Below, piece after piece: positions 1-64,000 of a stretch of 64,000 bases of DNA. This DNA is from Acidobacteriota bacterium. Its GTDB lineage: Bacteria > Acidobacteriota > Thermoanaerobaculia > Multivoradales > Multivoraceae. The position numbers and the translations under genes were made by a program. Each line of letters starts with the position of its first letter. The stretch's first letter is position 1. Below the pieces are notes generated by a model, which did no database searches, was not told the DNA's origin, and was given only the letters and a program-made list of their open reading frames with translations. Location: NCBI GenBank assembly GCA_029263415.1, contig JAJCXN010000038.1, positions 1-64,000 of the forward strand, read 5' to 3'.

Positions 1-24
1 CAGGGTGTTGCTTCATACTGCACC

Positions 25-2055
25 TCATAGTGAGAGCTGACGTTTGATGTGTTCTGGGAGGCCTGGGAGACTGCTGGCAAAGGGCTCTGGATCTTGATAG
101 AGCCACCATCGATTACAGTACCGGTGGCGTTCGATGAGTCCTTGTTTGTGCCAGTCAAGGACTTTGGCCCTTCCGACTTTGAAACGTTCCGCGATCTCGT
201 CAGCCGAGCGCAATCCTTGGTCCTTGAGGCGTTGCAGTCGCGTTCTAAGTTTGTAGACCCTTCGGATACGAGAGACGATCGATCCGGTGAAGCGATGCTT
301 CGTGGCTGTGACGAGGCCTTCGTCATCCAGCATTTTGGCGATCTGCCACTCGTCCTGGTCATCAAGGAGGGCATCGATTCGTTGGACGATGTGCTCGGGT
401 GTCTTGCGTAGCTGCCATGCGTTTTTAGGCGCCTCGAGGACGAGAGTTTCGACGGCGCCGCCTCGGAAACGAAGATGGGCGTGGATGTGCTCGCCTCGCT
501 CCAGGGTGACGTCCTCGAGGAGAAGGCGCAGGAGCCGCTTGCGATCTAGAAACGAGGTTTTGGGATCTTGCCAGAAGGACCGGAAATCGCGCGCCAGCGA
601 GCGCGCTTTGGACTTGTCATCATCAGTCAGTGTCGCGCGACTCTGTTCGCGTTTGTCGTAGTCCGTTGTGGCTTCTTCAAGCTTGCGGAGTCTGCGATTC
701 CAGTCTGCTTCTAGCTGCGCTGCAACGAGCCGATTCTCAGGGTCTACAGTTAGGTAACGACGACGGGCGTGGTCCGCTTCGTATCGCATCTGTTCAAGCT
801 GACGCGTTAGGTGATCATCGACCTCGCCCCAGCGCTTCTCGAGTTCCTCTTGGACCTTGAGCGATGTTTCGATGTACAGCGGGCTCACCAGTTCGACCAT
901 GCGCTTGGATATCGCAGCGTCGACCACGCCGCCGTGGACGGACTGACAGATCGCCTCCGATTTCCGCCAGCAATAGTAAAGCGGTGTCAGCCCCTTCGAG
1001 CGGTTCTTGTAGGTGAGCGTCATTCTGCGCCCGCAACGGCCACAGAGCACCAGTCCTTGGAGTAGAGCCGGACCCTCTCGTGCCGGGCCTCGCCGACGAT
1101 CGGCGCCGTGTGCTGCGGCATTGGCTTCTAGTTGACGTTGATTGGTTTCGAATTGCTCGCGGGTGATGTAACCCGGGTGCGCATCCGGAATCACCACGTC
1201 CCATTCAGTCATTGGCTTGTACTTGCGAAGGTACTTGCCACCGGGCAACCGACGTTGGCGCGTTCTGCCGAAAAAGTAGACCCCCGCGTAGCGCGGGTTA
1301 TGCAGCATGCGTAGCGCGGTCGCAAAATCCAAAGCGCGCCACATGACCTCGTTCGTTGGCTTGCCTGCATCAAGGTAGCTGGGAAAGAGCAAGCTTTGCG
1401 AGCGAAACCACTTGACCGTGCCCATCGCAGAGCCGACGCGCACAAAGGTGGCAAACAGCAATCGGATCGATTCTTGGACTTGAGCGTGAGGGTCGAGTAC
1501 CACGCGGTCTAGTGCGTCGTAGACGAATCCCAGTGGCAATCTCAGTTTGAGCTCACCACGGCGAGCCTTGTTCAGCAAGCCACCCTGCAAGCGTGCGCGC
1601 AGCATGTGCAGTTCTGCTTCCGACATCGTGCCCTTCATCCCCAGAAGAAGCCGATCATTGAAATGACTCGGATCGTAAAGACCATCGTCATCTAGCAGCA
1701 AAGTGTCGGTCAGTGCGCACATCTCAAGCAGGCGATGCCAGTCGGTCGAGTTGCGAGCCAAGCGCGACACCTCAAGACCGAGCACCAGGCCTGCTTCTCC
1801 AAGGCCCACTGCAGTCACCAATCGCTTGAAACCAGCACGGTCTTGTGAGGCGCCTGATTGACCTTGATCAGAATCGATCACCTCAATCTGATCTTGGGCC
1901 CAGCCGAGCGCAATCGCGCGCTCACGCAACGCATACTGGCGACGGCCACTCTCTTGATGCTCAATGACCTGATGCAAGCTCGACTGCCTGACATAAAGAA
2001 AGGCTCGTCGAGACAAATGGTCACTTGTGACCTTCGAATTGTCACTCCTTAGCAT
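25..2055 (-). CDS. Large serine recombinase (resolvase/invertase family)
   Basis: A 676-residue site-specific recombinase expected to break and rejoin DNA through a 5'-phosphoserine link. The N-terminal resolvase domain carries the YVRQSS motif, with Ser25 the probable nucleophile, and a conserved SRLARNSTDW arginine region near residue 100. A recombinase domain follows, then a zinc ribbon (LCGRCGRRM ... YYCWRKSE ... C) near residues 335-370 and a long C-terminal helical part. The length fits the large serine recombinases. It is the last gene of a three-gene leftward cassette: its ATG overlaps the preceding stop by 7 nt, and a GGAGG ribosome site sits just upstream. It looks intact. The DNA target is not evident from the sequence. 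Confidence in the family is high; whether it moves this cassette is inference. Confidence 0.93.
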   Translation of the reverse strand: MLRSDNSKVTSDHLSRRAFLYVRQSSLHQVIEHQESGRRQYALRERAIALGWAQDQIEVIDSDQGQSGASQDRAGFKRLVTAVGLGEAGLVLGLEVSRLARNSTDWHRLLEMCALTDTLLLDDDGLYDPSHFNDRLLLGMKGTMSEAELHMLRARLQGGLLNKARRGELKLRLPLGFVYDALDRVVLDPHAQVQESIRLLFATFVRVGSAMGTVKWFRSQSLLFPSYLDAGKPTNEVMWRALDFATALRMLHNPRYAGVYFFGRTRQRRLPGGKYLRKYKPMTEWDVVIPDAHPGYITREQFETNQRQLEANAAAHGADRRRGPAREGPALLQGLVLCGRCGRRMTLTYKNRSKGLTPLYYCWRKSEAICQSVHGGVVDAAISKRMVELVSPLYIETSLKVQEELEKRWGEVDDHLTRQLEQMRYEADHARRRYLTVDPENRLVAAQLEADWNRRLRKLEEATTDYDKREQSRATLTDDDKSKARSLARDFRSFWQDPKTSFLDRKRLLRLLLEDVTLERGEHIHAHLRFRGGAVETLVLEAPKNAWQLRKTPEHIVQRIDALLDDQDEWQIAKMLDDEGLVTATKHRFTGSIVSRIRRVYKLRTRLQRLKDQGLRSADEIAERFKVGRAKVLDWHKQGLIERHRYCNRWWLYQDPEPFASSLPGLPEHIKRQLSL

Positions 2056-2333
2056 CGCGATTCCTCCATTTGACGCAGAAATATGTCGGCCAACACTCCA
2101 GCAATGCGGTCAGCCAAGTCGACCGAAGGGCTGCACAAAACAGGCTCTCTCCGCTTGGGCTGCTGAAGCGCTCCCGTCAGCTGAAAGAGCTTCATCCAAG
2201 CCGTCATCCCTTGGCTCAAAATGACGCTAAGACCACAGCCGACAGCGATGCTGCTGTCGCCCGTCAAAGCGCTCTCGCGGAGCAGCTCGTAGGCATCAAG
2301 CAGCGCGCTCGCAGAGGGTGCTCTCTCGCTCAT
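2049..2333 (-). CDS. Small recombinase-cassette protein, unknown function
   Basis: A 94-residue protein lying between an HTH protein and the serine recombinase. The start (MSERAPSASALLDAY) was chosen because the ATG lies 1 nt after the upstream stop; its end overlaps the recombinase start by 7 nt. This tight packing implies translational coupling. It has no catalytic motif I recognise; it has a central run of small hydrophobic residues (GCGLSVILSQGMTAWM) and a helical C-terminus. A role as accessory factor or regulator of the recombinase is inferred only from position. The same reading frame stays open upstream through an A9 run, so a fusion with the HTH protein by slippage is possible (see findings). 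Confidence 0.7.
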   Translation of the reverse strand: MSERAPSASALLDAYELLRESALTGDSSIAVGCGLSVILSQGMTAWMKLFQLTGALQQPKRREPVLCSPSVDLADRIAGVLADIFLRQMEESRC

Positions 2334-2334
2334 T

Positions 2335-2784
2335 TCACGCGGAGTTTTTTTTTCGTCGTTCGAGTGCTCGCTCGACGCTGCGAGCGTGCACTGTGACGTC
2401 GAATTCGGCCTTGATCCGAGACACCAAAGCCCCTGATCCAAGAGCCGGCTCTGCCTCGATGGTGCGCAGCAAAAACTCGACCACCTCATCGGTGAGCTTG
2501 TGGCCGCCTTTGGGACCGCGTTTCTTCGGAATGAGACCAGGCAATCCTGCACGATCGAATTCAGCCTTAGCCCGGTAGTAAGCAGGTCTCGAGTACCCAA
2601 AGTCTCGAGCGGCTTCGAGGACCGACCCCTGCTCGGCTTGGACCCGACGCAACATCTCGTACTTGACCTGGACGAGGTCAAGGGGATCGAAGAAATCCAT
2701 CTGTTCAAACCGTTTGTCGTGCACATCAGCGACCGAGGGATTGAGGCACCCACTGTCTCGCAGTTTTGTCTTCTTTGAAGGCAT
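2335..2784 (-). CDS. Helix-turn-helix protein of the recombinase cassette
   Basis: A 149-residue protein with a helix-turn-helix region around residues 45-85 (KYEMLRRVQAEQGSVLEAAR, then FGYSRPAYYRA), resembling the N-terminal DNA-binding parts of IS481/IS3-type transposases. A second helical region (LTDEVVEFLLRTIEAEP) follows, also typical of that fold. No DDE catalytic domain is present. The start at 2784 was chosen because AAGGAG lies 6 nt upstream; a start 8 codons further up has no comparable site. It is the first gene of the leftward cassette and sits directly below a strong promoter. It probably binds the element's own DNA, as regulator or accessory targeting factor; this is inference. 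The last codons run through nine consecutive A residues on the coding strand. Confidence 0.75.
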   Translation of the reverse strand: MPSKKTKLRDSGCLNPSVADVHDKRFEQMDFFDPLDLVQVKYEMLRRVQAEQGSVLEAARDFGYSRPAYYRAKAEFDRAGLPGLIPKKRGPKGGHKLTDEVVEFLLRTIEAEPALGSGALVSRIKAEFDVTVHARSVERALERRKKNSA

Positions 2785-2807
2785 ATCGCTCCTTGTATGT
2801 ACCGACA

Positions 2808-2836
2808 ATTATGCCGCTCATAAGAAGATCTGTCAA
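2808..2836 (-). promoter_or_regulatory. Sigma70-type promoter of the recombinase cassette
   Basis: Read on the minus strand, a perfect TTGACA (2831-2836) is separated by exactly 17 nt from CATAAT (2808-2813), five of six matches to the -10 consensus. Transcription would start near 2800, about 15 nt ahead of the HTH gene's ATG, leaving just room for its AAGGAG site. Seen directly in sequence; activity is untested. Confidence 0.75.
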
Positions 2837-2943
2837 GGAAAAATCGTGAGACACCCGATGCAGACTCGTTTCTGATCAGCATTGAGCAAGGATCCCGGAA
2901 TAGAGCAAGGCGAAATTCCCGAGACTGTTACGGCAAAGTTTGC

Positions 2944-3192
2944 TTAACACTCTTCCCGCCCATCCAAGAATCGGCGAGCCGCCAGCAAATCGCTGGCCCG
3001 AAAGTGCGCACGTCCCGATGACTGCTGCTCGAACGCATCCAGACTAAGGAGATCTGTCCATGACAAAGGCAGCCAGGACAACGCCTGCTCGCCGTCGCGG
3101 TAGTAGTAAACCCGTTCCTCGCCCCATGAAACTCGAACCCTTACGTACGAGTACTCCGCGCCTCGATCTGGATGGAATGGGTGGGTGATCAC
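2944..3192 (-). CDS. DUF5372 (Y4bD/Y4pK-like) protein
   Basis: An 82-residue protein beginning ITHPFHPDRGAEYSYVRVRV and continuing through WGEERVYYYRDG and LPLSWTDL. This pattern (THPFHP near the N-terminus, then W-G-E-x-R-V and a later SWTDL) is that of the DUF5372/Y4bD family, small proteins repeatedly found beside serine recombinases of this kind. The function is unknown. It is encoded leftward behind the recombinase promoter region, about 150 nt from the cassette, and probably belongs to the same mobile unit. The GTG at 3192 is the first usable start, but the frame is open further upstream into the adjoining transposase remnant, so the true N-terminus is uncertain. Confidence 0.7.
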   Translation of the reverse strand: MITHPFHPDRGAEYSYVRVRVSWGEERVYYYRDGEQALSWLPLSWTDLLSLDAFEQQSSGRAHFRASDLLAARRFLDGREEC

Positions 3193-3221
3193 AAACCGCT
3201 CGACGACTGATCGCGGTGTAG

Positions 3222-3827
3222 TTGATGACTCTTCCTCAAGGCGTCAAGGAAGGATTAGTGCCGCACCCGACCAGGTGGCCCGGCATCCAATCTGCCAGCG
3301 CTTGGCTCTCGGGCTCGATGCAGCTCGTTGGCCGCTGGATTGACCGAACCGCCTTCTACGAAGTGGAGAGGGGTGCGAGTCGTCGCAAGAAGAAGGTGAG
3401 CCGGAAGTGGTTGGCAAGGAAGGAACTCAAGGCTTGCCAGAGCAAGGTAGTCCTGCCCTTGGCTCCACTACCTTGCACGGACGACATGTCGCCCAAGGAG
3501 CGCCGGGCGATCGCTCATGAGCTGTGCTCATCGATCTTGATGGAGCACAAGGACAAGATCGCGAAGGTTCGGCGCGATTGGAAGAAGAGCCTTTGCGATC
3601 CGCGCAAGTTCGCCTACCAGCCTAAGTCAGCGAAGAGCGACATCGTGCCGGAGGTCCATGCCGACTCCAAGGAAACGTGGCGACTGTGGAAGATCGAATG
3701 GGACGATTGGGTCAACCAATACGAGCGAGCATCGCGGCGGCTTCGAGAGGGGATCACTGAAGCTCTCAGAGAGTTTCCGGAAGGTTGCTTTCTGCCGACC
3801 GGTTGCTTCTGCCGAGCCGGGCCGTAG
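3222..3827 (+). pseudogene. C-terminal fragment of a REP-associated (RAYT/IS200-like) transposase
   Basis: About 200 codons matching the C-terminal half of long RAYT transposases: GLVPHPTRWPGIQSASAWL, then GRWIDRTAFYE, LPLAPLPCTDDMS, a basic DPRKFAYQPKSAKS segment, and a terminal EFPEGCFLPTGCF. The N-terminal HUH/Tyr catalytic domain (His-x-His and active tyrosine) is absent; the recombinase/DUF5372 cassette lies where it should be. It is therefore a 5'-truncated, inactive remnant, and the nominal ATG is probably not a real start. Such enzymes normally act on REP palindromes, and a REP-like palindrome family is scattered over the next 10 kb. That this RAYT once mobilised those repeats is inference. 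Confidence 0.75.
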
Positions 3828-4179
3828 AGACGACGGTTGTAGAGGCTAGAGCCTTGCCTGCACGCTCAGTAGCTCAAGTCGCGTCGCACAGGGACGAAGG
3901 ACGCAGCAACAGGTAGAGATTCGAAAGGTGCTACTGATGCTGTGCTCCGGTTGGGCGGAGCTGTACCTACGGAGCGCCGCTCGGGCTGAAACACCGCGGT
4001 CCGAGCGTCGCAGGGGCGCCGTCTACTTCCTAACGATCTAAAAAGGGGCCAGGCGTGCACAAAGATGCGACCGCTACCACTTGGCGATCCGCCAAGGACT
4101 CTCGCTGTCTTCCTCTCTCTCCGATTCGTTCTACACCCCTGTCTGTTCCCAAGTCCAGGCCGGTTCAAACCACTCGTAG
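3828..4179. other. Intergenic region without recognised gene
   Basis: About 350 nt between the transposase remnant and the stop codon of the S9 peptidase gene. No convincing coding frame was seen. A stretch near 4040-4062 (GGGGCCAGGCGTGCAC followed by AAAGATGCG) weakly resembles the dispersed GTGCCAGGCAC repeat but is too diverged to call. No clear terminator was found for the peptidase gene. Confidence 0.4.
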
Positions 4180-6288
4180 CTACCGATCCGGAGTCGATGT
4201 GTCCTCTGCATTCTCAGCGCCTACACCGCCTTCACCTTCCCCCTCCGGCCACCTCTCGAACCAATGTCGAAGGTACAGCTGCGTGCGCAAAAAATTCGAC
4301 GGCTTCGACGACGTGCCGTGAAACTCCTCGTTAAAACGAACCATGGCCGTCGGCACTTTGCGCATCTTCAGCGCCTGGTAGTACTCCTCGGTTTGGGCAA
4401 TGGGAGTTCGCAGATCTTCAACACCGGTCATCAGCATGGTGGGCGTGGTGACGTTGCCGACGTACATGATGGGTGAGCGACGCAGGTGCTCGCTCGGGTC
4501 TTCCCAAAAATCCTTCTCGAAGTTCTTGTACCAGTAGTTGGGGCCGTCGGTTGTGCCGACGAAGGAAAGCCAGTTGGTCACCGGACAGTTGGACGAGGCT
4601 GCGGCGAAGCGATTGGTATGGCCAACGACCCAGGCTGTGAGCACGCCACCGCCACTGCACCCGTAGACGTACATGCGCTTCTCATCGACGTAGCCTTCGC
4701 CGAGGACCACGTCCACGCCTTTCATGAGGTCGTCATAGTCCTTGCTGGGGTAGGCCCACTTGATGGCGTTGCCGAAGGGACTGCCGTAACCCGAAGAACC
4801 ACGCGGATTGGTGTACAGCACCACGTACCCGTTGGCGGCATGTTCCTGCCAACCGAAATTGAAGCCGGTGTTGTACATGCCGTGGGGCCCACCGTGAATG
4901 GCGAGCATTAAGGGGTAGGTCTGGTTGGGGTCGAAGTTCGGGGGCTTGACGATCCAGCCCTGGATACGGAAATCATCCACCGAGTCGTACCAGATCTCTT
5001 CCACCTTTCCGAGATCGACGCCGGCGAGAATGTCTTCGTTGACTCGAGTCAGAAATCTCGGAGTGGAGGCGGTCTGATTCAGATCGATTGCCACCACATC
5101 AGCAGGCTGCTGAGGAGAGGTCATCACTCCCACAGCTCGGTTGCCGCGGAGCATGGACACAGTCAACATGTGATCACCGTCGGTGACCTTGCGCAGCTGG
5201 CCACGACCAGGAGCAAAGTACAGATTGCGATCGCCACTGTCGGAGGTGTTGAAGTAGACGCCGCTCGAGTCCGGCTTCCACATGAGGTTGTTGGGCGAAC
5301 GATCGAGATCGGCAGTGAGCACTCGAGATTCGCCTTCGGTGGCGCCGGGCTCTACTTCGTCGGAGTTGCCTAGGGGCATGACGTGGAGGACACTTTCGAT
5401 ATAGGTGTCGTCGGTCCAGTCGTAGCCGGTATAGGCCACCCATTTGCCGTCTGGAGAGACGCTCGGGCTGCTGTCGACGCCAGGGCGCGTGGTGAGCTGA
5501 CGGAGAGCGGCGCCGTCGGCACTGATGGCGTAGACGTCGCTCTCGCGGATGGCGTACTCCCAGTCGTCATCGCGGAAGGCGGAGAACAAGATTTCGTTGC
5601 TGTCAGGCGTCCAGCTCAGACTGCCGCCGCTGTGGAAGTCACCTTCGGTCAGTTGACGCGCGGTGCCCCCTTCGGCGGTGACCACGAAGATTTGCCGAAA
5701 GCCTTCCTCGATGAAGCCTTGGCGATCTCGACGGTAGGTCACGCTCTCGACGATGCGGGGAGTCTCGGTCCACTTGGAACCTTCCGGTGCAGCAGGCATG
5801 TCGATCTTCCAAGAGGTCTTGGTGGGGACCAAGGAGACGAAGGCAAGATGTTGACCGTCGGGCGACCACTCCAAATTGGAAGGTGGCTTGTCGACACGGG
5901 TGATCTGAGTAGTACCACCATTAGCGTCCATCCATCTGACATGGATCTGAGGCCCTTTGGGTTCGCCCTCCGCTACGTAGGCCAGCCGGGTGCCATCTGG
6001 CGACCAGCGTGGTGAGCTCCCTTCCAAGAGAAAGCGGCCGCCACTGCCGTCGGCGCTCATGATCCACACCGCCGACTTCCACTGATCGTTGATCTTGTCC
6101 ACCCACCGTCGGGTGTAGACGATGCGCTCCCCGTCGGGAGAGAGCTGAGGATCGGAAACCCGCTCGAATTCCAGATAGTCGGTGAGTTGGAGGTGGCGGG
6201 ATTCGGCGGCACTCAAAGCGCTCGCAGAGAGTGTCATCGCAGCGATGAGCACCGCTGTTAGGAAACAGGTGGAGGATCGACGGATCAT
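4180..6288 (-). CDS. S9 family peptidase (prolyl oligopeptidase-like), secreted
   Basis: A 702-residue serine peptidase expected to cleave short peptides outside the cytoplasm. The start at 6288 is preceded by AGGAC and gives a clear signal peptide (MIRRSSTCFLTAVLIAAM, cleavage after ALSA). The N-terminal two thirds is a WD40-like/TolB-type propeller with repeated SPDG motifs (LSPDGERIVYT, WSPDGQHLAF, VSPDGKWVAYT). The C-terminal alpha/beta hydrolase has the nucleophile in GCSGGG (about Ser545), the acid in GVEDLRTP (about Asp625) and the histidine in EEFHGTSS (about His657). Length and order match acylaminoacyl/dipeptidyl peptidases. A longer frame upstream to 6378 lacks a good ribosome site. 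It is monocistronic, with accessory sequences on both sides. Confidence 0.95.
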   Translation of the reverse strand: MIRRSSTCFLTAVLIAAMTLSASALSAAESRHLQLTDYLEFERVSDPQLSPDGERIVYTRRWVDKINDQWKSAVWIMSADGSGGRFLLEGSSPRWSPDGTRLAYVAEGEPKGPQIHVRWMDANGGTTQITRVDKPPSNLEWSPDGQHLAFVSLVPTKTSWKIDMPAAPEGSKWTETPRIVESVTYRRDRQGFIEEGFRQIFVVTAEGGTARQLTEGDFHSGGSLSWTPDSNEILFSAFRDDDWEYAIRESDVYAISADGAALRQLTTRPGVDSSPSVSPDGKWVAYTGYDWTDDTYIESVLHVMPLGNSDEVEPGATEGESRVLTADLDRSPNNLMWKPDSSGVYFNTSDSGDRNLYFAPGRGQLRKVTDGDHMLTVSMLRGNRAVGVMTSPQQPADVVAIDLNQTASTPRFLTRVNEDILAGVDLGKVEEIWYDSVDDFRIQGWIVKPPNFDPNQTYPLMLAIHGGPHGMYNTGFNFGWQEHAANGYVVLYTNPRGSSGYGSPFGNAIKWAYPSKDYDDLMKGVDVVLGEGYVDEKRMYVYGCSGGGVLTAWVVGHTNRFAAASSNCPVTNWLSFVGTTDGPNYWYKNFEKDFWEDPSEHLRRSPIMYVGNVTTPTMLMTGVEDLRTPIAQTEEYYQALKMRKVPTAMVRFNEEFHGTSSKPSNFLRTQLYLRHWFERWPEGEGEGGVGAENAEDTSTPDR

Positions 6289-6354
6289 TGCTTTGTCCTG
6301 GTAGGGGTCTAGTTGTTTGGTGAGTCCCACATGATAGATGAAACGCGGTGCTCC

Positions 6355-6387
6355 GCAGCAAAGGGTGCCAGAAGGCACATGCTGCGG
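6355..6387 (+). repeat. Dispersed palindromic repeat, copy 1
   Basis: A copy of a REP-like repeat: GCAAAGGGTGCCAGAAGGCA, then CATGCTGCGG. The palindromic core GTGCC...GGCAC is split by an AAG insertion, and an outer GCA.../TGC pair remains. It lies between the S9 peptidase start and an AbiEi remnant. Confidence 0.65.
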
Positions 6388-6422
6388 TTCGGCCAGTCCT
6401 CACGCACAAAAAGCCACACCAA

Positions 6423-6780
6423 ATGCCACCTTACGTGCTCAAGGACTTACAGGTGACTTCAGAAACCAAATCGACCCGGCCGTTCCTGAACGACCTCCAG
6501 ACCGGCAACCGCTCCACCTTCACCACCGAGGAACTCTCCAAGGGACTCGGTCGGAGCTTGGTGGCATCCCGGGCCGCGCTACGCCGACTGCGCACCGCGG
6601 GTGAGGTTGCCTCGCCGCTGCGGGGTTTTCATACCGTGGTGCCGCCCGAGTACCGCGCGCTCGGATCCTTGCCCGCTGACCGGTTCGTGGCGGACCTGAT
6701 GGCTCACCTCGGGTGAGCCTTACTATGCAACTCTGCTCACCGCCGCTGCCTTCCAGCAAAAGGTGCCAGCCACATGTTGC
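6423..6780 (+). pseudogene. AbiEi-type antitoxin/regulator, frameshifted and truncated
   Basis: The first ~98 codons encode an N-terminal winged-helix like that of AbiEi antitoxins of type IV abortive-infection systems: TFTTEELSKGLGRSLVASRA, then LRRLRTAGEVASPLRGFHTV, VPPEYRALG and a D-L-M-A-H-L motif. The frame stops at 6716. Removing one G near 6711-6713 restores the family continuation L-G-E-P-Y-Y-A-T-L-L-T-A-A-A, after which the sequence runs straight into dispersed repeat copy 2 and the rest of the gene is gone. The AbiEii nucleotidyltransferase partner is absent. The remnant is bracketed by two copies of the same repeat. It is non-functional as a complete antitoxin; whether the short DNA-binding domain is still made is unknown. 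Confidence 0.75.
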
Positions 6781-6790
6781 GGGTCGCCAG
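6753..6790 (+). repeat. Dispersed palindromic repeat, copy 2
   Basis: Contains CCAGCAAAAGGTGCCAGCCA followed by CATGTTGCGGG, sharing the GGTGCCAG...CATGTTGCG body of the family. It sits at the exact point where AbiEi homology ends, so it marks the deletion or insertion boundary of that gene. Confidence 0.7.
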
Positions 6791-7216
6791 CCCAGCATCG
6801 AGAGATCGCAGATCCTGAGACTTGAGGTAGGTACACGATCAAGCGGTACGAAAGCGAATACAAAGTCGTCGACAGAGCGTGCCGGGACCGTGACCTTGCT
6901 CCCCGAATCATCCGACTCAAAGTTCAGGCCGCTGCGATTCGAGGGAGACGAAGCAGAGGAGCTCGCGATACTCGCAGAGCTTGTCGCTGTGTTGACAAAG
7001 GCCAGGGACTGGGGACGGCCGAGGCCGACCAGTCCTGCGCGCCCCGAACCCCTCAACCTGAAAGGCAGGTGGCGCCGAGCCACCACCTTCCGGGTTGCTT
7101 CGCACTGCCATCAACCGAGTGTTGGTGGACAGTTGGAGCAAATCATCACTGCCTTGAACCAGACCATGACGGTGTATGGGTTCCGGTTGCCACCAAACCG
7201 AGACCAGTCACCCCCT
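6791..7216. other. Intergenic region without recognised gene
   Basis: About 425 nt between the repeat and the BrnA-like antitoxin. Open frames exist on both strands but none has a start with ribosome site or recognisable motif, and their composition looks like chance frames in GC-rich DNA. It may contain eroded remains of the AbiE system, but I could not identify any. Confidence 0.4.
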
Positions 7217-7477
7217 CTACCCCTCCCGCCTCTCCACATACTTGTGCAGCACACTCGCCGCCAAGGTCTGGTATGGAATCCCTTCTTCCAGCGCACGCTT
7301 CTGCAAGCCAACGAGGTCTTTCGTTGACAACCGAATGTTGATGCGCCGGTCCTTCTTGAAGGTTGCAGCGGCGTAGCTCTGGTAGCGCTCGACTTCGCTC
7401 TTGTCAGCGACGGAGTTCCACTCCCCTTTGTCTACAGAGCGAAGGAGCTCTCGTTCTTCTTTGTCCAACTTAGCCAT
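7217..7477 (-). CDS. BrnA/CopG-like antitoxin
   Basis: An 86-residue antitoxin. The C-terminal half, RRINIRLSTKDLVGLQKRA followed by EGIPYQTLAASVLHKYV, is the ribbon-helix-helix DNA-binding region typical of the CopG-like antitoxins that accompany BrnT-type RNase toxins. The N-terminal part (DKEERELLRSVDKGEW) is the toxin-neutralising segment by analogy. The start at 7477 (MAKLDKEE) overlaps the end of the upstream toxin frame by 8 nt, the usual toxin-first arrangement. The gene is intact although the toxin is frameshifted, so it may persist as an orphan repressor of the palindrome at 7764-7778. Function is inferred from family and neighbourhood. Confidence 0.8.
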   Translation of the reverse strand: MAKLDKEERELLRSVDKGEWNSVADKSEVERYQSYAAATFKKDRRINIRLSTKDLVGLQKRALEEGIPYQTLAASVLHKYVERREG

Positions 7478-7756
7478 GATCGCCTCCGCTCTTGGTTTGC
7501 TTGGTTGCCTTACGGCTCGGGATGATCGTCTTTGAGAACACTCCTCGCTCATTTTCTACAAACGGCACGAGGTACACGTAGTCGGCTATGTCCACTACGA
7601 GGACCTCTGCCCAAGGATAGAGATCTTGATTCGGGTGCTCGAGCACGTCGAGTAAGTCGACCCGCTCAACGTGAATACAACGTCCTCAAAGCCAAGCCCA
7701 CGTTCGCGCCGCAACCGTTCGTTCTTGTCGGCATTCCAGTCGAAGTAGGACAGTGA
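7470..7756 (-). pseudogene. BrnT-like toxin with a 1-nt frameshift
   Basis: The minus strand encodes YFDWNADKNERLRRERGLGF followed by EDVVF, then, one frame over, HVERVDLLDVLEHPNQDLYP and VDIADYVYLVPFVENE with terminal KTIIPSRKAT. Together these give the full BrnT-like fold (W-D-x-x-K-N start, LLDVLEHPN centre, YLVPF and KTIIPSR end). A single missing nucleotide near 7673 separates the halves, so the toxin cannot be made as one chain unless frameshifting or a sequencing error is involved. No ordinary ATG or GTG start was found in frame near 7750 either. The stop overlaps the antitoxin ATG. Confidence 0.75.
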
Positions 7757-7763
7757 AATGTTA

Positions 7764-7778
7764 GCACACGTTGTGTGC
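7764..7778. promoter_or_regulatory. Palindrome upstream of the BrnT/BrnA-like pair, candidate operator
   Basis: GCACAC-GTT-GTGTGC is a perfect inverted repeat with 6-nt arms and a 3-nt centre, a few nucleotides upstream of the toxin frame. Ribbon-helix-helix antitoxins commonly autoregulate through such sites. The assignment is inferred from position and symmetry. Confidence 0.5.
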
Positions 7779-7798
7779 CTTTCGTAGTCAGACCCTAA

Positions 7799-7875
7799 TC
7801 ACCGCGCTTCAGTGTAATCGGCCGCTTCTTCGAGAGCTGCCAGGGCCAGGGGTTCGTATTTGATCTGTTAGAGCC
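7799..7875 (-). pseudogene. N-terminal stub of a RelE/ParE-type toxin
   Basis: Immediately after the Phd antitoxin, the minus strand reads IKYEPLALAALEEAADYTEA followed by R and a stop. This is the opening strand and helix of RelE/ParE toxins (typically x-I-x-Y-x-P-x-A-x-x-E-L-x-E-A-A-x-Y-Y-E). The rest of the toxin, including the catalytic C-terminus, is missing; the next sequence belongs to the BrnT promoter region. The pair has thus lost its toxin while the antitoxin stays intact. Confidence 0.55.
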
Positions 7876-7881
7876 CCCGGC

Positions 7882-8160
7882 TCACAACTCCAAGCCCAGC
7901 TTCTTCGCAACTCCTTCGATCGCCTGACGTGCATCAGCGCCGCGACCTTCAGCAAGACGCGCGAGCGCTTCATCCCAGAGATGGCCGCGCTCAAGCGTGA
8001 CCCGCATCGCATCGTAGGTTTCCGGGCTCATTGCCACCATGGCCGCTTCACCGTTTTGGGTGATGGTCTCCACCCGGCCTTGAGCGATGCGCTCAAGATG
8101 AGCGCCTGTGTGCTGGCGGAAATGGGTCAGCGGGTATGTGTCTTGTGTACGGTGTTCCAT
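7882..8160 (-). CDS. Phd/YefM-family antitoxin
   Basis: A 92-residue protein matching Phd/YefM antitoxins: YPLTHFRQHTGAHLERIAQ, then VETITQNGEAAMVAMSPETY. The pattern of a beta strand, a helix containing the R-x-x-x-x-x-L-x-x-[IL] register, and a conserved TQNGEAA...S-x-x-x-Y is diagnostic. The C-terminus is longer than usual and helical (LWDEALARLAEGRGADARQA). A GGGGAG ribosome site precedes the ATG at 8160. The following toxin gene is reduced to a stub, so this antitoxin is orphaned. It is transcribed divergently from the HigB-HigA pair, with a shared 110-nt intergenic region. Confidence 0.85.
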   Translation of the reverse strand: MEHRTQDTYPLTHFRQHTGAHLERIAQGRVETITQNGEAAMVAMSPETYDAMRVTLERGHLWDEALARLAEGRGADARQAIEGVAKKLGLEL

Positions 8161-8270
8161 GGCTCCCCTCGTTCCTTGTTCGTCCTCTATTCGGTATGTA
8201 CGAATCAGGTGCATCGGTCCAGGAGAGTAGTCTCGATGACAGGCCGGTGTCATATGTGTCACCATTGAGT
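8161..8270. promoter_or_regulatory. Divergent promoter region between phd-like and higBA-like genes
   Basis: 110 nt between two divergent TA modules. It contains TGACA-GGCCGG-TGTCA (8237-8252), an inverted repeat with 5-nt arms, just ahead of the HigB-like start. It is a reasonable place for antitoxin autoregulation, but no consensus promoter was convincingly identified. Confidence 0.35.
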
Positions 8271-8624
8271 ATGAAGAGTCGCGATACACGACCGATCTCT
8301 TGGGTGAAGGCCGCTCAGAAAGCCTTCGCCAAGTTCCCGGCGCAGGTACAGGATCAGATCCTTCGGGCTCTGACCGTTGCTGCTGACGGAGCGATGTCTG
8401 ATCGGGCCAAGCCGTTGCTGGGATTGGGCTCTGGCATCTTTGAAGTCGCTTTGAAGTACCGCACGGATGCCTACCGGACTGTCTATGCGGTGCAGCTCGG
8501 TGAGGATATTTGGGTCGTCCATGTATTCCAAAAGAAGAGCACCAAGGGGCGCAAAACACCGCAGCCTGAGATCGACGTGACCAAGGATCGGCTCAAACGC
8601 TTGAAGAAGGAGCTACAACAATGA
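8271..8624 (+). CDS. HigB-like toxin (RelE/ParE superfamily, Gp49-like)
   Basis: A 117-residue toxin of the phage Gp49/HigB type. Recognisable parts are WVKAAQKAFAKFPAQVQDQI, AKPLLGLGSGIFEVALKYRT, DAYRTVYAV and the terminal VVHVFQKKSTKGRKTP, with the invariant F-E-V...Y-R...Y-R-x-V-Y...H-x-F-x-K-K-S pattern of the family. These enzymes are mRNA interferases that act on ribosome-bound message. The start at 8271 is the methionine nearest the conserved domain; longer in-frame starts exist upstream but add unconserved sequence. The last 4 nt overlap the antitoxin start (ATGA), the normal toxin-first order of HigBA. The pair appears intact. Confidence 0.85.
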   Translation: MKSRDTRPISWVKAAQKAFAKFPAQVQDQILRALTVAADGAMSDRAKPLLGLGSGIFEVALKYRTDAYRTVYAVQLGEDIWVVHVFQKKSTKGRKTPQPEIDVTKDRLKRLKKELQQ

Positions 8625-8956
8625 CCAAGAACACAGAAGACTTCGAACTAGTGCGAGGCTCAGGCAACGTTTTTCGCGACTTCGGTCGGAAGGATGCCGA
8701 TGTGCAGCAAGCCAAAGCTCTACTGGCCGCTCAGATCATAGGCATTCTGAATGAGGAGGAACTCTCCACGCGCCAAGCCGAAGCCCGCACGGGTGTCAAT
8801 CATGCCGAGTTCACCCGGATCCGAAACGTGCAGCTTGGGCGCTTCACGATCGATCGCTTGATGCGCATCCTCGGAAAGCTTGGCCAGCAGGTCGATACGC
8901 GTTTCGATGTGACCCCGCGACAGCCAGACGCGGCGGCTGTTCCTCTATCACCATGA
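8621..8956 (+). CDS. HigA-like XRE-family antitoxin
   Basis: A 111-residue helix-turn-helix protein. The sequence LSTRQAEARTGVNHAEFTRI followed by RNVQLGRFTIDRLMRILGKL is a typical XRE/Cro DNA-binding domain of Gp49-partnered antitoxins, beginning DFELVRGSGNVFRDFG as many of them do. It should neutralise the upstream HigB-like toxin and repress the operon. It overlaps the toxin gene by 4 nt. The C-terminal 15 residues (QPDAAAVPLSP) are low in complexity and may be an extension. Confidence 0.87.
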   Translation: MTKNTEDFELVRGSGNVFRDFGRKDADVQQAKALLAAQIIGILNEEELSTRQAEARTGVNHAEFTRIRNVQLGRFTIDRLMRILGKLGQQVDTRFDVTPRQPDAAAVPLSP

Positions 8957-9136
8957 TGAACCGCCACGCTCAGCAGATGGTGCTGACAGCACGAGTCGCC
9001 GGGCAACACCGCAGCAGATTGGGAAGGCCTGCTTTCTGCTGCTGACAGTCGACGACAACTGCTCTATAAGAGCACGTCCCTATGCTGCCATCAGTCTGGC
9101 TCAAAGAAGCCATCGTCGGATCGCTCCTCCGTACCG

Positions 9137-10576
9137 CTATCCGTCGTGCGACAGCTCGCGAAACTTCTCTTCGAGAAAAGCAAGACTTGCCGGCTCGCGA
9201 TCTTGGCTCGCGGCCATGCGGCGCTCGTTGGCCTTGTAGTCGTCGATAAGGTGCGCGACTTTCTGCGCCCCGTTCCTGGTCTTCATCGCATCCTTAGGTG
9301 CCTGGCCGTCGAGAACTGGTAGCGGCGTGTCGAAGAACTCAGCGTAGAGCCTCTCCTCGTACAGGGCCTGAACCATCTCCGTCATCTCCTCAGCTGGGAT
9401 CTGCGTCTCGGACTCCTCATGTGCCGAACTCCTCGGGGCGGACACGCCGGTCAACAGTTCGTCCGCGCCCAGACTCTCGGTGTGCAGCCTGCCTAACGCC
9501 TTGCCTGCGGCCGACTCAACAATGCTTCGTGCCCGCTCCGCCATCGAGGACGAACGTGAAAACAGCTCCACTCGGTCAGCATAGTCTTCGCTAAGGTTGA
9601 GGCTCGAAAGAGAGCGTTGCAGTGCGGTGTCAGAGGGTTCAAGCCATACCCAGCCATCCTCTCGAGATCCCGCCCACTCCTCCAGACCGTCCATTGCCGC
9701 ACTAAGAGCATCCCAGTCGCGGACCTGGTAGTGGACCGTGGTCAATAGCAATGGGTCGCCGGAGCCCATGTTGACGATATCGGGCATGTCCATCGGCAGA
9801 CAGCTTCTCAACCAGTTGTTTCGCACAACTGAAGCAAAGACCCTCGGGTCGCCAGCGGCGCCCTTGGAAGAACGAAGCTGTGAGAGGGTCTCGTCCCTTC
9901 CGATCGGGGTTAGGCCCCAAAGATTGCCAGCACGTGGCAACTGGTCGTCGCCGCTGATGACCCTGGCGGCCACCGTGAGACCAACAGGAAGATTCTCAGA
10001 ACCGATCTTGTCGACAACTTGCAGTCTCTCCCGGCTCATAAGATCCTCAAAGGTGAGGCTGCCGAGATCAGGATCGGTCGCAACGATGTCATAGAGCCGC
10101 AACGGCGACCTGCTCCAAGCCTCCAACCAAGAACGCTCGAGGCGATCCAGCTCTGGCCCCCGTGTCAGCCCGGGGCAACGCGTCTTCCTCAGGAGAACGT
10201 CGAGCGGACCAATTGTCGTGGTCCCGACCGCTACCTCCGCATCGTCGAAGAGCCGCTTCTCTAGCTCCATCATGAAGAGAAGCTGACCAAAGTAGTCTCT
10301 GTCCTCATCTGATTCATTCGCCATTGACAGGCAGATCGCCTCGAAGCCCTGCTCACCAACAGCTTCGAGAAACCATGAGGCTTCGCCCCCCCCCAGTGCT
10401 TCGACATTCGAGTCGTACCACCCACAGACCTTCTCCAGCGTACGGTCAAGGGCGGTCTCCGCGTGGTTTACACGCGCCTCTTCCGCTGCAATCTGCTGCT
10501 CCTTCTGCCAGCAACATTTCTTGTACTTCTTCTTGGAACCGCACGGACACGGTGCATTGCGGCCAGTTTGTTGCAA
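9137..10576 (-). CDS. SEC-C motif protein, unknown function
   Basis: A 479-residue protein with an N-terminal SEC-C zinc-binding motif, NAPCPCGSKKKYKKCC (Cys10, Cys12, Cys21, Cys22), the metal-binding tail motif of SecA that recurs in many unrelated proteins as a protein- or ribosome-interaction module. The rest is acidic and mainly helical, with no catalytic motif I recognise; it contains several tryptophan-rich stretches (GWVWLEPSDTALQRSLSSLN). Proteins with N-terminal SEC-C and a large uncharacterised body are widespread in environmental bacteria. It is a single gene, convergent with the HigBA pair across a gap of 180 nt. A function cannot be assigned. Confidence 0.8.
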   Translation of the reverse strand: MQQTGRNAPCPCGSKKKYKKCCWQKEQQIAAEEARVNHAETALDRTLEKVCGWYDSNVEALGGGEASWFLEAVGEQGFEAICLSMANESDEDRDYFGQLLFMMELEKRLFDDAEVAVGTTTIGPLDVLLRKTRCPGLTRGPELDRLERSWLEAWSRSPLRLYDIVATDPDLGSLTFEDLMSRERLQVVDKIGSENLPVGLTVAARVISGDDQLPRAGNLWGLTPIGRDETLSQLRSSKGAAGDPRVFASVVRNNWLRSCLPMDMPDIVNMGSGDPLLLTTVHYQVRDWDALSAAMDGLEEWAGSREDGWVWLEPSDTALQRSLSSLNLSEDYADRVELFSRSSSMAERARSIVESAAGKALGRLHTESLGADELLTGVSAPRSSAHEESETQIPAEEMTEMVQALYEERLYAEFFDTPLPVLDGQAPKDAMKTRNGAQKVAHLIDDYKANERRMAASQDREPASLAFLEEKFRELSHDG

Positions 10577-10984
10577 ACCGGACTCCTTTAGTTAGCAACT
10601 CCGCAGCTCGATCGGCTCAACTGAGTGCGTGCAAGCTCATCTCAGCAAGATCGCCTCCGCTGAGAATCTCGCTGCTCGATCGGAAGTGTTTCGAACTACC
10701 TTTGACTGGTAAGGCACTCATCACGCAACGGATGACTCCTGCCGACAATATCCGACACCACCGCGAGGTTCCAGATGTACTCGGTTGGCGCCTTCAAAAG
10801 CCGCGGTTCTTTGGTAGAACCCTCGATGTCGTATTGGAGCGTGCGGTTGACCCGCATCCCCAGCAGCTTCATCGCTCCGAAGAGCCACCGGGGTAGCGGA
10901 TTGAACTACCGGCCACTCGCTTGGGCAAGGACACAGGCCCTCCTTGACGCCCTGCGGGGTTGCCGAGCGACTATCCTGACTTAT
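10577..10984. other. Intergenic region with a degraded gene fragment
   Basis: About 400 nt upstream of the SEC-C gene, ending in dispersed repeat copy 3. Apart from the fragment listed at 10696-10896 nothing coding was recognised. Confidence 0.4.
10696..10896 (-). pseudogene. Possible C-terminal fragment of an AsmA/DUF3971-like protein
   Basis: The minus strand frame reads LPRWLFGAMKLLGMRVNRTL, then QYDIEGSTKEPRLLKAPTEY with a short tail to a stop at 10696. The pattern (L-P-x-W-L-x-G ... N-R-x-L-x-Y-x-[IV]-x-G-[ST]-x-x-x-P) resembles the last segment of AsmA-like outer-membrane biogenesis proteins. No start or upstream body exists in this frame, so it would be a broken remnant. The match is from memory of the family pattern and is weak. 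Confidence 0.3.
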
Positions 10985-11013
10985 CCAGCAAAGGTGCCAG
11001 GCTCATGTTGCGG
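10985..11013 (+). repeat. Dispersed palindromic repeat, copy 3
   Basis: CCAGCAAAGGTGCCAGGCTC followed by ATGTTGCGG: one mismatch in the right arm of the GTGCC-A-GGCAC core. The ATG in the repeat is the apparent start codon of the hypothetical gene at 11005. Confidence 0.75.
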
Positions 11014-11370
11014 CAGATCGAACAGATCTTTGTCGATCGAGAGCTGCTCGGCCTCGGTTGGAACCTTGCGAATCTCGAAACAGAGGACGCGCTTGCCGAG
11101 GCGCAGGAGATCTTTCGAGAGATCATCGCGCGGGAGGGGCCGAAGGGGCACGACCCGAATACAGCAAGCTACCCACCGATCGCCGCCGAAGCGATCGACT
11201 ATCTTCTACCCCTCCTCGCTCCCGGAGCCACCGATGAGAAGCTTCGCCTGGAAACGCTGCACGACGAACTCGGGCATGCGATCCACTGGGTCACACCGCT
11301 CGCTGTGGATAGCGAAGCCCTTCGCAAGGCCGATCTCCTTGAACCAGGCCCACACACGCGTCTCCATTAA
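11005..11370 (+). CDS. Hypothetical protein starting inside a repeat copy
   Basis: A 121-residue frame (MLRQIEQIFVDRELLGLGWN ...), acidic and alpha-helical, without recognisable domain. The first methionine and next two codons come from dispersed repeat copy 3, so the protein looks like the 3' part of a longer gene cut by the repeat, now with an accidental start. No ribosome site is visible. It ends in HTRLH just before a small palindrome and is followed at 11531 by another repeat copy, so it is bracketed by two copies. It could be a pseudogene fragment or, less likely, an expressed small protein. Confidence 0.4.
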   Translation: MLRQIEQIFVDRELLGLGWNLANLETEDALAEAQEIFREIIAREGPKGHDPNTASYPPIAAEAIDYLLPLLAPGATDEKLRLETLHDELGHAIHWVTPLAVDSEALRKADLLEPGPHTRLH

Positions 11371-11371
11371 G

Positions 11372-11385
11372 GCAAAATTTTTTGC
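11372..11385. terminator. A/T-rich palindrome after the hypothetical gene
   Basis: GCAAAA-TT-TTTTGC, a perfect 14-nt palindrome directly after the stop at 11370, inside a wider GGCAA...TTGCC pair. It could act as a weak bidirectional terminator; no GC-rich stem is present. Confidence 0.3.
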
Positions 11386-11638
11386 GTTGCCTTAGCACGC
11401 GCGTTGGACCGTTGAAAACAAAGGGCCTCTCTCACTTCTCTAAGAAATGCGAGGCGCGATCACGGGGCCTCTTCGCGCTAGGTGACCTGCTGGTGTGGTC
11501 TGCGACCAGCCCTTCGTTGCCCTCCGCAGCGCAAAGGGTGTCAGGCACATGTTGCGCCAGCCAGCGAGCTAGGCGAAGCACCTGGCAGGCACACCGCGCC
11601 CGGCCCTACGAATCGTCATACGCGACCGGAGAGAACGT
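11386..11638. repeat. Gap containing dispersed palindromic repeat, copy 4
   Basis: The repeat is at 11531-11556: GCAAAGGGTGTCAGGCACAT then GTTGCG, with one mismatch in the left arm of the core. The remaining ~225 nt show no gene. Confidence 0.65.
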
Positions 11639-12856
11639 TTAGTGGAAGTGTTCGAGGAAGGCCAGCCGTAGCTCCTCGCGATTCGAGACCGCACCCGACC
11701 TACCCGCCACGGACCATGAGTCTAGGGCGCCCGACTCGAAGCCATCGCTGAAAATCGTGTCGAGTAGCCCGCTGCTGGCTTCCCAGGTTCCGAGGAACAG
11801 AACATCCGGATCTGACGGATCGCGCACCAGCGCATACGGCACAGAGATCTCGAGATCCAATCCGCTGTTGCTTGGCACCCAGACGTTGGATTCTCGGCGA
11901 AACACACCGTCGATCGTCGAAACGACCATCGGACGCGTGCTCTGGCTCGGCAGGATGTCGTGGATCGAGATTCCGTCGAGCCCGAGGGAACTCCATGTGC
12001 TGCCAATGAGCTCGTAGATGCCCTGTTCGAAGGTCCCGGCATAGAGACTGACGCCGTCGGAAGCGAGATCCTCGACATCGACGGGAGACGGCAGGCCGTC
12101 GCTTGCCGGGTCCCAGCACGTCCAGGGGATCACGCAGTCTTCCTCGAGCGGGATATCGTCGTGTAGCTTGATCACCCCCCCGCACTGTCCAACCGGGTTC
12201 GTAGCGGTACACGCGTGACCGATATACGGCGCGATGATGGTACTCGCCGCCGACGTCGAGACCGCATCGAAACCACCTATTGCAGACCAGGCGCCGTTCA
12301 GGGGAGATAGCAGACGCTTCGCACCTGATCCGCTGTTGGCGGTAAACAGATTGGCGCCATTGAACGTCAGTGACAGGGTGCTCGTACCGTGGGGGCTACC
12401 GACCACGGTCCAGGTGTTTCCCTCGTTGCTGCTGCGGTACACCTCACCCGCTCCCGCCGTCGTCCCGTTGGTGTCGAGATCGAGGGTCGCGGCGTAGATG
12501 TAGATGCCGTTGTGTTCCAGGTGGTCGACGTACTCGAGGTTCGTCCCGTTGCCGTCCGTGGGACCCCAGTCGTCTCCGCCATCCGTACTGATCCAGATCC
12601 CGTCGAAGTGGTTGCCGGCGTAGATGACATCCTCGTCGTTGGGGTCGACCGCTAGAGAGTGGACATCGATCAGCGAAAGCTCGACCAAGCTCCACGACTC
12701 GCCACCGTTCGTGCTCTTGTAGATGGCGGCCAAGGCGACGTGGCTGAAAAGCAGGTTGACGACAACGGCGAGCAAGAAAGCGAATCGCACGACTCGCTGC
12801 GAACCTCCGAGATGGTTTGTGTCAGGTCGAGTGGGCATGTTAGGGCGATGGGGCAT
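11639..12856 (-). CDS. Secreted BNR/Asp-box repeat protein with DGFESG motif
   Basis: A 405-residue secreted propeller-type protein. GGAGG lies 5 nt before the ATG at 12856. A signal peptide with hydrophobic core FAFLLAVVVNLLFSHVALAA ends near residue 44. Asp-box/BNR units follow: IYKSTNGGESW, IWISTDGGDDW, VYRSSNEGNTW, interspersed with short 'D-P-x-D-x-x-V-[IL]-[YF]-x-G' loops, as in sialidase- and sortilin-like propellers. Near the C-terminus (about residues 371-382) it has DGFESGALDSWS, the same motif as in the CAP-domain protein at 31438. No catalytic sialidase residues were recognised, so a binding or surface role is more likely. It is monocistronic, with repeat copies on both sides. Confidence 0.8.
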   Translation of the reverse strand: MPHRPNMPTRPDTNHLGGSQRVVRFAFLLAVVVNLLFSHVALAAIYKSTNGGESWSLVELSLIDVHSLAVDPNDEDVIYAGNHFDGIWISTDGGDDWGPTDGNGTNLEYVDHLEHNGIYIYAATLDLDTNGTTAGAGEVYRSSNEGNTWTVVGSPHGTSTLSLTFNGANLFTANSGSGAKRLLSPLNGAWSAIGGFDAVSTSAASTIIAPYIGHACTATNPVGQCGGVIKLHDDIPLEEDCVIPWTCWDPASDGLPSPVDVEDLASDGVSLYAGTFEQGIYELIGSTWSSLGLDGISIHDILPSQSTRPMVVSTIDGVFRRESNVWVPSNSGLDLEISVPYALVRDPSDPDVLFLGTWEASSGLLDTIFSDGFESGALDSWSVAGRSGAVSNREELRLAFLEHFH

Positions 12857-13182
12857 GGGACCTCCGGTTCACGAGAGTGGAAACTAAGTTCGAAAGGCAT
12901 CGCGACGTGCCGGAGCCGACCGTCAGACGCCACGCTCCGAGATACACCGCTTAGAGGTAGACGGACACGCAAGACTTTTTCCCGGTATGTCGCAGTATTA
13001 GTCGCCGGGCAATCCTGCAGAAGGAACGAAAAGGGTTGCCAGCAGCAGCAAAAGATGCCGGGGTAATGTTGTTGAGCAGCAAAGGGCCTCAGCAGCAGCA
13101 AAGGGTGCCAGGCACATGTTGCGGGTCCTCGGAAAGAGCTCGCAACGTGTTGCGGGCGCTCCGGTACGAGTAAGATCGCCAT
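12857..13182. repeat. Intergenic region with two clustered copies of the dispersed repeat
   Basis: About 325 nt between divergent genes. A diverged copy (AGCAGCAAAAGATGCCGGGG, then TAATGTTGTTG) is at about 13042-13072 and a good copy at 13094-13124 (GCAAAGGGTGCCAGGCACAT then GTTGCGGG) with a perfect GTGCC-A-GGCAC core; a further ACGTGTTGCGGG echo lies at 13145-13156. The repeated AGCAGCA spacers suggest local duplication. No gene was seen. Confidence 0.7.
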
Positions 13183-13749
13183 ATGGACATCGACAAGGCA
13201 GTAGAGACGCAGCTCGCCAACATCCAGAAAAAGACCGGCAAGACGCTCCCCCAGCTCTACGCCTGGTTGGAGAAGTCCGGGTTGGCAAAGCATGGCCAGC
13301 TGCGTGACGCGGCGAAGAGCGACCTAGGCCTCGGCCATGGGGACGCTAATACGTTGGTGACGTTCTACCGGCGTTCGACGGGCGCAGCCACCGCTCCTGC
13401 AGCCAGTGCCGACGCTGCGACCGAGGAGATCTATGCCGGACCCAAGGCGGCGTTGCTACCGATTCACGTCAAAGCGATGAAGGCGATCACCAAGCTCGGG
13501 CCCTTCGAAATTGCGCCCAAGAAGGCCAATCTGAGCCTGCGCCGCAAGAAGCAGTTCGCCACGATCGGGCCTGCCACCAAGACGCAAGTCGAGATTGGCT
13601 TGAACGCCAAGGAACTCGAGGCCGGCGACCGACTGATCGCTCTGAAGCCCGGCGGCATGTGCCAGTACAAGGTGCGCTTAGCCTCCCCAGGCGAGGTCGA
13701 TGCCGAGCTCATGGCCTGGATCCGCGCTGCCTACGATGCGGCGGGCTGA
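13183..13749 (+). CDS. DUF4287 plus DUF5655 domain protein
   Basis: A 188-residue cytoplasmic protein. Residues 1-60 (MDIDKAVETQLANIQKKTGK, then LPQLYAWLEKSGLAKHGQ) match DUF4287, a short helical domain; residues from about 85 (AALLPIHVKAMKAITKLGPF followed by EIAPKKANLSLRRKKQFATI) match DUF5655, a domain often found alone or with DUF4287 in soil bacteria. The biochemical role is unknown. The two domains are joined by an Ala-rich linker (ATAPAASADAATEE). The gene follows a cluster of dispersed repeat copies and converges on the nucleotidyltransferase gene. It looks intact. Confidence 0.8.
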   Translation: MDIDKAVETQLANIQKKTGKTLPQLYAWLEKSGLAKHGQLRDAAKSDLGLGHGDANTLVTFYRRSTGAATAPAASADAATEEIYAGPKAALLPIHVKAMKAITKLGPFEIAPKKANLSLRRKKQFATIGPATKTQVEIGLNAKELEAGDRLIALKPGGMCQYKVRLASPGEVDAELMAWIRAAYDAAG

Positions 13750-13840
13750 CGTACCGCCGCAGGCCATCCGAGTGGGAGACGACGCGAGTTCCTTGCGTCT
13801 CTGAGAGTGTGATTGAGGAGCTTCATGACCCCGGCGCCCA

Positions 13841-13860
13841 GAGTCGCCGAGAGTCGCCGA
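13841..13860. repeat. Two tandem copies of a 10-mer
   Basis: GAGTCGCCGA repeated twice head to tail between convergent genes (DUF4287 protein and nucleotidyltransferase). Too short to interpret. Confidence 0.5.
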
Positions 13861-13864
13861 GCTA

Positions 13865-14389
13865 CTAACCCAGCAATTCTTCCAAGGCCAATCTAGTCTT
13901 TGCAGGAAGGCTTTTCGGATCGAAGTACTGGGTGACGATCTCGAGAGCTTGTTGGGCCGACGTGATGTTGAGATGGCGCAATAGGTACCGAACATCCTCG
14001 AGGTCGTGGAACTCTGCACCAAGTCTCATCGCAGCGCACTTCATGGCGAGCAAGTACGAAGGGTCTGCAACGAAGACACGGAGCCGGTCGAGTTCGAGAA
14101 AATCCACGAACTTCGCATTTTCGCCTAGGAAGCTCTTGACCGCATCATTGAGCCAGTCCTCTGGCGCATTCGCCTTGATGGCAACCCTCGCTGCGGCCTC
14201 ACGCACTAACTTGGTTGGCTTGAAGACTGCGTCTACATCTCGGGTGGCGCTACGGGCACCGAGAGAGAGGCACATCACTGCACCGCCGACCACATAAAGT
14301 TCTGCCTCTGCGTGGTCAGCTGCCAGTTCAGCATCGAGCAGTGTGAATAGCCGCAGGATGTCGTCTCGGGTCAGCAGGTCCGATTGCAT
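13865..14389 (-). CDS. Nucleotidyltransferase (DUF6036/MNT-like)
   Basis: A 174-residue minimal nucleotidyltransferase. It shows the pol-beta superfamily signature VVGGAVMCL (Gly35-Gly36) followed by RDVDAVF, with Asp51 and Asp53 as probable metal ligands, and a helical C-terminus containing DLEDVRYLLRHLNI, as in DUF6036/AbiEii-like proteins. Such enzymes transfer nucleotides to tRNA or protein in several toxin-antitoxin systems. It lies 5 nt downstream of a ribbon-helix-helix protein gene on the same strand, so the two form a probable operon. That this is the effector of a TA-like module is inference; a partnerless housekeeping role is possible. Confidence 0.8.
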   Translation of the reverse strand: MQSDLLTRDDILRLFTLLDAELAADHAEAELYVVGGAVMCLSLGARSATRDVDAVFKPTKLVREAAARVAIKANAPEDWLNDAVKSFLGENAKFVDFLELDRLRVFVADPSYLLAMKCAAMRLGAEFHDLEDVRYLLRHLNITSAQQALEIVTQYFDPKSLPAKTRLALEELLG

Positions 14390-14394
14390 AGCTG

Positions 14395-14883
14395 CTAGAC
14401 CCTGTCGCCGACGCTAGCGTCGACGAACAGGTTGCGCCGCTTAAAGGGAACTGGCGAAGCCATCAAAAGGTACGGACGCAAGCTGGCCAGCTCCGTAGCG
14501 AAGTACGGTTGCTTCAACGCGGCCACTTCGAAAGTCCAGAAAGGTGTCGCAATGCCTTTCTTTGAGCACGCGAGTTCGACCATCGCCGCCACATAGTTGT
14601 GGAGAAACGGCGAGAGTTCCACTGTTGGAGCTTCATCCACCCCTTGAGCTAGCTCCCCGCCTGTCCACTTCGAGAGGAGGTCGTTCAACGTTGCCAAGGC
14701 GAAGGACTCGTTCTTTCCGCTGGCTAACCGGCCAAGAACTTCGCCGAACTCCTCTCGAGCCTCAACAAGGCTTCGTCCTAAGACGTACGCTGAAATGGTC
14801 TGGCCGGCCCGCTTAGCGTCCCGCGCCAAGCGAGCCTTCTGCTGCCTGGAAACCCGGATCTGCAGCTGTTCTGTCTTCGCCAT
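14395..14883 (-). CDS. Ribbon-helix-helix N-terminus fused to an uncharacterised domain, NTase partner
   Basis: A 162-residue protein. Residues 1-40 (MAKTEQLQIRVSRQQKARLA then RDAKRAGQTISAYVLGRSL) are a CopG/Arc-type ribbon-helix-helix DNA-binding segment. The C-terminal 60 residues (ATPFWTFEVAALKQPYFATE, then LRPYLLMASPVPFKRRNLF) form a second conserved-looking domain that I associate with genes next to DUF6036 nucleotidyltransferases. The architecture (DNA-binding head, partner-binding tail, first gene of the pair) is that of an antitoxin/autorepressor. The downstream NTase starts 5 nt after its stop. Function is inferred from architecture and neighbourhood; no biochemical motif is visible in the tail. 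Confidence 0.65.
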   Translation of the reverse strand: MAKTEQLQIRVSRQQKARLARDAKRAGQTISAYVLGRSLVEAREEFGEVLGRLASGKNESFALATLNDLLSKWTGGELAQGVDEAPTVELSPFLHNYVAAMVELACSKKGIATPFWTFEVAALKQPYFATELASLRPYLLMASPVPFKRRNLFVDASVGDRV

Positions 14884-14970
14884 CTGGAAACTCTAGCGCC
14901 CTCGATCGACCTGCGTCAATACATTTGTATTTACAGTGATCCCGAGCACGTTGACTGTTCTCTGCACCAA

Positions 14971-15290
14971 CCGTTCACGTAGCCCACGCCTCGCACTTTC
15001 CACTCCCAGGCTTAGGCCTCTCCCCTTTGCCACCGCGTTCCAAGATGCCGCGGTCGAACGGGCCGCCCCTGACCAAGCTTCACTAGCGACGAAGGCGTGA
15101 GGGCGCTGCGGGCGACGAGGACCCTGGCAAGGGTGCGAAGCCTCTCGTGCAACAACGCCTACCCGCTCAAGACAAGGCCGCAACCGATGCCTACGAGGGG
15201 GATCGATCTGCCGAAAGGAGCGAAGACGCGCCCCCGCCCATGCGCTACTCGCGCTCACCCTCAGAGTCGCCAACGCCAATCGCCACCCCA
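14971..15290 (-). repeat. Copy of the long repeat also forming the 25.8-26.8 kb palindrome
   Basis: Positions 14971-15230 align with the right arm of the large inverted repeat at 26389-26756 in the same orientation: CCGTTCACG, CACTTTCCACTCCCAGG, CCACCGCGTTCCAAGATGCC, AGCTTCACTAGCGACGAAGG, and at the outer end GCCGAAAGGAGCGAAGACGC. It is more diverged and internally deleted relative to the arms. The outer flank has GCCAATCGCCACC near 15275-15287, similar to the flanks of both arms. No protein-coding capacity was recognised. It occupies most of the ~560-nt gap upstream of the flavoprotein gene at 15449. Confidence 0.75.
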
Positions 15291-15448
15291 CCAAACCCAC
15301 CACCGCAGCGAGGCCCCAAGTACGACATCATGCCTCCCGATGCCACCCAGTTCGCAAGCGCCAACAAAACCAGCTATCACCACACCCCGTAAGCAAAGCG
15401 ACTGCACAACGCGACCCAAGTCGTAACCTCAAATCTCCGGACCACGCA

Positions 15449-16978
15449 ATGACCAACCAAGCCACAAAAGCCGCTCCTCCAATCATGGAGCCCTACGACG
15501 GACACAACCAACGCCTCGTCGCCAATGTGCACCCCCACGACTGGACCAACCCGGAGCCCAAGGACCGCTACCACATGGTGGTCATCGGCGCTGGCACTGC
15601 AGGCCTGGTGACCGCGGTGGTCGCTGCCAACCTGGGAGCCAAGGTGGCATTGATCGAGCGGCACTTCATGGGCGGTGACTGTCTCAACATCGGCTGCGTT
15701 CCTTCGAAGGGTGTGATCAGCGCGGCTCGTGCTTGGAGCAGTCGACGACGCGAGCAGTTTGGCGCTCCACAGACTTCGGGCAACGGGGACTTCGCCAAAG
15801 CGATGGAGCGTATGCGCAAGTTGCGGGCGGACATTAGTCACATCGATAGCGCGGAGCGCTACAGCTCGCTCGGAGTCGATGTGTTTTTGGGCCACGGCAA
15901 GTTCACCTCGAAGAGCACTGTAGAGGTCGATGGCAAGACGCTCAACTTTCGCAAGGCTGTGATCGCTACCGGTGCGCGCGCTGCACAGCTGCCGATCCCC
16001 GGTCTCGACACAGTGGAGTACCTCACCAACGAAACGATCTTCTCGTTGACCGAGCTGCCTGAGAGCATGACCGTCATTGGCGCTGGGCCCATCGGTTGCG
16101 AGATGGCGCAGTCGTTCGCGATGTTCGGCTGCAAGGTCACCGTGCTCGATATGGCGGACCACGTTCTTGTGCGCGAGGATGCAGACGCTGCACAGGTTGT
16201 TCAAGAAAGCATGATCGCCGATGGCGTGCGTTTGCAGATGAGCGCTGCGATCAAGAGCATTGAGCAGTCCGGTACGGACATCACGGTTCACTTCGAGCGC
16301 GACGGCGAGCAGTTCAGTGTCGCCTCGCAAGAACTCCTAGTCGCGGTTGGTCGCACTCCAAATACGGATGGCCTCGGCCTCGAAGAGGTCGGGGTAAAGT
16401 TCGACCGCGGCGGCGTCGTCACCGACGACCGGCTACGCACCACCGCTAAAAACATCTTCGCGGCCGGTGACGTCACCCACGAACTCAAGTTCACGCACCT
16501 TGCAGACGCGCACGCAGCAACTGTCATCCAAAACGCACTGTTCTTTGGTCGCAAGAAGACGTCGTCCTTGGTGGTGCCTTGGGCTACCTACACATCGCCT
16601 GAAATTGCACACGTCGGCCTCTATGAACACGACGCCAAGGCCAAGGGCATTGAGACCGACGTCATCAAGATCAGCATGGACGACGTGGACCGCGCCATTC
16701 TCGACGGCGAGGATGAGGGTTTCTTAAAGGTCGTGTTGAAGAAGGGTACCGACCAGATTCTGGGCGCCACCGTGGTTGCCAGTCACGCGGGCGACCTGCT
16801 CGCTCCGTTCACTCTCGCGATCACCAACGGCTTCGGCTTGAGCAAGTTCGCGGGAACGATCTACCCCTACCCAACACAGGCAGAGGTCGCGAAGAAGGCT
16901 GCCGGCGCGTGGCGCAAGACCAAGCTCACCGACACCACGCGGAAGATCTTCTCCACCTGGTTCAAGATCTTTTCCTAA
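15449..16978 (+). CDS. Mercuric reductase-like pyridine nucleotide-disulfide oxidoreductase
   Basis: A 509-residue FAD enzyme. The Rossmann motif VIGAGTAG is at about 45-52, the redox-active disulfide GGDCLNIGCVPSK gives Cys78 and Cys83, a second dinucleotide motif (VIGAGPIGCEMA) lies near residue 210, and ATG...GD (NIFAAGDVTHE) near 345. The C-terminal dimerisation domain is present. The overall shape fits mercuric reductase/dihydrolipoamide dehydrogenase relatives. It lacks an N-terminal heavy-metal-associated domain and the C-terminal vicinal cysteine pair of true MerA, so mercury reduction is doubtful; reduction of another disulfide or thiol substrate is as likely. It stands alone downstream of a repeat element. 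Confidence 0.9.
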   Translation: MTNQATKAAPPIMEPYDGHNQRLVANVHPHDWTNPEPKDRYHMVVIGAGTAGLVTAVVAANLGAKVALIERHFMGGDCLNIGCVPSKGVISAARAWSSRRREQFGAPQTSGNGDFAKAMERMRKLRADISHIDSAERYSSLGVDVFLGHGKFTSKSTVEVDGKTLNFRKAVIATGARAAQLPIPGLDTVEYLTNETIFSLTELPESMTVIGAGPIGCEMAQSFAMFGCKVTVLDMADHVLVREDADAAQVVQESMIADGVRLQMSAAIKSIEQSGTDITVHFERDGEQFSVASQELLVAVGRTPNTDGLGLEEVGVKFDRGGVVTDDRLRTTAKNIFAAGDVTHELKFTHLADAHAATVIQNALFFGRKKTSSLVVPWATYTSPEIAHVGLYEHDAKAKGIETDVIKISMDDVDRAILDGEDEGFLKVVLKKGTDQILGATVVASHAGDLLAPFTLAITNGFGLSKFAGTIYPYPTQAEVAKKAAGAWRKTKLTDTTRKIFSTWFKIFS

Positions 16979-16991
16979 GGGGTTTGACTCT

Positions 16992-17018
16992 CAGTCCTTT
17001 CAGTCCTTTCAGTCCTTT
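16992..17018. repeat. Three tandem copies of a 9-mer
   Basis: CAGTCCTTT repeated three times without interruption, 14 nt after the flavoprotein stop codon and immediately before or at the end of the amidohydrolase remnant. Seen directly; probably slippage-derived. Confidence 0.75.
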
Positions 17019-17437
17019 CTGCCCTTATCGCGCAGCAGGATCTCTCCGGCGAGCACAGTCCCCCCAACCTCAACTTGGTGCAGGTCATCAACGGGAACCG
17101 TGAACGGGTCTTGCTCAAGCACTGTGAAGTCAGCACGCTTGCCAACCTCCAGGCTGCCGATTTCATCCTCGAGCTGCAGCGATCGTGCGGCCTCGATGGT
17201 GATCGCGCGCAGAGCATCCTCTACCGTGATCCTCTCGCTCTCACCCATCCTTTGGCCATCGTTTACGCACGCTCGGCGATGAAGATCTTGGTCCCGGGTT
17301 CGGCGCCCGGCAAGGGTAGGCAGATCCGAACAAGCGCTGGTCAGGATGGCGACCATCGCCCCTACCAGCAGGAGCCATCGGCAGAGGGCGCGCGGCGAAG
17401 CTGTGTCTTGCATCCGCGCATTCATGCCACACAGCAC
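17009..17437 (-). pseudogene. Amidohydrolase (family 3-type) with large internal deletion
   Basis: The C-terminal part reads ITVEDALRAITIEAARSLQL, then EIGSLEVGKRADFTVLEQDP and VDDLHQVEVGGTVLAGEI, the characteristic end of amidohydrolase family 3 / YtcJ-like enzymes. The N-terminus is a lipoprotein-type signal peptide (LCRWLLLVGAMVAILTSACS). Between them, where about 450-500 residues containing the metal-binding HxH and catalytic residues should lie, there are only about 45 codons. In an alternative frame the junction retains EPGTKIFIAERA, the usual first strand of the mature enzyme, so deletion and frameshift are both visible. The product cannot be catalytic. Confidence 0.75.
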
Positions 17438-17576
17438 CTCCCCCTACGACGGCTGGCCCTTCTCCGCGACCACCCGATGTTCGTCATGCTTCGGTTCCTC
17501 GCCCAGTCCGCTACTCTTGTGAGATCAAACGACGCGAACGACGCAAACGACTGAGACCACACAGGAACCAGCAACG

Positions 17577-18314
17577 ATGATCGATCTGCACTACTGGCCA
17601 ACCCCGAACGGCAAGAAGGTCACCATTCTCTTAGAAGAGGCAGCAGTGCCCTACAACTTAGTGACCTGCGCCATCGGCCAGGGCGACCAGTTCACCGAGT
17701 CCTTCTTGCGCATGAGCCCCAACAACCGCATGCCGGCATTGGTCGACCACGACCCAGCGGACGGAGCTGAACCGGTCACCGTCTTCGAATCGGGCGCGAT
17801 GATGATGTACATCGCAGAGAAGGTAGGCCAGTTCTATCCGAAGGGCTTAAGAGCGCGCGCCGAAGTCAACCAATGGGTTATCTGGCAGATGGCCAACCAA
17901 GGACCCAAGACTGGAGAGTTCGGCCACTTTCGACGGCTCAAGGATCAAGCTGGGGATCAGTCCTATGCACTGCGTCGGTTCGGTGACGAGGTGAATCGCC
18001 TTTACGGGGTCATGGACAACCGGCTCTACGACCGCCGCTACCTTGCAGGAGATGAATACACCATCGCCGACATGATCTCCTATCCATGGACGGTCTCCTG
18101 GCAAGACCAGGGCGAAGACATCAACGACTTCCCCTACTTCAAGAGGTGGTACCAAGAACTGAGCGCGCGACCAGCTCTGCAACGAGGCATGAGCGCGGGA
18201 GCCGAACTCACCGTGGACTACAGCAAGCTCAGCGATGTAGAGAAAGAGCGGCTGCGGAAGTTGCTCTACAACCAGCGAGCACGCAAGGCCCCCGAGGGAG
18301 GACTGCTCGAATGA
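17577..18314 (+). CDS. Glutathione S-transferase, YfcG/YghU-like
   Basis: A 245-residue thiol-transferase-type GST. The N-terminal thioredoxin fold (IDLHYWPTPNGKKVTILLEE, then SPNNRMPALVDHD and VFESGAMMMYIAEKVGQF) matches the Nu-class/YfcG group, in which a Thr or Asn near TPNGKK replaces the usual Tyr/Ser; the cis-proline is in NNRMPALVD. The all-helical C-terminal domain has YLAGDEYTIADMISYPW. Such proteins act as glutathione-dependent disulfide reductases. The gene overlaps the following DUF924 gene by 4 nt (ATGA), indicating co-translation. The start follows AGGAACC at moderate spacing. Confidence 0.9.
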   Translation: MIDLHYWPTPNGKKVTILLEEAAVPYNLVTCAIGQGDQFTESFLRMSPNNRMPALVDHDPADGAEPVTVFESGAMMMYIAEKVGQFYPKGLRARAEVNQWVIWQMANQGPKTGEFGHFRRLKDQAGDQSYALRRFGDEVNRLYGVMDNRLYDRRYLAGDEYTIADMISYPWTVSWQDQGEDINDFPYFKRWYQELSARPALQRGMSAGAELTVDYSKLSDVEKERLRKLLYNQRARKAPEGGLLE

Positions 18315-18928
18315 CGCGCTGTGACAATGCTGACAATGCCGCAGCCGTCCTCGACTTCTGGTTCGGCGACTTAGATGAGCACGGCCTCTCCGCTCCCGAA
18401 GTGGTTGCCACCTGGTGGACCAAAGACGATGAGTTCGACAACTCGATCCGCGAGCGTTTCGGCGAACTCCACAAACAAGCGAGCAGCGGCGAACTGGACA
18501 GTTGGCTCGCCGACGACGAGAGCGCCTTCGCCCTGCTGATTGTGTTGGATCAGTTCTCACGGAATCTGTTTCGCAACTCCCCTAGGATGGTCTCCCAAGA
18601 CACCGCAGCCATCGCGATCGCTCGGGAACTCATCCAGCGCGGCGCCGACAAGCGATTCCCAGCTGCTTGGCGCGGCTTCGCTTACCTACCGTTCGAACAC
18701 TCAGAGAGCATCGAAGACCAAACTCGGAGCGTCGCGCTGTTTGAAGCAATGCGCGATGAGAGCGCAGGGCCTGCAGCCAAAGCAGCACAAGCACAGGTGG
18801 AGTTCGCGATCAAACACCAGGTGATCATCGAACGCTTTGGCCGCTTCCCTCATCGCAACGCATTCTTGAATCGCGAGTCAACTGCGGAAGAGATCGAGTT
18901 CCTCGAGCAACCAGGTTCCTCGTTCTAA
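18311..18928 (+). CDS. DUF924 family protein
   Basis: A 205-residue protein with all the hallmarks of DUF924: VLDFWFGDL at the N-terminus, TWWTKDDEFDNSIRERFGEL, then LIVLDQFSRNLFRNSPRMVS and FAYLPFEHSES, ending FGRFPHRNAFLNRESTAEE. The fold is a TPR-like helical array; the biochemical role is unknown, although the family often travels with GSTs. Here it overlaps the GST gene by 4 nt, supporting a functional link in thiol or stress metabolism (inference). A small hairpin spans the stop codon. Confidence 0.9.
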   Translation: MTRCDNADNAAAVLDFWFGDLDEHGLSAPEVVATWWTKDDEFDNSIRERFGELHKQASSGELDSWLADDESAFALLIVLDQFSRNLFRNSPRMVSQDTAAIAIARELIQRGADKRFPAAWRGFAYLPFEHSESIEDQTRSVALFEAMRDESAGPAAKAAQAQVEFAIKHQVIIERFGRFPHRNAFLNRESTAEEIEFLEQPGSSF

Positions 18929-18936
18929 AGACGAGG
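18918..18936 (+). terminator. Short hairpin at the end of the GST-DUF924 operon
   Basis: CCTCGT-TCTAAAG-ACGAGG, 6-nt arms enclosing the TAA stop of the DUF924 gene, followed by CCTTTG rather than a T-run. It is a weak terminator candidate only 20 nt before the next gene's ATG, so it may instead affect message stability or translation. Confidence 0.3.
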
Positions 18937-18955
18937 CCTTTGCTATCGTGGGTTC

Positions 18956-20530
18956 ATGACCAACAAATCAAAGTCTGAATCCTCCGCTAAATCTCAGAAG
19001 CGCAGCATTTTTCAGCGCTTCTTAGACACCGTCGAAGTCGTCGGCAACAAGCTGCCTGACCCAGCAATTCTCTTCTTGCTCCTGCTGTTCGGAACCTGGA
19101 TCGCTTCGGCGCTGCTCGCGCCAATTCAGTTCACCGAGGTGCACCCGGTGACCGGCGATCCGGTGCGAGTGGTTAACCAGCTCACCCCCTCAGCGTTGGC
19201 CTCGTTCATGGTCAACCTGGTGCCGACCTTCACCGGCTTCGCGCCTCTCGGCGTAGTGCTGGTGGCCTTGCTCGGTGTTGGCGTTGCCGAACACACCGGC
19301 TTCATTAACGCAGTGCTCAAAGGGCTGTTGAGCTTCACACCGAAGTCCTTCTTGACCCCGGTTCTGATCCTGGCCGCAATCGTCAGCCATACCGCAGCCG
19401 ACGCGGGCTACGTCTTGGTGATCCCACTAGGCGGTGTCATCTTCTATGCCGCCGGCCGCCATCCCTTAGCCGGTATCGCAGCCGCATTCGCGGGCGTCTC
19501 GGGTGGGTTCTCTGCGAATTTCATCCCTTCGGGGATCGACCCACTACTGCAAGCCTTCACCCAGCAAGCAGCCCAAATCTTCAACGAGAGCACCCTAGTC
19601 AATCCGCTGTGCAACCTGTTCTTCACCGCAGCTTCCAGTCTTCTGGTGATTGTCGTTGGCTGGTACATCACCGATCGAGTGATCGAGCCGCGGCTCAAGG
19701 ACACGGTGATCGACGGCGATCCCGCGAAAATGCCTCAGATGAAGGAGCTCGAGCCGCAGGACAAGAAGGGCGCTTGGGCGGGCCTCGCCTCGATCGCGAT
19801 CTTGGCGATCCTCTTGGTGCTGGCGGCCTGGCCCCAATCTTCGCCACTGCGCTCGCAGGCGGAAGCCACCATGGGATCGCTCACCGCTTTCTCGGCTCCT
19901 TTGATGCAAATGATCGTGCCATTGATCTTCCTGTTCTTCTTGATCCCAGGCGTGGTCCACGGGCTGGTGGCTGGAACCGTCAAGAGCGGCAAAGACGTGA
20001 TCGATGGCATGAGTACGGCGATGGGCACCATGGCGTACTACATCGCGATGGTGTTCTTCGTGGCGCAGTTCATCGCCGCGTTCGCTCAGTCGAACGTGGG
20101 GCTGTTGATCGCGCTCAAGGGTGCGAATTTCCTGCGCGAGCTGGCGCTGCCATCGCAGGTGACCATCGTCGGCATCATTGGCCTGACCGCGTTCGTCAAT
20201 CTGTTTGTTGGTTCAGCGTCGGCCAAGTGGGCTTTGCTCTCGACCATCTTTGTTCCGATGCTGATGGACTTAGGCATCTCGCCTGAACTTACTCAGGCGG
20301 CCTACCGAGTGGGCGACTCCAGCACCAACATCATCACGCCTCTCATGCCCTACTTCCCGCTGGTCGTTGTCTTCTGCCAACGCTACGTGAAGAAGACAGG
20401 CATCGGTACGCTGACCTCGTTGATGCTGCCGTTTGCCGTGACCCTTTTAGTCAGCTGGAGCGCGTTCCTGCTGCTCTATTGGGCACTCGGCATTCCACTC
20501 GGACTGCAAGCGAGCTACGTGTACCCCTAG
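18956..20530 (+). CDS. AbgT-family transporter
   Basis: A 524-residue inner-membrane transporter with about 11-13 hydrophobic segments. Family signatures include VEVVGNKLPDPAILFLLLLF at the N-terminus, AAIVSHTAADAGYVLVIPLG, FAGVSGGFSANFIPSGIDPL and, near the C-terminus, AYRVGDSSTNIITPLMPYFP. AbgT proteins import p-aminobenzoyl-glutamate or export sulfonamides. The Asp and Ser/Asn residues of the re-entrant hairpins are present. It starts 28 nt after the DUF924 gene, so read-through transcription is possible. Substrate direction cannot be settled from sequence. Confidence 0.93.
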   Translation: MTNKSKSESSAKSQKRSIFQRFLDTVEVVGNKLPDPAILFLLLLFGTWIASALLAPIQFTEVHPVTGDPVRVVNQLTPSALASFMVNLVPTFTGFAPLGVVLVALLGVGVAEHTGFINAVLKGLLSFTPKSFLTPVLILAAIVSHTAADAGYVLVIPLGGVIFYAAGRHPLAGIAAAFAGVSGGFSANFIPSGIDPLLQAFTQQAAQIFNESTLVNPLCNLFFTAASSLLVIVVGWYITDRVIEPRLKDTVIDGDPAKMPQMKELEPQDKKGAWAGLASIAILAILLVLAAWPQSSPLRSQAEATMGSLTAFSAPLMQMIVPLIFLFFLIPGVVHGLVAGTVKSGKDVIDGMSTAMGTMAYYIAMVFFVAQFIAAFAQSNVGLLIALKGANFLRELALPSQVTIVGIIGLTAFVNLFVGSASAKWALLSTIFVPMLMDLGISPELTQAAYRVGDSSTNIITPLMPYFPLVVVFCQRYVKKTGIGTLTSLMLPFAVTLLVSWSAFLLLYWALGIPLGLQASYVYP

Positions 20531-20541
20531 GGGTTCGCTGC

Positions 20542-20860
20542 GCAGCCTTTGGTGAAACTCGCGTGCGGCTGAGCGCGGGGATCTGCGGTGTCTGGAGGGG
20601 CCGCTGCCGCCGAAGGCGATGCGGGCTATCGTTGAGGCGGTGCGGTGCCACCAGGCGCCGCAAACCCCCTTAGAGCCCAAAGGGTTCGGCGGCGTGGCCT
20701 CATCTGCGGCACGACGCACGCTCGATGATGAGCACCGGTGCGTTGGCCTCCCGCGGGACATCACCTTCGCGCACGGCGCACTCCATCTGGAGCCCAGTGC
20801 GGAAGCCTCCCGTGGGACGGCGCTCGAACTCAGCCGCGCGGGAGTTTCACCACAGGCTGC
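20542..20860. mobile_element. MITE-like element with 32-bp terminal inverted repeats
   Basis: Positions 20542-20573 (GCAGCCTTTGGTGAAACTCG then CGTGCGGCTGAG) are matched in reverse complement by 20829-20860, 29 of 32 positions identical. The 255-nt interior has no recognisable gene but contains two direct copies of GCCTCCCG[CT]GGGAC (about 20747-20761 and 20805-20819), the second of which also occurs in the left arm of the large palindrome near 26010-26030. Size and structure suggest a non-autonomous transposable element in the gap between the transporter and the DUF3566 gene. No clear target-site duplication was found. Confidence 0.6.
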
Positions 20861-20887
20861 TTGGAGCTCAGTGGCCGGTGACCACCA

Positions 20888-21193
20888 TCACGAGTCGCTG
20901 AGCTCGATCTCGAGTCCGCCGAAGAACCGCATCGCCAGGTTGGCGACGAAGGCGGTCACGATCCCCTGCAAGAAGGCGAAACCACCGTAGAGGATCGGTA
21001 GAACGAAGATCGCCCCAACTCCAAAGATCAGGCCAAACAGGCCCTCCCAGCTCCCTGACTCGGCAAAGGCGATGCTGGCACCGAAGAAACTGATCACGGT
21101 GAGTACCACGCCAAAGAAGAGACCAAACACCGCGCCCACTCCGCCCATCAGCTTGCCTAGAGACAAGACACCGATCCGTGTGACCTTCCGCAT
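20888..21193 (-). CDS. DUF3566-like membrane protein
   Basis: A 101-residue protein with two transmembrane segments (VGAVFGLFFGVVLTVISFFG and GLIFGVGAIFVLPILYGGFA) after a short N-terminus VTRIGVLSLGKLMG, the layout of DUF3566 proteins. It ends LAMRFFGGLEIELSD, a conserved terminal motif of the family. The ATG at 21193 is preceded by AAGGAG at 7 nt and preferred over a GTG 15 nt upstream. Role unknown; in some bacteria relatives sit with cell-division genes. Here it lies between a MITE-like element and a chrA pseudogene. Confidence 0.75.
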   Translation of the reverse strand: MRKVTRIGVLSLGKLMGGVGAVFGLFFGVVLTVISFFGASIAFAESGSWEGLFGLIFGVGAIFVLPILYGGFAFLQGIVTAFVANLAMRFFGGLEIELSDS

Positions 21194-21277
21194 GACTTCT
21201 CCTTTCACTAGAGGTTGTTCTGTGGACTCTTACGAGCGCCCTCGACTTGCAATTCCTCGAACACTCAAAGCTACAGC

Positions 21278-21720
21278 TCAGATAACCGGGCGGGCGGGAC
21301 CGAGAATGAGCGCGGCAAGCACCAACCACACCACCCCGATCTTCAGATACCTCGGCGCATCGTAGCCTGCCAAGGCGATCAATCCGTCGGCGAGCGAGGT
21401 CTGCTCCACACCGGCCGTACAAACGCTGCGAGCAGGATTCCAACTACAGCGGCGTTCACTCCCGCAAAGGCACCAGCGAGCACGGGCACGTGCGAGAGCC
21501 TTTCCCATCGATCGCGCAAGCCCAACACCAGCAAAAAGCCCGGCACGAAGGTCCCCGCGGTTGCGGCGAATGCCCTCACCAGCGGGGCCTCCTCCGGGTT
21601 ACCGCACCAAGGTAGGCGGCGAGGTAGAGCAGCGGGAGCACGACGTGGCCACCACCTTAGACAAGGCTGCCGACGCGCGCAAGATCACTAATCAGCGCGA
21701 GTAGCGGATCATCTTAAGAC
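21278..21720 (-). pseudogene. chrA: chrA-type chromate transporter, degraded
   Basis: Fragments of the second half of a ChrA transporter are spread over frames. One frame gives GGGHVVLPLLYLAAYLGAVT, joining the FGGGHVVLPLL motif directly to the A-A-Y-L-G-A segment that is normally about 50 residues later, so an internal deletion is visible. Another gives ATAGTFVPGFLLVLGLRDRW followed by LAGAFAGVNAAVVGILLAAF, and the last gives LADGLIALAGY and KIGVVWLVLAALIL. Several frameshifts and the lack of the N-terminal half make it clearly non-functional. Confidence 0.75.
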
Positions 21721-21803
21721 CAAGCACCTACCGGAACGTTTGAACCGACTGCATGCAGTCGAGCAGAGCGAAGAAGCCCGCGCAGAGCGAAGCAGCCAAG
21801 GAC

Positions 21804-22517
21804 CTACTCGGTCCAGTCCTCGCTTTCGAGGTACAGCCTAAGCGCGGTGACGTTGCGAAACTTCTTCAAGATCAGGGTGTTCTTCAAGCCGCAGCAGATG
21901 CCGCGTACCCACTGCGGATGTTTGGAGTATTGCTTGCGGCCACCAACCGCGTCGTGGAACAAGCGAATCATGCAGCACAGATCGTGCTGGCGATTAGCGC
22001 GACTTCCAGGACCCCAGTGATGCAGGTCGATCAACTTGAGATCGAAGGTGAGGCCGAGCCGCTCGACCATCACGTTCTCGAGATGAAGATCACCGTGGTA
22101 CTCGCCCAAGAGGTGGATCGCTTCCACCCCCACGGTCAAAGCATGCAGCAGATGAACGCCTTGAAACAGCGGCAGTCGTTTGCCGCGCCAACCGCGCACG
22201 TAGTGCGACAGTAGATCGCCGTCGACGTACTCAGAGATCGACGCTGACACCTTCTCACCGTGGCACTCGATGACTTCTGTGGAGTGGTAGTGGACCAAGA
22301 TCTCGCACGAACGCAGTTTATGCAGTTTGCGAGCGTTCCAGTACGCTGCGCGATGGCGCAGATTCCGCTTGGGGAAGAAGAGTTTTGCAGCACGCTCAAT
22401 CTGCGTTCCTCGCTCGCGGATCTTGTAGACCTCGCCCTCCCAGCCTGCACCCAGCAAGCCCAGAACGCGGTACTTGTCGGCAAGGATGTCGCCGGGTTTG
22501 AGGTCGAAGGTCTTCAT
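21804..22517 (-). CDS. Minimal atypical protein kinase
   Basis: A 237-residue kinase-fold protein. An ATP loop (LLGAGWEGEVYK, residues 21-32) and catalytic lysine (AAKLFF, Lys45) are followed by the catalytic loop HGDLHLENVMV (Asp143, Asn148). The metal-binding DFG motif is replaced by D-L-H-H-W-G (Asp164). The substrate lobe after this is very short and the usual APE motif is missing. It resembles RIO/APH-like small kinases, which may phosphorylate proteins or small molecules. It is soluble and stands alone; the divergent PadR gene begins 134 nt away, so both may share the intergenic control region. Confidence 0.8.
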   Translation of the reverse strand: MKTFDLKPGDILADKYRVLGLLGAGWEGEVYKIRERGTQIERAAKLFFPKRNLRHRAAYWNARKLHKLRSCEILVHYHSTEVIECHGEKVSASISEYVDGDLLSHYVRGWRGKRLPLFQGVHLLHALTVGVEAIHLLGEYHGDLHLENVMVERLGLTFDLKLIDLHHWGPGSRANRQHDLCCMIRLFHDAVGGRKQYSKHPQWVRGICCGLKNTLILKKFRNVTALRLYLESEDWTE

Positions 22518-22610
22518 CGGTGAGAGATCCTACAGACATCGGAGCCACACAGACGCCTGATCGAAACCTTCGTGCGATCTTGGCGTACTATCTGTCACCT
22601 GACGGATATA

Positions 22611-22622
22611 GGTCACATGACC
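22611..22622. promoter_or_regulatory. Palindrome upstream of padR-like gene, candidate operator
   Basis: GGTCA-CA-TGACC, 5-nt perfect arms, lies 30 nt before the PadR start, with a related half-site (GTCACCTGAC) 17 nt further up. PadR regulators typically autorepress from dyads at this position. Inference from symmetry and position. Confidence 0.45.
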
Positions 22623-22651
22623 ACTAGTCTGGTAACAACGGAGAACGAAGC

Positions 22652-22996
22652 ATGACCGAGCAATACCCCGCACTCGCACCACGCGACTTGCTGATCTTGG
22701 CAACACTGGCTGAACAGTCATGCCACGGCTACGGCCTGATTAAGCAAGTCGAAGCGCGTCAGGACTCGGGCATCACCCTCGATCCCGCGAACCTCTACCG
22801 AGTCCTACGCCGCATGCGCAAGTCAGAATGGGTAGATGAAGGAGTTGCTGATCAGGTGTCTGCTGGATCGACCGACAAGCGACGTCGCGTTTACACCATC
22901 ACCAAGATCGGGCGCGAAGTCTTAGAGGCTGAACTAGCGCGTCTCGAACGTTTGTTGCAGCAGGCCCGACCAGCGCTCGCCGGCGGGCGAGACTAA
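22652..22996 (+). CDS. PadR-family transcriptional regulator
   Basis: A 114-residue winged-helix regulator: LAPRDLLILATLAEQSCHGY, GLIKQVEARQ, then LDPANLYRVLRRMRKSEWVD and RRRVYTITKIGREVLEAELA with a C-terminal helix for dimerisation. The order and the YRVLRRM recognition helix are typical of PadR. The gene stops 12 nt before an ADOP-type permease gene, an arrangement seen again and again in Acidobacteriota, so it very probably controls that permease. The inducer is unknown. The message starts within a region containing a GGTCA...TGACC dyad. Confidence 0.92.
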   Translation: MTEQYPALAPRDLLILATLAEQSCHGYGLIKQVEARQDSGITLDPANLYRVLRRMRKSEWVDEGVADQVSAGSTDKRRRVYTITKIGREVLEAELARLERLLQQARPALAGGRD

Positions 22997-23008
22997 GGAG
23001 CCTGGATA

Positions 23009-25702
23009 GTGGGCACCAAACAGGAGCCGCTGGCCGCGAGAATCTACGAGTTCGCAATCCAGGTACTGCTCCCCGAACACGTGATCGAACGCGACGGCGA
23101 CGACATCCTCGCCGCCTTCTCGGAGGTCTATCAAGACCTCTCGGGGCGCCCCGCGCTGCGCGTGCGCTACTTGAGCCGTTGCCTCTTCGCTCTACCCAAG
23201 GTCGCGCTGCTCGACCATCTTGAAGCACACCAAGTAGTCGACGCAACGCCTGCTAGCCGCGCGCACTCGAATCGCACCAACCAATCGGAGACACCAATGA
23301 ATCGCATTCTCCAAGACTTCCAATACGCGATCAGGACCTTGAGGCGCTCGCCCGGCTACACCGCTAGCGCAGTCCTCCTGCTTGCGCTCGGCGTCGGCGC
23401 CGTGACCAGCAGCTTCACCCTGTTCGACAACGTCTTGCTACGGGCACTGCCATACCCGGACGAACATCGACTCGTGGTGATCGAGGATGGATCGCACAGT
23501 GGACCTTTCTGGCGAGCGCTGCAGGATCACTCCACCGTCGATCAGTGGGGATCGGCTTGGACGAAGCAAGCCAACCTCACCGGGCAAGGCGACCCGTTGG
23601 GCATCAACGTCGGTCAGGTCAGCGAAGACTTCTTCAGCCTCTTTGGCGCCAGAGCATTGGATGGGCGCCTCTTGGCCGATGACGATTTCGCTACCGCCGA
23701 TCGCGTCGTTCTTGGGTACGACTTCTGGCGAGAAACCTTCGGCGCAGATCACGGCATCATCGGCCAGACGATCGCGCTGGATGGCGAAGCTGTGACCGTA
23801 GTCGGGATCGCAGACCAAAGCTTCACACCACCAGAGGCGCTCACCGGGTCAGACGTCGATATCTGGCGCCCGTTTCTGTGGACCAACGATGAGTTCCACG
23901 ACAACGGGTACCACGTCTTGGAGATCGCTGGTCGGCTCAAGGCGGACCGCAGCCTCGAGGAGTTCACGGCCGAAACGCAGGCAGTTGTAGTGCAGCTCGA
24001 CCAGGACGACCCAAAGACAAACTACCGCGATCGCGAAGGCAATCTTTGGCAGGCACCAACAGCGCATCTGCGTGATGTCACAGTGCGAGGTGTGCAGGTC
24101 GCTCTTCGGCTCTTGCTGGGTGCAGTGGCGCTGCTGCTACTGATCGCTTGTTCCAACGTGGCGCACCTTTCGGTCGCGAGAGGATTGGCACGGACCCCTG
24201 AGATGACTCTGCGCCGAGCACTGGGTGCTAATACGACTTCTCTCATCCGGCAACTCTTGATCGAGAGTCTGGTGGTGGCGTCCATCGGCGGGGCACTCGG
24301 CGTTGGCATCGCAACTATCGCAGTGAAGGCCTTCATGGTGCTCAATCCGGCCACCCTGCCGCGCGGCGCACAGCTATCGCTGGATCTTCGGATCGTATTG
24401 TTTGCAGCCGTCATCTCCTCGCTGACCACGCTGCTCTTCGGGCTACTGCCGGCACTCACCACGGTGCGTAATCTCAGTCCTGGCGTGCGCAGTCGCGTGA
24501 GCGGTCAAGATCGTGCTTCGGGCATCCTTCGCAACAGCTTAGTGGTCGCCGAGATCGCCCTCTCCCTCATGCTGCTGGTTGGAGCAGGCGTACTCTTGCG
24601 CAGCTTCTCGGCGGTAAGTCAGCAAGACGCAGGCATCCAAGCTGAAGGAGTTTGGCGCATTCCGCTGACCCCGCCAGAAGGAGACGAACCGGCTCCATAC
24701 ATATCTCAAATGGCATCGATCAAGGAAGCGCTACAGACTGTGCCTGGGGTGGACTCGGTTGCCCACGGACTCACCTTGCCGTTCTCCTTCACTGGAGGAG
24801 GTCGGTGTTGTTGGAGCACCCGGACCGAGGCCAAAGACGATCCGGAAACCAGCATCCGACTCGGCTTACACCCGATTAGCTCCGATTACTTTTCCACACT
24901 CGGTATCCCAGTGCGCTTGGGCTCAGCGTGGACACAAGCAGAAGCGCTTGCGACTCCCGTGCCGGTAATTCTTCAAGAGGCGGCCGCCATTGAGATCTTC
25001 GGTTCGCCGGAGGCGGCAATCGGCGAGACCTTCAAACTCAGCGGCAGCATGCCGGAAGCTCAAGTGGTGGCGATTGCCGACGATACGCGTCACTACGGCC
25101 TCGACCGCGCAGTCAGCGCAGAACTCTACTTACCCATCGAACGATTGCCTTTTGGGATGGACCTGGCTGATTTCGCAGTGCGTGTAACGGGCCAAGAGCC
25201 TGAGGGCTTCACCCGCTCCTTGCGCGAGGCCGTTTGGAGCGTCGCGCCGGATCTTCCTGTTCCAACGGTCCGCCGAATGACCGACCAGATTGGCGCTTCG
25301 ACCGCGGGTCGCCGGTTCGAATCGGTCTTGTTCGGTAGCTTCGGCGTGGTGGCCTTGCTGCTAGCAGCAGCTGGCCTCTACGGCACGCTGCTCTACACGG
25401 TTGGACAACGACGTCGCGAGATGGGAATCCGGCTCGCTTTGGGCGCCGATCGCGGCGCGGTCGAAAAGCACGTGCTCAAGTCGGGCGCCTTGGTCACGAT
25501 CCTGGGCATTCTCTTGGGCCTCGCAGGTGCATGGGCAACCATCACCTTTCTCGAAAGCAGGATCTGGGGCATCGAAGCTCGCGACACAGCGTCGTTAGCT
25601 GGCGCCACCGGACTACTCTTGCTAACCGCCATGCTTGCCTGCTGGCTGCCCGCACGCAAGGCCGGGCGCACCGATCCGGTGGAGGCCTTAAGAGCCGAGT
25701 AG
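23009..25702 (+). CDS. ADOP-type (MacB-like) permease, PadR-linked
   Basis: An 897-residue member of the acidobacterial duplicated orphan permease group. Residues 1-95 form the soluble N-terminal extension typical of PadR-linked ADOPs; then YAIRTLRRSPGYTASAVLLL starts the first membrane helix, followed by a periplasmic MacB-core domain, FtsX helices (VALRLLLGAVALLLLIACSN), a second core, and a second FtsX unit (FGVVALLLAAAGLYGTLLYT, then RREMGIRLALGA) ending DPVEALRAE. No ATPase gene is adjacent, as usual for the group. GTG at 23009 follows AAGGAG; an internal ATG at 23297 with its own GGAG could yield a form without the extension. The transported substrate is unknown. Confidence 0.93.
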   Translation: MGTKQEPLAARIYEFAIQVLLPEHVIERDGDDILAAFSEVYQDLSGRPALRVRYLSRCLFALPKVALLDHLEAHQVVDATPASRAHSNRTNQSETPMNRILQDFQYAIRTLRRSPGYTASAVLLLALGVGAVTSSFTLFDNVLLRALPYPDEHRLVVIEDGSHSGPFWRALQDHSTVDQWGSAWTKQANLTGQGDPLGINVGQVSEDFFSLFGARALDGRLLADDDFATADRVVLGYDFWRETFGADHGIIGQTIALDGEAVTVVGIADQSFTPPEALTGSDVDIWRPFLWTNDEFHDNGYHVLEIAGRLKADRSLEEFTAETQAVVVQLDQDDPKTNYRDREGNLWQAPTAHLRDVTVRGVQVALRLLLGAVALLLLIACSNVAHLSVARGLARTPEMTLRRALGANTTSLIRQLLIESLVVASIGGALGVGIATIAVKAFMVLNPATLPRGAQLSLDLRIVLFAAVISSLTTLLFGLLPALTTVRNLSPGVRSRVSGQDRASGILRNSLVVAEIALSLMLLVGAGVLLRSFSAVSQQDAGIQAEGVWRIPLTPPEGDEPAPYISQMASIKEALQTVPGVDSVAHGLTLPFSFTGGGRCCWSTRTEAKDDPETSIRLGLHPISSDYFSTLGIPVRLGSAWTQAEALATPVPVILQEAAAIEIFGSPEAAIGETFKLSGSMPEAQVVAIADDTRHYGLDRAVSAELYLPIERLPFGMDLADFAVRVTGQEPEGFTRSLREAVWSVAPDLPVPTVRRMTDQIGASTAGRRFESVLFGSFGVVALLLAAAGLYGTLLYTVGQRRREMGIRLALGADRGAVEKHVLKSGALVTILGILLGLAGAWATITFLESRIWGIEARDTASLAGATGLLLLTAMLACWLPARKAGRTDPVEALRAE

Positions 25703-25776
25703 GCGAGGGCGGTCGCCGGGACGGTATAGGCAGCCAAGAAGAACCTCTTCGACCAATAGATCTGGGCATCGATGGT

Positions 25777-25818
25777 GGCGATGGCGATGGCGATGGCGAT
25801 GGCGATGGCGATGGCGAG
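25777..25818. repeat. Hexanucleotide tandem repeat (GGCGAT)n
   Basis: Six perfect GGCGAT units and one GGCGAG unit. It forms the outer flank of the left arm of the large palindrome; related GCCATCGCCA sequence flanks the right arm (26786-26797) and the third copy, so the microsatellite probably grew from the element's end. Confidence 0.85.
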
Positions 25819-25835
25819 TAATCACAGCATGAGCG

Positions 25836-26756
25836 GGTTGCGTCTTCGCTCCTTTCGGCGGATCGGGATCCCCTCTGGGGGCACCGGCTGCGACCTTGTC
25901 TCGAGCGGTGGAGCGGGGTCTCGCCTGCCACTCCCACGGGACGCTTCGCAGTCAGTCGCCCGCGGCGCGGTGTGCTTCTCGAAGTGTTGTGTTGAAGGGC
26001 TCCTCGGTGCGAAGCCTCCCGTGGGACGAGCTGCCCCCGTCGGGGACGCCCTCACCGCCTTCGTCGCTAGTGAAGCTCGTCATGACGTCGCCTCTGATCG
26101 TCAGCATCTAGGCACGCGATGGCAAAGGGGGAGAGGTTTTCGCCGGGAGTGGAAAGTGGAGGCCTGGGCTGCGTGAACGGAACCCACAAGGGGGTGAGGG
26201 CTCAGTCCACGCAGCCCAGACCGATGGTTCCCGATCCTTCTCGACGCTGCGCGTCTCGGCGGGAGAGTTGACCGGCACTGCCGACGTTCGCCTCTCGATG
26301 GAAGCGCTCGAGCACTACCACCAAAGTTCGCCGCCAGCTGACGACCCGAGTTTGGCGCAGCCAAACGAGCCGACCTTCCGGAACACTTGGTCTGGGCTGC
26401 GTGGACTGAGCCCTCACTCCCTTGTGGGTTCCGTTCACGCTGCCCAGGCCTCCACTTCCCACTCCTGGCCACCACCTTTCCCGCTTTGCCACCGCGTTCC
26501 AAGATGCCCCGGTCGCAAACGGTGCCTGTCTCAGCTTCACTAGCGACGAAGGCGGTGAGGGCGTCCCCGACGGGGGCAGCTCGCGAAGGAGCCCTTCAAC
26601 AGCACGGATCGAGAAGCCCAGCGCGTTGCGGGCGACTGACTGCGAAGCGTCCCGTGGGAGTGGCAGGCAAGACCCCGCTCCACCGCTCGAGACAAGGTCG
26701 CAGCCGGTGCCCCCAGAGGGGATCCCCGATCCGCCGAAAGGAGCGAAGACGCAACC
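25836..26756. repeat. Imperfect 0.9-kb palindrome (two repeat arms with a 166-nt centre)
   Basis: The left arm (25836-26222, about 387 nt) is the reverse complement of the right arm (26389-26756, about 368 nt) with scattered mismatches and small gaps. Matching segments include GGTTGCGTCTTCGCTCCTTT at the outer ends, CTGCGACCTTGTCTCGAGCG, CCACTCCCACGGGACGCTTC, ACGCCCTCACCGCCTTCGTC, GCGTGAACGGAACCCACAAG and CTCAGTCCACGCAGCCCAGA at the inner ends. The centre (26223-26388) is unique here. Open frames in the arms run on both strands but carry no start signals or motifs. A third, more diverged copy lies at 14971-15230. Probably a pair of inverted mobile repeats or a single long-hairpin element; no transposase is encoded. 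Confidence 0.85.
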
Positions 26757-27083
26757 TGCTAACGCACCCCGCCAATGCACCCCTTGCCATCGCCACCGGC
26801 CACCGGCCACCGCCAGGCTCCCAGCGGATACCTCCCTCAGCGCCACCACCGACTCCCAAATCAACGCCTCCAAACAGAGGCAAGACGCTGGTTCAACACC
26901 GCACATCAATCCACCGACGCATGACAAGGCCACCCTGCGTGCCACCACAGCAGGAACAAAAACCGTCTACAATCAGTCGATCAACCAACACAGCCATGAA
27001 CCATAGATTCGTTTGAACCACGAATCAGACCAACGGCAGCTCAGTTGCTAGCGACTGCCAAACGTCAAGAAGGAGCAGAAGCC
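26757..27083. other. C/A-rich leader region before the haem-copper protein gene
   Basis: About 330 nt. It holds the outer flank of the palindrome (CCACCGG repeats near 26791-26811) and a small inverted repeat GATTCG-TTTGAACCA-CGAATC at 27006-27026. The strand is strongly biased to C and A. The promoter for the gene at 27084 should be here but no clear consensus was found. Confidence 0.4.
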
Positions 27084-28493
27084 ATGAGTCGATCGATCAC
27101 CCGTTTGCTAATGATCGCCGCCCTGGTGAGCCTCGTCGCTCTCCCGGCCGCCGCCAACCCCTCGAACAACACTGCCGACGTGGTCGAGAAACCCACGTTC
27201 TTCAAGGACGTGTTGCCGGTCCTTCAGCAGAACTGCCAGGTCTGTCACCGGCCGGGTGGCGCCAACCTCGGCGGTATGGTCGCTCCCATGTCGTTCACCA
27301 CTTACGAAAGCACTCGCCCTTGGGCCAAATCGATCGCCCGTCAGGTCGAAGCTCGCACCATGCCGCCATGGCACGCGGCACCTCGCCACGCAGGCACGTT
27401 CGACAACGAGCGCACCTTGGCTGATGCCGAGATCGCCACTCTGGTCAACTGGGCAAAGTCCGGTGCCAAGAGTGGTGATGCCACCGACGCACCTGCTGGA
27501 AAGGAATGGCCGGTCAACAACGGCTGGTCCATCGGCGAGCCCGATCTGGTGATCAATATGGGACAGAAATACTTCGTCGAAGACGATGTCGAAGACCACT
27601 ACATCACTTTTACCACCACCATCACCAAAGAGATGTTGCCTGAACCGCGCTGGGTGAAGGGCGTTGAGTTCAGGCCTGGCAGCGAAGTGGTGCACCACAT
27701 CATCGCGCGCCCGTTGGGGGGCATCGCTCCGGGCAACGACCCCAGCCTCTACGACGAAGGCTTCGGCACTCTGCTCGAGCCTGGCACTGAGATCAGGTGG
27801 GCCATGCACTACCACAAGGAAGCTGGAGAGGGCACCGGCAAGTGGGACTTCTCCGAGGCGGCGATCCGCTTTTACCCGGAGGACTACACTCCGGAACACA
27901 TCATCGTCAACGACCCAATGGTCAAGCATGACTTCGCGATTCCACCGGGCGACCCCAACTTCCAAGCCAAGGTCAGCTCGACATTCGAGCGCGACTCACT
28001 GCTGCTGGGCTACACGCCTCACATGCACTTACGCGGCAGCTATGCGAAATACGTAGCAATGTACCCAGACGGGACCGAAGAGGTCCTGCTCGAGGTGCCA
28101 AAGTACGACTTCAACTGGCAGACCCACTACAAGTACCCGGCCGGTGGCAAGCCCATCCCAGCCGGGACCAAGATCGAGTTGACGATGGCGTGGGACAATT
28201 CGGAGGGTAACCCGAATAACCCAGATCCCACCGCGACCGTGCACTTCGGTCAGCCGACAACGGCCGAGATGATGTTCGGTTTTGTTTCCTACGCGGACGC
28301 TGAACCCGGCTACCAGCCGGAAAGCACCGGCTTCCTCAGCAGCCGCCGCGAGCGTGACCCCGAGCGGATGAAGAAGATGCTCAAGGAGCGTTTCAACGTC
28401 GACTGGGACACCCTCTCCGAGGACGAACGGGCCGACGTGTTGAAACGCCTGCGCGAGGCACGCAGTGGTAACGCGGGAGCAGGCGACCGCTAG
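27084..28493 (+). CDS. Secreted c-type cytochrome fused to a copper monooxygenase-like domain
   Basis: A 469-residue exported protein. AAGGAG precedes the ATG at 27084 and gives a signal peptide ending ALPAAA. The first domain holds one haem c site, NCQVCH, with VLPVLQQNCQVCHRPGG typical of planctomycete/acidobacterial cytochromes, and a distal MPPWHA that may supply the Met or His ligand. The second half looks like a copper type II ascorbate-dependent monooxygenase fold: VVHHIIARP, WAMHYHKEA, TPHMHLRGS, a late DNSEGNPNNPDP and a terminal EMMFGF, giving several His and Met copper-ligand candidates. The oxidised substrate is unknown. It is followed by a strong terminator, so it is monocistronic. 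Confidence 0.85.
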   Translation: MSRSITRLLMIAALVSLVALPAAANPSNNTADVVEKPTFFKDVLPVLQQNCQVCHRPGGANLGGMVAPMSFTTYESTRPWAKSIARQVEARTMPPWHAAPRHAGTFDNERTLADAEIATLVNWAKSGAKSGDATDAPAGKEWPVNNGWSIGEPDLVINMGQKYFVEDDVEDHYITFTTTITKEMLPEPRWVKGVEFRPGSEVVHHIIARPLGGIAPGNDPSLYDEGFGTLLEPGTEIRWAMHYHKEAGEGTGKWDFSEAAIRFYPEDYTPEHIIVNDPMVKHDFAIPPGDPNFQAKVSSTFERDSLLLGYTPHMHLRGSYAKYVAMYPDGTEEVLLEVPKYDFNWQTHYKYPAGGKPIPAGTKIELTMAWDNSEGNPNNPDPTATVHFGQPTTAEMMFGFVSYADAEPGYQPESTGFLSSRRERDPERMKKMLKERFNVDWDTLSEDERADVLKRLREARSGNAGAGDR

Positions 28494-28518
28494 CTGCGGC
28501 GCATCAGCCCTTTGGTCA

Positions 28519-28545
28519 AAAAGCCCCGCCGTCGGCGGGGCTTTT
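28519..28545 (+). terminator. Strong intrinsic terminator
   Basis: AAAAGCCCCGCC-GTC-GGCGGGGCTTTT: perfect 12-nt arms, 3-nt loop and T-run, 25 nt after the cytochrome stop. The A/T ends make it bidirectional, so it may also serve the converging M56 gene, whose stop is at 28581. Confidence 0.93.
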
Positions 28546-28580
28546 CTTTGCTTGCGTACGCTCTGCGCGTGAGACAAGTC

Positions 28581-30908
28581 CTACTCGAACTCAACCTCAA
28601 GGCTAGTCAACGCCCTAGCGGCCGCGTTACTGACAGTTTCAATGTCACCTCCTGAGACGCCAAACTCCCGCAGTGTTTCTCGAATGCGCTTAGCAACTGC
28701 GGATCGCGAGCCATCAAAGCGCAACCGATTGTTCTCAACGTTCATGTTGAGCGAGTCCCTAACGGCATCGGCGACTGCAACCACAGCGTCCTCTCCAACG
28801 TTGAGCGCAGCCAACTCTTCACGAAGAGTGGCCCGAAGAAACTTGAGCGAACTGCGTTCAAAACGATCGGCGAGACGCTGCATTTCTTCATGCACGGGCT
28901 CCATCTCGCGATGCACTTCTCTCATCCTCTCGTGCACCGGCTCCATATCGACGTGCAGTTCGTGCATGCGTGCCATCGCGGGTTCCATCTGTTCATGCAC
29001 CACTCTCATCCGCTCGTAGATCGGCTCCATGCGCTCATGGACGGTCCTCATCTCTTCGAAAGTCGGTTCCATCTCTTCATGGATTTCTCGTAGCCGTTCA
29101 AAGTTGGGTTCCATCTGCTGATGAACATGTTGCATCTGTTTGTGCACAGGCTCCATCTCTTGACGCAGTTTGTGAACTTCGGCAAGCACCGGCTCCATCT
29201 CGGCGTGGATCTGCTCCATCTGCTGGCGAAACGGCTCCGAAGCGCGGCTCAACTCCTCACCCAGACGACGCAGTTCTCCCAGCTGTGCGCCGTCGAGTTG
29301 TTTGCCCTCCAGTTCGAGCTTCTTGAGCTCTTGCTCGAGCTGCTTGGTCTCGGCGAGGAACTTCACCTCGACCTCCTCCATCTTGATCTGAAAGGGCTCA
29401 AGTTGAAGTTCGAATTGCTCTAGCTGCTCCTCGAGTGGCTCCAGTTCAACCATCACTAGTTCAAGTTGCGTCTCAAAGGGTTCAAGCCCTCCTTCGAGTT
29501 CCGCGAGCCTGGCCTCGTGAGGCTCCAACAGGGCCTCGAACGCCTCCAACTCGACTTCGAACGGTTCCATCTCACCCTCGATTGCTTCGAGTTGCTCCTC
29601 GAACGGGCGAATCTCGCCCTCCGCTGATTCGATCACCGTCTCGATCGGCTCCAGCTCCACTTCGAGGGCCTCCAGCCGAGCTTCGTAAGGCTCCAACTTC
29701 TCGCTGGTCTGCTCGAGTTCTCGCGCCACCACCCTAAGCTCATCGAGCGCCTGTTCTCGTGTAGGGGTTTGCTCTTCTTGGGTCCATGGCGCAACGGCCG
29801 CCAAGACCGGCACTAGTCCGGTCACCAGCAGCATTGAGACGGCGGCAAGAACACGATTGTGCACCTGGGTCTTCTGAGCAGAGAGTCTGAGAATCGACAT
29901 GAGGCGGATCTCCAGTTGTGGTCGCCGCGCCATCGGTAGCGCAAGCGTGGGGATGGTTAGCGCTGCGCAGTTGTCTTCGCGCGCCAGAGACAAAAGATGT
30001 TGGGCGTAGCGACTTGCCGGTGTGCCCAGAGCGACCACGGCTTCGTCGCACGCTTGTTCTTGTTCAACAATCAGACGGGAGAACGCAAACCAAGCCAAGG
30101 GATGAAACCAATAGAGAGCACAAGCGCTCCGCGCCCACGAGCGCACGAGCCAGTCGCCACGCTTGATGTGCGCTAGCTCATGCAGAAGAACCACGCGACG
30201 GCGTTCGTCACTCCATTGGACATGCTGTTGGGGCAGCAAAACCACCGGATCGAAGTGTCCCCACGTGATGGGACCACTCAGCTGATTGCCAGTCAGCAGC
30301 CTCACCGACCGCTTCAGCCCAACGACCGCCGTCGCCTCACGCAATAGCCGGCGGGTGACCAGATCCGCCTCTTCAACAGCGTTGCGCCGCATCTGCGCCA
30401 GCTGCCGGTGTGCCTGGAGTTGTCGCCACAAGCTCCACACCACTCCAAGCAGCCACACGAGACCAAGGGCGGCCGGAAGGCTTGGGAGCCAGCCACCGAG
30501 AGGCGAACCACTCCGGCCTGGATTAGATCGTTCGACCGGCGCTGCGGTGCGGACCAGCGGCTTCGATGGAGGCTGCGCCGCCGAGACTAGTCGCTGCGGA
30601 CCCGAGAACGTGGACGCAGCGGCAGCGGACGCAGCCGGTGTGATCTCGGCAGCCTCGACCAACTGGGAGCGGCTTGCCCAACCAGCCAACGGATCCGGGG
30701 CAAGGGGGAACGACCAACTCGGCAGAAGCGCTGCGAGCGGCACCAATGCGACCGCACCGAGCAGCGAGACCATCAGCAGGCGAAGACGAACGCTGGCTCG
30801 TGCGCCGCGGAGTGCGTGCGTAACGACAATCGCCAAGACCAGCAACACTGTTGCTTTGAGGGTGGTGTCTAGCATTACGGCGGCGGCCGGACCGCTCAGG
30901 GTGTACAC
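28581..30908 (-). CDS. M56 (BlaR1-type) membrane metallopeptidase with 16 fourteen-residue repeats
   Basis: A 775-residue membrane peptidase. Hydrophobic segments lie near residues 17-32, 43-62 and 145-162; the zinc site is HELAH (His243-His247) with the downstream glutamate in VEQEQACDEA; another helix (VLAAVSMLLVTGLVPVLAAV) is near 353-372. In BlaR1 a penicillin-sensor domain would follow; here it is replaced by two blocks of eight 14-residue units: [LM]EP-type units rich in Glu/Leu (residues 405-516) and MEP units rich in His/Met (571-682). A small folded C-terminus ends the protein. The GTG start lies 1 nt after the BlaI stop, so the pair is co-translated. By analogy it senses a surface signal and triggers cleavage of the repressor; the ligand is unknown. 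Confidence 0.88.
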   Translation of the reverse strand: MYTLSGPAAAVMLDTTLKATVLLVLAIVVTHALRGARASVRLRLLMVSLLGAVALVPLAALLPSWSFPLAPDPLAGWASRSQLVEAAEITPAASAAAASTFSGPQRLVSAAQPPSKPLVRTAAPVERSNPGRSGSPLGGWLPSLPAALGLVWLLGVVWSLWRQLQAHRQLAQMRRNAVEEADLVTRRLLREATAVVGLKRSVRLLTGNQLSGPITWGHFDPVVLLPQQHVQWSDERRRVVLLHELAHIKRGDWLVRSWARSACALYWFHPLAWFAFSRLIVEQEQACDEAVVALGTPASRYAQHLLSLAREDNCAALTIPTLALPMARRPQLEIRLMSILRLSAQKTQVHNRVLAAVSMLLVTGLVPVLAAVAPWTQEEQTPTREQALDELRVVARELEQTSEKLEPYEARLEALEVELEPIETVIESAEGEIRPFEEQLEAIEGEMEPFEVELEAFEALLEPHEARLAELEGGLEPFETQLELVMVELEPLEEQLEQFELQLEPFQIKMEEVEVKFLAETKQLEQELKKLELEGKQLDGAQLGELRRLGEELSRASEPFRQQMEQIHAEMEPVLAEVHKLRQEMEPVHKQMQHVHQQMEPNFERLREIHEEMEPTFEEMRTVHERMEPIYERMRVVHEQMEPAMARMHELHVDMEPVHERMREVHREMEPVHEEMQRLADRFERSSLKFLRATLREELAALNVGEDAVVAVADAVRDSLNMNVENNRLRFDGSRSAVAKRIRETLREFGVSGGDIETVSNAAARALTSLEVEFE
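28863..29696 (-). repeat. Two coding blocks of 42-bp (14-residue) repeats inside the M56 gene
   Basis: Residues 405-516: eight units such as LEPYEARLEALEVE, MEPFEVELEAFEAL, LEPLEEQLEQFELQ. Residues 571-682: eight units such as MEPNFERLREIHEE, MEPTFEEMRTVHER, MEPIYERMRVVHEQ, MEPVHERMREVHRE. A proline recurs every 14 residues at position 3. At the DNA level CGGCTCCAT or GGTTCCATC recurs about every 42 nt. The spacer (517-570) is helical without the Pro period. Confidence 0.92.
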
Positions 30909-30909
30909 G

Positions 30910-31296
30910 TCAACGACCCTCCGCTCGCGCCCGATCGATCATCTCTTGAAGACGGGTCAGTTCTTCCTCTGCCAACGGCTCTTTGCCCAGATCAAGCATT
31001 GCGGCAAATGCCTGCTCATTGGAACTGTCGAAGAAGGTGGTGAGCAGATGGCGCATTGCATTGCGCCGTGCGGCCTCGCGCGGCACGATTGGATGAAACA
31101 CGTAGCGAGGACCATCTTGCTCATGTCGAAGATGACCCTTTTCTTCAAGAATGCGGAGCAAGGTACGCACCGCGGAGTTCGACGGAGGGTCCGGCAACCG
31201 AGCCAGGACCTCGCTTGCGGTCGCAGCCCCGCTCCGGTAGAGAATGTCCATGATCTGGCGTTCGCGGCGACTCAGTTCTGGTTTGACTCGACTCAT
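30910..31296 (-). CDS. BlaI/MecI/CopY-family repressor
   Basis: A 128-residue winged-helix repressor. LSRRERQIMDILYRSGAATA begins the DNA-binding domain, followed by ASEVLARLPDPPSNSAVRTL and LRILEEKGHLRHEQDGPRYV; the C-terminal helices (FDSSNEQAFAAMLDLGKEPL) form the dimer interface where partner M56 peptidases cut. The ATG at 31296 is chosen because GAGG lies about 9 nt upstream; a TTG 15 nt earlier is less likely. It starts 47 nt from a perfect 12-bp inverted repeat that is its likely operator, and it abuts the M56 gene. It should repress its own operon and possibly remote genes. Confidence 0.93.
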   Translation of the reverse strand: MSRVKPELSRRERQIMDILYRSGAATASEVLARLPDPPSNSAVRTLLRILEEKGHLRHEQDGPRYVFHPIVPREAARRNAMRHLLTTFFDSSNEQAFAAMLDLGKEPLAEEELTRLQEMIDRARAEGR

Positions 31297-31342
31297 GATC
31301 AGCGCCCTCAAGCTCTCCGGTAGGCGTTCATCGCCTCCGGAA

Positions 31343-31375
31343 GCTAAATTTTTAACATACTGCTAAAAATTTAGC
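31343..31375. promoter_or_regulatory. Perfect 12-bp inverted repeat, candidate BlaI operator
   Basis: GCTAAATTTTTA (31343-31354), spacer ACATACTGC, then TAAAAATTTAGC (31364-31375). The arms are exact reverse complements in an otherwise GC-rich region, 47 nt upstream of the BlaI start. The centre contains ACATACTG, reminiscent of the TACA/TGTA core of known BlaI/MecI operators though not identical. The A/T content also suits promoter overlap. Confidence 0.75.
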
Positions 31376-31437
31376 AAGAGCGTCCGCGCAGAATCGCAGC
31401 CCTGCCCAATCGTCGGCCGTCGCCGGAATCCCTCGTC

Positions 31438-32544
31438 TTAGGGAGTGGAACTCGTCCAGGCTGCGACCGTGCCGCTTTCGAAGCCATCGGCAAAGAGATC
31501 GTCCACCGCCACGGCAGGGTCGATCACAGTGACATCGTAGGTGAACTGAGACACCGCACTGTTCTGGATGTTGTCGACCGTCACTGTGAACGTGGCATCC
31601 TCCATTCCGCCGCCGAAGACAAGCCCTGAGGGCTCCCAGACAATCGTGTTGTCACCGAAACCGTTTTCGATAGCCAAGACCGTTAGGGTGACCGGAGAGC
31701 CGTTCTGACTCATTGAAACTGTGGCGCTTGAGTAGTTGGCATTGGGTACCGTGTTGAGCGAGAACGACCATCGTGGGTAGACAACTTGGTAAGGAACAAA
31801 CCCGGCTGGTGGCCAGGGCACCGCAACGGGAGTCGCGAGAGGCGACCCCGTAGGACCAAAGACATCGAGCGCGTTGGCGTGATGGAACACGTTAACGCCA
31901 TCGTTGGAACCGCTTCCCATCGCCGTCCGCCGTGGATACAAGATCCAACGTCGATGCCCCACAGGCTCGTTGAAGGTCCCGGAGTCGCGAATGTAGGCCA
32001 CCATAGCCGCAGGCCCGGCGTTGCCCAACGCAAGATTGGATGAAGCCGCAGAGGCTGCCCCGGCCGACGTATAGCAAGCCCAACTCATCGGTGGAGCATG
32101 GCTCAAGGCTCCTTCCGCGATCATCATCAGCGCCGCGTCTTGCGCACCGGCGTTGTCCGGCACTTGATTGATCACGCTTGGCAAGCCGACCATTGCACGA
32201 AAGTAATTGATCATGTCGATGGTGGCGTCCAGATATGCGGCAGAGGTGACACCCGCAACGCAACCAGCGATGCTGCCGGTCCAACCCATCGGCACACTCA
32301 GATTCGGTGTGTAGTGCAAATCAAAGAACGATCTGACGGCACTGCGATTCTGGCCATCAACGCTGAGACCTCCTCGGGTCGCCTCAAGCTCGAGCCGCGT
32401 TTCCTGATAGTCCACAGGAAGTGTCGGTGCCGGCGCTAGCCAAACCTCACCCGACAGCTGGGCAGACGCCGCCGAGGCGCAAACGAAACCGACCTTCAAG
32501 AAGACACAAACAACCGACAACCGTCGTGACCGATGCACACACAT
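31438..32544 (-). CDS. Secreted CAP-domain (SCP-like) protein with DGFESG motif
   Basis: A 368-residue exported protein. GGAGG about 12 nt upstream supports the start at 32544, giving the signal sequence SVVCVFLKVGFVCASAASAQ. The central domain is a bacterial CAP/SCP fold: MINYFRAMVGLPSVINQVPD, AALMMIAEGALSHAPP, and VGHRRWILYPRRTAMGSG, corresponding to the usual N-x-x-R, H-x-[ML] and G-H-R-x-x-[IL]-L motifs. An immunoglobulin-like beta domain follows (SVSQFTYDVTVIDPAV). The last 20 residues hold LFADGFESGTVAAW, the same tag as in the BNR protein at 11639. Role unknown; CAP proteins are often secreted effectors or adhesins. Confidence 0.83.
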   Translation of the reverse strand: MCVHRSRRLSVVCVFLKVGFVCASAASAQLSGEVWLAPAPTLPVDYQETRLELEATRGGLSVDGQNRSAVRSFFDLHYTPNLSVPMGWTGSIAGCVAGVTSAAYLDATIDMINYFRAMVGLPSVINQVPDNAGAQDAALMMIAEGALSHAPPMSWACYTSAGAASAASSNLALGNAGPAAMVAYIRDSGTFNEPVGHRRWILYPRRTAMGSGSNDGVNVFHHANALDVFGPTGSPLATPVAVPWPPAGFVPYQVVYPRWSFSLNTVPNANYSSATVSMSQNGSPVTLTVLAIENGFGDNTIVWEPSGLVFGGGMEDATFTVTVDNIQNSAVSQFTYDVTVIDPAVAVDDLFADGFESGTVAAWTSSTP

Positions 32545-32679
32545 TAGGGAGGACCTCCGGACATTGGACCTGAGAGTACCTCTCGCGTGAACCATGCGCC
32601 ATCGTTCAACCGCCCACGACCCACGCAAACTCGCAAGGCGATTGGAAACACAGGCCCACTCACTTCGTACAATGGAGTC

Positions 32680-35172
32680 ATGAACTGGAACCATGATCTC
32701 CGTTTCGCTTGGCGCACCCTCCGCAAGAGCCCTGGCTTCTTGGTGGTAGCGACCCTCTCGCTAGGGCTGGGAATCGCACTCAACACCACCATTTTCAGCC
32801 TGGTGCATTCTGCTCTCTTTCGCACACCCGAAGTGACTCGCCCCAGCGAACTGGTCAACATCTACTCGCTCAAGACCAGCGCCACGGACCTCAAACCTCA
32901 CTCAGTACCTGACTATCGCGACCTGGCCGCGTCAACAACATCGTTCACCGATCTGATCGGCCACTCCCTAGCGATCATGAACGTGCAAACAGATGCGCGG
33001 CCGACGCCGCTGCTCGGTGGCATCGTCAGCCAGAACTACTTCGATGTTCTCGGTGTGCCGGCCCGAACCGGTAGAACCTTCCTCCGCGAAGAAGCCATCG
33101 GTGGCGGTGCTGCGCCAACCGTGGTCCTGACCGACAGCTACTGGCGACGCGCCTTTGCAGAAGACCCGGGAGTAGTCTCAAGGTCCATGCGCATTGGCGG
33201 CGTCGACTTCGAGATCGTCGGCGTGCTGCCACCTAAGTTCCGTGGTCTTGCTCGAGGCTTGCAGCCCGACGTATTCGTCCCGCTGGCCCAAGTCGACCAT
33301 GTTGAACCCATGGGGGAGATCGATACCCAAGGTCGCTCGACAGGAAACAGCACGCTGGAACGCCGCGGGATGCGCTTCATGACGGTCGTCGGCCGCCTCG
33401 CTCCAAACACAACAATCGAAGCCGCATCGGCCGAGATCAACACGTTGGCGAAAGCGCTCGCCGCTGACAACCCCGACACCAATCTCGACCGGGAAGCTCG
33501 CCTCATTCCGACTTCGCGAGTCCGGTTCGACCCAGACCTCGACGCCACCCTCGTACCCGCCGCGATGGTGGTCCTAGGCTTGGTAGCTATGGTGCTGCTA
33601 ATCGCCTGCGCCAACATCGGCAACATGCTCCTGGCCAAGGCCGAAGGGCGACGGCGTGAAATCGCAGTCCGCTTGTCCTTGGGGGCCGGACGATGGCAAC
33701 TGGTCCGTCTTCTATTGATCGAGAGCCTGCTGCTATCGATCCTAGGCGGTTTAGCAGGACTCGCGCTTGCCGCCGGTGCAACTCGACTGCTCTCCCAACT
33801 ACGATTCGATCTTCCGGTAGACGTTGCCCTCGATCCGCGCCTCGACTCTCCGGTTCTACTCTTCACATTGGGTATCTCGCTAGCTACCGGTCTGTTCTTC
33901 GGCCTCTTCCCCGCACTGCAAGCATCAACGGTGAACCTAGTGCCCGCGCTGAAGGCAGCACCTCGAGCGGTCGGCGCGCGCGGGATCAGGAGCTGGCTAC
34001 AGCCGGCGCGTGCTCTGGTCGTGCTGCAAGTGGCGTTGTCACTCATCCTCTTAGTGGGTGCCGGCCTGCTTCAGCGGAGCGTCAAGGAAGCACGCTCTGT
34101 CGACCTAGGCTTCGACGCAGATCGACTCGGCACCCTCACTCTGGACCTGGCCTCGATGGAACTCGCTCCCGAAGCGGTCGAGCCGAAATGGGCGGAACTG
34201 GTCCGGGACCTTGAGTCCCTGCCCGGAGTCGAACAAGCGGGATTCGGCACCCGGATGCCGCTAGATCTCAACATGCACAGCAGCAACTTCCTGATCGCGG
34301 GCCATCGTGAACTGGACAGTGATCCGCCGCTGAGCCTCGACGTCACCGTGGTTCCAAACAGCTACTTCGAAACGCTCGGTATCCCTTTGAAGGAAGGCTC
34401 TTGGTTCCCGCCTGCCGCAAGTGACGATCAAGAACAACCACGCACCGCGATCGTCAACGAAGCCATGGCCCAGCGCTTCTGGCCCAATCGGAGCGCGGTC
34501 GGACAGACTTTCAAGCGCGGCACGGTCGACTCGGCTGAGACCACCATTATCGGAGTTATCGCGGACTACAAAGTGCGCACTCCAGGCGAACAGCCGCGGC
34601 CTATGGCGCATTTTTCCCGCGTCCAAGGCGGCCTCACCTATGGCAACCTCATTTATCGGGCGGTAGGCGACGCAGCAGCAGCCGAGGCGTCGGTCACAGA
34701 CCTGCTGCTCAAATCGCATCCTGATCTCTTCATCATGGAATCGACCTCGATCAGTCGCCGTCGTGACCTTGTCCTGCTACCCATCCGCCTCGGCGGCGCC
34801 TTGGTCAGCGGCCTGAGCGCCCTCGCTCTCTTGCTCGCAACCATCGGCCTGGCCGGCCTGATCGCTTACTGGGTATCTCAGCGAACCAAGGAGATCGGCA
34901 TCCGAGTTGCCCTCGGCGCCGACCAACCGCGCATCGTCCGACTGATCATGGCCAGAAGCCTCTCCTTGGTAGCCGTCGGTGCAGTGCTTGGCACCTTGGG
35001 AGCGTTGGTGTTGGGCCAAGTGCTTCAGACAGCTCTCTATGTGCCAGCTGCCGACCCAGTCTCGATGCTGTTCGGCATCGTAGTCCTGGTCGCAGCTGCG
35101 GCGGTTGCGACCCTTTTTCCGGTTCAACGTGCCACCAGAGTCGACACGCTAAAGGCGCTACGAGCAGAGTAA
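32680..35172 (+). CDS. ADOP-type (MacB-like) permease without PadR partner
   Basis: An 830-residue orphan permease. GGAG lies 5 nt before the ATG at 32680; the frame is open further upstream but unconserved. It begins directly with LRFAWRTLRKSPGFLVVATL, lacking the ~95-residue extension of the PadR-linked homologue at 23009. Order: TM1, MacB periplasmic core (DYRDLAASTTSFTDLIGHSL, then VSQNYFDVLGVPARTGRTF), FtsX helices (VLGLVAMVLLIACANIGNML, REIAVRLSLGAGRW), second TM and core, second FtsX unit (TKEIGIRVALGADQPRIVRL) and terminal DTLKALRAE. No ATPase gene is near. It probably works in efflux or lipoprotein/peptide transport, but the substrate is unknown. Confidence 0.92.
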   Translation: MNWNHDLRFAWRTLRKSPGFLVVATLSLGLGIALNTTIFSLVHSALFRTPEVTRPSELVNIYSLKTSATDLKPHSVPDYRDLAASTTSFTDLIGHSLAIMNVQTDARPTPLLGGIVSQNYFDVLGVPARTGRTFLREEAIGGGAAPTVVLTDSYWRRAFAEDPGVVSRSMRIGGVDFEIVGVLPPKFRGLARGLQPDVFVPLAQVDHVEPMGEIDTQGRSTGNSTLERRGMRFMTVVGRLAPNTTIEAASAEINTLAKALAADNPDTNLDREARLIPTSRVRFDPDLDATLVPAAMVVLGLVAMVLLIACANIGNMLLAKAEGRRREIAVRLSLGAGRWQLVRLLLIESLLLSILGGLAGLALAAGATRLLSQLRFDLPVDVALDPRLDSPVLLFTLGISLATGLFFGLFPALQASTVNLVPALKAAPRAVGARGIRSWLQPARALVVLQVALSLILLVGAGLLQRSVKEARSVDLGFDADRLGTLTLDLASMELAPEAVEPKWAELVRDLESLPGVEQAGFGTRMPLDLNMHSSNFLIAGHRELDSDPPLSLDVTVVPNSYFETLGIPLKEGSWFPPAASDDQEQPRTAIVNEAMAQRFWPNRSAVGQTFKRGTVDSAETTIIGVIADYKVRTPGEQPRPMAHFSRVQGGLTYGNLIYRAVGDAAAAEASVTDLLLKSHPDLFIMESTSISRRRDLVLLPIRLGGALVSGLSALALLLATIGLAGLIAYWVSQRTKEIGIRVALGADQPRIVRLIMARSLSLVAVGAVLGTLGALVLGQVLQTALYVPAADPVSMLFGIVVLVAAAAVATLFPVQRATRVDTLKALRAE

Positions 35173-35310
35173 CGCTTAGAAATCTGCCGAAGCATCGTGG
35201 ATGCCCGGAAGGAGCGAGCAGGGGCCCCTGGGTACCCATCGCCCGACAGGCTATGCACCCGAGAGCCAACGGGATGCTTGTGCTCGAACTTGCTCTTAGG
35301 CCGGACCGGC

Positions 35311-35335
35311 AAGGCAAGGCAAGGCAAGGCAAGGC
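35311..35335. repeat. Pentanucleotide tandem repeat (AAGGC)5
   Basis: Five exact AAGGC units between the second permease and the next operon. Slippage-prone; no function apparent. Confidence 0.85.
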
Positions 35336-35507
35336 AACCGAGACATGGGCCTCTCTCGCGACCTCCTGTCTCACCTGGACGACAACAGTCGCGCCGCTGA
35401 AATGGCCGGATGGGCGTCCGGAACGATCCTCAAGCGCCGCTGAGGGTGCTCCGCGGCCCGCACAACAATCCGCGACTGAGGCCTGGTTCACCGCAGTTGA
35501 ACGTCTA

Positions 35508-35536
35508 TTGACAGCTCGTCGCGTATTGCAAATACT
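35508..35536 (+). promoter_or_regulatory. Sigma70-type promoter of the matrixin operon
   Basis: TTGACA (35508-35513), 17-nt spacer, AATACT (35531-35536; four of six to consensus). It lies about 115 nt upstream of the GTG at 35650 and could drive both that gene and the matrixin gene. Confidence 0.55.
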
Positions 35537-35649
35537 GTGTGAATCCAATCAAATCTTGATCCCGCGCGAGGATGGATCTACCACCGAAGACCGGCCGACC
35601 GACCTTCGGACCAGTAGTTCTGTGCGCGATCTAGAATAAGGAGCACTGA

Positions 35650-36210
35650 GTGAAACTCAAGTTCTGCATCATCGTCGCGGCGGCCCTTCTGGCAACAGCC
35701 GCTTCAGCATCGACCTTCGTAGCCATGGACTCCCTTGAACTCATCGAGAATTCCGATCGAGTTGTAGAAGGCGAGATCATCGCAATCACATCGTTCTGGG
35801 ACGACAGCGGACGCCTCATCATCACCGAGGCTACCGTCAACGTTACCGACAACATCTTCGGTGAATCAACAAGCTCGGTGGTTCGTGTACGTACGCCCGG
35901 CGGCCGGGTTGGGCCTCTTCGTGTCGAGGCGGCAGGATTTCCCCAGTTTCGCCAGGGCCAGCAGGTTGTGCTCTTCCTTCAAGTTGAGGAGGGCCGCGAT
36001 TTCCAACGGGTGGTCGGCTTCCAACAAGGACATTTCGAAGTGGTCCAACGCGACGACGGCGTCACATTAGCGGTCCCACAGATCGACGGCAACGCTCGTT
36101 ACTTTCATCGCAATGGCGCGCGCATGGCTGCACCCCAGAGCATGGAACTCGGAGAATTCAAAACACTTGTGCGCGATACCAACCGGGCAATCGGCCCGCG
36201 CGTCCGCTAG
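35650..36210 (+). CDS. Small secreted protein preceding a matrixin protease
   Basis: A 186-residue exported protein. AAGGAG lies 9 nt upstream of the GTG start, giving a signal peptide LKFCIIVAAALLATAASAST. The mature part (DSLELIENSDRVVEGEIIAI ... VTDNIFGESTSSVVRVRTPG ... FRQGQQVVLFLQ) resembles small beta-rich proteins that often occur next to secreted metalloproteases; the pattern E-N-S-D-x-V-V-E-G-x-[IV] is recurrent in such proteins, but I cannot name a family. It is 20 nt ahead of the matrixin gene and in the same transcript. A role as protease partner, inhibitor or propeptide-like chaperone is only a guess. Confidence 0.7.
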   Translation: MKLKFCIIVAAALLATAASASTFVAMDSLELIENSDRVVEGEIIAITSFWDDSGRLIITEATVNVTDNIFGESTSSVVRVRTPGGRVGPLRVEAAGFPQFRQGQQVVLFLQVEEGRDFQRVVGFQQGHFEVVQRDDGVTLAVPQIDGNARYFHRNGARMAAPQSMELGEFKTLVRDTNRAIGPRVR

Positions 36211-36230
36211 AGACCTGAGAGCTAAACATC

Positions 36231-36977
36231 ATGAATAGAACAAAGACAGTCTCTCTCCTCGTCCTCGGTCTCATGCTCGCAGGTGTCGTTTCCGGTTATG
36301 TGCTCTTGAACCCTCGACGCACATGGGCCGATACTCCAACCTACATTGTGGATGATCGGGGGCAGGCCACCGTCACCGACAACGACGGCGGACTATCCAA
36401 CACCATCGCCGCAATCACTTCCAACAATGCTTGGAATGGTGCGGGCGCTGGAACAGTGATCAACGCGGTCGCGGGCGACATTTCCGGGTTCACCCTTGGA
36501 GACGGCGTTCCAATGCTCAACTTCGAGGACCCGACCGGACAATGCGATAGCACCTGTCTGGCGGCAACCTTCACCGGCTTTTACACCACCACCGGGCGGG
36601 GCAGAAACAGGACGACGACAATCACGGACGCCGACATCGTCACCAACACGGCCTACGACTGGACCTCAACGAGCGAGCCCGACGGCTGCAGCGGCGAGTT
36701 CTTCATCGAGGGAGTGCAGGTTCATGAAGTGGGTCATGCGCTCGGTCTTGGCCACAGCAACGTCAACGGAGCCACCATGTATCCGTCCGTTTCGGCTTGC
36801 AATAACGGGCCGGCGGTCATCTCCGCAGATGACATCGCTGGGATCGTGGACCTCTACGGCGGAGGTGACGGCGGCGGCACCTGCAACCTCGGCCAGTCTG
36901 GAGACAGTTGCACTGCCAATGGGCAATGTTGTTCCGGCAAATGCCGCGGACCGAACGGAAACAAGACCTGCCGCTAG
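36231..36977 (+). CDS. Matrixin-family metalloprotease with Cys-rich tail
   Basis: A 248-residue exported zinc protease. The N-terminal hydrophobic segment (SLLVLGLMLAGVVSGYVLL) is a signal peptide or anchor. The catalytic site is HEVGHALGLGH (His165, Glu166, His169, His175) followed by a Ser, with Met183 of the Met-turn in TMYPS: the metzincin/matrixin signature. Two cysteines near 104-109 may form a disulfide. The last 30 residues are a compact Cys-rich module (CNLGQSGDSC then TANGQCCSGKCRG) resembling small disulfide-knot domains. No propeptide cysteine switch was seen. It is the second gene of an operon ending in a strong terminator. Confidence 0.9.
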   Translation: MNRTKTVSLLVLGLMLAGVVSGYVLLNPRRTWADTPTYIVDDRGQATVTDNDGGLSNTIAAITSNNAWNGAGAGTVINAVAGDISGFTLGDGVPMLNFEDPTGQCDSTCLAATFTGFYTTTGRGRNRTTTITDADIVTNTAYDWTSTSEPDGCSGEFFIEGVQVHEVGHALGLGHSNVNGATMYPSVSACNNGPAVISADDIAGIVDLYGGGDGGGTCNLGQSGDSCTANGQCCSGKCRGPNGNKTCR

Positions 36978-37004
36978 ATCGCTAGTCGGCTCCTAGACGT
37001 CGAA

Positions 37005-37032
37005 AGGGGAACCCGTCCGGGTTCCCCTTTTT
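37005..37032 (+). terminator. Strong intrinsic terminator
   Basis: AAAGGGGAACCC-GTCC-GGGTTCCCCTTT: perfect 12-nt arms, 4-nt loop and following T-run, 27 nt after the matrixin stop codon. Confidence 0.93.
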
Positions 37033-37106
37033 CGTGGGCTGCGATCATGATCTGATAACTACGTGCAAGCAGCAGGATCATCGACGACAGACCGGAGACA
37101 AGCCAA

Positions 37107-38459
37107 ATGCTGACAGCCACCTTGAGAAACGCACCAGCCCCAACGTTGAAGGCGCTACCGCGACTACTGCCGGCGCTCTTGCTGCTCGCCGTCGCGAATC
37201 CAACAGTTGCCGAGCCGATTCGTCAGCGTTCCGCAGACCCCTACACGCGCTACGAACTCGAAAGCCCTGGGAGCGCGAAGTTCCGCATCGTCTATGACGT
37301 TACCGCCACTGCATCCGGCGCGACCAAGTACTACAACCCGATTCGAGTTGGCAGCGAACCCACTGTTCACTCAGTCACCGACCTACTCACCGGGAAACCA
37401 CTCAAGTGGAAGTTGATCGACGGCAAGGAGGCGGTGGCTCACCTAGAAGGCGCCAACCTCCAAGGTCAGTACATTGAGGTGACACTCGCGAGGCCCGTTC
37501 CCAAGGATGGCGAAGCACGCATCCGGATCGACAAAACATACGCCGACCCTGTGAGCTACACCAGTTCCAAGCAAGGCGGACTTCAAACATTGGTCTTCGA
37601 GAGAAGCCTTGGCATCCCGCGCAACGCGATCGTTTTGCCGCCTGGATTCGAGCTCACTAAGAGTACGATGCCGGTGCAGGTCGCGCGCGAGGCATCGGGC
37701 CGAATCAAGCTCTCCTTCTTGCACCGCGCCCCAGGCCCGGCACTCCTTCGCGTTGAGGCTAGGGCGCTCACCACGCCGAACGGCGTACGAACCCAAGTCG
37801 ATGCGGCCGCACTGATCGAGCAGAGACCACCTACTCAGCGAACACAAGCGGGCAGCGCTCGACTGGCATCGCAAGCGAACGAGCGCGCTTTTCAGGACCG
37901 CGAAATCGTGTACTTTCTGCAGCCGCCCGAAACCCACGCCTTCCGCCTCTTCCATGACTACACCGAGTCGCGCGAAGGCATGGATCGTTACCTCAACGTC
38001 GTGCGTCCAGGATCTCGAGCGAGTGACCCGAGTGCATCTATTCTCGACACTGGTGAAGAGCTCAAGGTCGAGACTCTGCGCGGCAAGCAGATCACTGAGC
38101 GTGGACTCAAGATCGGGGAACCGATCACCGACAACACTGAGGTCGTGGTCATCTGGTACGAAGCCATCACCAAGGGTAGTTCTAAGCGCCTGCGCATCTG
38201 GGAGACCTATACCGACGCTGGCCGCTACGGCATTAACCCGCAGGTGAAAGACGCCACCGAACTGGTCTGGGACCGGAGCTTTGGGCGCTCGCGCAACACC
38301 GTAGTGCTACCACCCGGCTGGTGGCTCACCGAGAGCTCCATCCCGGCGCGGATTGATCTTGACGACGAAGGGCGAGTGCGGCTCTTGTTCGAAAACGACC
38401 GCCCTGACGTGATCGACGTTCTTCTGCGCGCGCGAATGCGAGCGCCTCGAACCCCGTAG
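37107..38459 (+). CDS. Secreted protein with internally duplicated domain, unknown function
   Basis: A 450-residue exported protein with signal sequence near residues 14-36 (ALPRLLPALLLLAVANPTVA). Residues about 47-219 and 266-444 are two copies of one beta-rich domain. Matching stretches are LVFERSLGIPRNAIVLPPGF with LVWDRSFGRSRNTVVLPPGW, the following TKSTMP with TESSIP, and ARIRIDKTYADPVSY with KRLRIWETYTDAGRY. The copies are joined by a Gln/Arg/Ala linker. I do not recognise the domain; the second half of each copy resembles beta-sandwich appendages found on secreted enzymes. The gene has its own leader after the terminator at 37032. Confidence 0.8.
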   Translation: MLTATLRNAPAPTLKALPRLLPALLLLAVANPTVAEPIRQRSADPYTRYELESPGSAKFRIVYDVTATASGATKYYNPIRVGSEPTVHSVTDLLTGKPLKWKLIDGKEAVAHLEGANLQGQYIEVTLARPVPKDGEARIRIDKTYADPVSYTSSKQGGLQTLVFERSLGIPRNAIVLPPGFELTKSTMPVQVAREASGRIKLSFLHRAPGPALLRVEARALTTPNGVRTQVDAAALIEQRPPTQRTQAGSARLASQANERAFQDREIVYFLQPPETHAFRLFHDYTESREGMDRYLNVVRPGSRASDPSASILDTGEELKVETLRGKQITERGLKIGEPITDNTEVVVIWYEAITKGSSKRLRIWETYTDAGRYGINPQVKDATELVWDRSFGRSRNTVVLPPGWWLTESSIPARIDLDDEGRVRLLFENDRPDVIDVLLRARMRAPRTP

Positions 38460-38606
38460 TATCAGTAGTCTCATCTCGACTGCTTGGGCGATGGCCTTTC
38501 TCGCCCGCCGGTTCGCGTTCCTTTAGAGGAACCCGTCAATCGCTGGATTGTGCTCCTGCCCACTCTCGAGAACCTTCAGTTCAATAGAAAGAAAGATCAA
38601 CTGCAT

Positions 38607-39599
38607 ATGGTAATCCTGATCAGCTTCCTGTTCGGAGCCTTCTTCTACTTCGCAATCCGCGTCGTACTGCGCGGCTTCTTCACCGTCCGGCCGGACGAGC
38701 GTGCCGTCAAGACCAGTTTTGGCCGGGCCGAACGCCTGCAAGGCGGCTCTCCGGACAACCCGCATCTCTCAGCCGATGAGCGAGAGCGCTACGACTTCCC
38801 GCAAGTCAAGGTCATCCCGCCCGGAGGGCCATACCTCAAGATGCCTTGGGAGAAAGTGCACAAAATATCGGTTGCGACTCAGGCCGTGGACATCGTCTGG
38901 GATCCGACCAAGAAGCAGTCGACCATCGAAGCGGTCACAAAGGACAACCTCACTACTGGGGTCAACGGCCAGATCCGCTACAAGGTGAGCGACAGCAACC
39001 TCTATCCGTTCTTGTTCGGTGTGCGCTCTCCACTCGAACACGTGATGGGCTATTTCATCTCGGTCCTACGCGAGCGCATCGCCAACTTCGAGGATCCCAA
39101 GGGGGCGGGCCTGGTCACATCCGATGACACCGAGGCCAACCCCACCGCTGTGGAACTCTCCGAGGGCGTCTCGATCAACGACCTGCGCAAGAACCTGCCA
39201 CTCTTGAACGACTACATGGAGCAGCAGTGCCTCTCCACCTCCGGCAGATACGGCATTGAGCTGGAAGCGGCGCTGATCACCGAGATCGACCCACCACCCG
39301 AGGTCGATCGCGCACTGTCTGCAATCAACTCGACACGCAACCAAGTCGCGGCCGATATCTCCACTGCCCGCGCTGACGCCGAGCAACAAATCACCATGAG
39401 CGAGCGAGCGGTCGAGATTGCCCAGAACAACGCCGAGGCGGAGGTCGCCCCCTTGCGCGAACTGGCTTCGACCCTCCAACGCATTAAGAGCGGCGGCGGA
39501 TCGCCAGCTCTCACTGCCTACCTGCGCAATCTGCGCATGCCACTCTTTCAGCGGGCTCGCCGCGTGGTGCTCACCAACGACGGAGGCGCTAAGTCATGA
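38607..39599 (+). CDS. SPFH/band 7 family membrane protein (first of pair)
   Basis: A 330-residue stomatin/prohibitin-like protein. A single N-terminal membrane segment (MVILISFLFGAFFYFAIRVV) leads to FFTVRPDERAVKTSFGRAER, the usual entry into the SPFH domain, with TTGVNGQIRYKVSDSNLYPF later. A helical coiled-coil part follows (INSTRNQVAADISTARADAE then QQITMSERAVEIAQNNAEAE). The ATG at 38607 puts the anchor at the very N-terminus; a longer frame from 38484 has no ribosome site. The gene overlaps the next SPFH gene by 4 nt, so the two probably make a hetero-oligomer in the membrane. Confidence 0.87.
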   Translation: MVILISFLFGAFFYFAIRVVLRGFFTVRPDERAVKTSFGRAERLQGGSPDNPHLSADERERYDFPQVKVIPPGGPYLKMPWEKVHKISVATQAVDIVWDPTKKQSTIEAVTKDNLTTGVNGQIRYKVSDSNLYPFLFGVRSPLEHVMGYFISVLRERIANFEDPKGAGLVTSDDTEANPTAVELSEGVSINDLRKNLPLLNDYMEQQCLSTSGRYGIELEAALITEIDPPPEVDRALSAINSTRNQVAADISTARADAEQQITMSERAVEIAQNNAEAEVAPLRELASTLQRIKSGGGSPALTAYLRNLRMPLFQRARRVVLTNDGGAKS

Positions 39600-40471
39600 T
39601 TCTCCCCTTCTTTGCCTTCTTCTTCGGTTTGATCTTCTTTCCCGTGTTCCTCACCTTTGCCAAAATCTTCGGCCTCTATGCCGTTGTCGGCGAGCGCGAA
39701 GCGCAGGTGTTCACCTTGTTCGGCAAGGTCCTGGGTGTGCTCGACGATCCGGGTCTCCGGTTCCCAATGGCGCGATTTGGCCTCAAGGCGTTCTTGGTGC
39801 CACTGTTCGGCAAGCGGCATCGTGTTTCGACTGCACTACGCCAGCACTACCTCCGCAGCCAAATGGTCAACTCCGAAGAAGGCACCCCGATGGGGGTAGG
39901 TATCTGGTACGAGATGAGCGTTAGCGACCCGGTTTCGTACTTGTTCGTCAACGCCAATCCAGAGGGCTCGCTCAAAGCAAACGTCACCAGCTCGACTATC
40001 TCCACCCTCTCCAACCTCGAGATGGAAGAGATGCTCGAGAATCGCCATACCCTCAGTCGGACAGTCCGCTCAGCGGTCAGTCCCCTGAGCGAGAAGTGGG
40101 GGTACCGTTTGGGTTCGGCGTACATTCGCAAGGTCGCCTTCACCGATCACGCCATGGTCGACAACATCACCGAGAAGGTAGTGAAGCGGCTAGTGCAGGT
40201 CACGAGCGCCATGCGCCAAGATGGCGACAACCGCGTCGGCCTAATTCAGAGTGAGACCGCCATGAAGGTTTCCCAGAAACTGGCCGAAGCATCCGCCTCA
40301 CGGCCTGCGATCGTCGGCGAAACCCTGAACGCGATCGCCGGTGCTGACCCAGAGATCCTCGAAACTGTGCTCGACGTCATGGAAGCCGAGAAGCTGCTCG
40401 ACTCAGGCGCCACAGTCGAGGTGCTGCCCGCGGACTCGCGCATGCTCGTTCAGCTGGGTGACACTGGCTAA
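39596..40471 (+). CDS. SPFH/band 7 family membrane protein (second of pair)
   Basis: A 291-residue partner of the preceding SPFH protein. The N-terminus is a very hydrophobic, Phe-rich anchor (LPFFAFFFGLIFFPVFLTFA), followed by GLYAVVGEREAQVFTLFGKV and PMGVGIWYEMSVSDPVSYLF of the SPFH domain. The C-terminus is helical (SETAMKVSQKLAEASASRPA). It shares a 4-nt overlap with the upstream gene. SPFH pairs such as HflK/HflC control membrane proteases, but these two are not close enough to name as such. No protease gene is adjacent. Confidence 0.87.
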   Translation: MILPFFAFFFGLIFFPVFLTFAKIFGLYAVVGEREAQVFTLFGKVLGVLDDPGLRFPMARFGLKAFLVPLFGKRHRVSTALRQHYLRSQMVNSEEGTPMGVGIWYEMSVSDPVSYLFVNANPEGSLKANVTSSTISTLSNLEMEEMLENRHTLSRTVRSAVSPLSEKWGYRLGSAYIRKVAFTDHAMVDNITEKVVKRLVQVTSAMRQDGDNRVGLIQSETAMKVSQKLAEASASRPAIVGETLNAIAGADPEILETVLDVMEAEKLLDSGATVEVLPADSRMLVQLGDTG

Positions 40472-40485
40472 GGCCAGACAAAGCA

Positions 40486-41205
40486 CTAGCAGGTGCCGTC
40501 CGCAACCAGCCGTGACCGAACCCGCTCGAATTCGTCGAGGAACCGTGTCACTGCTGGTTGCTCCTGGCAGTGGAGACCAAACATTGCCACCCCAGTCGTC
40601 TGCCCTTCCCACTCCACCGTCAACGAAAACAATCCGGATCCAGCATCGGATCGTTCGCAGTTTCTGATGCCTTCGGCAGCCATCGCACCGGCGACCGCGG
40701 CCAAGCGTTCGAGTTCGTCGCGCTCAAGGTCCCCGCGACAGTAGCGTCGCTCAGGGCCGCCCCAACCCTTGGCCTCCAGCGACCAATCGTGCGCGCTCAC
40801 CCGCAGCTCGCGAAACGGAAAGCCTTCAACACTCGGTGGCGGTCCCGGGTCCCCGGCTGCAATCCGCGAGAACATCTGCACCACAAAGGCCGGTTCGAAC
40901 GGCGGGCGAGCCTCCGGCTGAGCGATTCGACTCTGCTCAGAGCGTGCCGCCAACCAGAAGATCGTCACCGCCACCAACAAAGCCACTGCACTGGCGATCC
41001 AGTTGGTTCGATCACTCAGGAACAACGAGCCAAGTAAACCCATCAGCCCTCCACCAACGAGGCCCAGGAAGAGCGCACCTAGAGCGTCGGCAATGCCATC
41101 GAAGCCCATGCCGCTTTGCGGAGTCAGCTTGTAGATCAAGATTCCGACCGAGGCACCGGCCAACGCACTTGCAGTGGCCAGCGCGATCTTCGACATCCAC
41201 TTCAT
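40486..41205 (-). CDS. Membrane protein of unknown function
   Basis: A 239-residue protein with three N-terminal hydrophobic helices (ALATASALAGASVGILIYKL, ALGALFLGLVGGGLMGLLGS, WIASAVALLVAVTIFWLAAR) and a soluble C-terminal domain of about 140 residues containing RELRVSAHDWSLEAKGWGGP and three Cys (YCRGD, NCERS, HCQEQ). I do not recognise a family. It converges with the SPFH pair, 14 nt away, and lies 9 nt downstream of the SpoIIE-type phosphatase gene on the same strand, so it is probably the third gene of the kinase-phosphatase operon. Its role is unknown. Confidence 0.7.
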   Translation of the reverse strand: MKWMSKIALATASALAGASVGILIYKLTPQSGMGFDGIADALGALFLGLVGGGLMGLLGSLFLSDRTNWIASAVALLVAVTIFWLAARSEQSRIAQPEARPPFEPAFVVQMFSRIAAGDPGPPPSVEGFPFRELRVSAHDWSLEAKGWGGPERRYCRGDLERDELERLAAVAGAMAAEGIRNCERSDAGSGLFSLTVEWEGQTTGVAMFGLHCQEQPAVTRFLDEFERVRSRLVADGTC

Positions 41206-41214
41206 CTGCCGAAC

Positions 41215-43341
41215 CTACCGCACAGACAACACAACAAATGTTATGTCGTCGTCCGCTGGCTGATTCTGGGCCCAATCCTCACCAGCCTCAACCAGCCGCG
41301 CCAACAACGGGTTCACTGCGAGGTGCGCCACGGAGGCAAACACCCTTTCGGTCTCCGGGTAGCCAAGCAGTTCGCCGTCCGGATTGAGCCGCTCCGGGAA
41401 ACCATCGCTCATGAAGAGCACCTTGTCACCGGACTCAAGGCTCACTTCTACGAATTGATACGGAAATGAACGGACGCTTCCCAACGGCATCCCGCCGACC
41501 GCCATCGCCTCAACTGCGCCACTTGCGCGTCGATAGACCAATGGTTGAGGCATTCCCGCTGCCGTCACTTTCAGTGTGCCATCGCGGTAGCGCGCGAGCA
41601 GCAACGCCATATTCAAAGATCGGAAGTTCATCCGCTTTAGCGCAAGGTTCGAACGCTTAATGGTGTCGACCATGTCTGGATCTCCGCCGAGAGCATTGAA
41701 CAGACTTTTGGTCGCTGTCACCATGGTGCCAGCACGCATCCCGTGTCCGGTGGCATCGCCTACCGCGATTGTCATGGTGCCATCGTCTGAAACGTCAAAG
41801 TCGTAGTAGTCACCGCCAACTTCGGTTGCTGTCGTCATGTGAGCAGCAATCTCGATTTCGGGGTGCGCTGGCAGCTCTTGCGGCAGCATCGAGAGCTGCA
41901 GCAACCTTGCTTCTTCGAGTTCCTGAGCTTTGCGTTCGATGTCAGCCTCGAGCACCTTGGTCCGCACTTCTTGCTCTCGCTCGCGCCGCTCCTGAGCAAT
42001 CCGCTCCTCGGAAAGAACTCGGACACGCTCCAGCTGCGATTCCAAGCGCCGATGCGTCAGCGCGAACCGTCTCGCAAGGAACACCGACATGCTCACGATC
42101 AAGGCCAGTACGGACGTAAACGGCACCAGAAATCCGAACTCGTTGCGACCGGGAAGGAAACCAAGGTTGTACAGCAGCCCACCACCAAAACCGAGATTGA
42201 TCGCGAGGATTCCCACGCCAACAATTCTGGCTCCGTCTTCGCGGTTACGCACCGCCAACACGACACACCTGGCCATCTCCAGGAGACCAACGAACATCAC
42301 CAAGAACACCGCGAGTACCGTAGTCGAGGGCCAAAGCGCTGCGAAGGGAATGAAGAGCACGGCTCCAACCAGTAGCCACCGCGCAAATCGCGGCACCCGC
42401 TCGTGAAAAGAGCGATACACGAACATCACCCCAGAGAGCACAAAGCCCAACGCCGCGGCGTTCATCAGTGACTCGGTCCAGAACAGCAGACGTGGATCCG
42501 CGGCAAGCCCCTTGTGCACCAAGAGAAATGCAACGGTCGCTAGGAACAAGCAAAAGAGCGCGAAATAGAGATTGTCGACCGACTCGCGACGAAACACGAA
42601 AAGCAAGAAATGAAGCAGCGAGAACGACAGAAAGACACCTGTGAACAAACCTCTTCGTCCAGCCGGAGAGCGCTGACGCTCTCTCGCAATCTGTGACGCG
42701 CGACCGGCAGTGTGCAGGGTGGCCTCGAAGCCGGCATTTGCGCCGGCCCAGTGGTAGCGGGCGAACTCTGGATTCGCGAACAACAACTGCAGCTGGTGTC
42801 GGCCAGGCGTATCAAAGCGGAAGAAGATCGGATCCGGCGCACGATCAGGCTCGACGGTCAACGATCCACTCTCTTGCTCCGACATCAAGCCGATCTCAGC
42901 CAAAGGCCTACCATCTAAGAACAGCCGAGAAGCGCCGCGGTGAGACCACAGCAAGAGAGCGACCGGCTCGCCCACCACTTCCGGGGCAATCTCCAATGAG
43001 AGGTCAAACCAACCAAGACCTGTCCAACCCTGTGGGATGCCGGCCTTGCGTAGCAACGTCTTGACTTGCTGAGAACTCGCGCCCGGGGGTTGCTCGCCAA
43101 CAGATGCGGCGGACACATAGCTCCAAGTCTTAGGCGCCACTCCGGAACCCAAGAGTTCCTCCAGAGTCAGGATCACGGGAGCGGGCTCAACGATAGATCC
43201 TGAACTGGCAGCCGCGCTGCCATGGCCTACGGCGCTCAGAGCGAGCGCAACAAGCGGCCAGCTCGCGAAGACAGTCCATGCACGCCAGCGTAGTTGATAG
43301 CGTGCTACCCCAACAGCGCGATTCAAGCGACCCTCAACCAC
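41215..43341 (-). CDS. Membrane-bound SpoIIE/RsbU-type PP2C phosphatase with 7TM module
   Basis: A 708-residue protein. After a signal-like N-terminus there is an extracytoplasmic beta domain (WFDLSLEIAPEVVGEPVALL), then a run of about seven membrane helices (LFTGVFLSFSLLHFLLFVFR ... VLALIVSMSVFLARRFAL), the 7TMR-DISM layout. A coiled-coil linker (EERIAQERREREQEVRTKVL) leads to the SpoIIE phosphatase domain with EVGGDYYDFDV, AVGDATGHGMRAGTMVTATK and LFMSDGFPERL metal-site motifs. It starts with GTG immediately at the stop of the Ser/Thr kinase gene. It should dephosphorylate a phosphoprotein such as an anti-sigma antagonist in response to an external signal; the target is unknown. Confidence 0.92.
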   Translation of the reverse strand: MVEGRLNRAVGVARYQLRWRAWTVFASWPLVALALSAVGHGSAAASSGSIVEPAPVILTLEELLGSGVAPKTWSYVSAASVGEQPPGASSQQVKTLLRKAGIPQGWTGLGWFDLSLEIAPEVVGEPVALLLWSHRGASRLFLDGRPLAEIGLMSEQESGSLTVEPDRAPDPIFFRFDTPGRHQLQLLFANPEFARYHWAGANAGFEATLHTAGRASQIARERQRSPAGRRGLFTGVFLSFSLLHFLLFVFRRESVDNLYFALFCLFLATVAFLLVHKGLAADPRLLFWTESLMNAAALGFVLSGVMFVYRSFHERVPRFARWLLVGAVLFIPFAALWPSTTVLAVFLVMFVGLLEMARCVVLAVRNREDGARIVGVGILAINLGFGGGLLYNLGFLPGRNEFGFLVPFTSVLALIVSMSVFLARRFALTHRRLESQLERVRVLSEERIAQERREREQEVRTKVLEADIERKAQELEEARLLQLSMLPQELPAHPEIEIAAHMTTATEVGGDYYDFDVSDDGTMTIAVGDATGHGMRAGTMVTATKSLFNALGGDPDMVDTIKRSNLALKRMNFRSLNMALLLARYRDGTLKVTAAGMPQPLVYRRASGAVEAMAVGGMPLGSVRSFPYQFVEVSLESGDKVLFMSDGFPERLNPDGELLGYPETERVFASVAHLAVNPLLARLVEAGEDWAQNQPADDDITFVVLSVR

Positions 43342-45213
43342 TCACGATCCGATCTGCGCAAACTTCACCTCAAACTGGATCGGCACCCCGCCGTCAGTCT
43401 CAACTCTGAGCGTGTAAAGACCCGGCTGATCAAGCTGCAGCGGTCCGACATCAGATCCTTCCTCGCGGAAGATTTGCTGGCCGTCTGGCCCCAGCAAGGT
43501 ATAGATCGCTCGCCGGTTGGCGGTGACGATGTCGAAATAGAAGGTGGTCGGACGTTTAACCTCGATGTCGAACTCCACCGGTTCTTCAGGTTCGACCTCG
43601 CCATGTGCAGCCCTTCCGAAGCGCATGCGACCTAGGTATTGAGCGCTTGGCTCCGCAGTCGACTGGACCGGGGTTACCGCGGTCGTCGCCGGACTGCCCG
43701 CACGACGATTCCGCCAGTCAGCTCCTGCTGATTCGGGGTCGGGAGCCTCGGATTGTTCACGCTCTTGCGGCGGCGTCGATGCTCCGGACCTAGGCGCGGT
43801 CTTAGTCTCGGCGGGGGCAGAGGCAACAGGCCCTCCCTCCGCCGGTCGTCCTGTCTCCGGGGATCGTCCTGTCTCCGCGGGTCGTCCTGTCTCCGCAGAG
43901 TTTTCAGAAACTACTGCGTCGCTCTCGGGCTCTTCCAACGTTTCCTCAGCTCCGGCCGCGCTAGCACTCCCCTCTTCCTCATCTGCAGAACCAGAGAATT
44001 CCGCCGCTTCGGCGGCTCCCTCGTCAAAGAACGCAGCCAGGTCACTCGGTTTCTCCTCCGCGGTGCTGATTCGATTCGAGAACCACCACAGTCCGCCAAA
44101 CACCGCACCGACGCCGAGGATCAAAAACAGCGCCAAGACCGCGATTGCCGCGATCAGCGGGCCTCTACTCTTGGCCGTGGTGGCTGCCGCCGGGCCCTCA
44201 GCTGCGACCGTCGATCCTTCGGGCTCTGCCACCGGCCGGGTTTCGGCTGCGCCCCCCGAACCGGCCGTGCCGGTCGAATCGCTAAGAATGACCGTGCCAC
44301 CTTCGGTCACAGCGGCCGTGGGCGCTAGAGGCGGCGAAACGGGCACCGGCGGCACCATCGATCCAGCACCACCCTCGCCACCCGCAAGACTCTGCTTGGC
44401 CGCTTCAATCAGCGCCGAAGCGTCGGGATAGCGCCGCGCGGGATCCTTCGCCATCGCCTTGAGCACAACGCCTTGCAACGCATCCGGGATGTCGGCTGTG
44501 AACTCTCTGGGTGGGGTGACCGGGTCATAGATCACACGCTGCAACACTGCTAGCGGCGTATCCGCATGGAACGGGAGGTGCGCTGTCAGCATCTCGTACA
44601 GCACCACGCCGACCGCATAGAGATCGGCCATCTCGTCAACATCAACCGCACCCTTGGCCTGTTCAGGCGCCATGTAGGCGGGAGTGCCCAGACCGGTGCC
44701 GGTAGCAGTTAACTTGGCATCTTCAGACGAGATGATCTTGGCGATTCCAAAGTCAGCAAGAATCGCTTGGCCGTTTTTGTTCAGCAACACATTGTCTGGC
44801 TTGACATCCCGATGAACAACGCCTTGGCTGTGCGCATAGCCCAACGCCTCAGCGATCTGCTCGATCAACCTTACGGCTTCGGAGAATGGCCGGATGGCTC
44901 CCTCACGAAGCATGCGCGCCTTGAGGTCTTCGCCTTCGACGAACTCCATGATCATGTAGAACAGATCGTCGTGCTGACCGAAGTCGTGAATCTGCACAAT
45001 GTTCGGGTGCCGGAGCGCGGCCACCGCCCGCGCTTCTCGCTGGAACCGATCCTGAAACCCCTCGCTGTCAGCGAGCTCTGGACGGATCACCTTGATCGCA
45101 CGGTGGACGCTTAAGCCGGGGTGAAACGCCTTGTAAACGTTTGCCATGCCGCCGCGCCCTAGCTGGGCGACGATCTCGTGCTGCCCGATGCTCGTTCCGA
45201 TTAGGTTCTTCAC
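43342..45213 (-). CDS. Membrane Ser/Thr protein kinase (PknB-type) with extracytoplasmic domain
   Basis: A 623-residue kinase. The start at GTG 45213 places LGRGGMANVYKAF shortly after the N-terminus; a longer frame to 45270 is possible. Kinase motifs: catalytic Lys in AIKVIRPE, HRDVKPDNVLL, ADFGIAK, GTPAYMAPEQ. The domain ends near residue 275, then an acidic, Pro/Thr-rich linker, a single helix (LIAAIAVLALFLILGVGAVF) and a low-complexity external stalk with three ETGR-type repeats, ending in a beta-rich PPC-like domain (YLGRMRFGRAAHGEVEPEEP). It is the first gene of the kinase-phosphatase operon; its stop abuts the phosphatase GTG. Substrates are unknown. Confidence 0.94.
   Translation of the reverse strand: MKNLIGTSIGQHEIVAQLGRGGMANVYKAFHPGLSVHRAIKVIRPELADSEGFQDRFQREARAVAALRHPNIVQIHDFGQHDDLFYMIMEFVEGEDLKARMLREGAIRPFSEAVRLIEQIAEALGYAHSQGVVHRDVKPDNVLLNKNGQAILADFGIAKIISSEDAKLTATGTGLGTPAYMAPEQAKGAVDVDEMADLYAVGVVLYEMLTAHLPFHADTPLAVLQRVIYDPVTPPREFTADIPDALQGVVLKAMAKDPARRYPDASALIEAAKQSLAGGEGGAGSMVPPVPVSPPLAPTAAVTEGGTVILSDSTGTAGSGGAAETRPVAEPEGSTVAAEGPAAATTAKSRGPLIAAIAVLALFLILGVGAVFGGLWWFSNRISTAEEKPSDLAAFFDEGAAEAAEFSGSADEEEGSASAAGAEETLEEPESDAVVSENSAETGRPAETGRSPETGRPAEGGPVASAPAETKTAPRSGASTPPQEREQSEAPDPESAGADWRNRRAGSPATTAVTPVQSTAEPSAQYLGRMRFGRAAHGEVEPEEPVEFDIEVKRPTTFYFDIVTANRRAIYTLLGPDGQQIFREEGSDVGPLQLDQPGLYTLRVETDGGVPIQFEVKFAQIGS
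43844..43897 (-). repeat. Three tandem 18-mers in the kinase stalk
   Basis: GGTCGTCCTGTCTCCGGG, GATCGTCCTGTCTCCGCG and GGTCGTCCTGTCTCCGCA in tandem, coding on the minus strand for repeats of E-T-G-R-[PS]-[AP]. It lies in the extracytoplasmic low-complexity stalk and is likely length-variable. Confidence 0.85.
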
Positions 45214-45294
45214 TCTCAAGTCCCCACAGTGCAGAGTTGGACCGTGAGCCGGACCCGGCTCGCAGTGCACCCATTATGCGCTTTTAGACCCCTC

Positions 45295-46893
45295 TCAGTC
45301 GCGGTCGAAAACCGAATCAAAGAAGTCGAGCTCCGCCTGGCGGACGCCGGTTCTTACTTCGGCACCCTCTCCGAAGACCATGCTCGCGTCGGTCTTTGCT
45401 TCGTAGATCGGCCATGGTGGCAGGCCCTCTCCATTCGGATCACCGTTCGCGGCGAAGTTGATCCAGTAGCGCATCATCACTTCCGAAAGACTATGGTCAG
45501 CGTGCGGAATCTCGACCCCGGCAAGCGAGGTTCCTGGTGCCCCTAAGGTACCGAACACATAGCTGATTTCTGCAGCGTGGAATGAGCCGTAGCGCTCACC
45601 TCCAGGACCGGGCGGCACGCGCTCAAAGTAATAGTAGTAACCCGGGCTTGAGACCGTCGACATTAGGTCCATCCACTTGCGCGCTCCCCAGCCAAAGATG
45701 GCGACGCCTTGGGCGCGCAGCGACTCGGCTCGAGCCAGGGCATCGTCATTGGCGGGATAAAGATCAAGATACTCCTGCTCGCGACCGGGATACTGGGCGC
45801 TGACCGCTGACCGAATCGCCTCTGCCTTCATTGGGCCGCGATCGCCAATTAGAGACGGTCCTTCATCCGCATTCCAACCGGCGATGACAGCCACGTCGTT
45901 CTGGCGACCCGACTTGAACAACGACAAGGGCGTGTCCGGCAAGAACCAGCCATCCACGCTCACTCCCGCTGGCACTGCTGATGCTGGAGAGGCCGCGATC
46001 GCGAGCACATTCTCGACCGGCGCTGCGCGCAGAGCTTCGAGTGTCACCTCGCCATGACCAAGCAGTGCCTTTGCAAAGCGGGCCCCGGCGGTCTCAGCGG
46101 ATTCGCCGCCATGATCTGAGTTCAAACGAGTGACGCGACGCAGGGCCGATCCGCTCTCACCAATTGCGCGGTGAAAGAGGCCAGCGGCAAGCGGTGATGC
46201 CTGAAGGTAGCTAACACTTAAGCTGCCTGCCGACTCGCCGAAAATGGTGACCCGCGATGGATCCCCTCCGAAAGCAGCAATATTCTCCTTCACCCAGCGT
46301 AAGGACTCGATCTGATCAAGAAGTCCGTAGGTGCCGGACGATCGGTGTTCAGACTCGGCCGTCAATAATGGGTGAGCCAGAAACCCGAAGGGGCCAAGGC
46401 GGTAGTTGATCGTCACCAAGACTACGCCTTGCTTAGCGAAGTGAACACCGTTGTAGGTCTCAAGTCCGCCATGACCATTGCGTAATGAGCCACCGTGGAT
46501 CCACACCATCACCGGCTTGGGCTGGTCGCTCACGCCGGTAGTCCAAATATTGAGGTAGAGGCAGTCCTCGCTGGTTTGGTCTGCGCCGGGACCATAGAAG
46601 CTCGTCGCAGGGCGTTTGATCTGCGGGCATGCCGGTGAGAAGTCCGTTGCTTCGAAGGTGCCCTTCCATGGCTCCGAAGCCACGGGTGGAGCCCAGCGTA
46701 GCGATCCCACCGGAGCCTGCGCGTACGGCACTCCACGGTAAACGCCGACGCCTTGATCGGTGCTGCCGACAAGTACGCCACCCGCCAACTCGACCAGGCC
46801 GCGTTGAAGGAGTTGCTCATCGGGCGCAGCGCAAGCGACCGCGCCGATCACGAGGACCAGAACTAAGAGCAGACGAGGACTATTGAACTTCAT
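45295..46893 (-). CDS. Type B carboxylesterase family lipoprotein
   Basis: A 532-residue alpha/beta hydrolase. AGGAGG precedes the ATG. A lipobox-like signal (LVLVLVIGAVACAAP) predicts a lipoprotein. The fold is clear: GVYRGVPYAQAPVGSLRWAP, SEDCLYLNIWT, VMVWIHGGSLRNGHG (oxyanion hole), and FGGDPSRVTIFGESAGSLSV with the nucleophile in GESAG. The acid and base expected downstream are near DEGPSLIG and VEIPHADHSL. Such enzymes hydrolyse carboxylic esters, with broad specificity. It is divergent from the CocE-type hydrolase gene with a 160-nt gap. Confidence 0.94.
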   Translation of the reverse strand: MKFNSPRLLLVLVLVIGAVACAAPDEQLLQRGLVELAGGVLVGSTDQGVGVYRGVPYAQAPVGSLRWAPPVASEPWKGTFEATDFSPACPQIKRPATSFYGPGADQTSEDCLYLNIWTTGVSDQPKPVMVWIHGGSLRNGHGGLETYNGVHFAKQGVVLVTINYRLGPFGFLAHPLLTAESEHRSSGTYGLLDQIESLRWVKENIAAFGGDPSRVTIFGESAGSLSVSYLQASPLAAGLFHRAIGESGSALRRVTRLNSDHGGESAETAGARFAKALLGHGEVTLEALRAAPVENVLAIAASPASAVPAGVSVDGWFLPDTPLSLFKSGRQNDVAVIAGWNADEGPSLIGDRGPMKAEAIRSAVSAQYPGREQEYLDLYPANDDALARAESLRAQGVAIFGWGARKWMDLMSTVSSPGYYYYFERVPPGPGGERYGSFHAAEISYVFGTLGAPGTSLAGVEIPHADHSLSEVMMRYWINFAANGDPNGEGLPPWPIYEAKTDASMVFGEGAEVRTGVRQAELDFFDSVFDRD

Positions 46894-47054
46894 GTGAGCC
46901 TCCTAGAAACAACCAACTTGTCGTCAAGAATCGCGCACTATACGGCACCGCCATACAGCAAGCTCATTGGCACACGTGTTGTTCACTGGGGCCCAGTTGG
47001 TACACACTGCCAGTATCGAAGCCCTTCAACTGATCACGCGCAACCGAGACCCTC

Positions 47055-48965
47055 ATGCTCCAACCAAGACTCGCCCTCGTCGCAACCCTCTTGCTCACAG
47101 CAGGCACAGCCGCCGCTTTTTCGCAGATTCATCGCACCAGCGACTCTGTCAGGCGCGCGGACCTCGGCCGCGAAGCGCAGCTCGAAGACATGTTGATGGT
47201 TCCCATGCGAGACGGCATCCAGTTAGCGACCAAGGTCTATCTGCCCAAGGAAGCAGAGGGTCCGCTACCGACGGTGTTCTGGCGCACGCCATACAACACC
47301 AGCGCCTTAGGCGGCTCGAACCCGAACCGGCCCAGCGCGCTGCTCAAATACGCGTTGGACGCGGTGCGGCGCGGCTATGCCTTTGTAGTACAGAACGAGC
47401 GCGGCAAGTTCTTCTCTCAAGGAGAATGGGAGATCCTCGGTCGCCCCCGCACCGATGGCTACGACGCCCTGACCTGGATCGCTGAGCAATCCTGGTCCAA
47501 CGGCAAGGTCGCAACGCTCGGCTGCTCCTCGACGGCCGAGTGGCAGATGGGTCTCGCAGCCATGAACCATCCTGCCCACGCGGCTGCGGTCCCAATGGGA
47601 CAAGGCGCGGGCATCGGCCGAATGGGGCCGTTCTATGAACACGGGAACTTCTACCGTGGAGGCGCTCTGCAGTTGCCCATGATGACCTGGCTCTATGGCG
47701 AACAGAACCTCCATCTCCCTGACCTGCCGCAGGGTCTAAGCCGCGACGAACTCCTGCGTCAAGCAACCTACTTTGACCTGGCTGCTCGGATGCCTAGTGT
47801 CGATTGGAGCAAGGCGCTTAGGCACCTCCCAGCCAATGAGATCATGAGCAACGCAGGTGGGCCTGACGGCATCTACTCGCAGCTCATCCAGCGCATGCCA
47901 GATGATCACCAGTGGTACGAAGGTGGCCTCTACCACGACAACGAAGGCTTCGGTGTACCTGCGTTGTGGGTGAACTCCTGGTACGACCTCTCGGTTGGGC
48001 CCAACCTCGCGTTGTTCGAGCACGTCCGCGCCAAGGGCGACGCAGACGTCCGTGATCACCAATACATGATCGTGGCTCCAACTGAGCACTGCGCCATGTA
48101 TCGATTGCGTGACCCGGTGGTAGTCGGCGAACGTCACATGGGTTCGATGGCCGAGGTCGAGTTCGGCTTTGACGACATCGTCTTCGGCTTCTTGGACGAG
48201 TTCACCAAAGATGACGGCGACGAAGCCTTCAGCAAAGAACAGCCTCAGGTCCGGTACTTTGCAATGGGCCGCAACGAATGGCGCACCGCGAGCGATTGGC
48301 CGCCCGCTTCCACCCAGACGACTTTTCATCTAGCAAGTGAAGGCTCCGCCAACAGCATCTTCGGCAACGGACACCTGACCAGCGGCCCTGGCGCCGACTC
48401 TGCTGAGAAGGACACCTTCACCTACGATCCACAAGTGCCCGCACCGACCAAAGGTGGCAACTTCTGCTGCTTAGGCAACTACCCCGCCGGGGCGTTCGAT
48501 CAACGTGAAGTTGAGGCTCGCCAAGATGTGTTGGTCTACACCACCGAACCCTTCACCGACCCCCTCGACGTAGCGGGATCGATTGAGGTCGTCCTCTTCG
48601 TATCCTCCGACGCCAAGGACACCGACTTCACGGTGAAGCTGCTCGACGTGGACCAGGAGGGGCGCGCCTTCAACCTCGACGACACCATCTTCCGTATGCG
48701 CTACCGCGAGGGTTTCGGCAAGAAGGTCCTGATGCAAGCCGGCGATGTCTACGAGGTTCGCCTAGGCCCCTTGTCGACTGCCAACGTCTTCGAGAAAGGA
48801 CACCGCCTCCGGGTCGAAGTATCCAGCAGCAACTTCCCGCGCTACGACCGTAACCTCAACACCGGCGGTGACAACATCAGCGAGACCAATAGCGTTGTGG
48901 CTCACAACACCGTTCACCACAGCTCTCAGTATCCCTCTCGGATCATCCTGCCGGTGATCAAGTAG
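47055..48965 (+). CDS. CocE/NonD (X-Pro dipeptidyl-peptidase S15) family hydrolase
   Basis: A 636-residue exported hydrolase. The signal peptide (LALVATLLLTAGTAAAFSQ) is followed by EDMLMVPMRDGIQLATKVYL, the hallmark opening of the family, then TVFWRTPYNTSALGG, GYAFVVQNERGKFFSQGEW, and the nucleophile region TLGCSSTAEWQMGLA (G-C-S-S-T in place of G-x-S-x-G, with Ser in LGCSS). The C-terminal jelly-roll domain contains DPLDVAGSIEVVLFVSSDAK and VSSSNFPRYDRNLNTGG. Likely substrates are peptides or acyl esters with large acyl groups, as in glutaryl acylases. Divergent from the carboxylesterase gene. Confidence 0.93.
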   Translation: MLQPRLALVATLLLTAGTAAAFSQIHRTSDSVRRADLGREAQLEDMLMVPMRDGIQLATKVYLPKEAEGPLPTVFWRTPYNTSALGGSNPNRPSALLKYALDAVRRGYAFVVQNERGKFFSQGEWEILGRPRTDGYDALTWIAEQSWSNGKVATLGCSSTAEWQMGLAAMNHPAHAAAVPMGQGAGIGRMGPFYEHGNFYRGGALQLPMMTWLYGEQNLHLPDLPQGLSRDELLRQATYFDLAARMPSVDWSKALRHLPANEIMSNAGGPDGIYSQLIQRMPDDHQWYEGGLYHDNEGFGVPALWVNSWYDLSVGPNLALFEHVRAKGDADVRDHQYMIVAPTEHCAMYRLRDPVVVGERHMGSMAEVEFGFDDIVFGFLDEFTKDDGDEAFSKEQPQVRYFAMGRNEWRTASDWPPASTQTTFHLASEGSANSIFGNGHLTSGPGADSAEKDTFTYDPQVPAPTKGGNFCCLGNYPAGAFDQREVEARQDVLVYTTEPFTDPLDVAGSIEVVLFVSSDAKDTDFTVKLLDVDQEGRAFNLDDTIFRMRYREGFGKKVLMQAGDVYEVRLGPLSTANVFEKGHRLRVEVSSSNFPRYDRNLNTGGDNISETNSVVAHNTVHHSSQYPSRIILPVIK

Positions 48966-49044
48966 CGGGTTTTAAGGAGCAGCCGAGCACCGCGCGTCGC
49001 TGTTCCCTGTCTCGAAGCCATCTGTCGCCCTTAGACTCGCTCTC

Positions 49045-49076
49045 CGACGAAGAGCGACGACGAAGAGCGACGACGA
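49045..49076. repeat. Tandem 13-mer repeat
   Basis: CGACGAAGAGCGA twice and a partial third copy, in the 136-nt gap between the hydrolase and C25 peptidase genes (convergent). No obvious terminator hairpin was found in the gap. Confidence 0.8.
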
Positions 49077-49101
49077 TACTGGCCGAGCCTACTGGCCGCG
49101 A

Positions 49102-52100
49102 TCAGCTACCGTCTGAGGGGCCGCCTGGAATGGAATTCCCAGGTTCTTCGCCACCACCTCCTGCACGCACCGATACTGGCGCCGATGCCAACGGAGAGTC
49201 GATCGCCGGATCGCCGAAGAGCGAGTACAACGTCTGGATATAGCTGACCGGCGAACCTGCAGCGTAGCTCTCAAGGGCGGCACGGATTGCCTCTCCTAGC
49301 TTGAGGTTGGCAGTCGAGGCATGCACGCCGATGAGGGCATCCGCGATCTCTTTAGCTTCGGTGTGTTGCGACAAACCTGCTGCACCCCACACGGCAACCG
49401 CTCCGGCCCCTTCTTCCAGCACCAACGCTTCCGCCAACGACACATGCCCCGGGAACTCAAGCCGCGCAATCTGACAACTCAAGGCAGTGATGGTGGGCAG
49501 ATAGGCACCTGTGAGACCACCTAGCTCGTCGAACTTGATCAACGACTCCGCCGCCATCCGATCCACGCCGCCATGCCCAAAGTAGTTGCTCCAGTGCAAC
49601 CCAAGTGCGTAATCTGCCTCCAGCTGTGCGACGAAGTCATCAGTACGGGCCGGGTCATACCCATTGACGCTGACCTCCGCAGAATCTTCAAATCGGTTCA
49701 AGAGTTCGGTTGAATCGCCCGCAAAATTGCCTGCGTGATCCGAGTTATCCGCCAACATCGATGCACGGAAACTTCCAACCGGTGGACTCTGTTCGAGCAG
49801 CTTGCGCACGTATATGGCAACTTCCTCGTTGGTAACCGCTGGGATTCGTCCCAACGCTAAGTCCGGAACTCGATCGCCATCGAGATCAGCAAAACGAACG
49901 TCCGATGCAAACAGACCATGAGGCGTGCGTTCGAGATACGTCGGCAGAACATTCTCGTCGAGGCCGTTCAGGTTCTTACGGTCGTAGCTCGCGCCACCGA
50001 TCAACGCCACAAAACGGGGTTTGGTCTGCCAGTGTCGGTTGGCCCATATGAGGAATTCGCGGATCGCCTCCGGATCTTGAGCACCCCCGGTATAGAAATC
50101 AAAGAGCTCTTCAGCAGCGACCACTACGCTTGAATACTCGCTGCGGAACTGGGCGAGGCGGTGCGCACCCTCGAGCAGATGGCGTGGCGCAATAACCAGG
50201 TACTCAGCACCTTGGCGCGAGCGCCAATCGCCACCGAGTATCACAGGCGTCATGGCCAGAGGCGGTGAGATGGAGTGACTACCGATCACCACGTAGCGCC
50301 CCTCACGTTTTGTCCTAAAGGCCAGCAATGCGCTCTCGTTTCCAGGGCCGCTGATGGTCAAACGCTCCGCCTGTCGCGGGTCAGTGACGTCCAGAACCAG
50401 CGGCTCGGTGCCTGCAAATCCGTCTACGGTCGTCACTTCCGTCGCGAGCGCTTCGAAGTCCAAGACACCGTTGATCGGCACCGCGGGTTTGGTGTACCGA
50501 AGGGTTATCGAATCGACGAAGGCAACGTTGCCACTTGCACCATCGGCCGGGGCCAAGGCGAGATCGATGGTACTGACGGAGGATGCTTCGACTACATTCG
50601 CCGGCACCTGCAGGTTGACCACACTCGGCAGTTGACCGCTCCAGTGGAGTTGGCCTAGTTCGGCGCCTCCGGCAAAGGCCGCCATCCGATGAGTACCAGC
50701 AGCATCGGTCGGAAGCACCAACCCCGTGGCCTCGACACTCAACTCCATCGGCGTGTTCGGCAAGCGCTGTTCCACATCGATCGAGAACATCTTGCGGGCG
50801 CCACTTGGGGTTGCTGCGTTCAACACCTGCCAAAAATAGAGGTCGTCCTCAGAGCCGTGAGCAAGCCCGGTCGCTGCGGCCAAGTCGACTTCAGACTTGG
50901 CCGCGACCTTGACCGCGCTCGCAGTCGCACCCGCAACAGCCCCCGCCAACGTCTCTGCCATCTGCTCACCTCGTCCGAACGATAGCCAGTAGTTGGTGGT
51001 GTAGGCGAACTTCGGTTCTTCCTCGATCGCGTAGAACACCAATCGATCATCAGCAATCGTCCAAGGAACTATCTCGCCATTGTGCTGCAACTGCAGACGG
51101 CCTCGATCAGCGATCCGCTCAATCCGGCGGACTCCGGTCCCCCAAGCTGCGGCCAGTTCTTCAAAAGAAACCCCGACAACGCTGCCAGGATTGACCTCAA
51201 GCTTGAGAACTGTGGGCTGAGTCCGACCCTTCGCACTAGAGGCGGTTGCAGCGGAGGCGGTTGCACTCGCAGCAGTCACTGCCGCAAAGCCGCTAGCCGT
51301 TGAAGAGCGAGCCAACAACGCTGCATTCAGCCGACTGACTTCAGCAACATTCATGTCTAGGTCACGGCTCCAAGTCACCGCAGTGTCTTGAGCCAGCGTT
51401 GCGCCGACATAGTCGGTTTCGCGCTCATCCAGTGTAGGAACGGTCGGCGCACCGGCACCGGTCGCCGACTCGGCAAGATACGGACCGTAGTAGCCCGACT
51501 CCCCGTTGCCTCGAACTTCTTCGATCAGGTACCACGCGTCCTGACCCTTCGGCGCCGAGTGATCGATCGCCGCAAAGACACCTCCGCTCGGTCGATCAGC
51601 AGCGGAGACCAGCTCACTGTGCAACGGGACGTACGCCGCTGAAGAAGGTTCCCAGCGGTATACGAAGTAGCCGGCCGTCGACGACTGCCAAGCCGTGTCC
51701 CATTCCACCCACGTCTCTTGACCGTTGTCCATTTGACGCACGTCGGTGATCAACACAGCTGTTGGGTTGTCGCAGTTGAAAGCAAGGTCGGTAATGCCGA
51801 CGAGCTGCCCCCCAGGGTTGGAACTGGCATCGTCGGTCGATCGGTAGGTGAACTCGAGATCGGTCACCGCAACGCCACCGGCAGCCCCGAAATCGAAGTC
51901 CACATTGCCAGCGGCACTGGTGGAAGCCACCGAAGTGCCACCGCCTTCGTAGCCCTCCATGTAGGTTTCGTTGTCCGCATAGACCGGAGGGGTACTAAAC
52001 GAAACGAACGCGGACCCTTTGGTGTTGATACCTGAGTTGTAAAACACCTCGACGCCGTCGTCCCAAGACCCACTGTCAATGTCGGTCAACGAGAACGCAA

Positions 52101-52443
52101 GATCTACGACCGGCTGGTTGAACAGAAAGCGAATGGTAATGACATCGTTTTCATCGTCGTCCCCATTGTCAAAACCCGCGTTCAGGTAGCCCGAATGGTT
52201 GCCCAGAACTCCAGACTCGTAGCTAATGAAGTCCGTTCCCGCGTACGGCACGAAGCTACCTGGACCCGAGGTTACACTCGACCAAAGAAGATTCAAGGTG
52301 AGCGCACCACAGCCCATGCTGGCGACAGTGCCAGACGGAATGGCCGCCTCGTCAGCGATACTGAGGCTCTCCCATTCAAAAGTCTGCGCGTGGGTTACTG
52401 CTGTGGTCCAGAGTAGGGCAAGGGCGATGAGTAAAGAACGCAT
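49102..52443 (-). CDS. Large secreted C25 (gingipain-type) cysteine peptidase
   Basis: A 1113-residue exported protein starting at 52443 (signal MRSLLIALALLWTTAVTHAQ). The first ~230 residues are a beta domain of the kind fused to secreted enzymes (FDNGDDDENDVITIRFLF). A central part has the fibronectin-like and 'WTIADDRLVFYAIEE' elements often preceding C25 domains. The catalytic domain runs from about residue 750 (EYLVIAPRHLLEGAHRLAQF) to 1090, with His957 in NYFGHGGVDRM and Cys990 in ITALSCQIARLE. It ends LFGDPAIDSP then a Gly/Pro tail. No T9SS C-terminal domain is seen, so the export route differs from gingipains. Confidence 0.87.
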   Translation of the reverse strand: MRSLLIALALLWTTAVTHAQTFEWESLSIADEAAIPSGTVASMGCGALTLNLLWSSVTSGPGSFVPYAGTDFISYESGVLGNHSGYLNAGFDNGDDDENDVITIRFLFNQPVVDLAFSLTDIDSGSWDDGVEVFYNSGINTKGSAFVSFSTPPVYADNETYMEGYEGGGTSVASTSAAGNVDFDFGAAGGVAVTDLEFTYRSTDDASSNPGGQLVGITDLAFNCDNPTAVLITDVRQMDNGQETWVEWDTAWQSSTAGYFVYRWEPSSAAYVPLHSELVSAADRPSGGVFAAIDHSAPKGQDAWYLIEEVRGNGESGYYGPYLAESATGAGAPTVPTLDERETDYVGATLAQDTAVTWSRDLDMNVAEVSRLNAALLARSSTASGFAAVTAASATASAATASSAKGRTQPTVLKLEVNPGSVVGVSFEELAAAWGTGVRRIERIADRGRLQLQHNGEIVPWTIADDRLVFYAIEEEPKFAYTTNYWLSFGRGEQMAETLAGAVAGATASAVKVAAKSEVDLAAATGLAHGSEDDLYFWQVLNAATPSGARKMFSIDVEQRLPNTPMELSVEATGLVLPTDAAGTHRMAAFAGGAELGQLHWSGQLPSVVNLQVPANVVEASSVSTIDLALAPADGASGNVAFVDSITLRYTKPAVPINGVLDFEALATEVTTVDGFAGTEPLVLDVTDPRQAERLTISGPGNESALLAFRTKREGRYVVIGSHSISPPLAMTPVILGGDWRSRQGAEYLVIAPRHLLEGAHRLAQFRSEYSSVVVAAEELFDFYTGGAQDPEAIREFLIWANRHWQTKPRFVALIGGASYDRKNLNGLDENVLPTYLERTPHGLFASDVRFADLDGDRVPDLALGRIPAVTNEEVAIYVRKLLEQSPPVGSFRASMLADNSDHAGNFAGDSTELLNRFEDSAEVSVNGYDPARTDDFVAQLEADYALGLHWSNYFGHGGVDRMAAESLIKFDELGGLTGAYLPTITALSCQIARLEFPGHVSLAEALVLEEGAGAVAVWGAAGLSQHTEAKEIADALIGVHASTANLKLGEAIRAALESYAAGSPVSYIQTLYSLFGDPAIDSPLASAPVSVRAGGGGEEPGNSIPGGPSDGS

Positions 52444-52995
52444 GGTCTGAACTCCAATCTGTAAAAAAACAGGAAACAAATGGGGCGTTCGGTTGGGGGT
52501 TCGATCGAGTACTTGAACCTCCGCCACAACAAGCGGGGGATCCGTCTCAGATCGAACAGTCGATGGGAGACGTCCATCGCTTCAGATGTCGAAACCGAAC
52601 TATCGGCGACAATTAGCGGCACCTGTCAACTCGAGGCTTCGAACGGCGCCACCCATCCACCGACCGGGCGCTTCCTTACGAAGCAAGGTCTATGCCAATC
52701 GTTCATCCCAGCGGGACCGCGACGGCGGCCGGGTACGGTTCGACCTACTGCCTGAGTGAACGTTTTCGTCGAATCGAAGCAGCTCTACGATGCCATTCGG
52801 GTCCAAATCAGGCGAAAGCCCTTTAACCCAGCGCATCGACCCTAAGGCCGAGAACGCCTCGTCAGATGTGTCAGAACGCCCCAATTCGGCCAGAAACCCT
52901 GTAGCCTCAACGGCACAATCGACTGCCAAGAAGTGTCATCTAGCGACCTGTCCGACCCATCAAGTCCGGGGAGCTAGAGAGCCTAAGGAGCCAGC
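52444..52995. other. Intergenic region between divergent genes
   Basis: About 550 nt separating the C25 peptidase and FAD-oxidase genes. Minus-strand and plus-strand frames exist (for example around 52690-52929) but none has a ribosome site or recognisable motif. It must hold both promoters; no clear consensus was found. A GTAAAAAAAC tract lies at 52461-52470 just upstream of the peptidase start. Confidence 0.4.
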
Positions 52996-54636
52996 ATGGG
53001 AAACGACGCGCGACGGAAGTATTGGGGCTGGGGCTACGAAGGCGAGGGCCTCAACACCGATCAAAGCCAAGCTTTGAGTGCCAGTCTCGCCGCGCGCTAT
53101 GGCGTCGACGAGTTGCCTCGAGCTGAGCCCCCCACGCTCGATCAGCTCAGGCTGCGTGTGCCCCGAATCACCGCACCGGCCTCGCTCGATGCACTGACAA
53201 CGACCGATCACTACGAGCGCGTTCTCCACAGCTTTGGTCGTTCGCTCCCAGATTCGATCCGGTTGTACCAACGCAACATCGCCGAGCCGCCAGACCTCGT
53301 CGGCTACCCACGCACTGAGGACGACGTTGTTGCCCTGCTCGATTGGGCCGACGGCGCCAATGTTGCGGTGATTCCGTTCGGCGGCGGCAGTAGTGTCTGC
53401 GGAGGTGTAGAGCCCGATGTCGGCGACAGCTACAAAGGCACTTTGAGCCTCGATCTCCTGCATCTCAATCAGGTGCTCGAGATCGATCACGAGAGCCGCG
53501 CAGCTCGCATTCAAGGCGGCGCGAAAGGCCCTGAGTTCGAAGCGCAACTCAAGCCGCATGGCTACACCCTGCGTCACTTCCCACAGAGCTTCAGCATGGC
53601 CAGCATAGGCGGGATGATCGCAACCCGCTCGGGCGGCCACTTCGCAACGCTCTACACGCACATCGACGACTTCGTTGAATCAACCCGCTGCGTCACGCCA
53701 CAAGGTGTCATGGAATCACGTCGCTTGCCTGGTTCCGGAGCGGGGCCGAGCCCTGATCGGCTTCTCCTCGGTTCCGAAGGAACACTCGGCATCATCACCG
53801 AAGCCTGGTTGCGCATCCAGGATCGCCCGACCTTCAGAGCCTCCAAGACGGTCTTCTTTGACGACTTCTACGCCGGTGCACGCGCAGTGCGCGCACTCTC
53901 CCAGGCTGCTCTCTTCCCCTCGAACTGCCGCTTGATCGACGCCAACGAAGCGGCCGGCTCCGGTGCCTCGAGTGCTGGCGAAGCCATGCTTGTACTGGGC
54001 TTTGAGTCGGCGGATCATCCGGTAGAGCCCAAGCTAGCGCGAGCCCTTGAGCTGGTGGCAGACCACGGTGGGCGATTCCAAGCCGAAGATCAAGGCCATC
54101 GCGACGGCGCCGCAGGAGCTTGGCGCGAAGCATTCATCTTTGCTCCTTACTACCGCGAAGTGATGACTCCCATGGGAGTCATCGGCGACACCTTCGAGAC
54201 CGCGATTCCATGGAGCGCGTTTGAGGACTTCCACCGCGGAATCAACGAGCGTGTTACCGCCGCCATCCGCGAGGTGACCGGTCGTGATGGATCGCTCACC
54301 TGCCGATTCACACACGCTTATCCGGATGGTCCAGCTCCCTACTTTTCGTTCCAGGGTCTTGGCGCAGGCCTCGATTCCTCCCTCGAGCAATGGTGCGAAC
54401 TGAAGCTTGCCGCCAATGAAGCCGTGACCAACCTCGGCGGAACCATCACCCATCACCACGCGGTCGGGCGCGATCACCGCCCGCGCGGCTACGATCGCCA
54501 ACGACCCAACCTGTTCACCAAGGCTCTCGCTGGTGCCAAGGCCGCCTTGGACCCGAACTGCGTCATGAACCCTGGCGTGTTGATCGATCCAACCTCCGGC
54601 CCTCATGTCGGCGGAGCGCTTAAAGACCGCAGCTAG
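52996..54636 (+). CDS. FAD-linked oxidase, alkyl-DHAP-synthase-like
   Basis: A 546-residue flavoenzyme of the VAO/PCMH family closest in layout to alkyldihydroxyacetonephosphate synthases. It opens RRKYWGWGYEGEGLNTDQSQ, a motif typical of that group, then the FAD-binding core VAVIPFGGGSSVCGGVE and FPQSFSMASIGGMIATRSGG, with GTLGIITEAWLRI later. The C-terminal substrate domain contains YFSFQGLGAG, ITHHHAVGRDH (a conserved catalytic His cluster) and KAALDPNCVMNPGVLI. AAGGAG lies 9 nt before the ATG. Ether-lipid synthesis is possible but other oxidations of hydroxy acids cannot be excluded. Confidence 0.9.
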   Translation: MGNDARRKYWGWGYEGEGLNTDQSQALSASLAARYGVDELPRAEPPTLDQLRLRVPRITAPASLDALTTTDHYERVLHSFGRSLPDSIRLYQRNIAEPPDLVGYPRTEDDVVALLDWADGANVAVIPFGGGSSVCGGVEPDVGDSYKGTLSLDLLHLNQVLEIDHESRAARIQGGAKGPEFEAQLKPHGYTLRHFPQSFSMASIGGMIATRSGGHFATLYTHIDDFVESTRCVTPQGVMESRRLPGSGAGPSPDRLLLGSEGTLGIITEAWLRIQDRPTFRASKTVFFDDFYAGARAVRALSQAALFPSNCRLIDANEAAGSGASSAGEAMLVLGFESADHPVEPKLARALELVADHGGRFQAEDQGHRDGAAGAWREAFIFAPYYREVMTPMGVIGDTFETAIPWSAFEDFHRGINERVTAAIREVTGRDGSLTCRFTHAYPDGPAPYFSFQGLGAGLDSSLEQWCELKLAANEAVTNLGGTITHHHAVGRDHRPRGYDRQRPNLFTKALAGAKAALDPNCVMNPGVLIDPTSGPHVGGALKDRS

Positions 54637-54775
54637 GATTCAGAATGTGCTTGACAGCCTGTAGGAACGATGTCGCGGTTCGCCTCGCTCGCACCCTTCT
54701 CACTACCCGCGACACGCCCGAGCTGGCCCCAGTCACCGGTGCGCGCCCAAGACGGACTCTGTGGCTTGGCACCAA

Positions 54776-54795
54776 CAAGTGACGTTTGTCACTTG
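54776..54795. promoter_or_regulatory. Perfect 8-bp inverted repeat
   Basis: CAAGTGAC-GTTT-GTCACTTG: exact 8-nt arms with a 4-nt centre, 140 nt after the oxidase stop and 107 nt before the next gene. TGACGTTT recurs at 54802-54809. No T-run follows, so an operator for the gene at 54902 is more likely than a terminator. Confidence 0.5.
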
Positions 54796-54901
54796 AACTC
54801 CTGACGTTTCTCCTGCAACTTATTGAGTGGAGATACGTCTGTACATATCGACTATAGACAGCACTTTGTCTACCCCCGAAGCAACTGAGGAACAAACCGT
54901 C

Positions 54902-55672
54902 ATGAAGAACCGAGTCACTCGATCGATGTTGTCGCTTGCCCTGATCACCGCAGCAACTCTGCTGCTCGCGGCCACCCCAGCGGTTGCCGAAGAATCTCTT
55001 GATGAGATCCTGGACAGCTACTACGAAGCCGTCGGCGGCAAGGAAGCTTGGGCCAAGGTCAAGAACATGAAGCAAGTCGGCACCATGGCCATGATGGGCA
55101 TGGAAGCTCCCTTCACCGTGCACGCCGCCGAACCGAACAAGGTGCACATCCAGTTCGAGATGCAGGGAATGACGGGCATCCAAGCTTTCGACGGCGAAAC
55201 TGGTTGGATGGTGATGCCGTTCATGGGGTCGGACAAGCCGGAACAGATGCCCAAGGCAGACACCGATGGATTCGCTGCAACGGGCGGCGTCGCAGGCCCG
55301 CTATTCGACTACAAGGCAAAGGGCAGCACCATCGAGCTGGTTGGCAAGGCTGACGTAGAAGGCACTGACACCTACCACCTCAAGATCACGCTTGAGTCGG
55401 GCAAGACCATGGACGTGTTCTTGGACGCTGAGTACCACATCCCAATTCAGCAGAAAATGATGCTCAGCGCCATGGGCCAAGAGATGGACACCACCACCAC
55501 GTTCTCCGACTACAAAGAGGTCGACGGCGTGATGCTCGCTTTCACTACGACTCAATCCATGGCGATGGGCACCCAGGTGATGACCATAGACACCGTCGAA
55601 CTCAACATCGACCTGCCAGCGGACCTTTTTACGATGCCAACTCCCGAAGAACCAACTCCCGACGAAGAGTAG
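54902..55672 (+). CDS. Secreted LolA/outer-membrane-lipoprotein-sorting-like protein
   Basis: A 256-residue exported protein (signal LSLALITAATLLLAATPAVA). The mature region, LDEILDSYYEAVGGKEAWAK then MKQVGTMAMMGMEAPFTVHA, belongs to the broad LolA-like 'outer membrane lipoprotein-sorting' fold that binds lipids or hydrophobic chains; QAFDGETGWMVMPFMG and DVFLDAEYHIPIQQKM are characteristic later strands. It is Met-rich (about 20 Met). It ends in an acidic Pro/Glu tail (TPEEPTPDEE). Function in lipid transfer is inferred from the fold only. The large BNR protein gene follows 67 nt later and may be cotranscribed. Confidence 0.8.
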   Translation: MKNRVTRSMLSLALITAATLLLAATPAVAEESLDEILDSYYEAVGGKEAWAKVKNMKQVGTMAMMGMEAPFTVHAAEPNKVHIQFEMQGMTGIQAFDGETGWMVMPFMGSDKPEQMPKADTDGFAATGGVAGPLFDYKAKGSTIELVGKADVEGTDTYHLKITLESGKTMDVFLDAEYHIPIQQKMMLSAMGQEMDTTTTFSDYKEVDGVMLAFTTTQSMAMGTQVMTIDTVELNIDLPADLFTMPTPEEPTPDEE

Positions 55673-55739
55673 GCAACTCGACAGCTGTCCACTCGATCAC
55701 AAGACCCACCAAATATCGACACCCGCTGAGGCTCTCCAG

Positions 55740-58700
55740 ATGACCAAGTCCACCCTACTCGCTACCGTGATCGGTACGCTGATCGCTCTGTTCTCTATCT
55801 CCGCAGAAGCAGCGGTTAAGTTCGATGCCGGATTGTTCGGAGGACTCGAGCCACGCCCGATCGGCCCCGCGGTCATGGGTGGCCGCATCGCAGCGCTCGA
55901 CGCGGTCAAGGTCGACACCTTGACCGTCTACGTCGGGGCCGCGGGCGGCGGCGTCTGGAAGAGCGTTAATGGGGGGCTGTCGTTCGAACCGGTGTTCGAC
56001 GAACACGTGCAATCGATCGGGGCGGTGCGTATCGACCCCTCGAACCCTGAAACCGTATGGGTCGGAACCGGCGAATCGTGGACGCGCAACTCGGTCTCCA
56101 TAGGCGATGGCGTCTACGTCTCCCACAACGGCGGCGAAAGCTGGACCAGCGTTGGCCTACGCGACAGCGAGCGCATCGCGCGTATCCACGTCGATCCGGA
56201 GAACTCAGAGCGCGTTTTCGTCTGCGCCACCGGGCAGCTATGGAGCGCCAATGAGCAGCGTGGTGTGTTCCGCACCACCGACGCTGGCAAGACCTGGGAT
56301 CACGTCCTTGGCATTGACGAGAACACCGGCTGCGGCGATCTCGCGATGGATCCACAGAACGCCGACGTCTTGTACGCCGGCATGTGGCAGTTTCGCCGCT
56401 ACCCGTGGTCGTTCACTTCAGGTGGCCCCGGCTCAGGCCTCTATCGATCCACCGACGGCGGCGACACCTGGAGCGAGCTCACTGACGGGCTTCCCGCGGG
56501 AGAGAAGGGACGCATTGCGGTTGCAGTTGCACCCTCACGGCCAAACCGGCTCTACGCAACGGTGGAAGCGGACGAGACCGCCATGTACAGGTCTGATGAC
56601 CTCGGCAACACCTGGGTACAGACCAGCACAGCGATGCCGGTCGCAGTGCGACCGTTCTATTTCTCTCACATTGTGGTTGACCCGCAAGACTTCGATCTTG
56701 TCTACAAGCCCGGGCTGTTCTTCGCTTTCTCCAAAGACGCCGGCAAGACCTTTGCTACTGGCGGCAGTATGCACTCGGATCTCCACGCGGTGTGGGTGAA
56801 CCCCAGTGACACCAAGGAGATTCTGGTTGGCACCGACGGCGGGCTCTATCATTCCTACGACGGCGGCAAGGCCTTTCGGCACGCCCAAGCGTTGCCGATC
56901 TCTCAATTCTATGAGGTGGGCTACGACACCAAGTTCCCGTACAACGTCTACGGCGGCCTTCAAGACAACGGTTCCTGGGTCGGGCCATCACGCGGGCCCG
57001 GCGGTATCACCAATGCAGACTGGCGCAACATCGGCTTCGGCGATGGCTTCCACTCCTACCCTGACCCCAAGGACGCCGACTGGATCTTCGTGGAGTACCA
57101 GGGCGGCCAGATCTTGAAGCACCAACTGTCCACCGGTGCTATTCAACAAATCAAGCCCTACCCAGCGAACAACGAGCCGGACTATCGCTGTAGCTGGAAC
57201 ACCGCAATGCACATCGGCCAGACCAGCGGCGCTGCTTATGTCGGCTGCCAATTTCTCTTCCGCTCAGACGACAGCGGGCTGTCCTGGAAACGCATCTCGC
57301 CCGACTTGACCACCAACGATCCAGAGAAGCAGCTACAAGCGGAATCCGGTGGCCTATCGATCGACAACTCGACTGCGGAGAACCACACCACCATCTACTC
57401 CATCGCCGAGTCGCCGCGCAACGACAAGATCGTTTGGGTCGGCACCGACGACGGCAACATTCAAGTCACCCGAGATGGCGGCTCGACCTGGGACAACGTG
57501 CGTACCAACATCGAGGGCGTGCCCAATCAAACCTGGGTCTCGTTCGTCGAGGCGAGCCATCACGACGACGGCAGCGCCTTCGTGACCTTCGACGGTCACC
57601 GTCTGGGCGACATGCAGCCCTACGTTTTCGCGACCACCGACTTCGGCCAGACTTGGACTGCCCTCGGGGTCAGTGGTGAAGAGGCAACCGACACCGCGGA
57701 GACTGCAGCCAACATCGACGCCCGCCACGATGTACTGCGCGGCTACGCGCACGTCATTCGACAGGATCTCGTCGATCCCAACCTGCTGTTCTTGGGCACC
57801 GAGCTCGGGCTCTTTGTTTCGCTCGATCAGGGCCAGCGCTGGGCACCTCTGGGCGAAGACTTCCCTCAGGTCGGCGTCCGCGACCTCGACATTCATCCCT
57901 CCCAACACGATCTCATCATCGGCACTCACGGTCGCGGCGTCTACATTCTGGATGACCTCACACCCCTACGCGCACTCGCCAAAGCTGCTGCAAGCGGTGC
58001 TGGCCTTGAGGAGAAGTTAGTCATCCTCGAAGGGCGATCTGCGGTGCAGATCACCAGCGCGCAGGGCCAGAGCTTCCCCGGAGCTGATGAGTGGATCGGT
58101 CAAAGTCTGCCCGAGACCGCCAGCCTTTTCTACTACCAGAGCAAGCGTCACATTTTCGGCGACATGAACATCGAGATCTTCGATGCCGCTGGCGAGAAGA
58201 TCGTGGAAATCCCGGCAGGCAAGCGTCGCGGCATCAATCGCGTCGATTGGCCAATGCGCAAACCACCACCAGCTCTTCCGCCGGCCACTGGTCTGTCAGG
58301 CGCAATGTTCGGGCCGCGGGTCGCTGAGGGCACCTACACCTTCAAGGTCAACAAAGGTAAGGACAGCTTCGAGGGCCGGGTCGAGTTGGTCTCCGATCCC
58401 CGCTCACCACACTCACCCGAGGATCGGAGACTCCAGCAAGAACTAGCCAATCGGCTCTACACGATCCTCGAGGATCTCACCTACACCGCCGAGACTGTTA
58501 CCGCGTTGCGCGACCAAGCGGCCGAGGCTCAAGAGAATGTTGCCAAACGCAAAGCGGCCGAGCTAGAGCGGTTCGGCGAAGCGCTCGACACGTTGCGTAA
58601 GCAACTGGTCGCCACCAGCGAAGCTGGTTGGCTGTCTGGTGAAGAACAGCTGCGCGAGCAACTCGGCAATCTGTTTGGAGCGGTCGCCGGCTACGACGGC

Positions 58701-58940
58701 CGACCGACGGACTCGCAGATCGCGCGTGCTGAGGTTCTCGCATCGCAACTGGAGGCAGTAGCCCAGAAGCTCGAACGTCTCAGCGACGCCACCGCGCTCG
58801 ACGCACTCAACCGTGGGCTCGCAGAACCGATCGAGCGTTTGTCCAAAGAGCAATGGAAGCGTGATCAAGCAACCCGAGACGCAGGACCAGCGGCCGCTGC
58901 CCATATGTCGTCAGCGCTTCGAAACTTGGCCGTTCGCTAG
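55740..58940 (+). CDS. Large secreted BNR/VPS10 (sortilin-N-like) protein
   Basis: A 1066-residue exported protein with signal LATVIGTLIALFSISAEAAV. Residues ~30-760 form BNR/Asp-box propellers: VWKSVNGGLSFEPVFDEHVQ, VYVSHNGGESWTSVGL, VFRTTDAGKTWDHVLG, LYRSTDGGDTWSELTD, IQVTRDGGSTWDNV, each followed by a 'D-P-x-N-x-x-x-V-[WFY]-[AV]-G' loop. This is the common acidobacterial VPS10-domain layout, also annotated as a glycosyl-hydrolase-like protein although catalytic residues are not evident. From about 810 there is a beta domain (NIEIFDAAGEKIVEIPAGKR) and a C-terminal helical part (LAEPIERLSKEQWKRDQA). Likely surface or periplasmic binding or peptide processing; no enzyme activity can be claimed. 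Confidence 0.88.
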   Translation: MTKSTLLATVIGTLIALFSISAEAAVKFDAGLFGGLEPRPIGPAVMGGRIAALDAVKVDTLTVYVGAAGGGVWKSVNGGLSFEPVFDEHVQSIGAVRIDPSNPETVWVGTGESWTRNSVSIGDGVYVSHNGGESWTSVGLRDSERIARIHVDPENSERVFVCATGQLWSANEQRGVFRTTDAGKTWDHVLGIDENTGCGDLAMDPQNADVLYAGMWQFRRYPWSFTSGGPGSGLYRSTDGGDTWSELTDGLPAGEKGRIAVAVAPSRPNRLYATVEADETAMYRSDDLGNTWVQTSTAMPVAVRPFYFSHIVVDPQDFDLVYKPGLFFAFSKDAGKTFATGGSMHSDLHAVWVNPSDTKEILVGTDGGLYHSYDGGKAFRHAQALPISQFYEVGYDTKFPYNVYGGLQDNGSWVGPSRGPGGITNADWRNIGFGDGFHSYPDPKDADWIFVEYQGGQILKHQLSTGAIQQIKPYPANNEPDYRCSWNTAMHIGQTSGAAYVGCQFLFRSDDSGLSWKRISPDLTTNDPEKQLQAESGGLSIDNSTAENHTTIYSIAESPRNDKIVWVGTDDGNIQVTRDGGSTWDNVRTNIEGVPNQTWVSFVEASHHDDGSAFVTFDGHRLGDMQPYVFATTDFGQTWTALGVSGEEATDTAETAANIDARHDVLRGYAHVIRQDLVDPNLLFLGTELGLFVSLDQGQRWAPLGEDFPQVGVRDLDIHPSQHDLIIGTHGRGVYILDDLTPLRALAKAAASGAGLEEKLVILEGRSAVQITSAQGQSFPGADEWIGQSLPETASLFYYQSKRHIFGDMNIEIFDAAGEKIVEIPAGKRRGINRVDWPMRKPPPALPPATGLSGAMFGPRVAEGTYTFKVNKGKDSFEGRVELVSDPRSPHSPEDRRLQQELANRLYTILEDLTYTAETVTALRDQAAEAQENVAKRKAAELERFGEALDTLRKQLVATSEAGWLSGEEQLREQLGNLFGAVAGYDGRPTDSQIARAEVLASQLEAVAQKLERLSDATALDALNRGLAEPIERLSKEQWKRDQATRDAGPAAAAHMSSALRNLAVR

Positions 58941-59004
58941 CGTCAGCCCCCGGCAACCCCCAGCCCCGGCAACACCAGCCCCGACCACCAATCGGCACGA
59001 CACG

Positions 59005-59024
59005 CCACACCACACCACACCACA
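59005..59024. repeat. Pentanucleotide tandem repeat (CCACA)4
   Basis: Four exact CCACA units in the 193-nt gap between the BNR gene and the glycosyltransferase gene, inside a wider C/A-rich stretch. Slippage-derived. Confidence 0.85.
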
Positions 59025-59133
59025 CCATCGACGATCGGAATCTGAGCTGCATCCGGAACCGATCGTTCCTCCATCTCCGGCACCAGTGTCATCATGTGAG
59101 TCGTAGCTACCGTCGTCGAAACAGCAGCGATTG

Positions 59134-60888
59134 ATGCACTCCCCAAGAACCATCCCAGCGCCAAGTCCAGAGGAGTCAAACAGCCTCCTGTCAGCGTTGT
59201 GGATGGTGCAAGGACTTTTTGTGGCGGCGTTTGTGCTCTCGGCCTGGCTATCCGACGACGCCTACATCTCGTTCCGTACGGTCGACAACGCGCTCAGCGG
59301 CTACGGACTGACCTGGAACCCCATCGAGCGTGTCCAGGCCTATACCCACCCCCTCTGGCTCTTCCTCCACATCGCCGCTGTGAAGGTCACTAGCGAGTAC
59401 TACTTCACAAGCCTAATCCTGTGCTTCACGTTCTCCTGGGGTGGTCTTTGGCTACTGACTCGGCGGCTAGCTACCTCTGTGCAGATCGCTTCCGCTGCCG
59501 CGCTCGCCCTGCTCTCTTCCAAGGCATTCGTCGACTACGCTAGTTCCGGTCTTGAGGACCCACTCACCCGCTTGTTACTGGTTCTCTATGCACTTGTCCT
59601 GCTCAGGCCGATGCACTCGCCGGTTCGCAACGGCGCCAGCATCGCGCTGCTGGCAGCGCTCGGCGCGCTCTGCCGTCCCGACGCATTCCTCTTCTTCTTA
59701 CCCGGACTCGTGTGGCAGGCCAAGCGAGCGCTCGACCTGCGCCGTCTGAGGCCTTTCGCTGTTGCTGTGATCGCGGGCATTCTTCCCCTTCTTTGCTGGG
59801 CAGCCTTCGCCTTCGTCTACTACGGCTCGCCGTTCCCCAACACGGCTACCGCAAAGCTTGCGATGGGAGTCCCTCGCCATGGCCTGTTACTCCAAAGCCT
59901 CGCGTACATCACTGACTCACTCACCCGCGACCCCTTTACACTGGTGTTGATCGCCTTCGCGGCCTCGTTCGCCTGGCGACGTCGTAACATCTTCCTAGCC
60001 CCCGAGGAGGATCCCAGAACCACCGCGAGCGTGATCCTGGTCGCCAGCGCGTTGCTGTACCTAGGCTTCGTGTTCTGGATTGGAGGTGACTACATGTCGG
60101 GCCGCATGCTCGGCTCTCCTCTTCTGCTGGCCGTAATGAGCCTCATGCTGCATCCATGGGCCTCTTTAAGGAGAAGGAGCCAAGCTTTCTTGGCGCTCGG
60201 TTTCCTACTACTACTTCTGATCCGCATGCTCAGCCCCTTGATCATCGACAACGTCGGTCCCTACGGCGTAGGTGACGAGCGCAGAACGCATCATCCCTAC
60301 ACCGGCCTGCTCTACGCGGGCGGTCAGCCTTGGCCCCAACACAGTCTCAGGACCCGGGGCGAGGGCGCCAGGAACCGGTCGGGAGTGGAGGTTTCCGGCG
60401 CGGTCGGCCTGTTCGGTTTTTATGCCGGTCCCGGCACAACCATCGTCGACATCTTCGGGCTCACCGACCCCCTGCTCGCTCGGCTTCCCGGCATCGTGAC
60501 TGAGGAGATTCCCACCGCGAACATCGCCAACTGGCGGCCGGGACACGCGCAGCGACCCGTTCCTGAAGGTTACCTTTCTGCCGTTACCGGCCCGACGACG
60601 CTAGTAGCCGACCCCGATCTGGCGCACTTCTATGCCGTCGTTCAGCACGTTACACGTGGACCGCTCTTCTCCGTTGAGCGCCTCGGCGAGGCGCTAGCGC
60701 TGCTGCTCGGCGCATACGACGGCGATATCGACCGCTACGTGGAACGCCATCCACAACTCTTCGACCGCTACGGCGAATCCCAGGAGACCCTTTGGGGCGA
60801 CTCTGCCTTTCAGCAACCAGCCGATCTGCGCTTGCATCTTCCTTCGACACCATCCAACCACGGCGATCCGCACGTCCGAGACGACTAG
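59134..60888 (+). CDS. ZomB-like integral membrane glycosyltransferase
   Basis: A 584-residue polytopic protein with about ten hydrophobic helices. Near the N-terminus it has SDDAYISFRTVDNALSGYGL then TWNPIERVQAYTHPLWLFLH: the Asp-Asp pair in a first periplasmic loop and the following R-V-Q-A-Y-T-H-P-L motif match ZomB/arabinofuranosyl-transferase-type GT-C enzymes that use polyprenyl-phosphate sugar donors. Later loops carry FWIGGDYMSGRML. The C-terminal ~220 residues are soluble and periplasmic. The start at 59134 (ATG) is used; a TTG lies one codon earlier. It could glycosylate surface polymers or proteins; the acceptor is unknown. Confidence 0.85.
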   Translation: MHSPRTIPAPSPEESNSLLSALWMVQGLFVAAFVLSAWLSDDAYISFRTVDNALSGYGLTWNPIERVQAYTHPLWLFLHIAAVKVTSEYYFTSLILCFTFSWGGLWLLTRRLATSVQIASAAALALLSSKAFVDYASSGLEDPLTRLLLVLYALVLLRPMHSPVRNGASIALLAALGALCRPDAFLFFLPGLVWQAKRALDLRRLRPFAVAVIAGILPLLCWAAFAFVYYGSPFPNTATAKLAMGVPRHGLLLQSLAYITDSLTRDPFTLVLIAFAASFAWRRRNIFLAPEEDPRTTASVILVASALLYLGFVFWIGGDYMSGRMLGSPLLLAVMSLMLHPWASLRRRSQAFLALGFLLLLLIRMLSPLIIDNVGPYGVGDERRTHHPYTGLLYAGGQPWPQHSLRTRGEGARNRSGVEVSGAVGLFGFYAGPGTTIVDIFGLTDPLLARLPGIVTEEIPTANIANWRPGHAQRPVPEGYLSAVTGPTTLVADPDLAHFYAVVQHVTRGPLFSVERLGEALALLLGAYDGDIDRYVERHPQLFDRYGESQETLWGDSAFQQPADLRLHLPSTPSNHGDPHVRDD

Positions 60889-61031
60889 CGGTTGGGTCGA
60901 CCATTCGTTGTCACCGTCGGTCGGGATCGCACGTCCTGCCAAGGCGCACTCGACCTCGACCGGTAGCTGAGCCGCACCGTCGCTAGGCACCCTCAGTCCA
61001 GCGAGGATTGGGGCACAACCGTTTGCCAGCG

Positions 61032-64000
61032 TCAGCCGCGGCCACCAAACCGGCGCGAGACAAACGCCCACACGAACGTCTCCTCGCGCCCTCGGTCGGG
61101 GTCAGCACCAAGACCTCGGCCAATTCCAAACGACCAGTTCGTCTGCAATGGCCCATGTACGGTGGTGGTGATTTCCGCACCGACCAACGTCTGCTCGAAA
61201 ACGGACTCTGCACCCTGTATGAGTTGATCGACCTCGAACTGGACCGAGTTGAATCTCAACCGCAAGGGCAGTCGGCCGACCCTGAAGGTGTAGCTCAGCG
61301 CAACGTGCGCAGCGCGATCGAAACCAAAGCTCGAGCTATACCCGGGGACCCGCGCTCCCACCTGGAATAGGCGGCGTCGCGAAAAGCGATCGACATCCCA
61401 GGCGGAGAACACCGCCGCAGAGAGCCCGATCGTTTGGGACTGCCCCAGCGGCTTAAGCGCCGCGACCCAAAGACTCGCCAGATCGAACGACGTCGCACCT
61501 GGTTCGTTGGCGCCAATGCCCCAGGGATCGAAGCGTTCTCGCTCACCATGGCTGACCCGCAATCGCGCCGAAAGCCCGCGATGGGCCCAATTCAGGTCAC
61601 CGCCCACCTGGTGCTCCACCGTGTCAGTAGGCAGCACGAAATCAGGATCCGTGCCCTCCCTCCGTTTGAAGCCCAGATCTTGGTAGTCGTACCGAAGCCT
61701 CAGCGAAAACTCGCCGGGCAAGGGGCGAGCGAATGCAAAACGCGCGGACGTCCTACGGGTATCCAGGCTTAGGTCGCGAAACGAACCTTCGTCGCCGGGA
61801 GAATCACTCGAAATCCGCTCGAACACCGCATCCTCTTCAGGATTCAACTCGAGATCGAAAGACGCGGTGGCAGACCAATGGGATCCGAACAACGCAGGGT
61901 TGGTGATTGAAAGCAACCCGTCGTCGTCGTCACCGCCAAAGAAGAACAAGAGTTCACCTTTGCCGCGCCGACCTCGGCCCAAGAAATCCGTGTTGGAATA
62001 GCTGAACGACTGGATCCCGTAGGTCGCCGAATCACCGGTCCCACCGACCACGCCAAACCCGATCTGAAAAGCGTTGGGGAAGGCGAACAAACCGGCCAAC
62101 ACCGTGTCCGGATCAACATCCGTATTGAACAACGACCTCGAAAGGTCCATGACCGCGGGCGCGTGGCTGGGCTGCTGCTCTTGCGGTACAGGCTCTGCCG
62201 GTGTCGGCAAGCACTCGCCTTTGCCATCAAGCCCTTCACTGCAGTCATCTCGCTCACGCAAGGCGCCGATTGTGCCGTACTGGATGTCACCCCGACTCGC
62301 TTTCGCCTCGGTACCGCGCAGCAACCATCGATGGCCATCGGGAGGCGTCGACACGTGGATCAACGCATCGCTCGCGTGTGCTTCGGCCACCTGCTGCTCG
62401 ATGTCGGGCTGGTTGTACTGGAAATTGGTTCGTGTGTACTCGAGGTCATAGGACCCGGTGAAATCGAGCAAGTCGATGGTTTGAGAGCCCGCTCGTTTGC
62501 GCCAATCCCAAAAGCAGCTATCACCACCAGCTATCCACTCGAAGTCGGTGGTGAAGTGACCGTCCACGGTGCCAATGCCTAGGTTCTTGTGGTGCGTCCG
62601 GATGCGCACGTGCGCGCCGGTTCCGCGATCGATCCACACTGAGCCAGTGACTAATCGCCCGTCACGTACCGGTTCAAACCCGATCTTCCAAGTGTCGTGA
62701 CCGCGGATATTCTCCTGACCTTGGTAGCGATAGCGGTAGGTCTTGCGATTCTCGACCGTGAGCGGCGCCATTTCGATCCGATCGATGGGCCGACTCAACC
62801 GCGCCTTGCGCAGTTTGTCTCGCGGCGCCTTGACCCCGTCGCGCCAAAAGTTCAGATGGAGGTATTCGTCATACCAGCCACGCCGCGCCAAGATCCGATG
62901 CTCCCACTGCGAACGGCCACCACCGGGCCACAACGGAACACTGTCGATGTACTCCATAACATCGAGAGACAGCACCCGTTCACGCTGCCGTTTCTGAAAA
63001 ATCTGATTGAGCACCACCACTTCATAAGGATCAACGATCACGTCGTCCTCGACCAGCATGCGGGTCGCCTGCGCTGAATCGGATTCAGGTTCCATCTCAA
63101 TCAGCCAGTAGCGACTACTGCCATCAAGTTGAACACGGACCGATCGACCCTCCAATTCACTTGCCACATGTCCGGTTGCAGGAAACACCGTGGTCACCCG
63201 CTCCATCGGCTCGAGCTGAAACCAAAGCGACTCAGCAATCCCGACCGGTGCGTACAACGCGATCAAGTAGTGGTTGGTGTCGGGCTGCAAGAAGAACTGA
63301 GCCTTCACCCGTGGGTCTGCAAGAACGTGGGGCTGAAGCTCTAGCTGACCGGAGCCTGAAGCGCGCAACGCCTCTAGAAAGGCGTACTCCTCTATACCGA
63401 CCTCTCCATCTTCGACCAAGACCAACGCTGCCCCGCTCGCGGCACCCTCGAGAAGGAGACTCAGGAGTTGCCCTTGTCCCACCCGCGTCTTCAGCCATGG
63501 ACGTCCGGAGGTATCACGACTCGGAACAGACCCAGCTACTCCTGGCTCGGAAGAGCCGGCAAGATAGCCCTCGATGTAAGGAGCCAAGTCCGCACCAACA
63601 AGATTCTCAAGAAGTTCCGGCGAGCCTTCAAGTGCAACGCGCGCGCCGGCGGCGGCCGCACCGATGTCGACGATGAGACTCTTGAGCCGAAATGCGATCT
63701 GCGCTGCAGAGCCCAGCTCCGCGAGTTCGCGCTCTCGCAACTGCACCACCACAAATCGAGTATCGCTACTCATGGTCGGCAAGGTTCCCTCGAGAGGAAA
63801 GGGCACCTCAACCAGTTCGCGGGCAATGGCGGCGCGACCGAGCCATTCGGGCAGTGCGTCCAAACTCTCTTGTGCTTGCAACAAGGGCGCACTGGCCCGG
63901 CGCAACCGACGTAGGTCGCCAGCGTCCAACGCTGGACCAGGAACGATGCTGAGGGTCCCACGATCCAGCACCTCGACACCGAGCCCAAGAGGGGCAACCA
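61032..64000 (-). CDS. Large probable outer-membrane protein, partial at window end
   Basis: At least 979 codons; the frame continues past a GTG at 63971 without a stop to the window edge (...VAPLGLGVEVLDRG), so the N-terminus is probably missing. The first ~290 residues are a mixed domain of unknown type. Residues about 300-510 (SLDVMEYIDSVPLWPGGGRS, RYRYQGQENIRGHDTWKIGF, GSVWIDRGTGAHVRIRTHHK) resemble LolA-like 'outer membrane lipoprotein-sorting' folds. From about 640 the sequence becomes alternating beta strands with aromatic girdles (LFAFPNAFQIGFGVVGGTGD ... WSFGIGRGLGADPDRGREET then FVWAFVSRRF), a probable outer-membrane barrel. The function is unknown. Confidence 0.8.
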   Translation of the reverse strand, partial: VAPLGLGVEVLDRGTLSIVPGPALDAGDLRRLRRASAPLLQAQESLDALPEWLGRAAIARELVEVPFPLEGTLPTMSSDTRFVVVQLRERELAELGSAAQIAFRLKSLIVDIGAAAAGARVALEGSPELLENLVGADLAPYIEGYLAGSSEPGVAGSVPSRDTSGRPWLKTRVGQGQLLSLLLEGAASGAALVLVEDGEVGIEEYAFLEALRASGSGQLELQPHVLADPRVKAQFFLQPDTNHYLIALYAPVGIAESLWFQLEPMERVTTVFPATGHVASELEGRSVRVQLDGSSRYWLIEMEPESDSAQATRMLVEDDVIVDPYEVVVLNQIFQKRQRERVLSLDVMEYIDSVPLWPGGGRSQWEHRILARRGWYDEYLHLNFWRDGVKAPRDKLRKARLSRPIDRIEMAPLTVENRKTYRYRYQGQENIRGHDTWKIGFEPVRDGRLVTGSVWIDRGTGAHVRIRTHHKNLGIGTVDGHFTTDFEWIAGGDSCFWDWRKRAGSQTIDLLDFTGSYDLEYTRTNFQYNQPDIEQQVAEAHASDALIHVSTPPDGHRWLLRGTEAKASRGDIQYGTIGALRERDDCSEGLDGKGECLPTPAEPVPQEQQPSHAPAVMDLSRSLFNTDVDPDTVLAGLFAFPNAFQIGFGVVGGTGDSATYGIQSFSYSNTDFLGRGRRGKGELLFFFGGDDDDGLLSITNPALFGSHWSATASFDLELNPEEDAVFERISSDSPGDEGSFRDLSLDTRRTSARFAFARPLPGEFSLRLRYDYQDLGFKRREGTDPDFVLPTDTVEHQVGGDLNWAHRGLSARLRVSHGERERFDPWGIGANEPGATSFDLASLWVAALKPLGQSQTIGLSAAVFSAWDVDRFSRRRLFQVGARVPGYSSSFGFDRAAHVALSYTFRVGRLPLRLRFNSVQFEVDQLIQGAESVFEQTLVGAEITTTVHGPLQTNWSFGIGRGLGADPDRGREETFVWAFVSRRFGGRG

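Follow-up and report, generated by a model that had tools for sequence, protein, structure and literature searches.

What does a BlaR1-type receptor protease respond to when the place of its penicillin sensor is taken by a long, repetitive tail? The question is raised by a blaI-M56 operon in a 64,000-nucleotide stretch of contig JAJCXN010000038.1 (assembly GCA_029263415.1, Acidobacteriota bacterium, class Thermoanaerobaculia), referred to here as the window. In the passage of PMC9834060 that deals with them, BlaR1-type receptors are described as beta-lactam sensors, and the Mycobacterium tuberculosis BlaR1 homologue as a protein without the penicillin sensor. In the window the same proteolytic switch is fitted with a different, highly regular module. 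The pair is interpreted here as a BlaR1-type proteolytic system whose input is not a beta-lactam sensor but a long coiled-coil module ending in a small C-terminal domain, an interpretation to which we assign about an even chance.

Locus and gene features

The two genes form an operon on the minus strand (31311-28581), with blaI first and the M56 zinc protease gene second; the start codon of the latter is GTG and lies one base past the blaI stop. The features of the two genes are the following.

30910..31311, minus strand: blaI repressor (Penicillinase_R family), 133 aa; PF03965, E 9.7e-27
28581..30908, minus strand: M56 receptor protease, 775 aa; PF05569
29898..30473, minus strand: M56 peptidase domain, aa 146-337; PF05569, E 1.7e-32
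30168..30182, minus strand: HELAH zinc motif, aa 243-247; agrees with the HExxH motif of M56
29796..29852, minus strand: hydrophobic segment 4, aa 353-371; from hydropathy
29307..29759, minus strand: arm 1, predicted helix aa 384-534, eight proline units (Pro 407-505)
29292..29306, minus strand: inter-arm break, aa 535-539; loop with a dip in pLDDT
28860..29291, minus strand: arm 2, repeat part, aa 540-683 of the predicted helix 540-698; nine units
28584..28841, minus strand: C-terminal domain, aa 690-775; from the AlphaFold2 model, without a Pfam family

The repressor scored 94 bits against PF03965 (curated Pfam cut-off 22.6), and its residues 11-76 resemble the penicillinase repressor structure 1p6r (E 3.6e-4). 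The M56 protein scored 113 bits against PF05569 (curated Pfam cut-off 31). By hydropathy its first three hydrophobic segments are aa 11-29, 44-62 and 143-161, the zinc motif sits between segments 3 and 4, and the C-terminal domain, about 85 residues long, follows the repeat arms. An earlier note on this DNA, made from the sequence alone, had described a BlaI/M56 pair with a complete HELAH zinc site, and these matches bear it out.

Resemblance to known receptor proteases

The M56 protein has in common with the BlaR1/BlaI and MecR1/MecI systems of Staphylococcus and Bacillus an M56 protease with HExxH between TM3 and TM4, a C-terminal part that is probably extracytoplasmic here too, and a BlaI partner. 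Unlike BlaR1 and MecR1, it has no class-D-like penicillin-binding sensor after TM4; the coiled-coil tail and the small domain are found there instead. No penicillin-binding protein or beta-lactamase family occurs among the 22 Pfam rows for the 775-aa protein, and against the NCBIfam equivalog blaR1_generic it scored 91 bits, below the cut-off of 400. The tail (aa 381-775) has no match above the curated cut-off in Pfam or among the best 25 of 31 NCBIfam rows, the rows below cut-off being mostly coiled-coil models. The earlier note had likewise seen no penicillin-binding sensor, and a known sensor domain in the tail, which it had named as evidence against its reading, was not found in these comparisons. 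Since the penicillin sensor is missing, a beta-lactam is an unlikely stimulus, as the note had also held.

The best Foldseek matches of the whole-protein AlphaFold2 model were the cryo-EM chains of S. aureus BlaR1 (8exq, E 1.1e-6). The peptidase part superposed on 8exr_A over 170 columns with an rmsd of 2.8, versus an rmsd near 15 for the whole chain, and a sequence search with aa 1-380 against solved structures gave nothing at E 0.01. The four hydrophobic segments and the first loop (4 K+R of 14) fit an N-out/C-out arrangement, in a region where AlphaFold2 confidence is low. BlaR1 is reported to be N-out/C-out and dimeric in the passage of PMC9834060, according to which ligand binding on the outer side alters the cytoplasmic protease, with direct cleavage of BlaI. 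By analogy, we infer that the tail of the window protein lies outside the inner membrane. The M. tuberculosis BlaR1 homologue, likewise an M56 protease without a beta-lactam sensor, can be set beside the window protein by description only; a repeat tail is not mentioned in that passage. A literature search, with most subscription papers outside its coverage, returned no title or abstract opening on M56 proteins with such tails.

Organization of the tail

Eight prolines mark block 1 (residues 407, 421, 435, 449, 463, 477, 491 and 505) and nine mark block 2 (559, 573, 587, 601, 615, 629, 643, 657 and 671), with a step of exactly 14 residues within each block. The earlier note had counted sixteen repeats in two blocks of eight; the two different blocks stand, and the count is corrected to 8 + 9 = 17 units, an S-E-P unit at 559 preceding eight M-E-P units in block 2. 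The phase coherence of proline at period 14 was 0.84, versus a maximum of 0.67 in 5000 shuffles.

One unit of 14 residues equals two heptads, in which position a is L, M or I, b is mostly E, d is mostly hydrophobic, c is P in every second heptad, and e is usually Glu in block 1, usually His in block 2. Assigned by hydropathy with His taken as neutral, the register of the window protein ran unbroken over 153 residues in arm 1 (z 11.9 against shuffles) and over 147 residues in arm 2 (z 13.2). The earlier claim that a proline every 14 residues bars an unbroken coiled coil is not supported by this register or by the AlphaFold2 helices, which pass through the prolines.

Arm statistics were taken from ten of the 13 tail carriers, leaving out L028 and L009 (irregular, with insertions) and L031 (contig end). 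Among these ten, arm 2 has 90 non-core His in all, of which 82 stand at e (shuffle mean 18.4, maximum 33, 2000 shuffles), and non-core Pro stands at c in 51 of 51 cases in arm 2 and 48 of 55 in arm 1. Six other coiled-coil M56 tails, used as a comparison set, have 3-8 register breaks each and at most four His at e (L033, 4/7). Acidic residues of arm 1 are only slightly enriched at e (73 of 308 non-core; shuffle mean 60, maximum 79), which is not significant, and a His-Glu ladder was therefore dropped as a statistical finding.

The eight units compared in each block share 55% DNA identity on average. Where units carry the same amino acid (Met and Trp excluded), they use the same codon in 60 of 174 cases in block 1 (0.34; 0.42 expected from codon usage alone) and in 57 of 130 cases in block 2 (0.44; 0.43 expected). 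Codon sharing between units does not exceed the level set by codon usage, which points to old repeats kept at the protein level; a recent expansion or slippage was rejected on this ground and on the presence of the array in relatives.

Weak profile matches connect the tail with apolipoprotein A-I/A-IV and with SMC/Rad50 coiled coils, which have long amphipathic helices in common with it, a resemblance of composition only. Apolipoproteins have proline-punctuated helices with repeats of 11/22 residues, unlike the 14-residue repeat and strict heptads of the window tail.

Distribution and neighbourhood

A profile of the tail matched 14 of 148 genomes of the host's class (Thermoanaerobaculia) at E 1e-12 and five of 72 genomes of the host's order at E 1e-15, all five being sources of the profile. 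Eight of the 14 tail genomes belong to one family of another order, outside the profile sources, and within the class the tail spans two orders and four families. It is a conserved module of the class and not a private expansion; the latter would have been indicated, according to the earlier note, by repeats missing from relatives, where they are in fact present. The C-terminal domain is in frame in 12 of the 14 tail genomes, and genome G040 has a related tail without it.

In an even draw of the phylum, with eight candidates scored per genome, six of 396 genomes matched a profile of block 2 plus the C-terminal domain. Four of them did so through the coiled coil alone; in the other two, the own genome and G100, both parts matched, and these two are sources of the profile. 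A single peptide pattern, of a kind that would miss shorter relatives, found four loci in a collection of 84,980 species (two Acidobacteria, two Thermoanaerobaculia), all in metagenome-assembled genomes; the host group is known here mainly from environmental DNA. When all reading frames of the collected loci were searched with a profile of the C-terminal domain, its 12 sources were recovered, and no other protein among these loci matched. The one further hit was a piece in G103 (L060), in which a frameshift or a sequencing error has put the domain into a different frame. A C-terminal domain in the own paralogue L039 was rejected, as it appeared in a by-eye alignment only and was missed at E 1 by a 12-sequence profile made without L039.

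The tree of peptidase domains was built with 12 of the 13 tail carriers (not L031), from which L058, a fragment without the zinc motif, was dropped. The free tree of 37 domains, 11 of them with the tail, gave 2 changes for the tail, and a single tail clade was not rejected (p-AU 0.27), in a data set with long branches.

In all ten tail loci whose contig reaches that far (the window, G002, G044, G095, G096, G100, G101, G102, G103 and G109), blaI lies directly upstream. In ten loci compared for their surroundings it is the only neighbour that recurs throughout, for which reason neighbouring genes were set aside as a guide to what is sensed; G100, G101 and G102, all of one genus, have further neighbours in common.

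Predicted structure

AlphaFold2, run on a five-sequence alignment from which the shorter relatives were left out, gave two continuous helices (384-534 and 540-698) with a break at 535-539. The helices run through the prolines, which thus do not stop the predicted helices. Of the 30 ten-residue blocks that cover the arms (381-530, 541-690), 22 had a mean pLDDT of at least 90, and the lowest values, 57 and 65, were found at residues 531-550. The whole model has a pTM of 0.37, and TM segments 1, 2 and 4 have mean pLDDT values below 60. As a natural example of long heptad helices that are predicted to accommodate proline at every 14th position, the tail is unusually strict. Past residue 698 the model has helices at 706-717, 735-748 and 754-768 and strands at 721-725, 728-732 and 771-773, and the last 141 residues modelled alone reached a mean pLDDT of 89.8. 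For the fold of this C-terminal domain, the best Foldseek match had E 0.52, and the best VIA-align match a Z of 7.2 (1u84, 80 residues, rmsd 3.1), which is in the range of unrelated models; the domain was given no fold on these matches.

The lengths of arm 1 and arm 2 go together among the orthologues, at 153/147, 144/159 and 108/110 residues, and 94-96/102 in seven proteins; their correlation of 0.97 derives largely from the existence of two length classes and from hand-set boundaries (L029 by eye). This match in length suggests that the arms form an antiparallel hairpin. In eight shorter relatives a turn of the form H-[IV]-x-D-G-[TPN]-[LI] lies between the arms. With the alpha-helical rise of 0.15 nm per residue, the hairpin would be about 22 nm long in the window protein and 14-16 nm in the shorter relatives. 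Aligned proline layers were rejected as proof of a hairpin, for they hold near the turn in the window protein and fail in L029 and in most shorter relatives.

The heptads are equally suited to parallel packing and would also serve if two receptors paired in a parallel coiled coil. The tails of a receptor dimer would then form a rod of two strands, bent at 535-539, and the distal C-terminal domain would be the real sensor, placed at the outer membrane or peptidoglycan. Such an arrangement agrees with the dimeric state given for BlaR1 in the passage of PMC9834060 and with the in-frame retention of the C-terminal domain, but it leaves unexplained both the matching arm lengths in proteins of different length and the contrast in composition between a Glu-rich and a His/Met arm, and it is regarded as possible but rather unlikely.

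Operator and target genes

Two operator halves, 3 bp apart and 19 bp from centre to centre, precede blaI.

31361..31376, minus strand: operator half 1, a perfect TGCTA-N6-TAGCA palindrome before blaI; 0 mismatches to TGCTAAAWWTTTAGCA
31342..31357, minus strand: operator half 2; 2 mismatches to TGCTAAAWWTTTAGCA

The operator that the earlier note had placed at 31343-31375 is a real palindrome, and a double one. The pair of sites, with changes, was recognized by eye before blaI in eight of nine tail-carrying loci (window included; not L028), and in the own genome it also precedes one blaI paralogue.

The genome-wide search for further copies, which had been proposed with the operator, was carried out on the own genome (a 6.9-Mb assembly, 99.2% complete). 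With at most 2 mismatches, the 16-base site occurs at four places, all of them before two blaI genes, and the reversed control gave one per strand. At 3 mismatches five further places were found, versus 16 for the reversed control, and distant targets at this level were rejected for that reason; one of the five precedes a third blaI, another paralogue. In 14 related genomes the site, with no more than 1 mismatch allowed, occurs at 16 distinct places, all of which precede a blaI, and the controls gave zero. These sites come from ten of the 14 genomes; in G003, G056 and G111 the contig ends before blaI, and the tail-carrying G002 has a blaI and no such operator. No operator targets beyond blaI-M56 operons were found in the own genome and the 14 relatives at this stringency, at which the pair seems to regulate mainly itself; weaker targets are possible. 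The two repressors of the own genome may share operators.

Proposed function

The receptor probably senses a feature of the envelope other than an antibiotic. Past the M56/BlaI core, the mechanism given here is one that we infer. The fold-back of the hairpin would return the C-terminal domain to the membrane beside TM4. A change in the envelope could then alter the hairpin, either by protonation of the His row or metal on it, or by a partner or the spacing at the tip, and the alteration would be relayed via TM4 to the cytoplasmic protease. The protease would cut BlaI, the blaI-M56 operon would be derepressed, and the receptor would be amplified. The most specific form of this scheme is a proline-punctuated antiparallel hairpin with about ten His facing the Glu-rich arm, its zipping by protonation or metal coupling pH or envelope spacing to BlaI proteolysis in a chiefly self-regulating system; with all these details taken together, it is speculative and judged unlikely. 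If true, the His-row hairpin would represent a new class of envelope sensor spanning much of the periplasm.

In another reading, the rod would be locked by Zn, Cu or Ni bound to the spaced His (and Met) of arm 2. The placing of 10 of the 13 arm 2 His of the window protein at one heptad position, with relatives similar, is consistent with this, and CopY/TcrY (TIGR02698) is the best NCBIfam model for the repressor, although at 48 bits against an equivalog cut-off of 122. The tail has no Cys in 12 of 13 proteins (the three Cys of L058, whose whole truncated ORF was counted, precede the tail), close operator copies lie only before blaI genes, and pH also explains the His rows, so that metal sensing appears distinctly improbable. 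Coiled coils often serve as spacers and the number of units varies among relatives, but a passive coiled coil that only distances the C-terminal domain from the membrane, its regularity a by-product of internal duplication, is very improbable, as His has stayed at e and Pro at c while the units share codons only to the degree set by codon usage, and no such pattern is seen in the other coiled-coil M56 tails of the class.

Tails of other M56 proteins

The interpretation as a BlaR1-type pair with a coiled-coil input can be set beside ten other M56 proteins, whose tails comprise two ankyrin, two HEAT, one TPR and one beta-lactamase (PF00144) tail and four without a family. M56 proteins here carry exchangeable tails. 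The six with family tails, from the same order and genome, have the same peptidase domain, the tail being exchanged after TM4, and a BlaI homologue is found near all six, as in the window operon; their tails are known families, whereas the window tail matches none. With ankyrin, HEAT and TPR tails on other M56 proteins, it seems that M56/BlaI serves this class as a general platform for envelope signalling. Tail types cluster on the 37-domain tree (13 changes, versus a shuffled mean of 23.3), on which L033 and L046, whose tails differ, are nevertheless sisters.

M56 receptors and their tails

Known repeat or enzyme domains of several kinds are placed after the fourth hydrophobic segment (TM4) in M56 receptors of these bacteria, and the receptors are a family with exchangeable inputs.

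Tails after TM4 in M56 receptors, with the basis of assignment
HEAT: L015, L045 (Pfam)
Ankyrin: L007, L019 (Pfam)
TPR: L044 (Pfam)
PF00144: L003 (Pfam)
Part of the tail range: L020, L043, L046, L018 (by eye)

A paralogous blaI-M56 pair is present on contig G000:C41 of the same genome (L039, L081, L083), its M56 protein carrying a different coiled-coil tail. The double operator of this pair is nearly identical to that of the window, and the two repressors may therefore cross-regulate. In the relative G103, the C-terminal domain of L060 / L079 (G103:C427) is separated and lies in another reading frame, the result of a frameshift or an assembly error.

At the end of TM4, a P-[AVL]-[LI]-A-A-[VI]-like stretch (window M56, about aa 365-375; 29784-29816) recurs at the equivalent place in relatives and, judged by eye, resembles a signal peptidase I site. 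BlaR1 is described in PMC9834060 as cleaved by signal peptidase just after the last TM helix. The tail might be shed.

Shared C-terminal motif

The motif F-x-D-G-F-E-S-G-x(3-4)-W-[ST] is located at or near the C-terminal end of several proteins, namely L020, L030, L033, L037, L046 and two proteins of the window, and is possibly a sorting tag common to them.

11639-12868 (-): motif protein, with about 20 residues beyond the motif
31438-32694 (-): motif protein, found as part of L001
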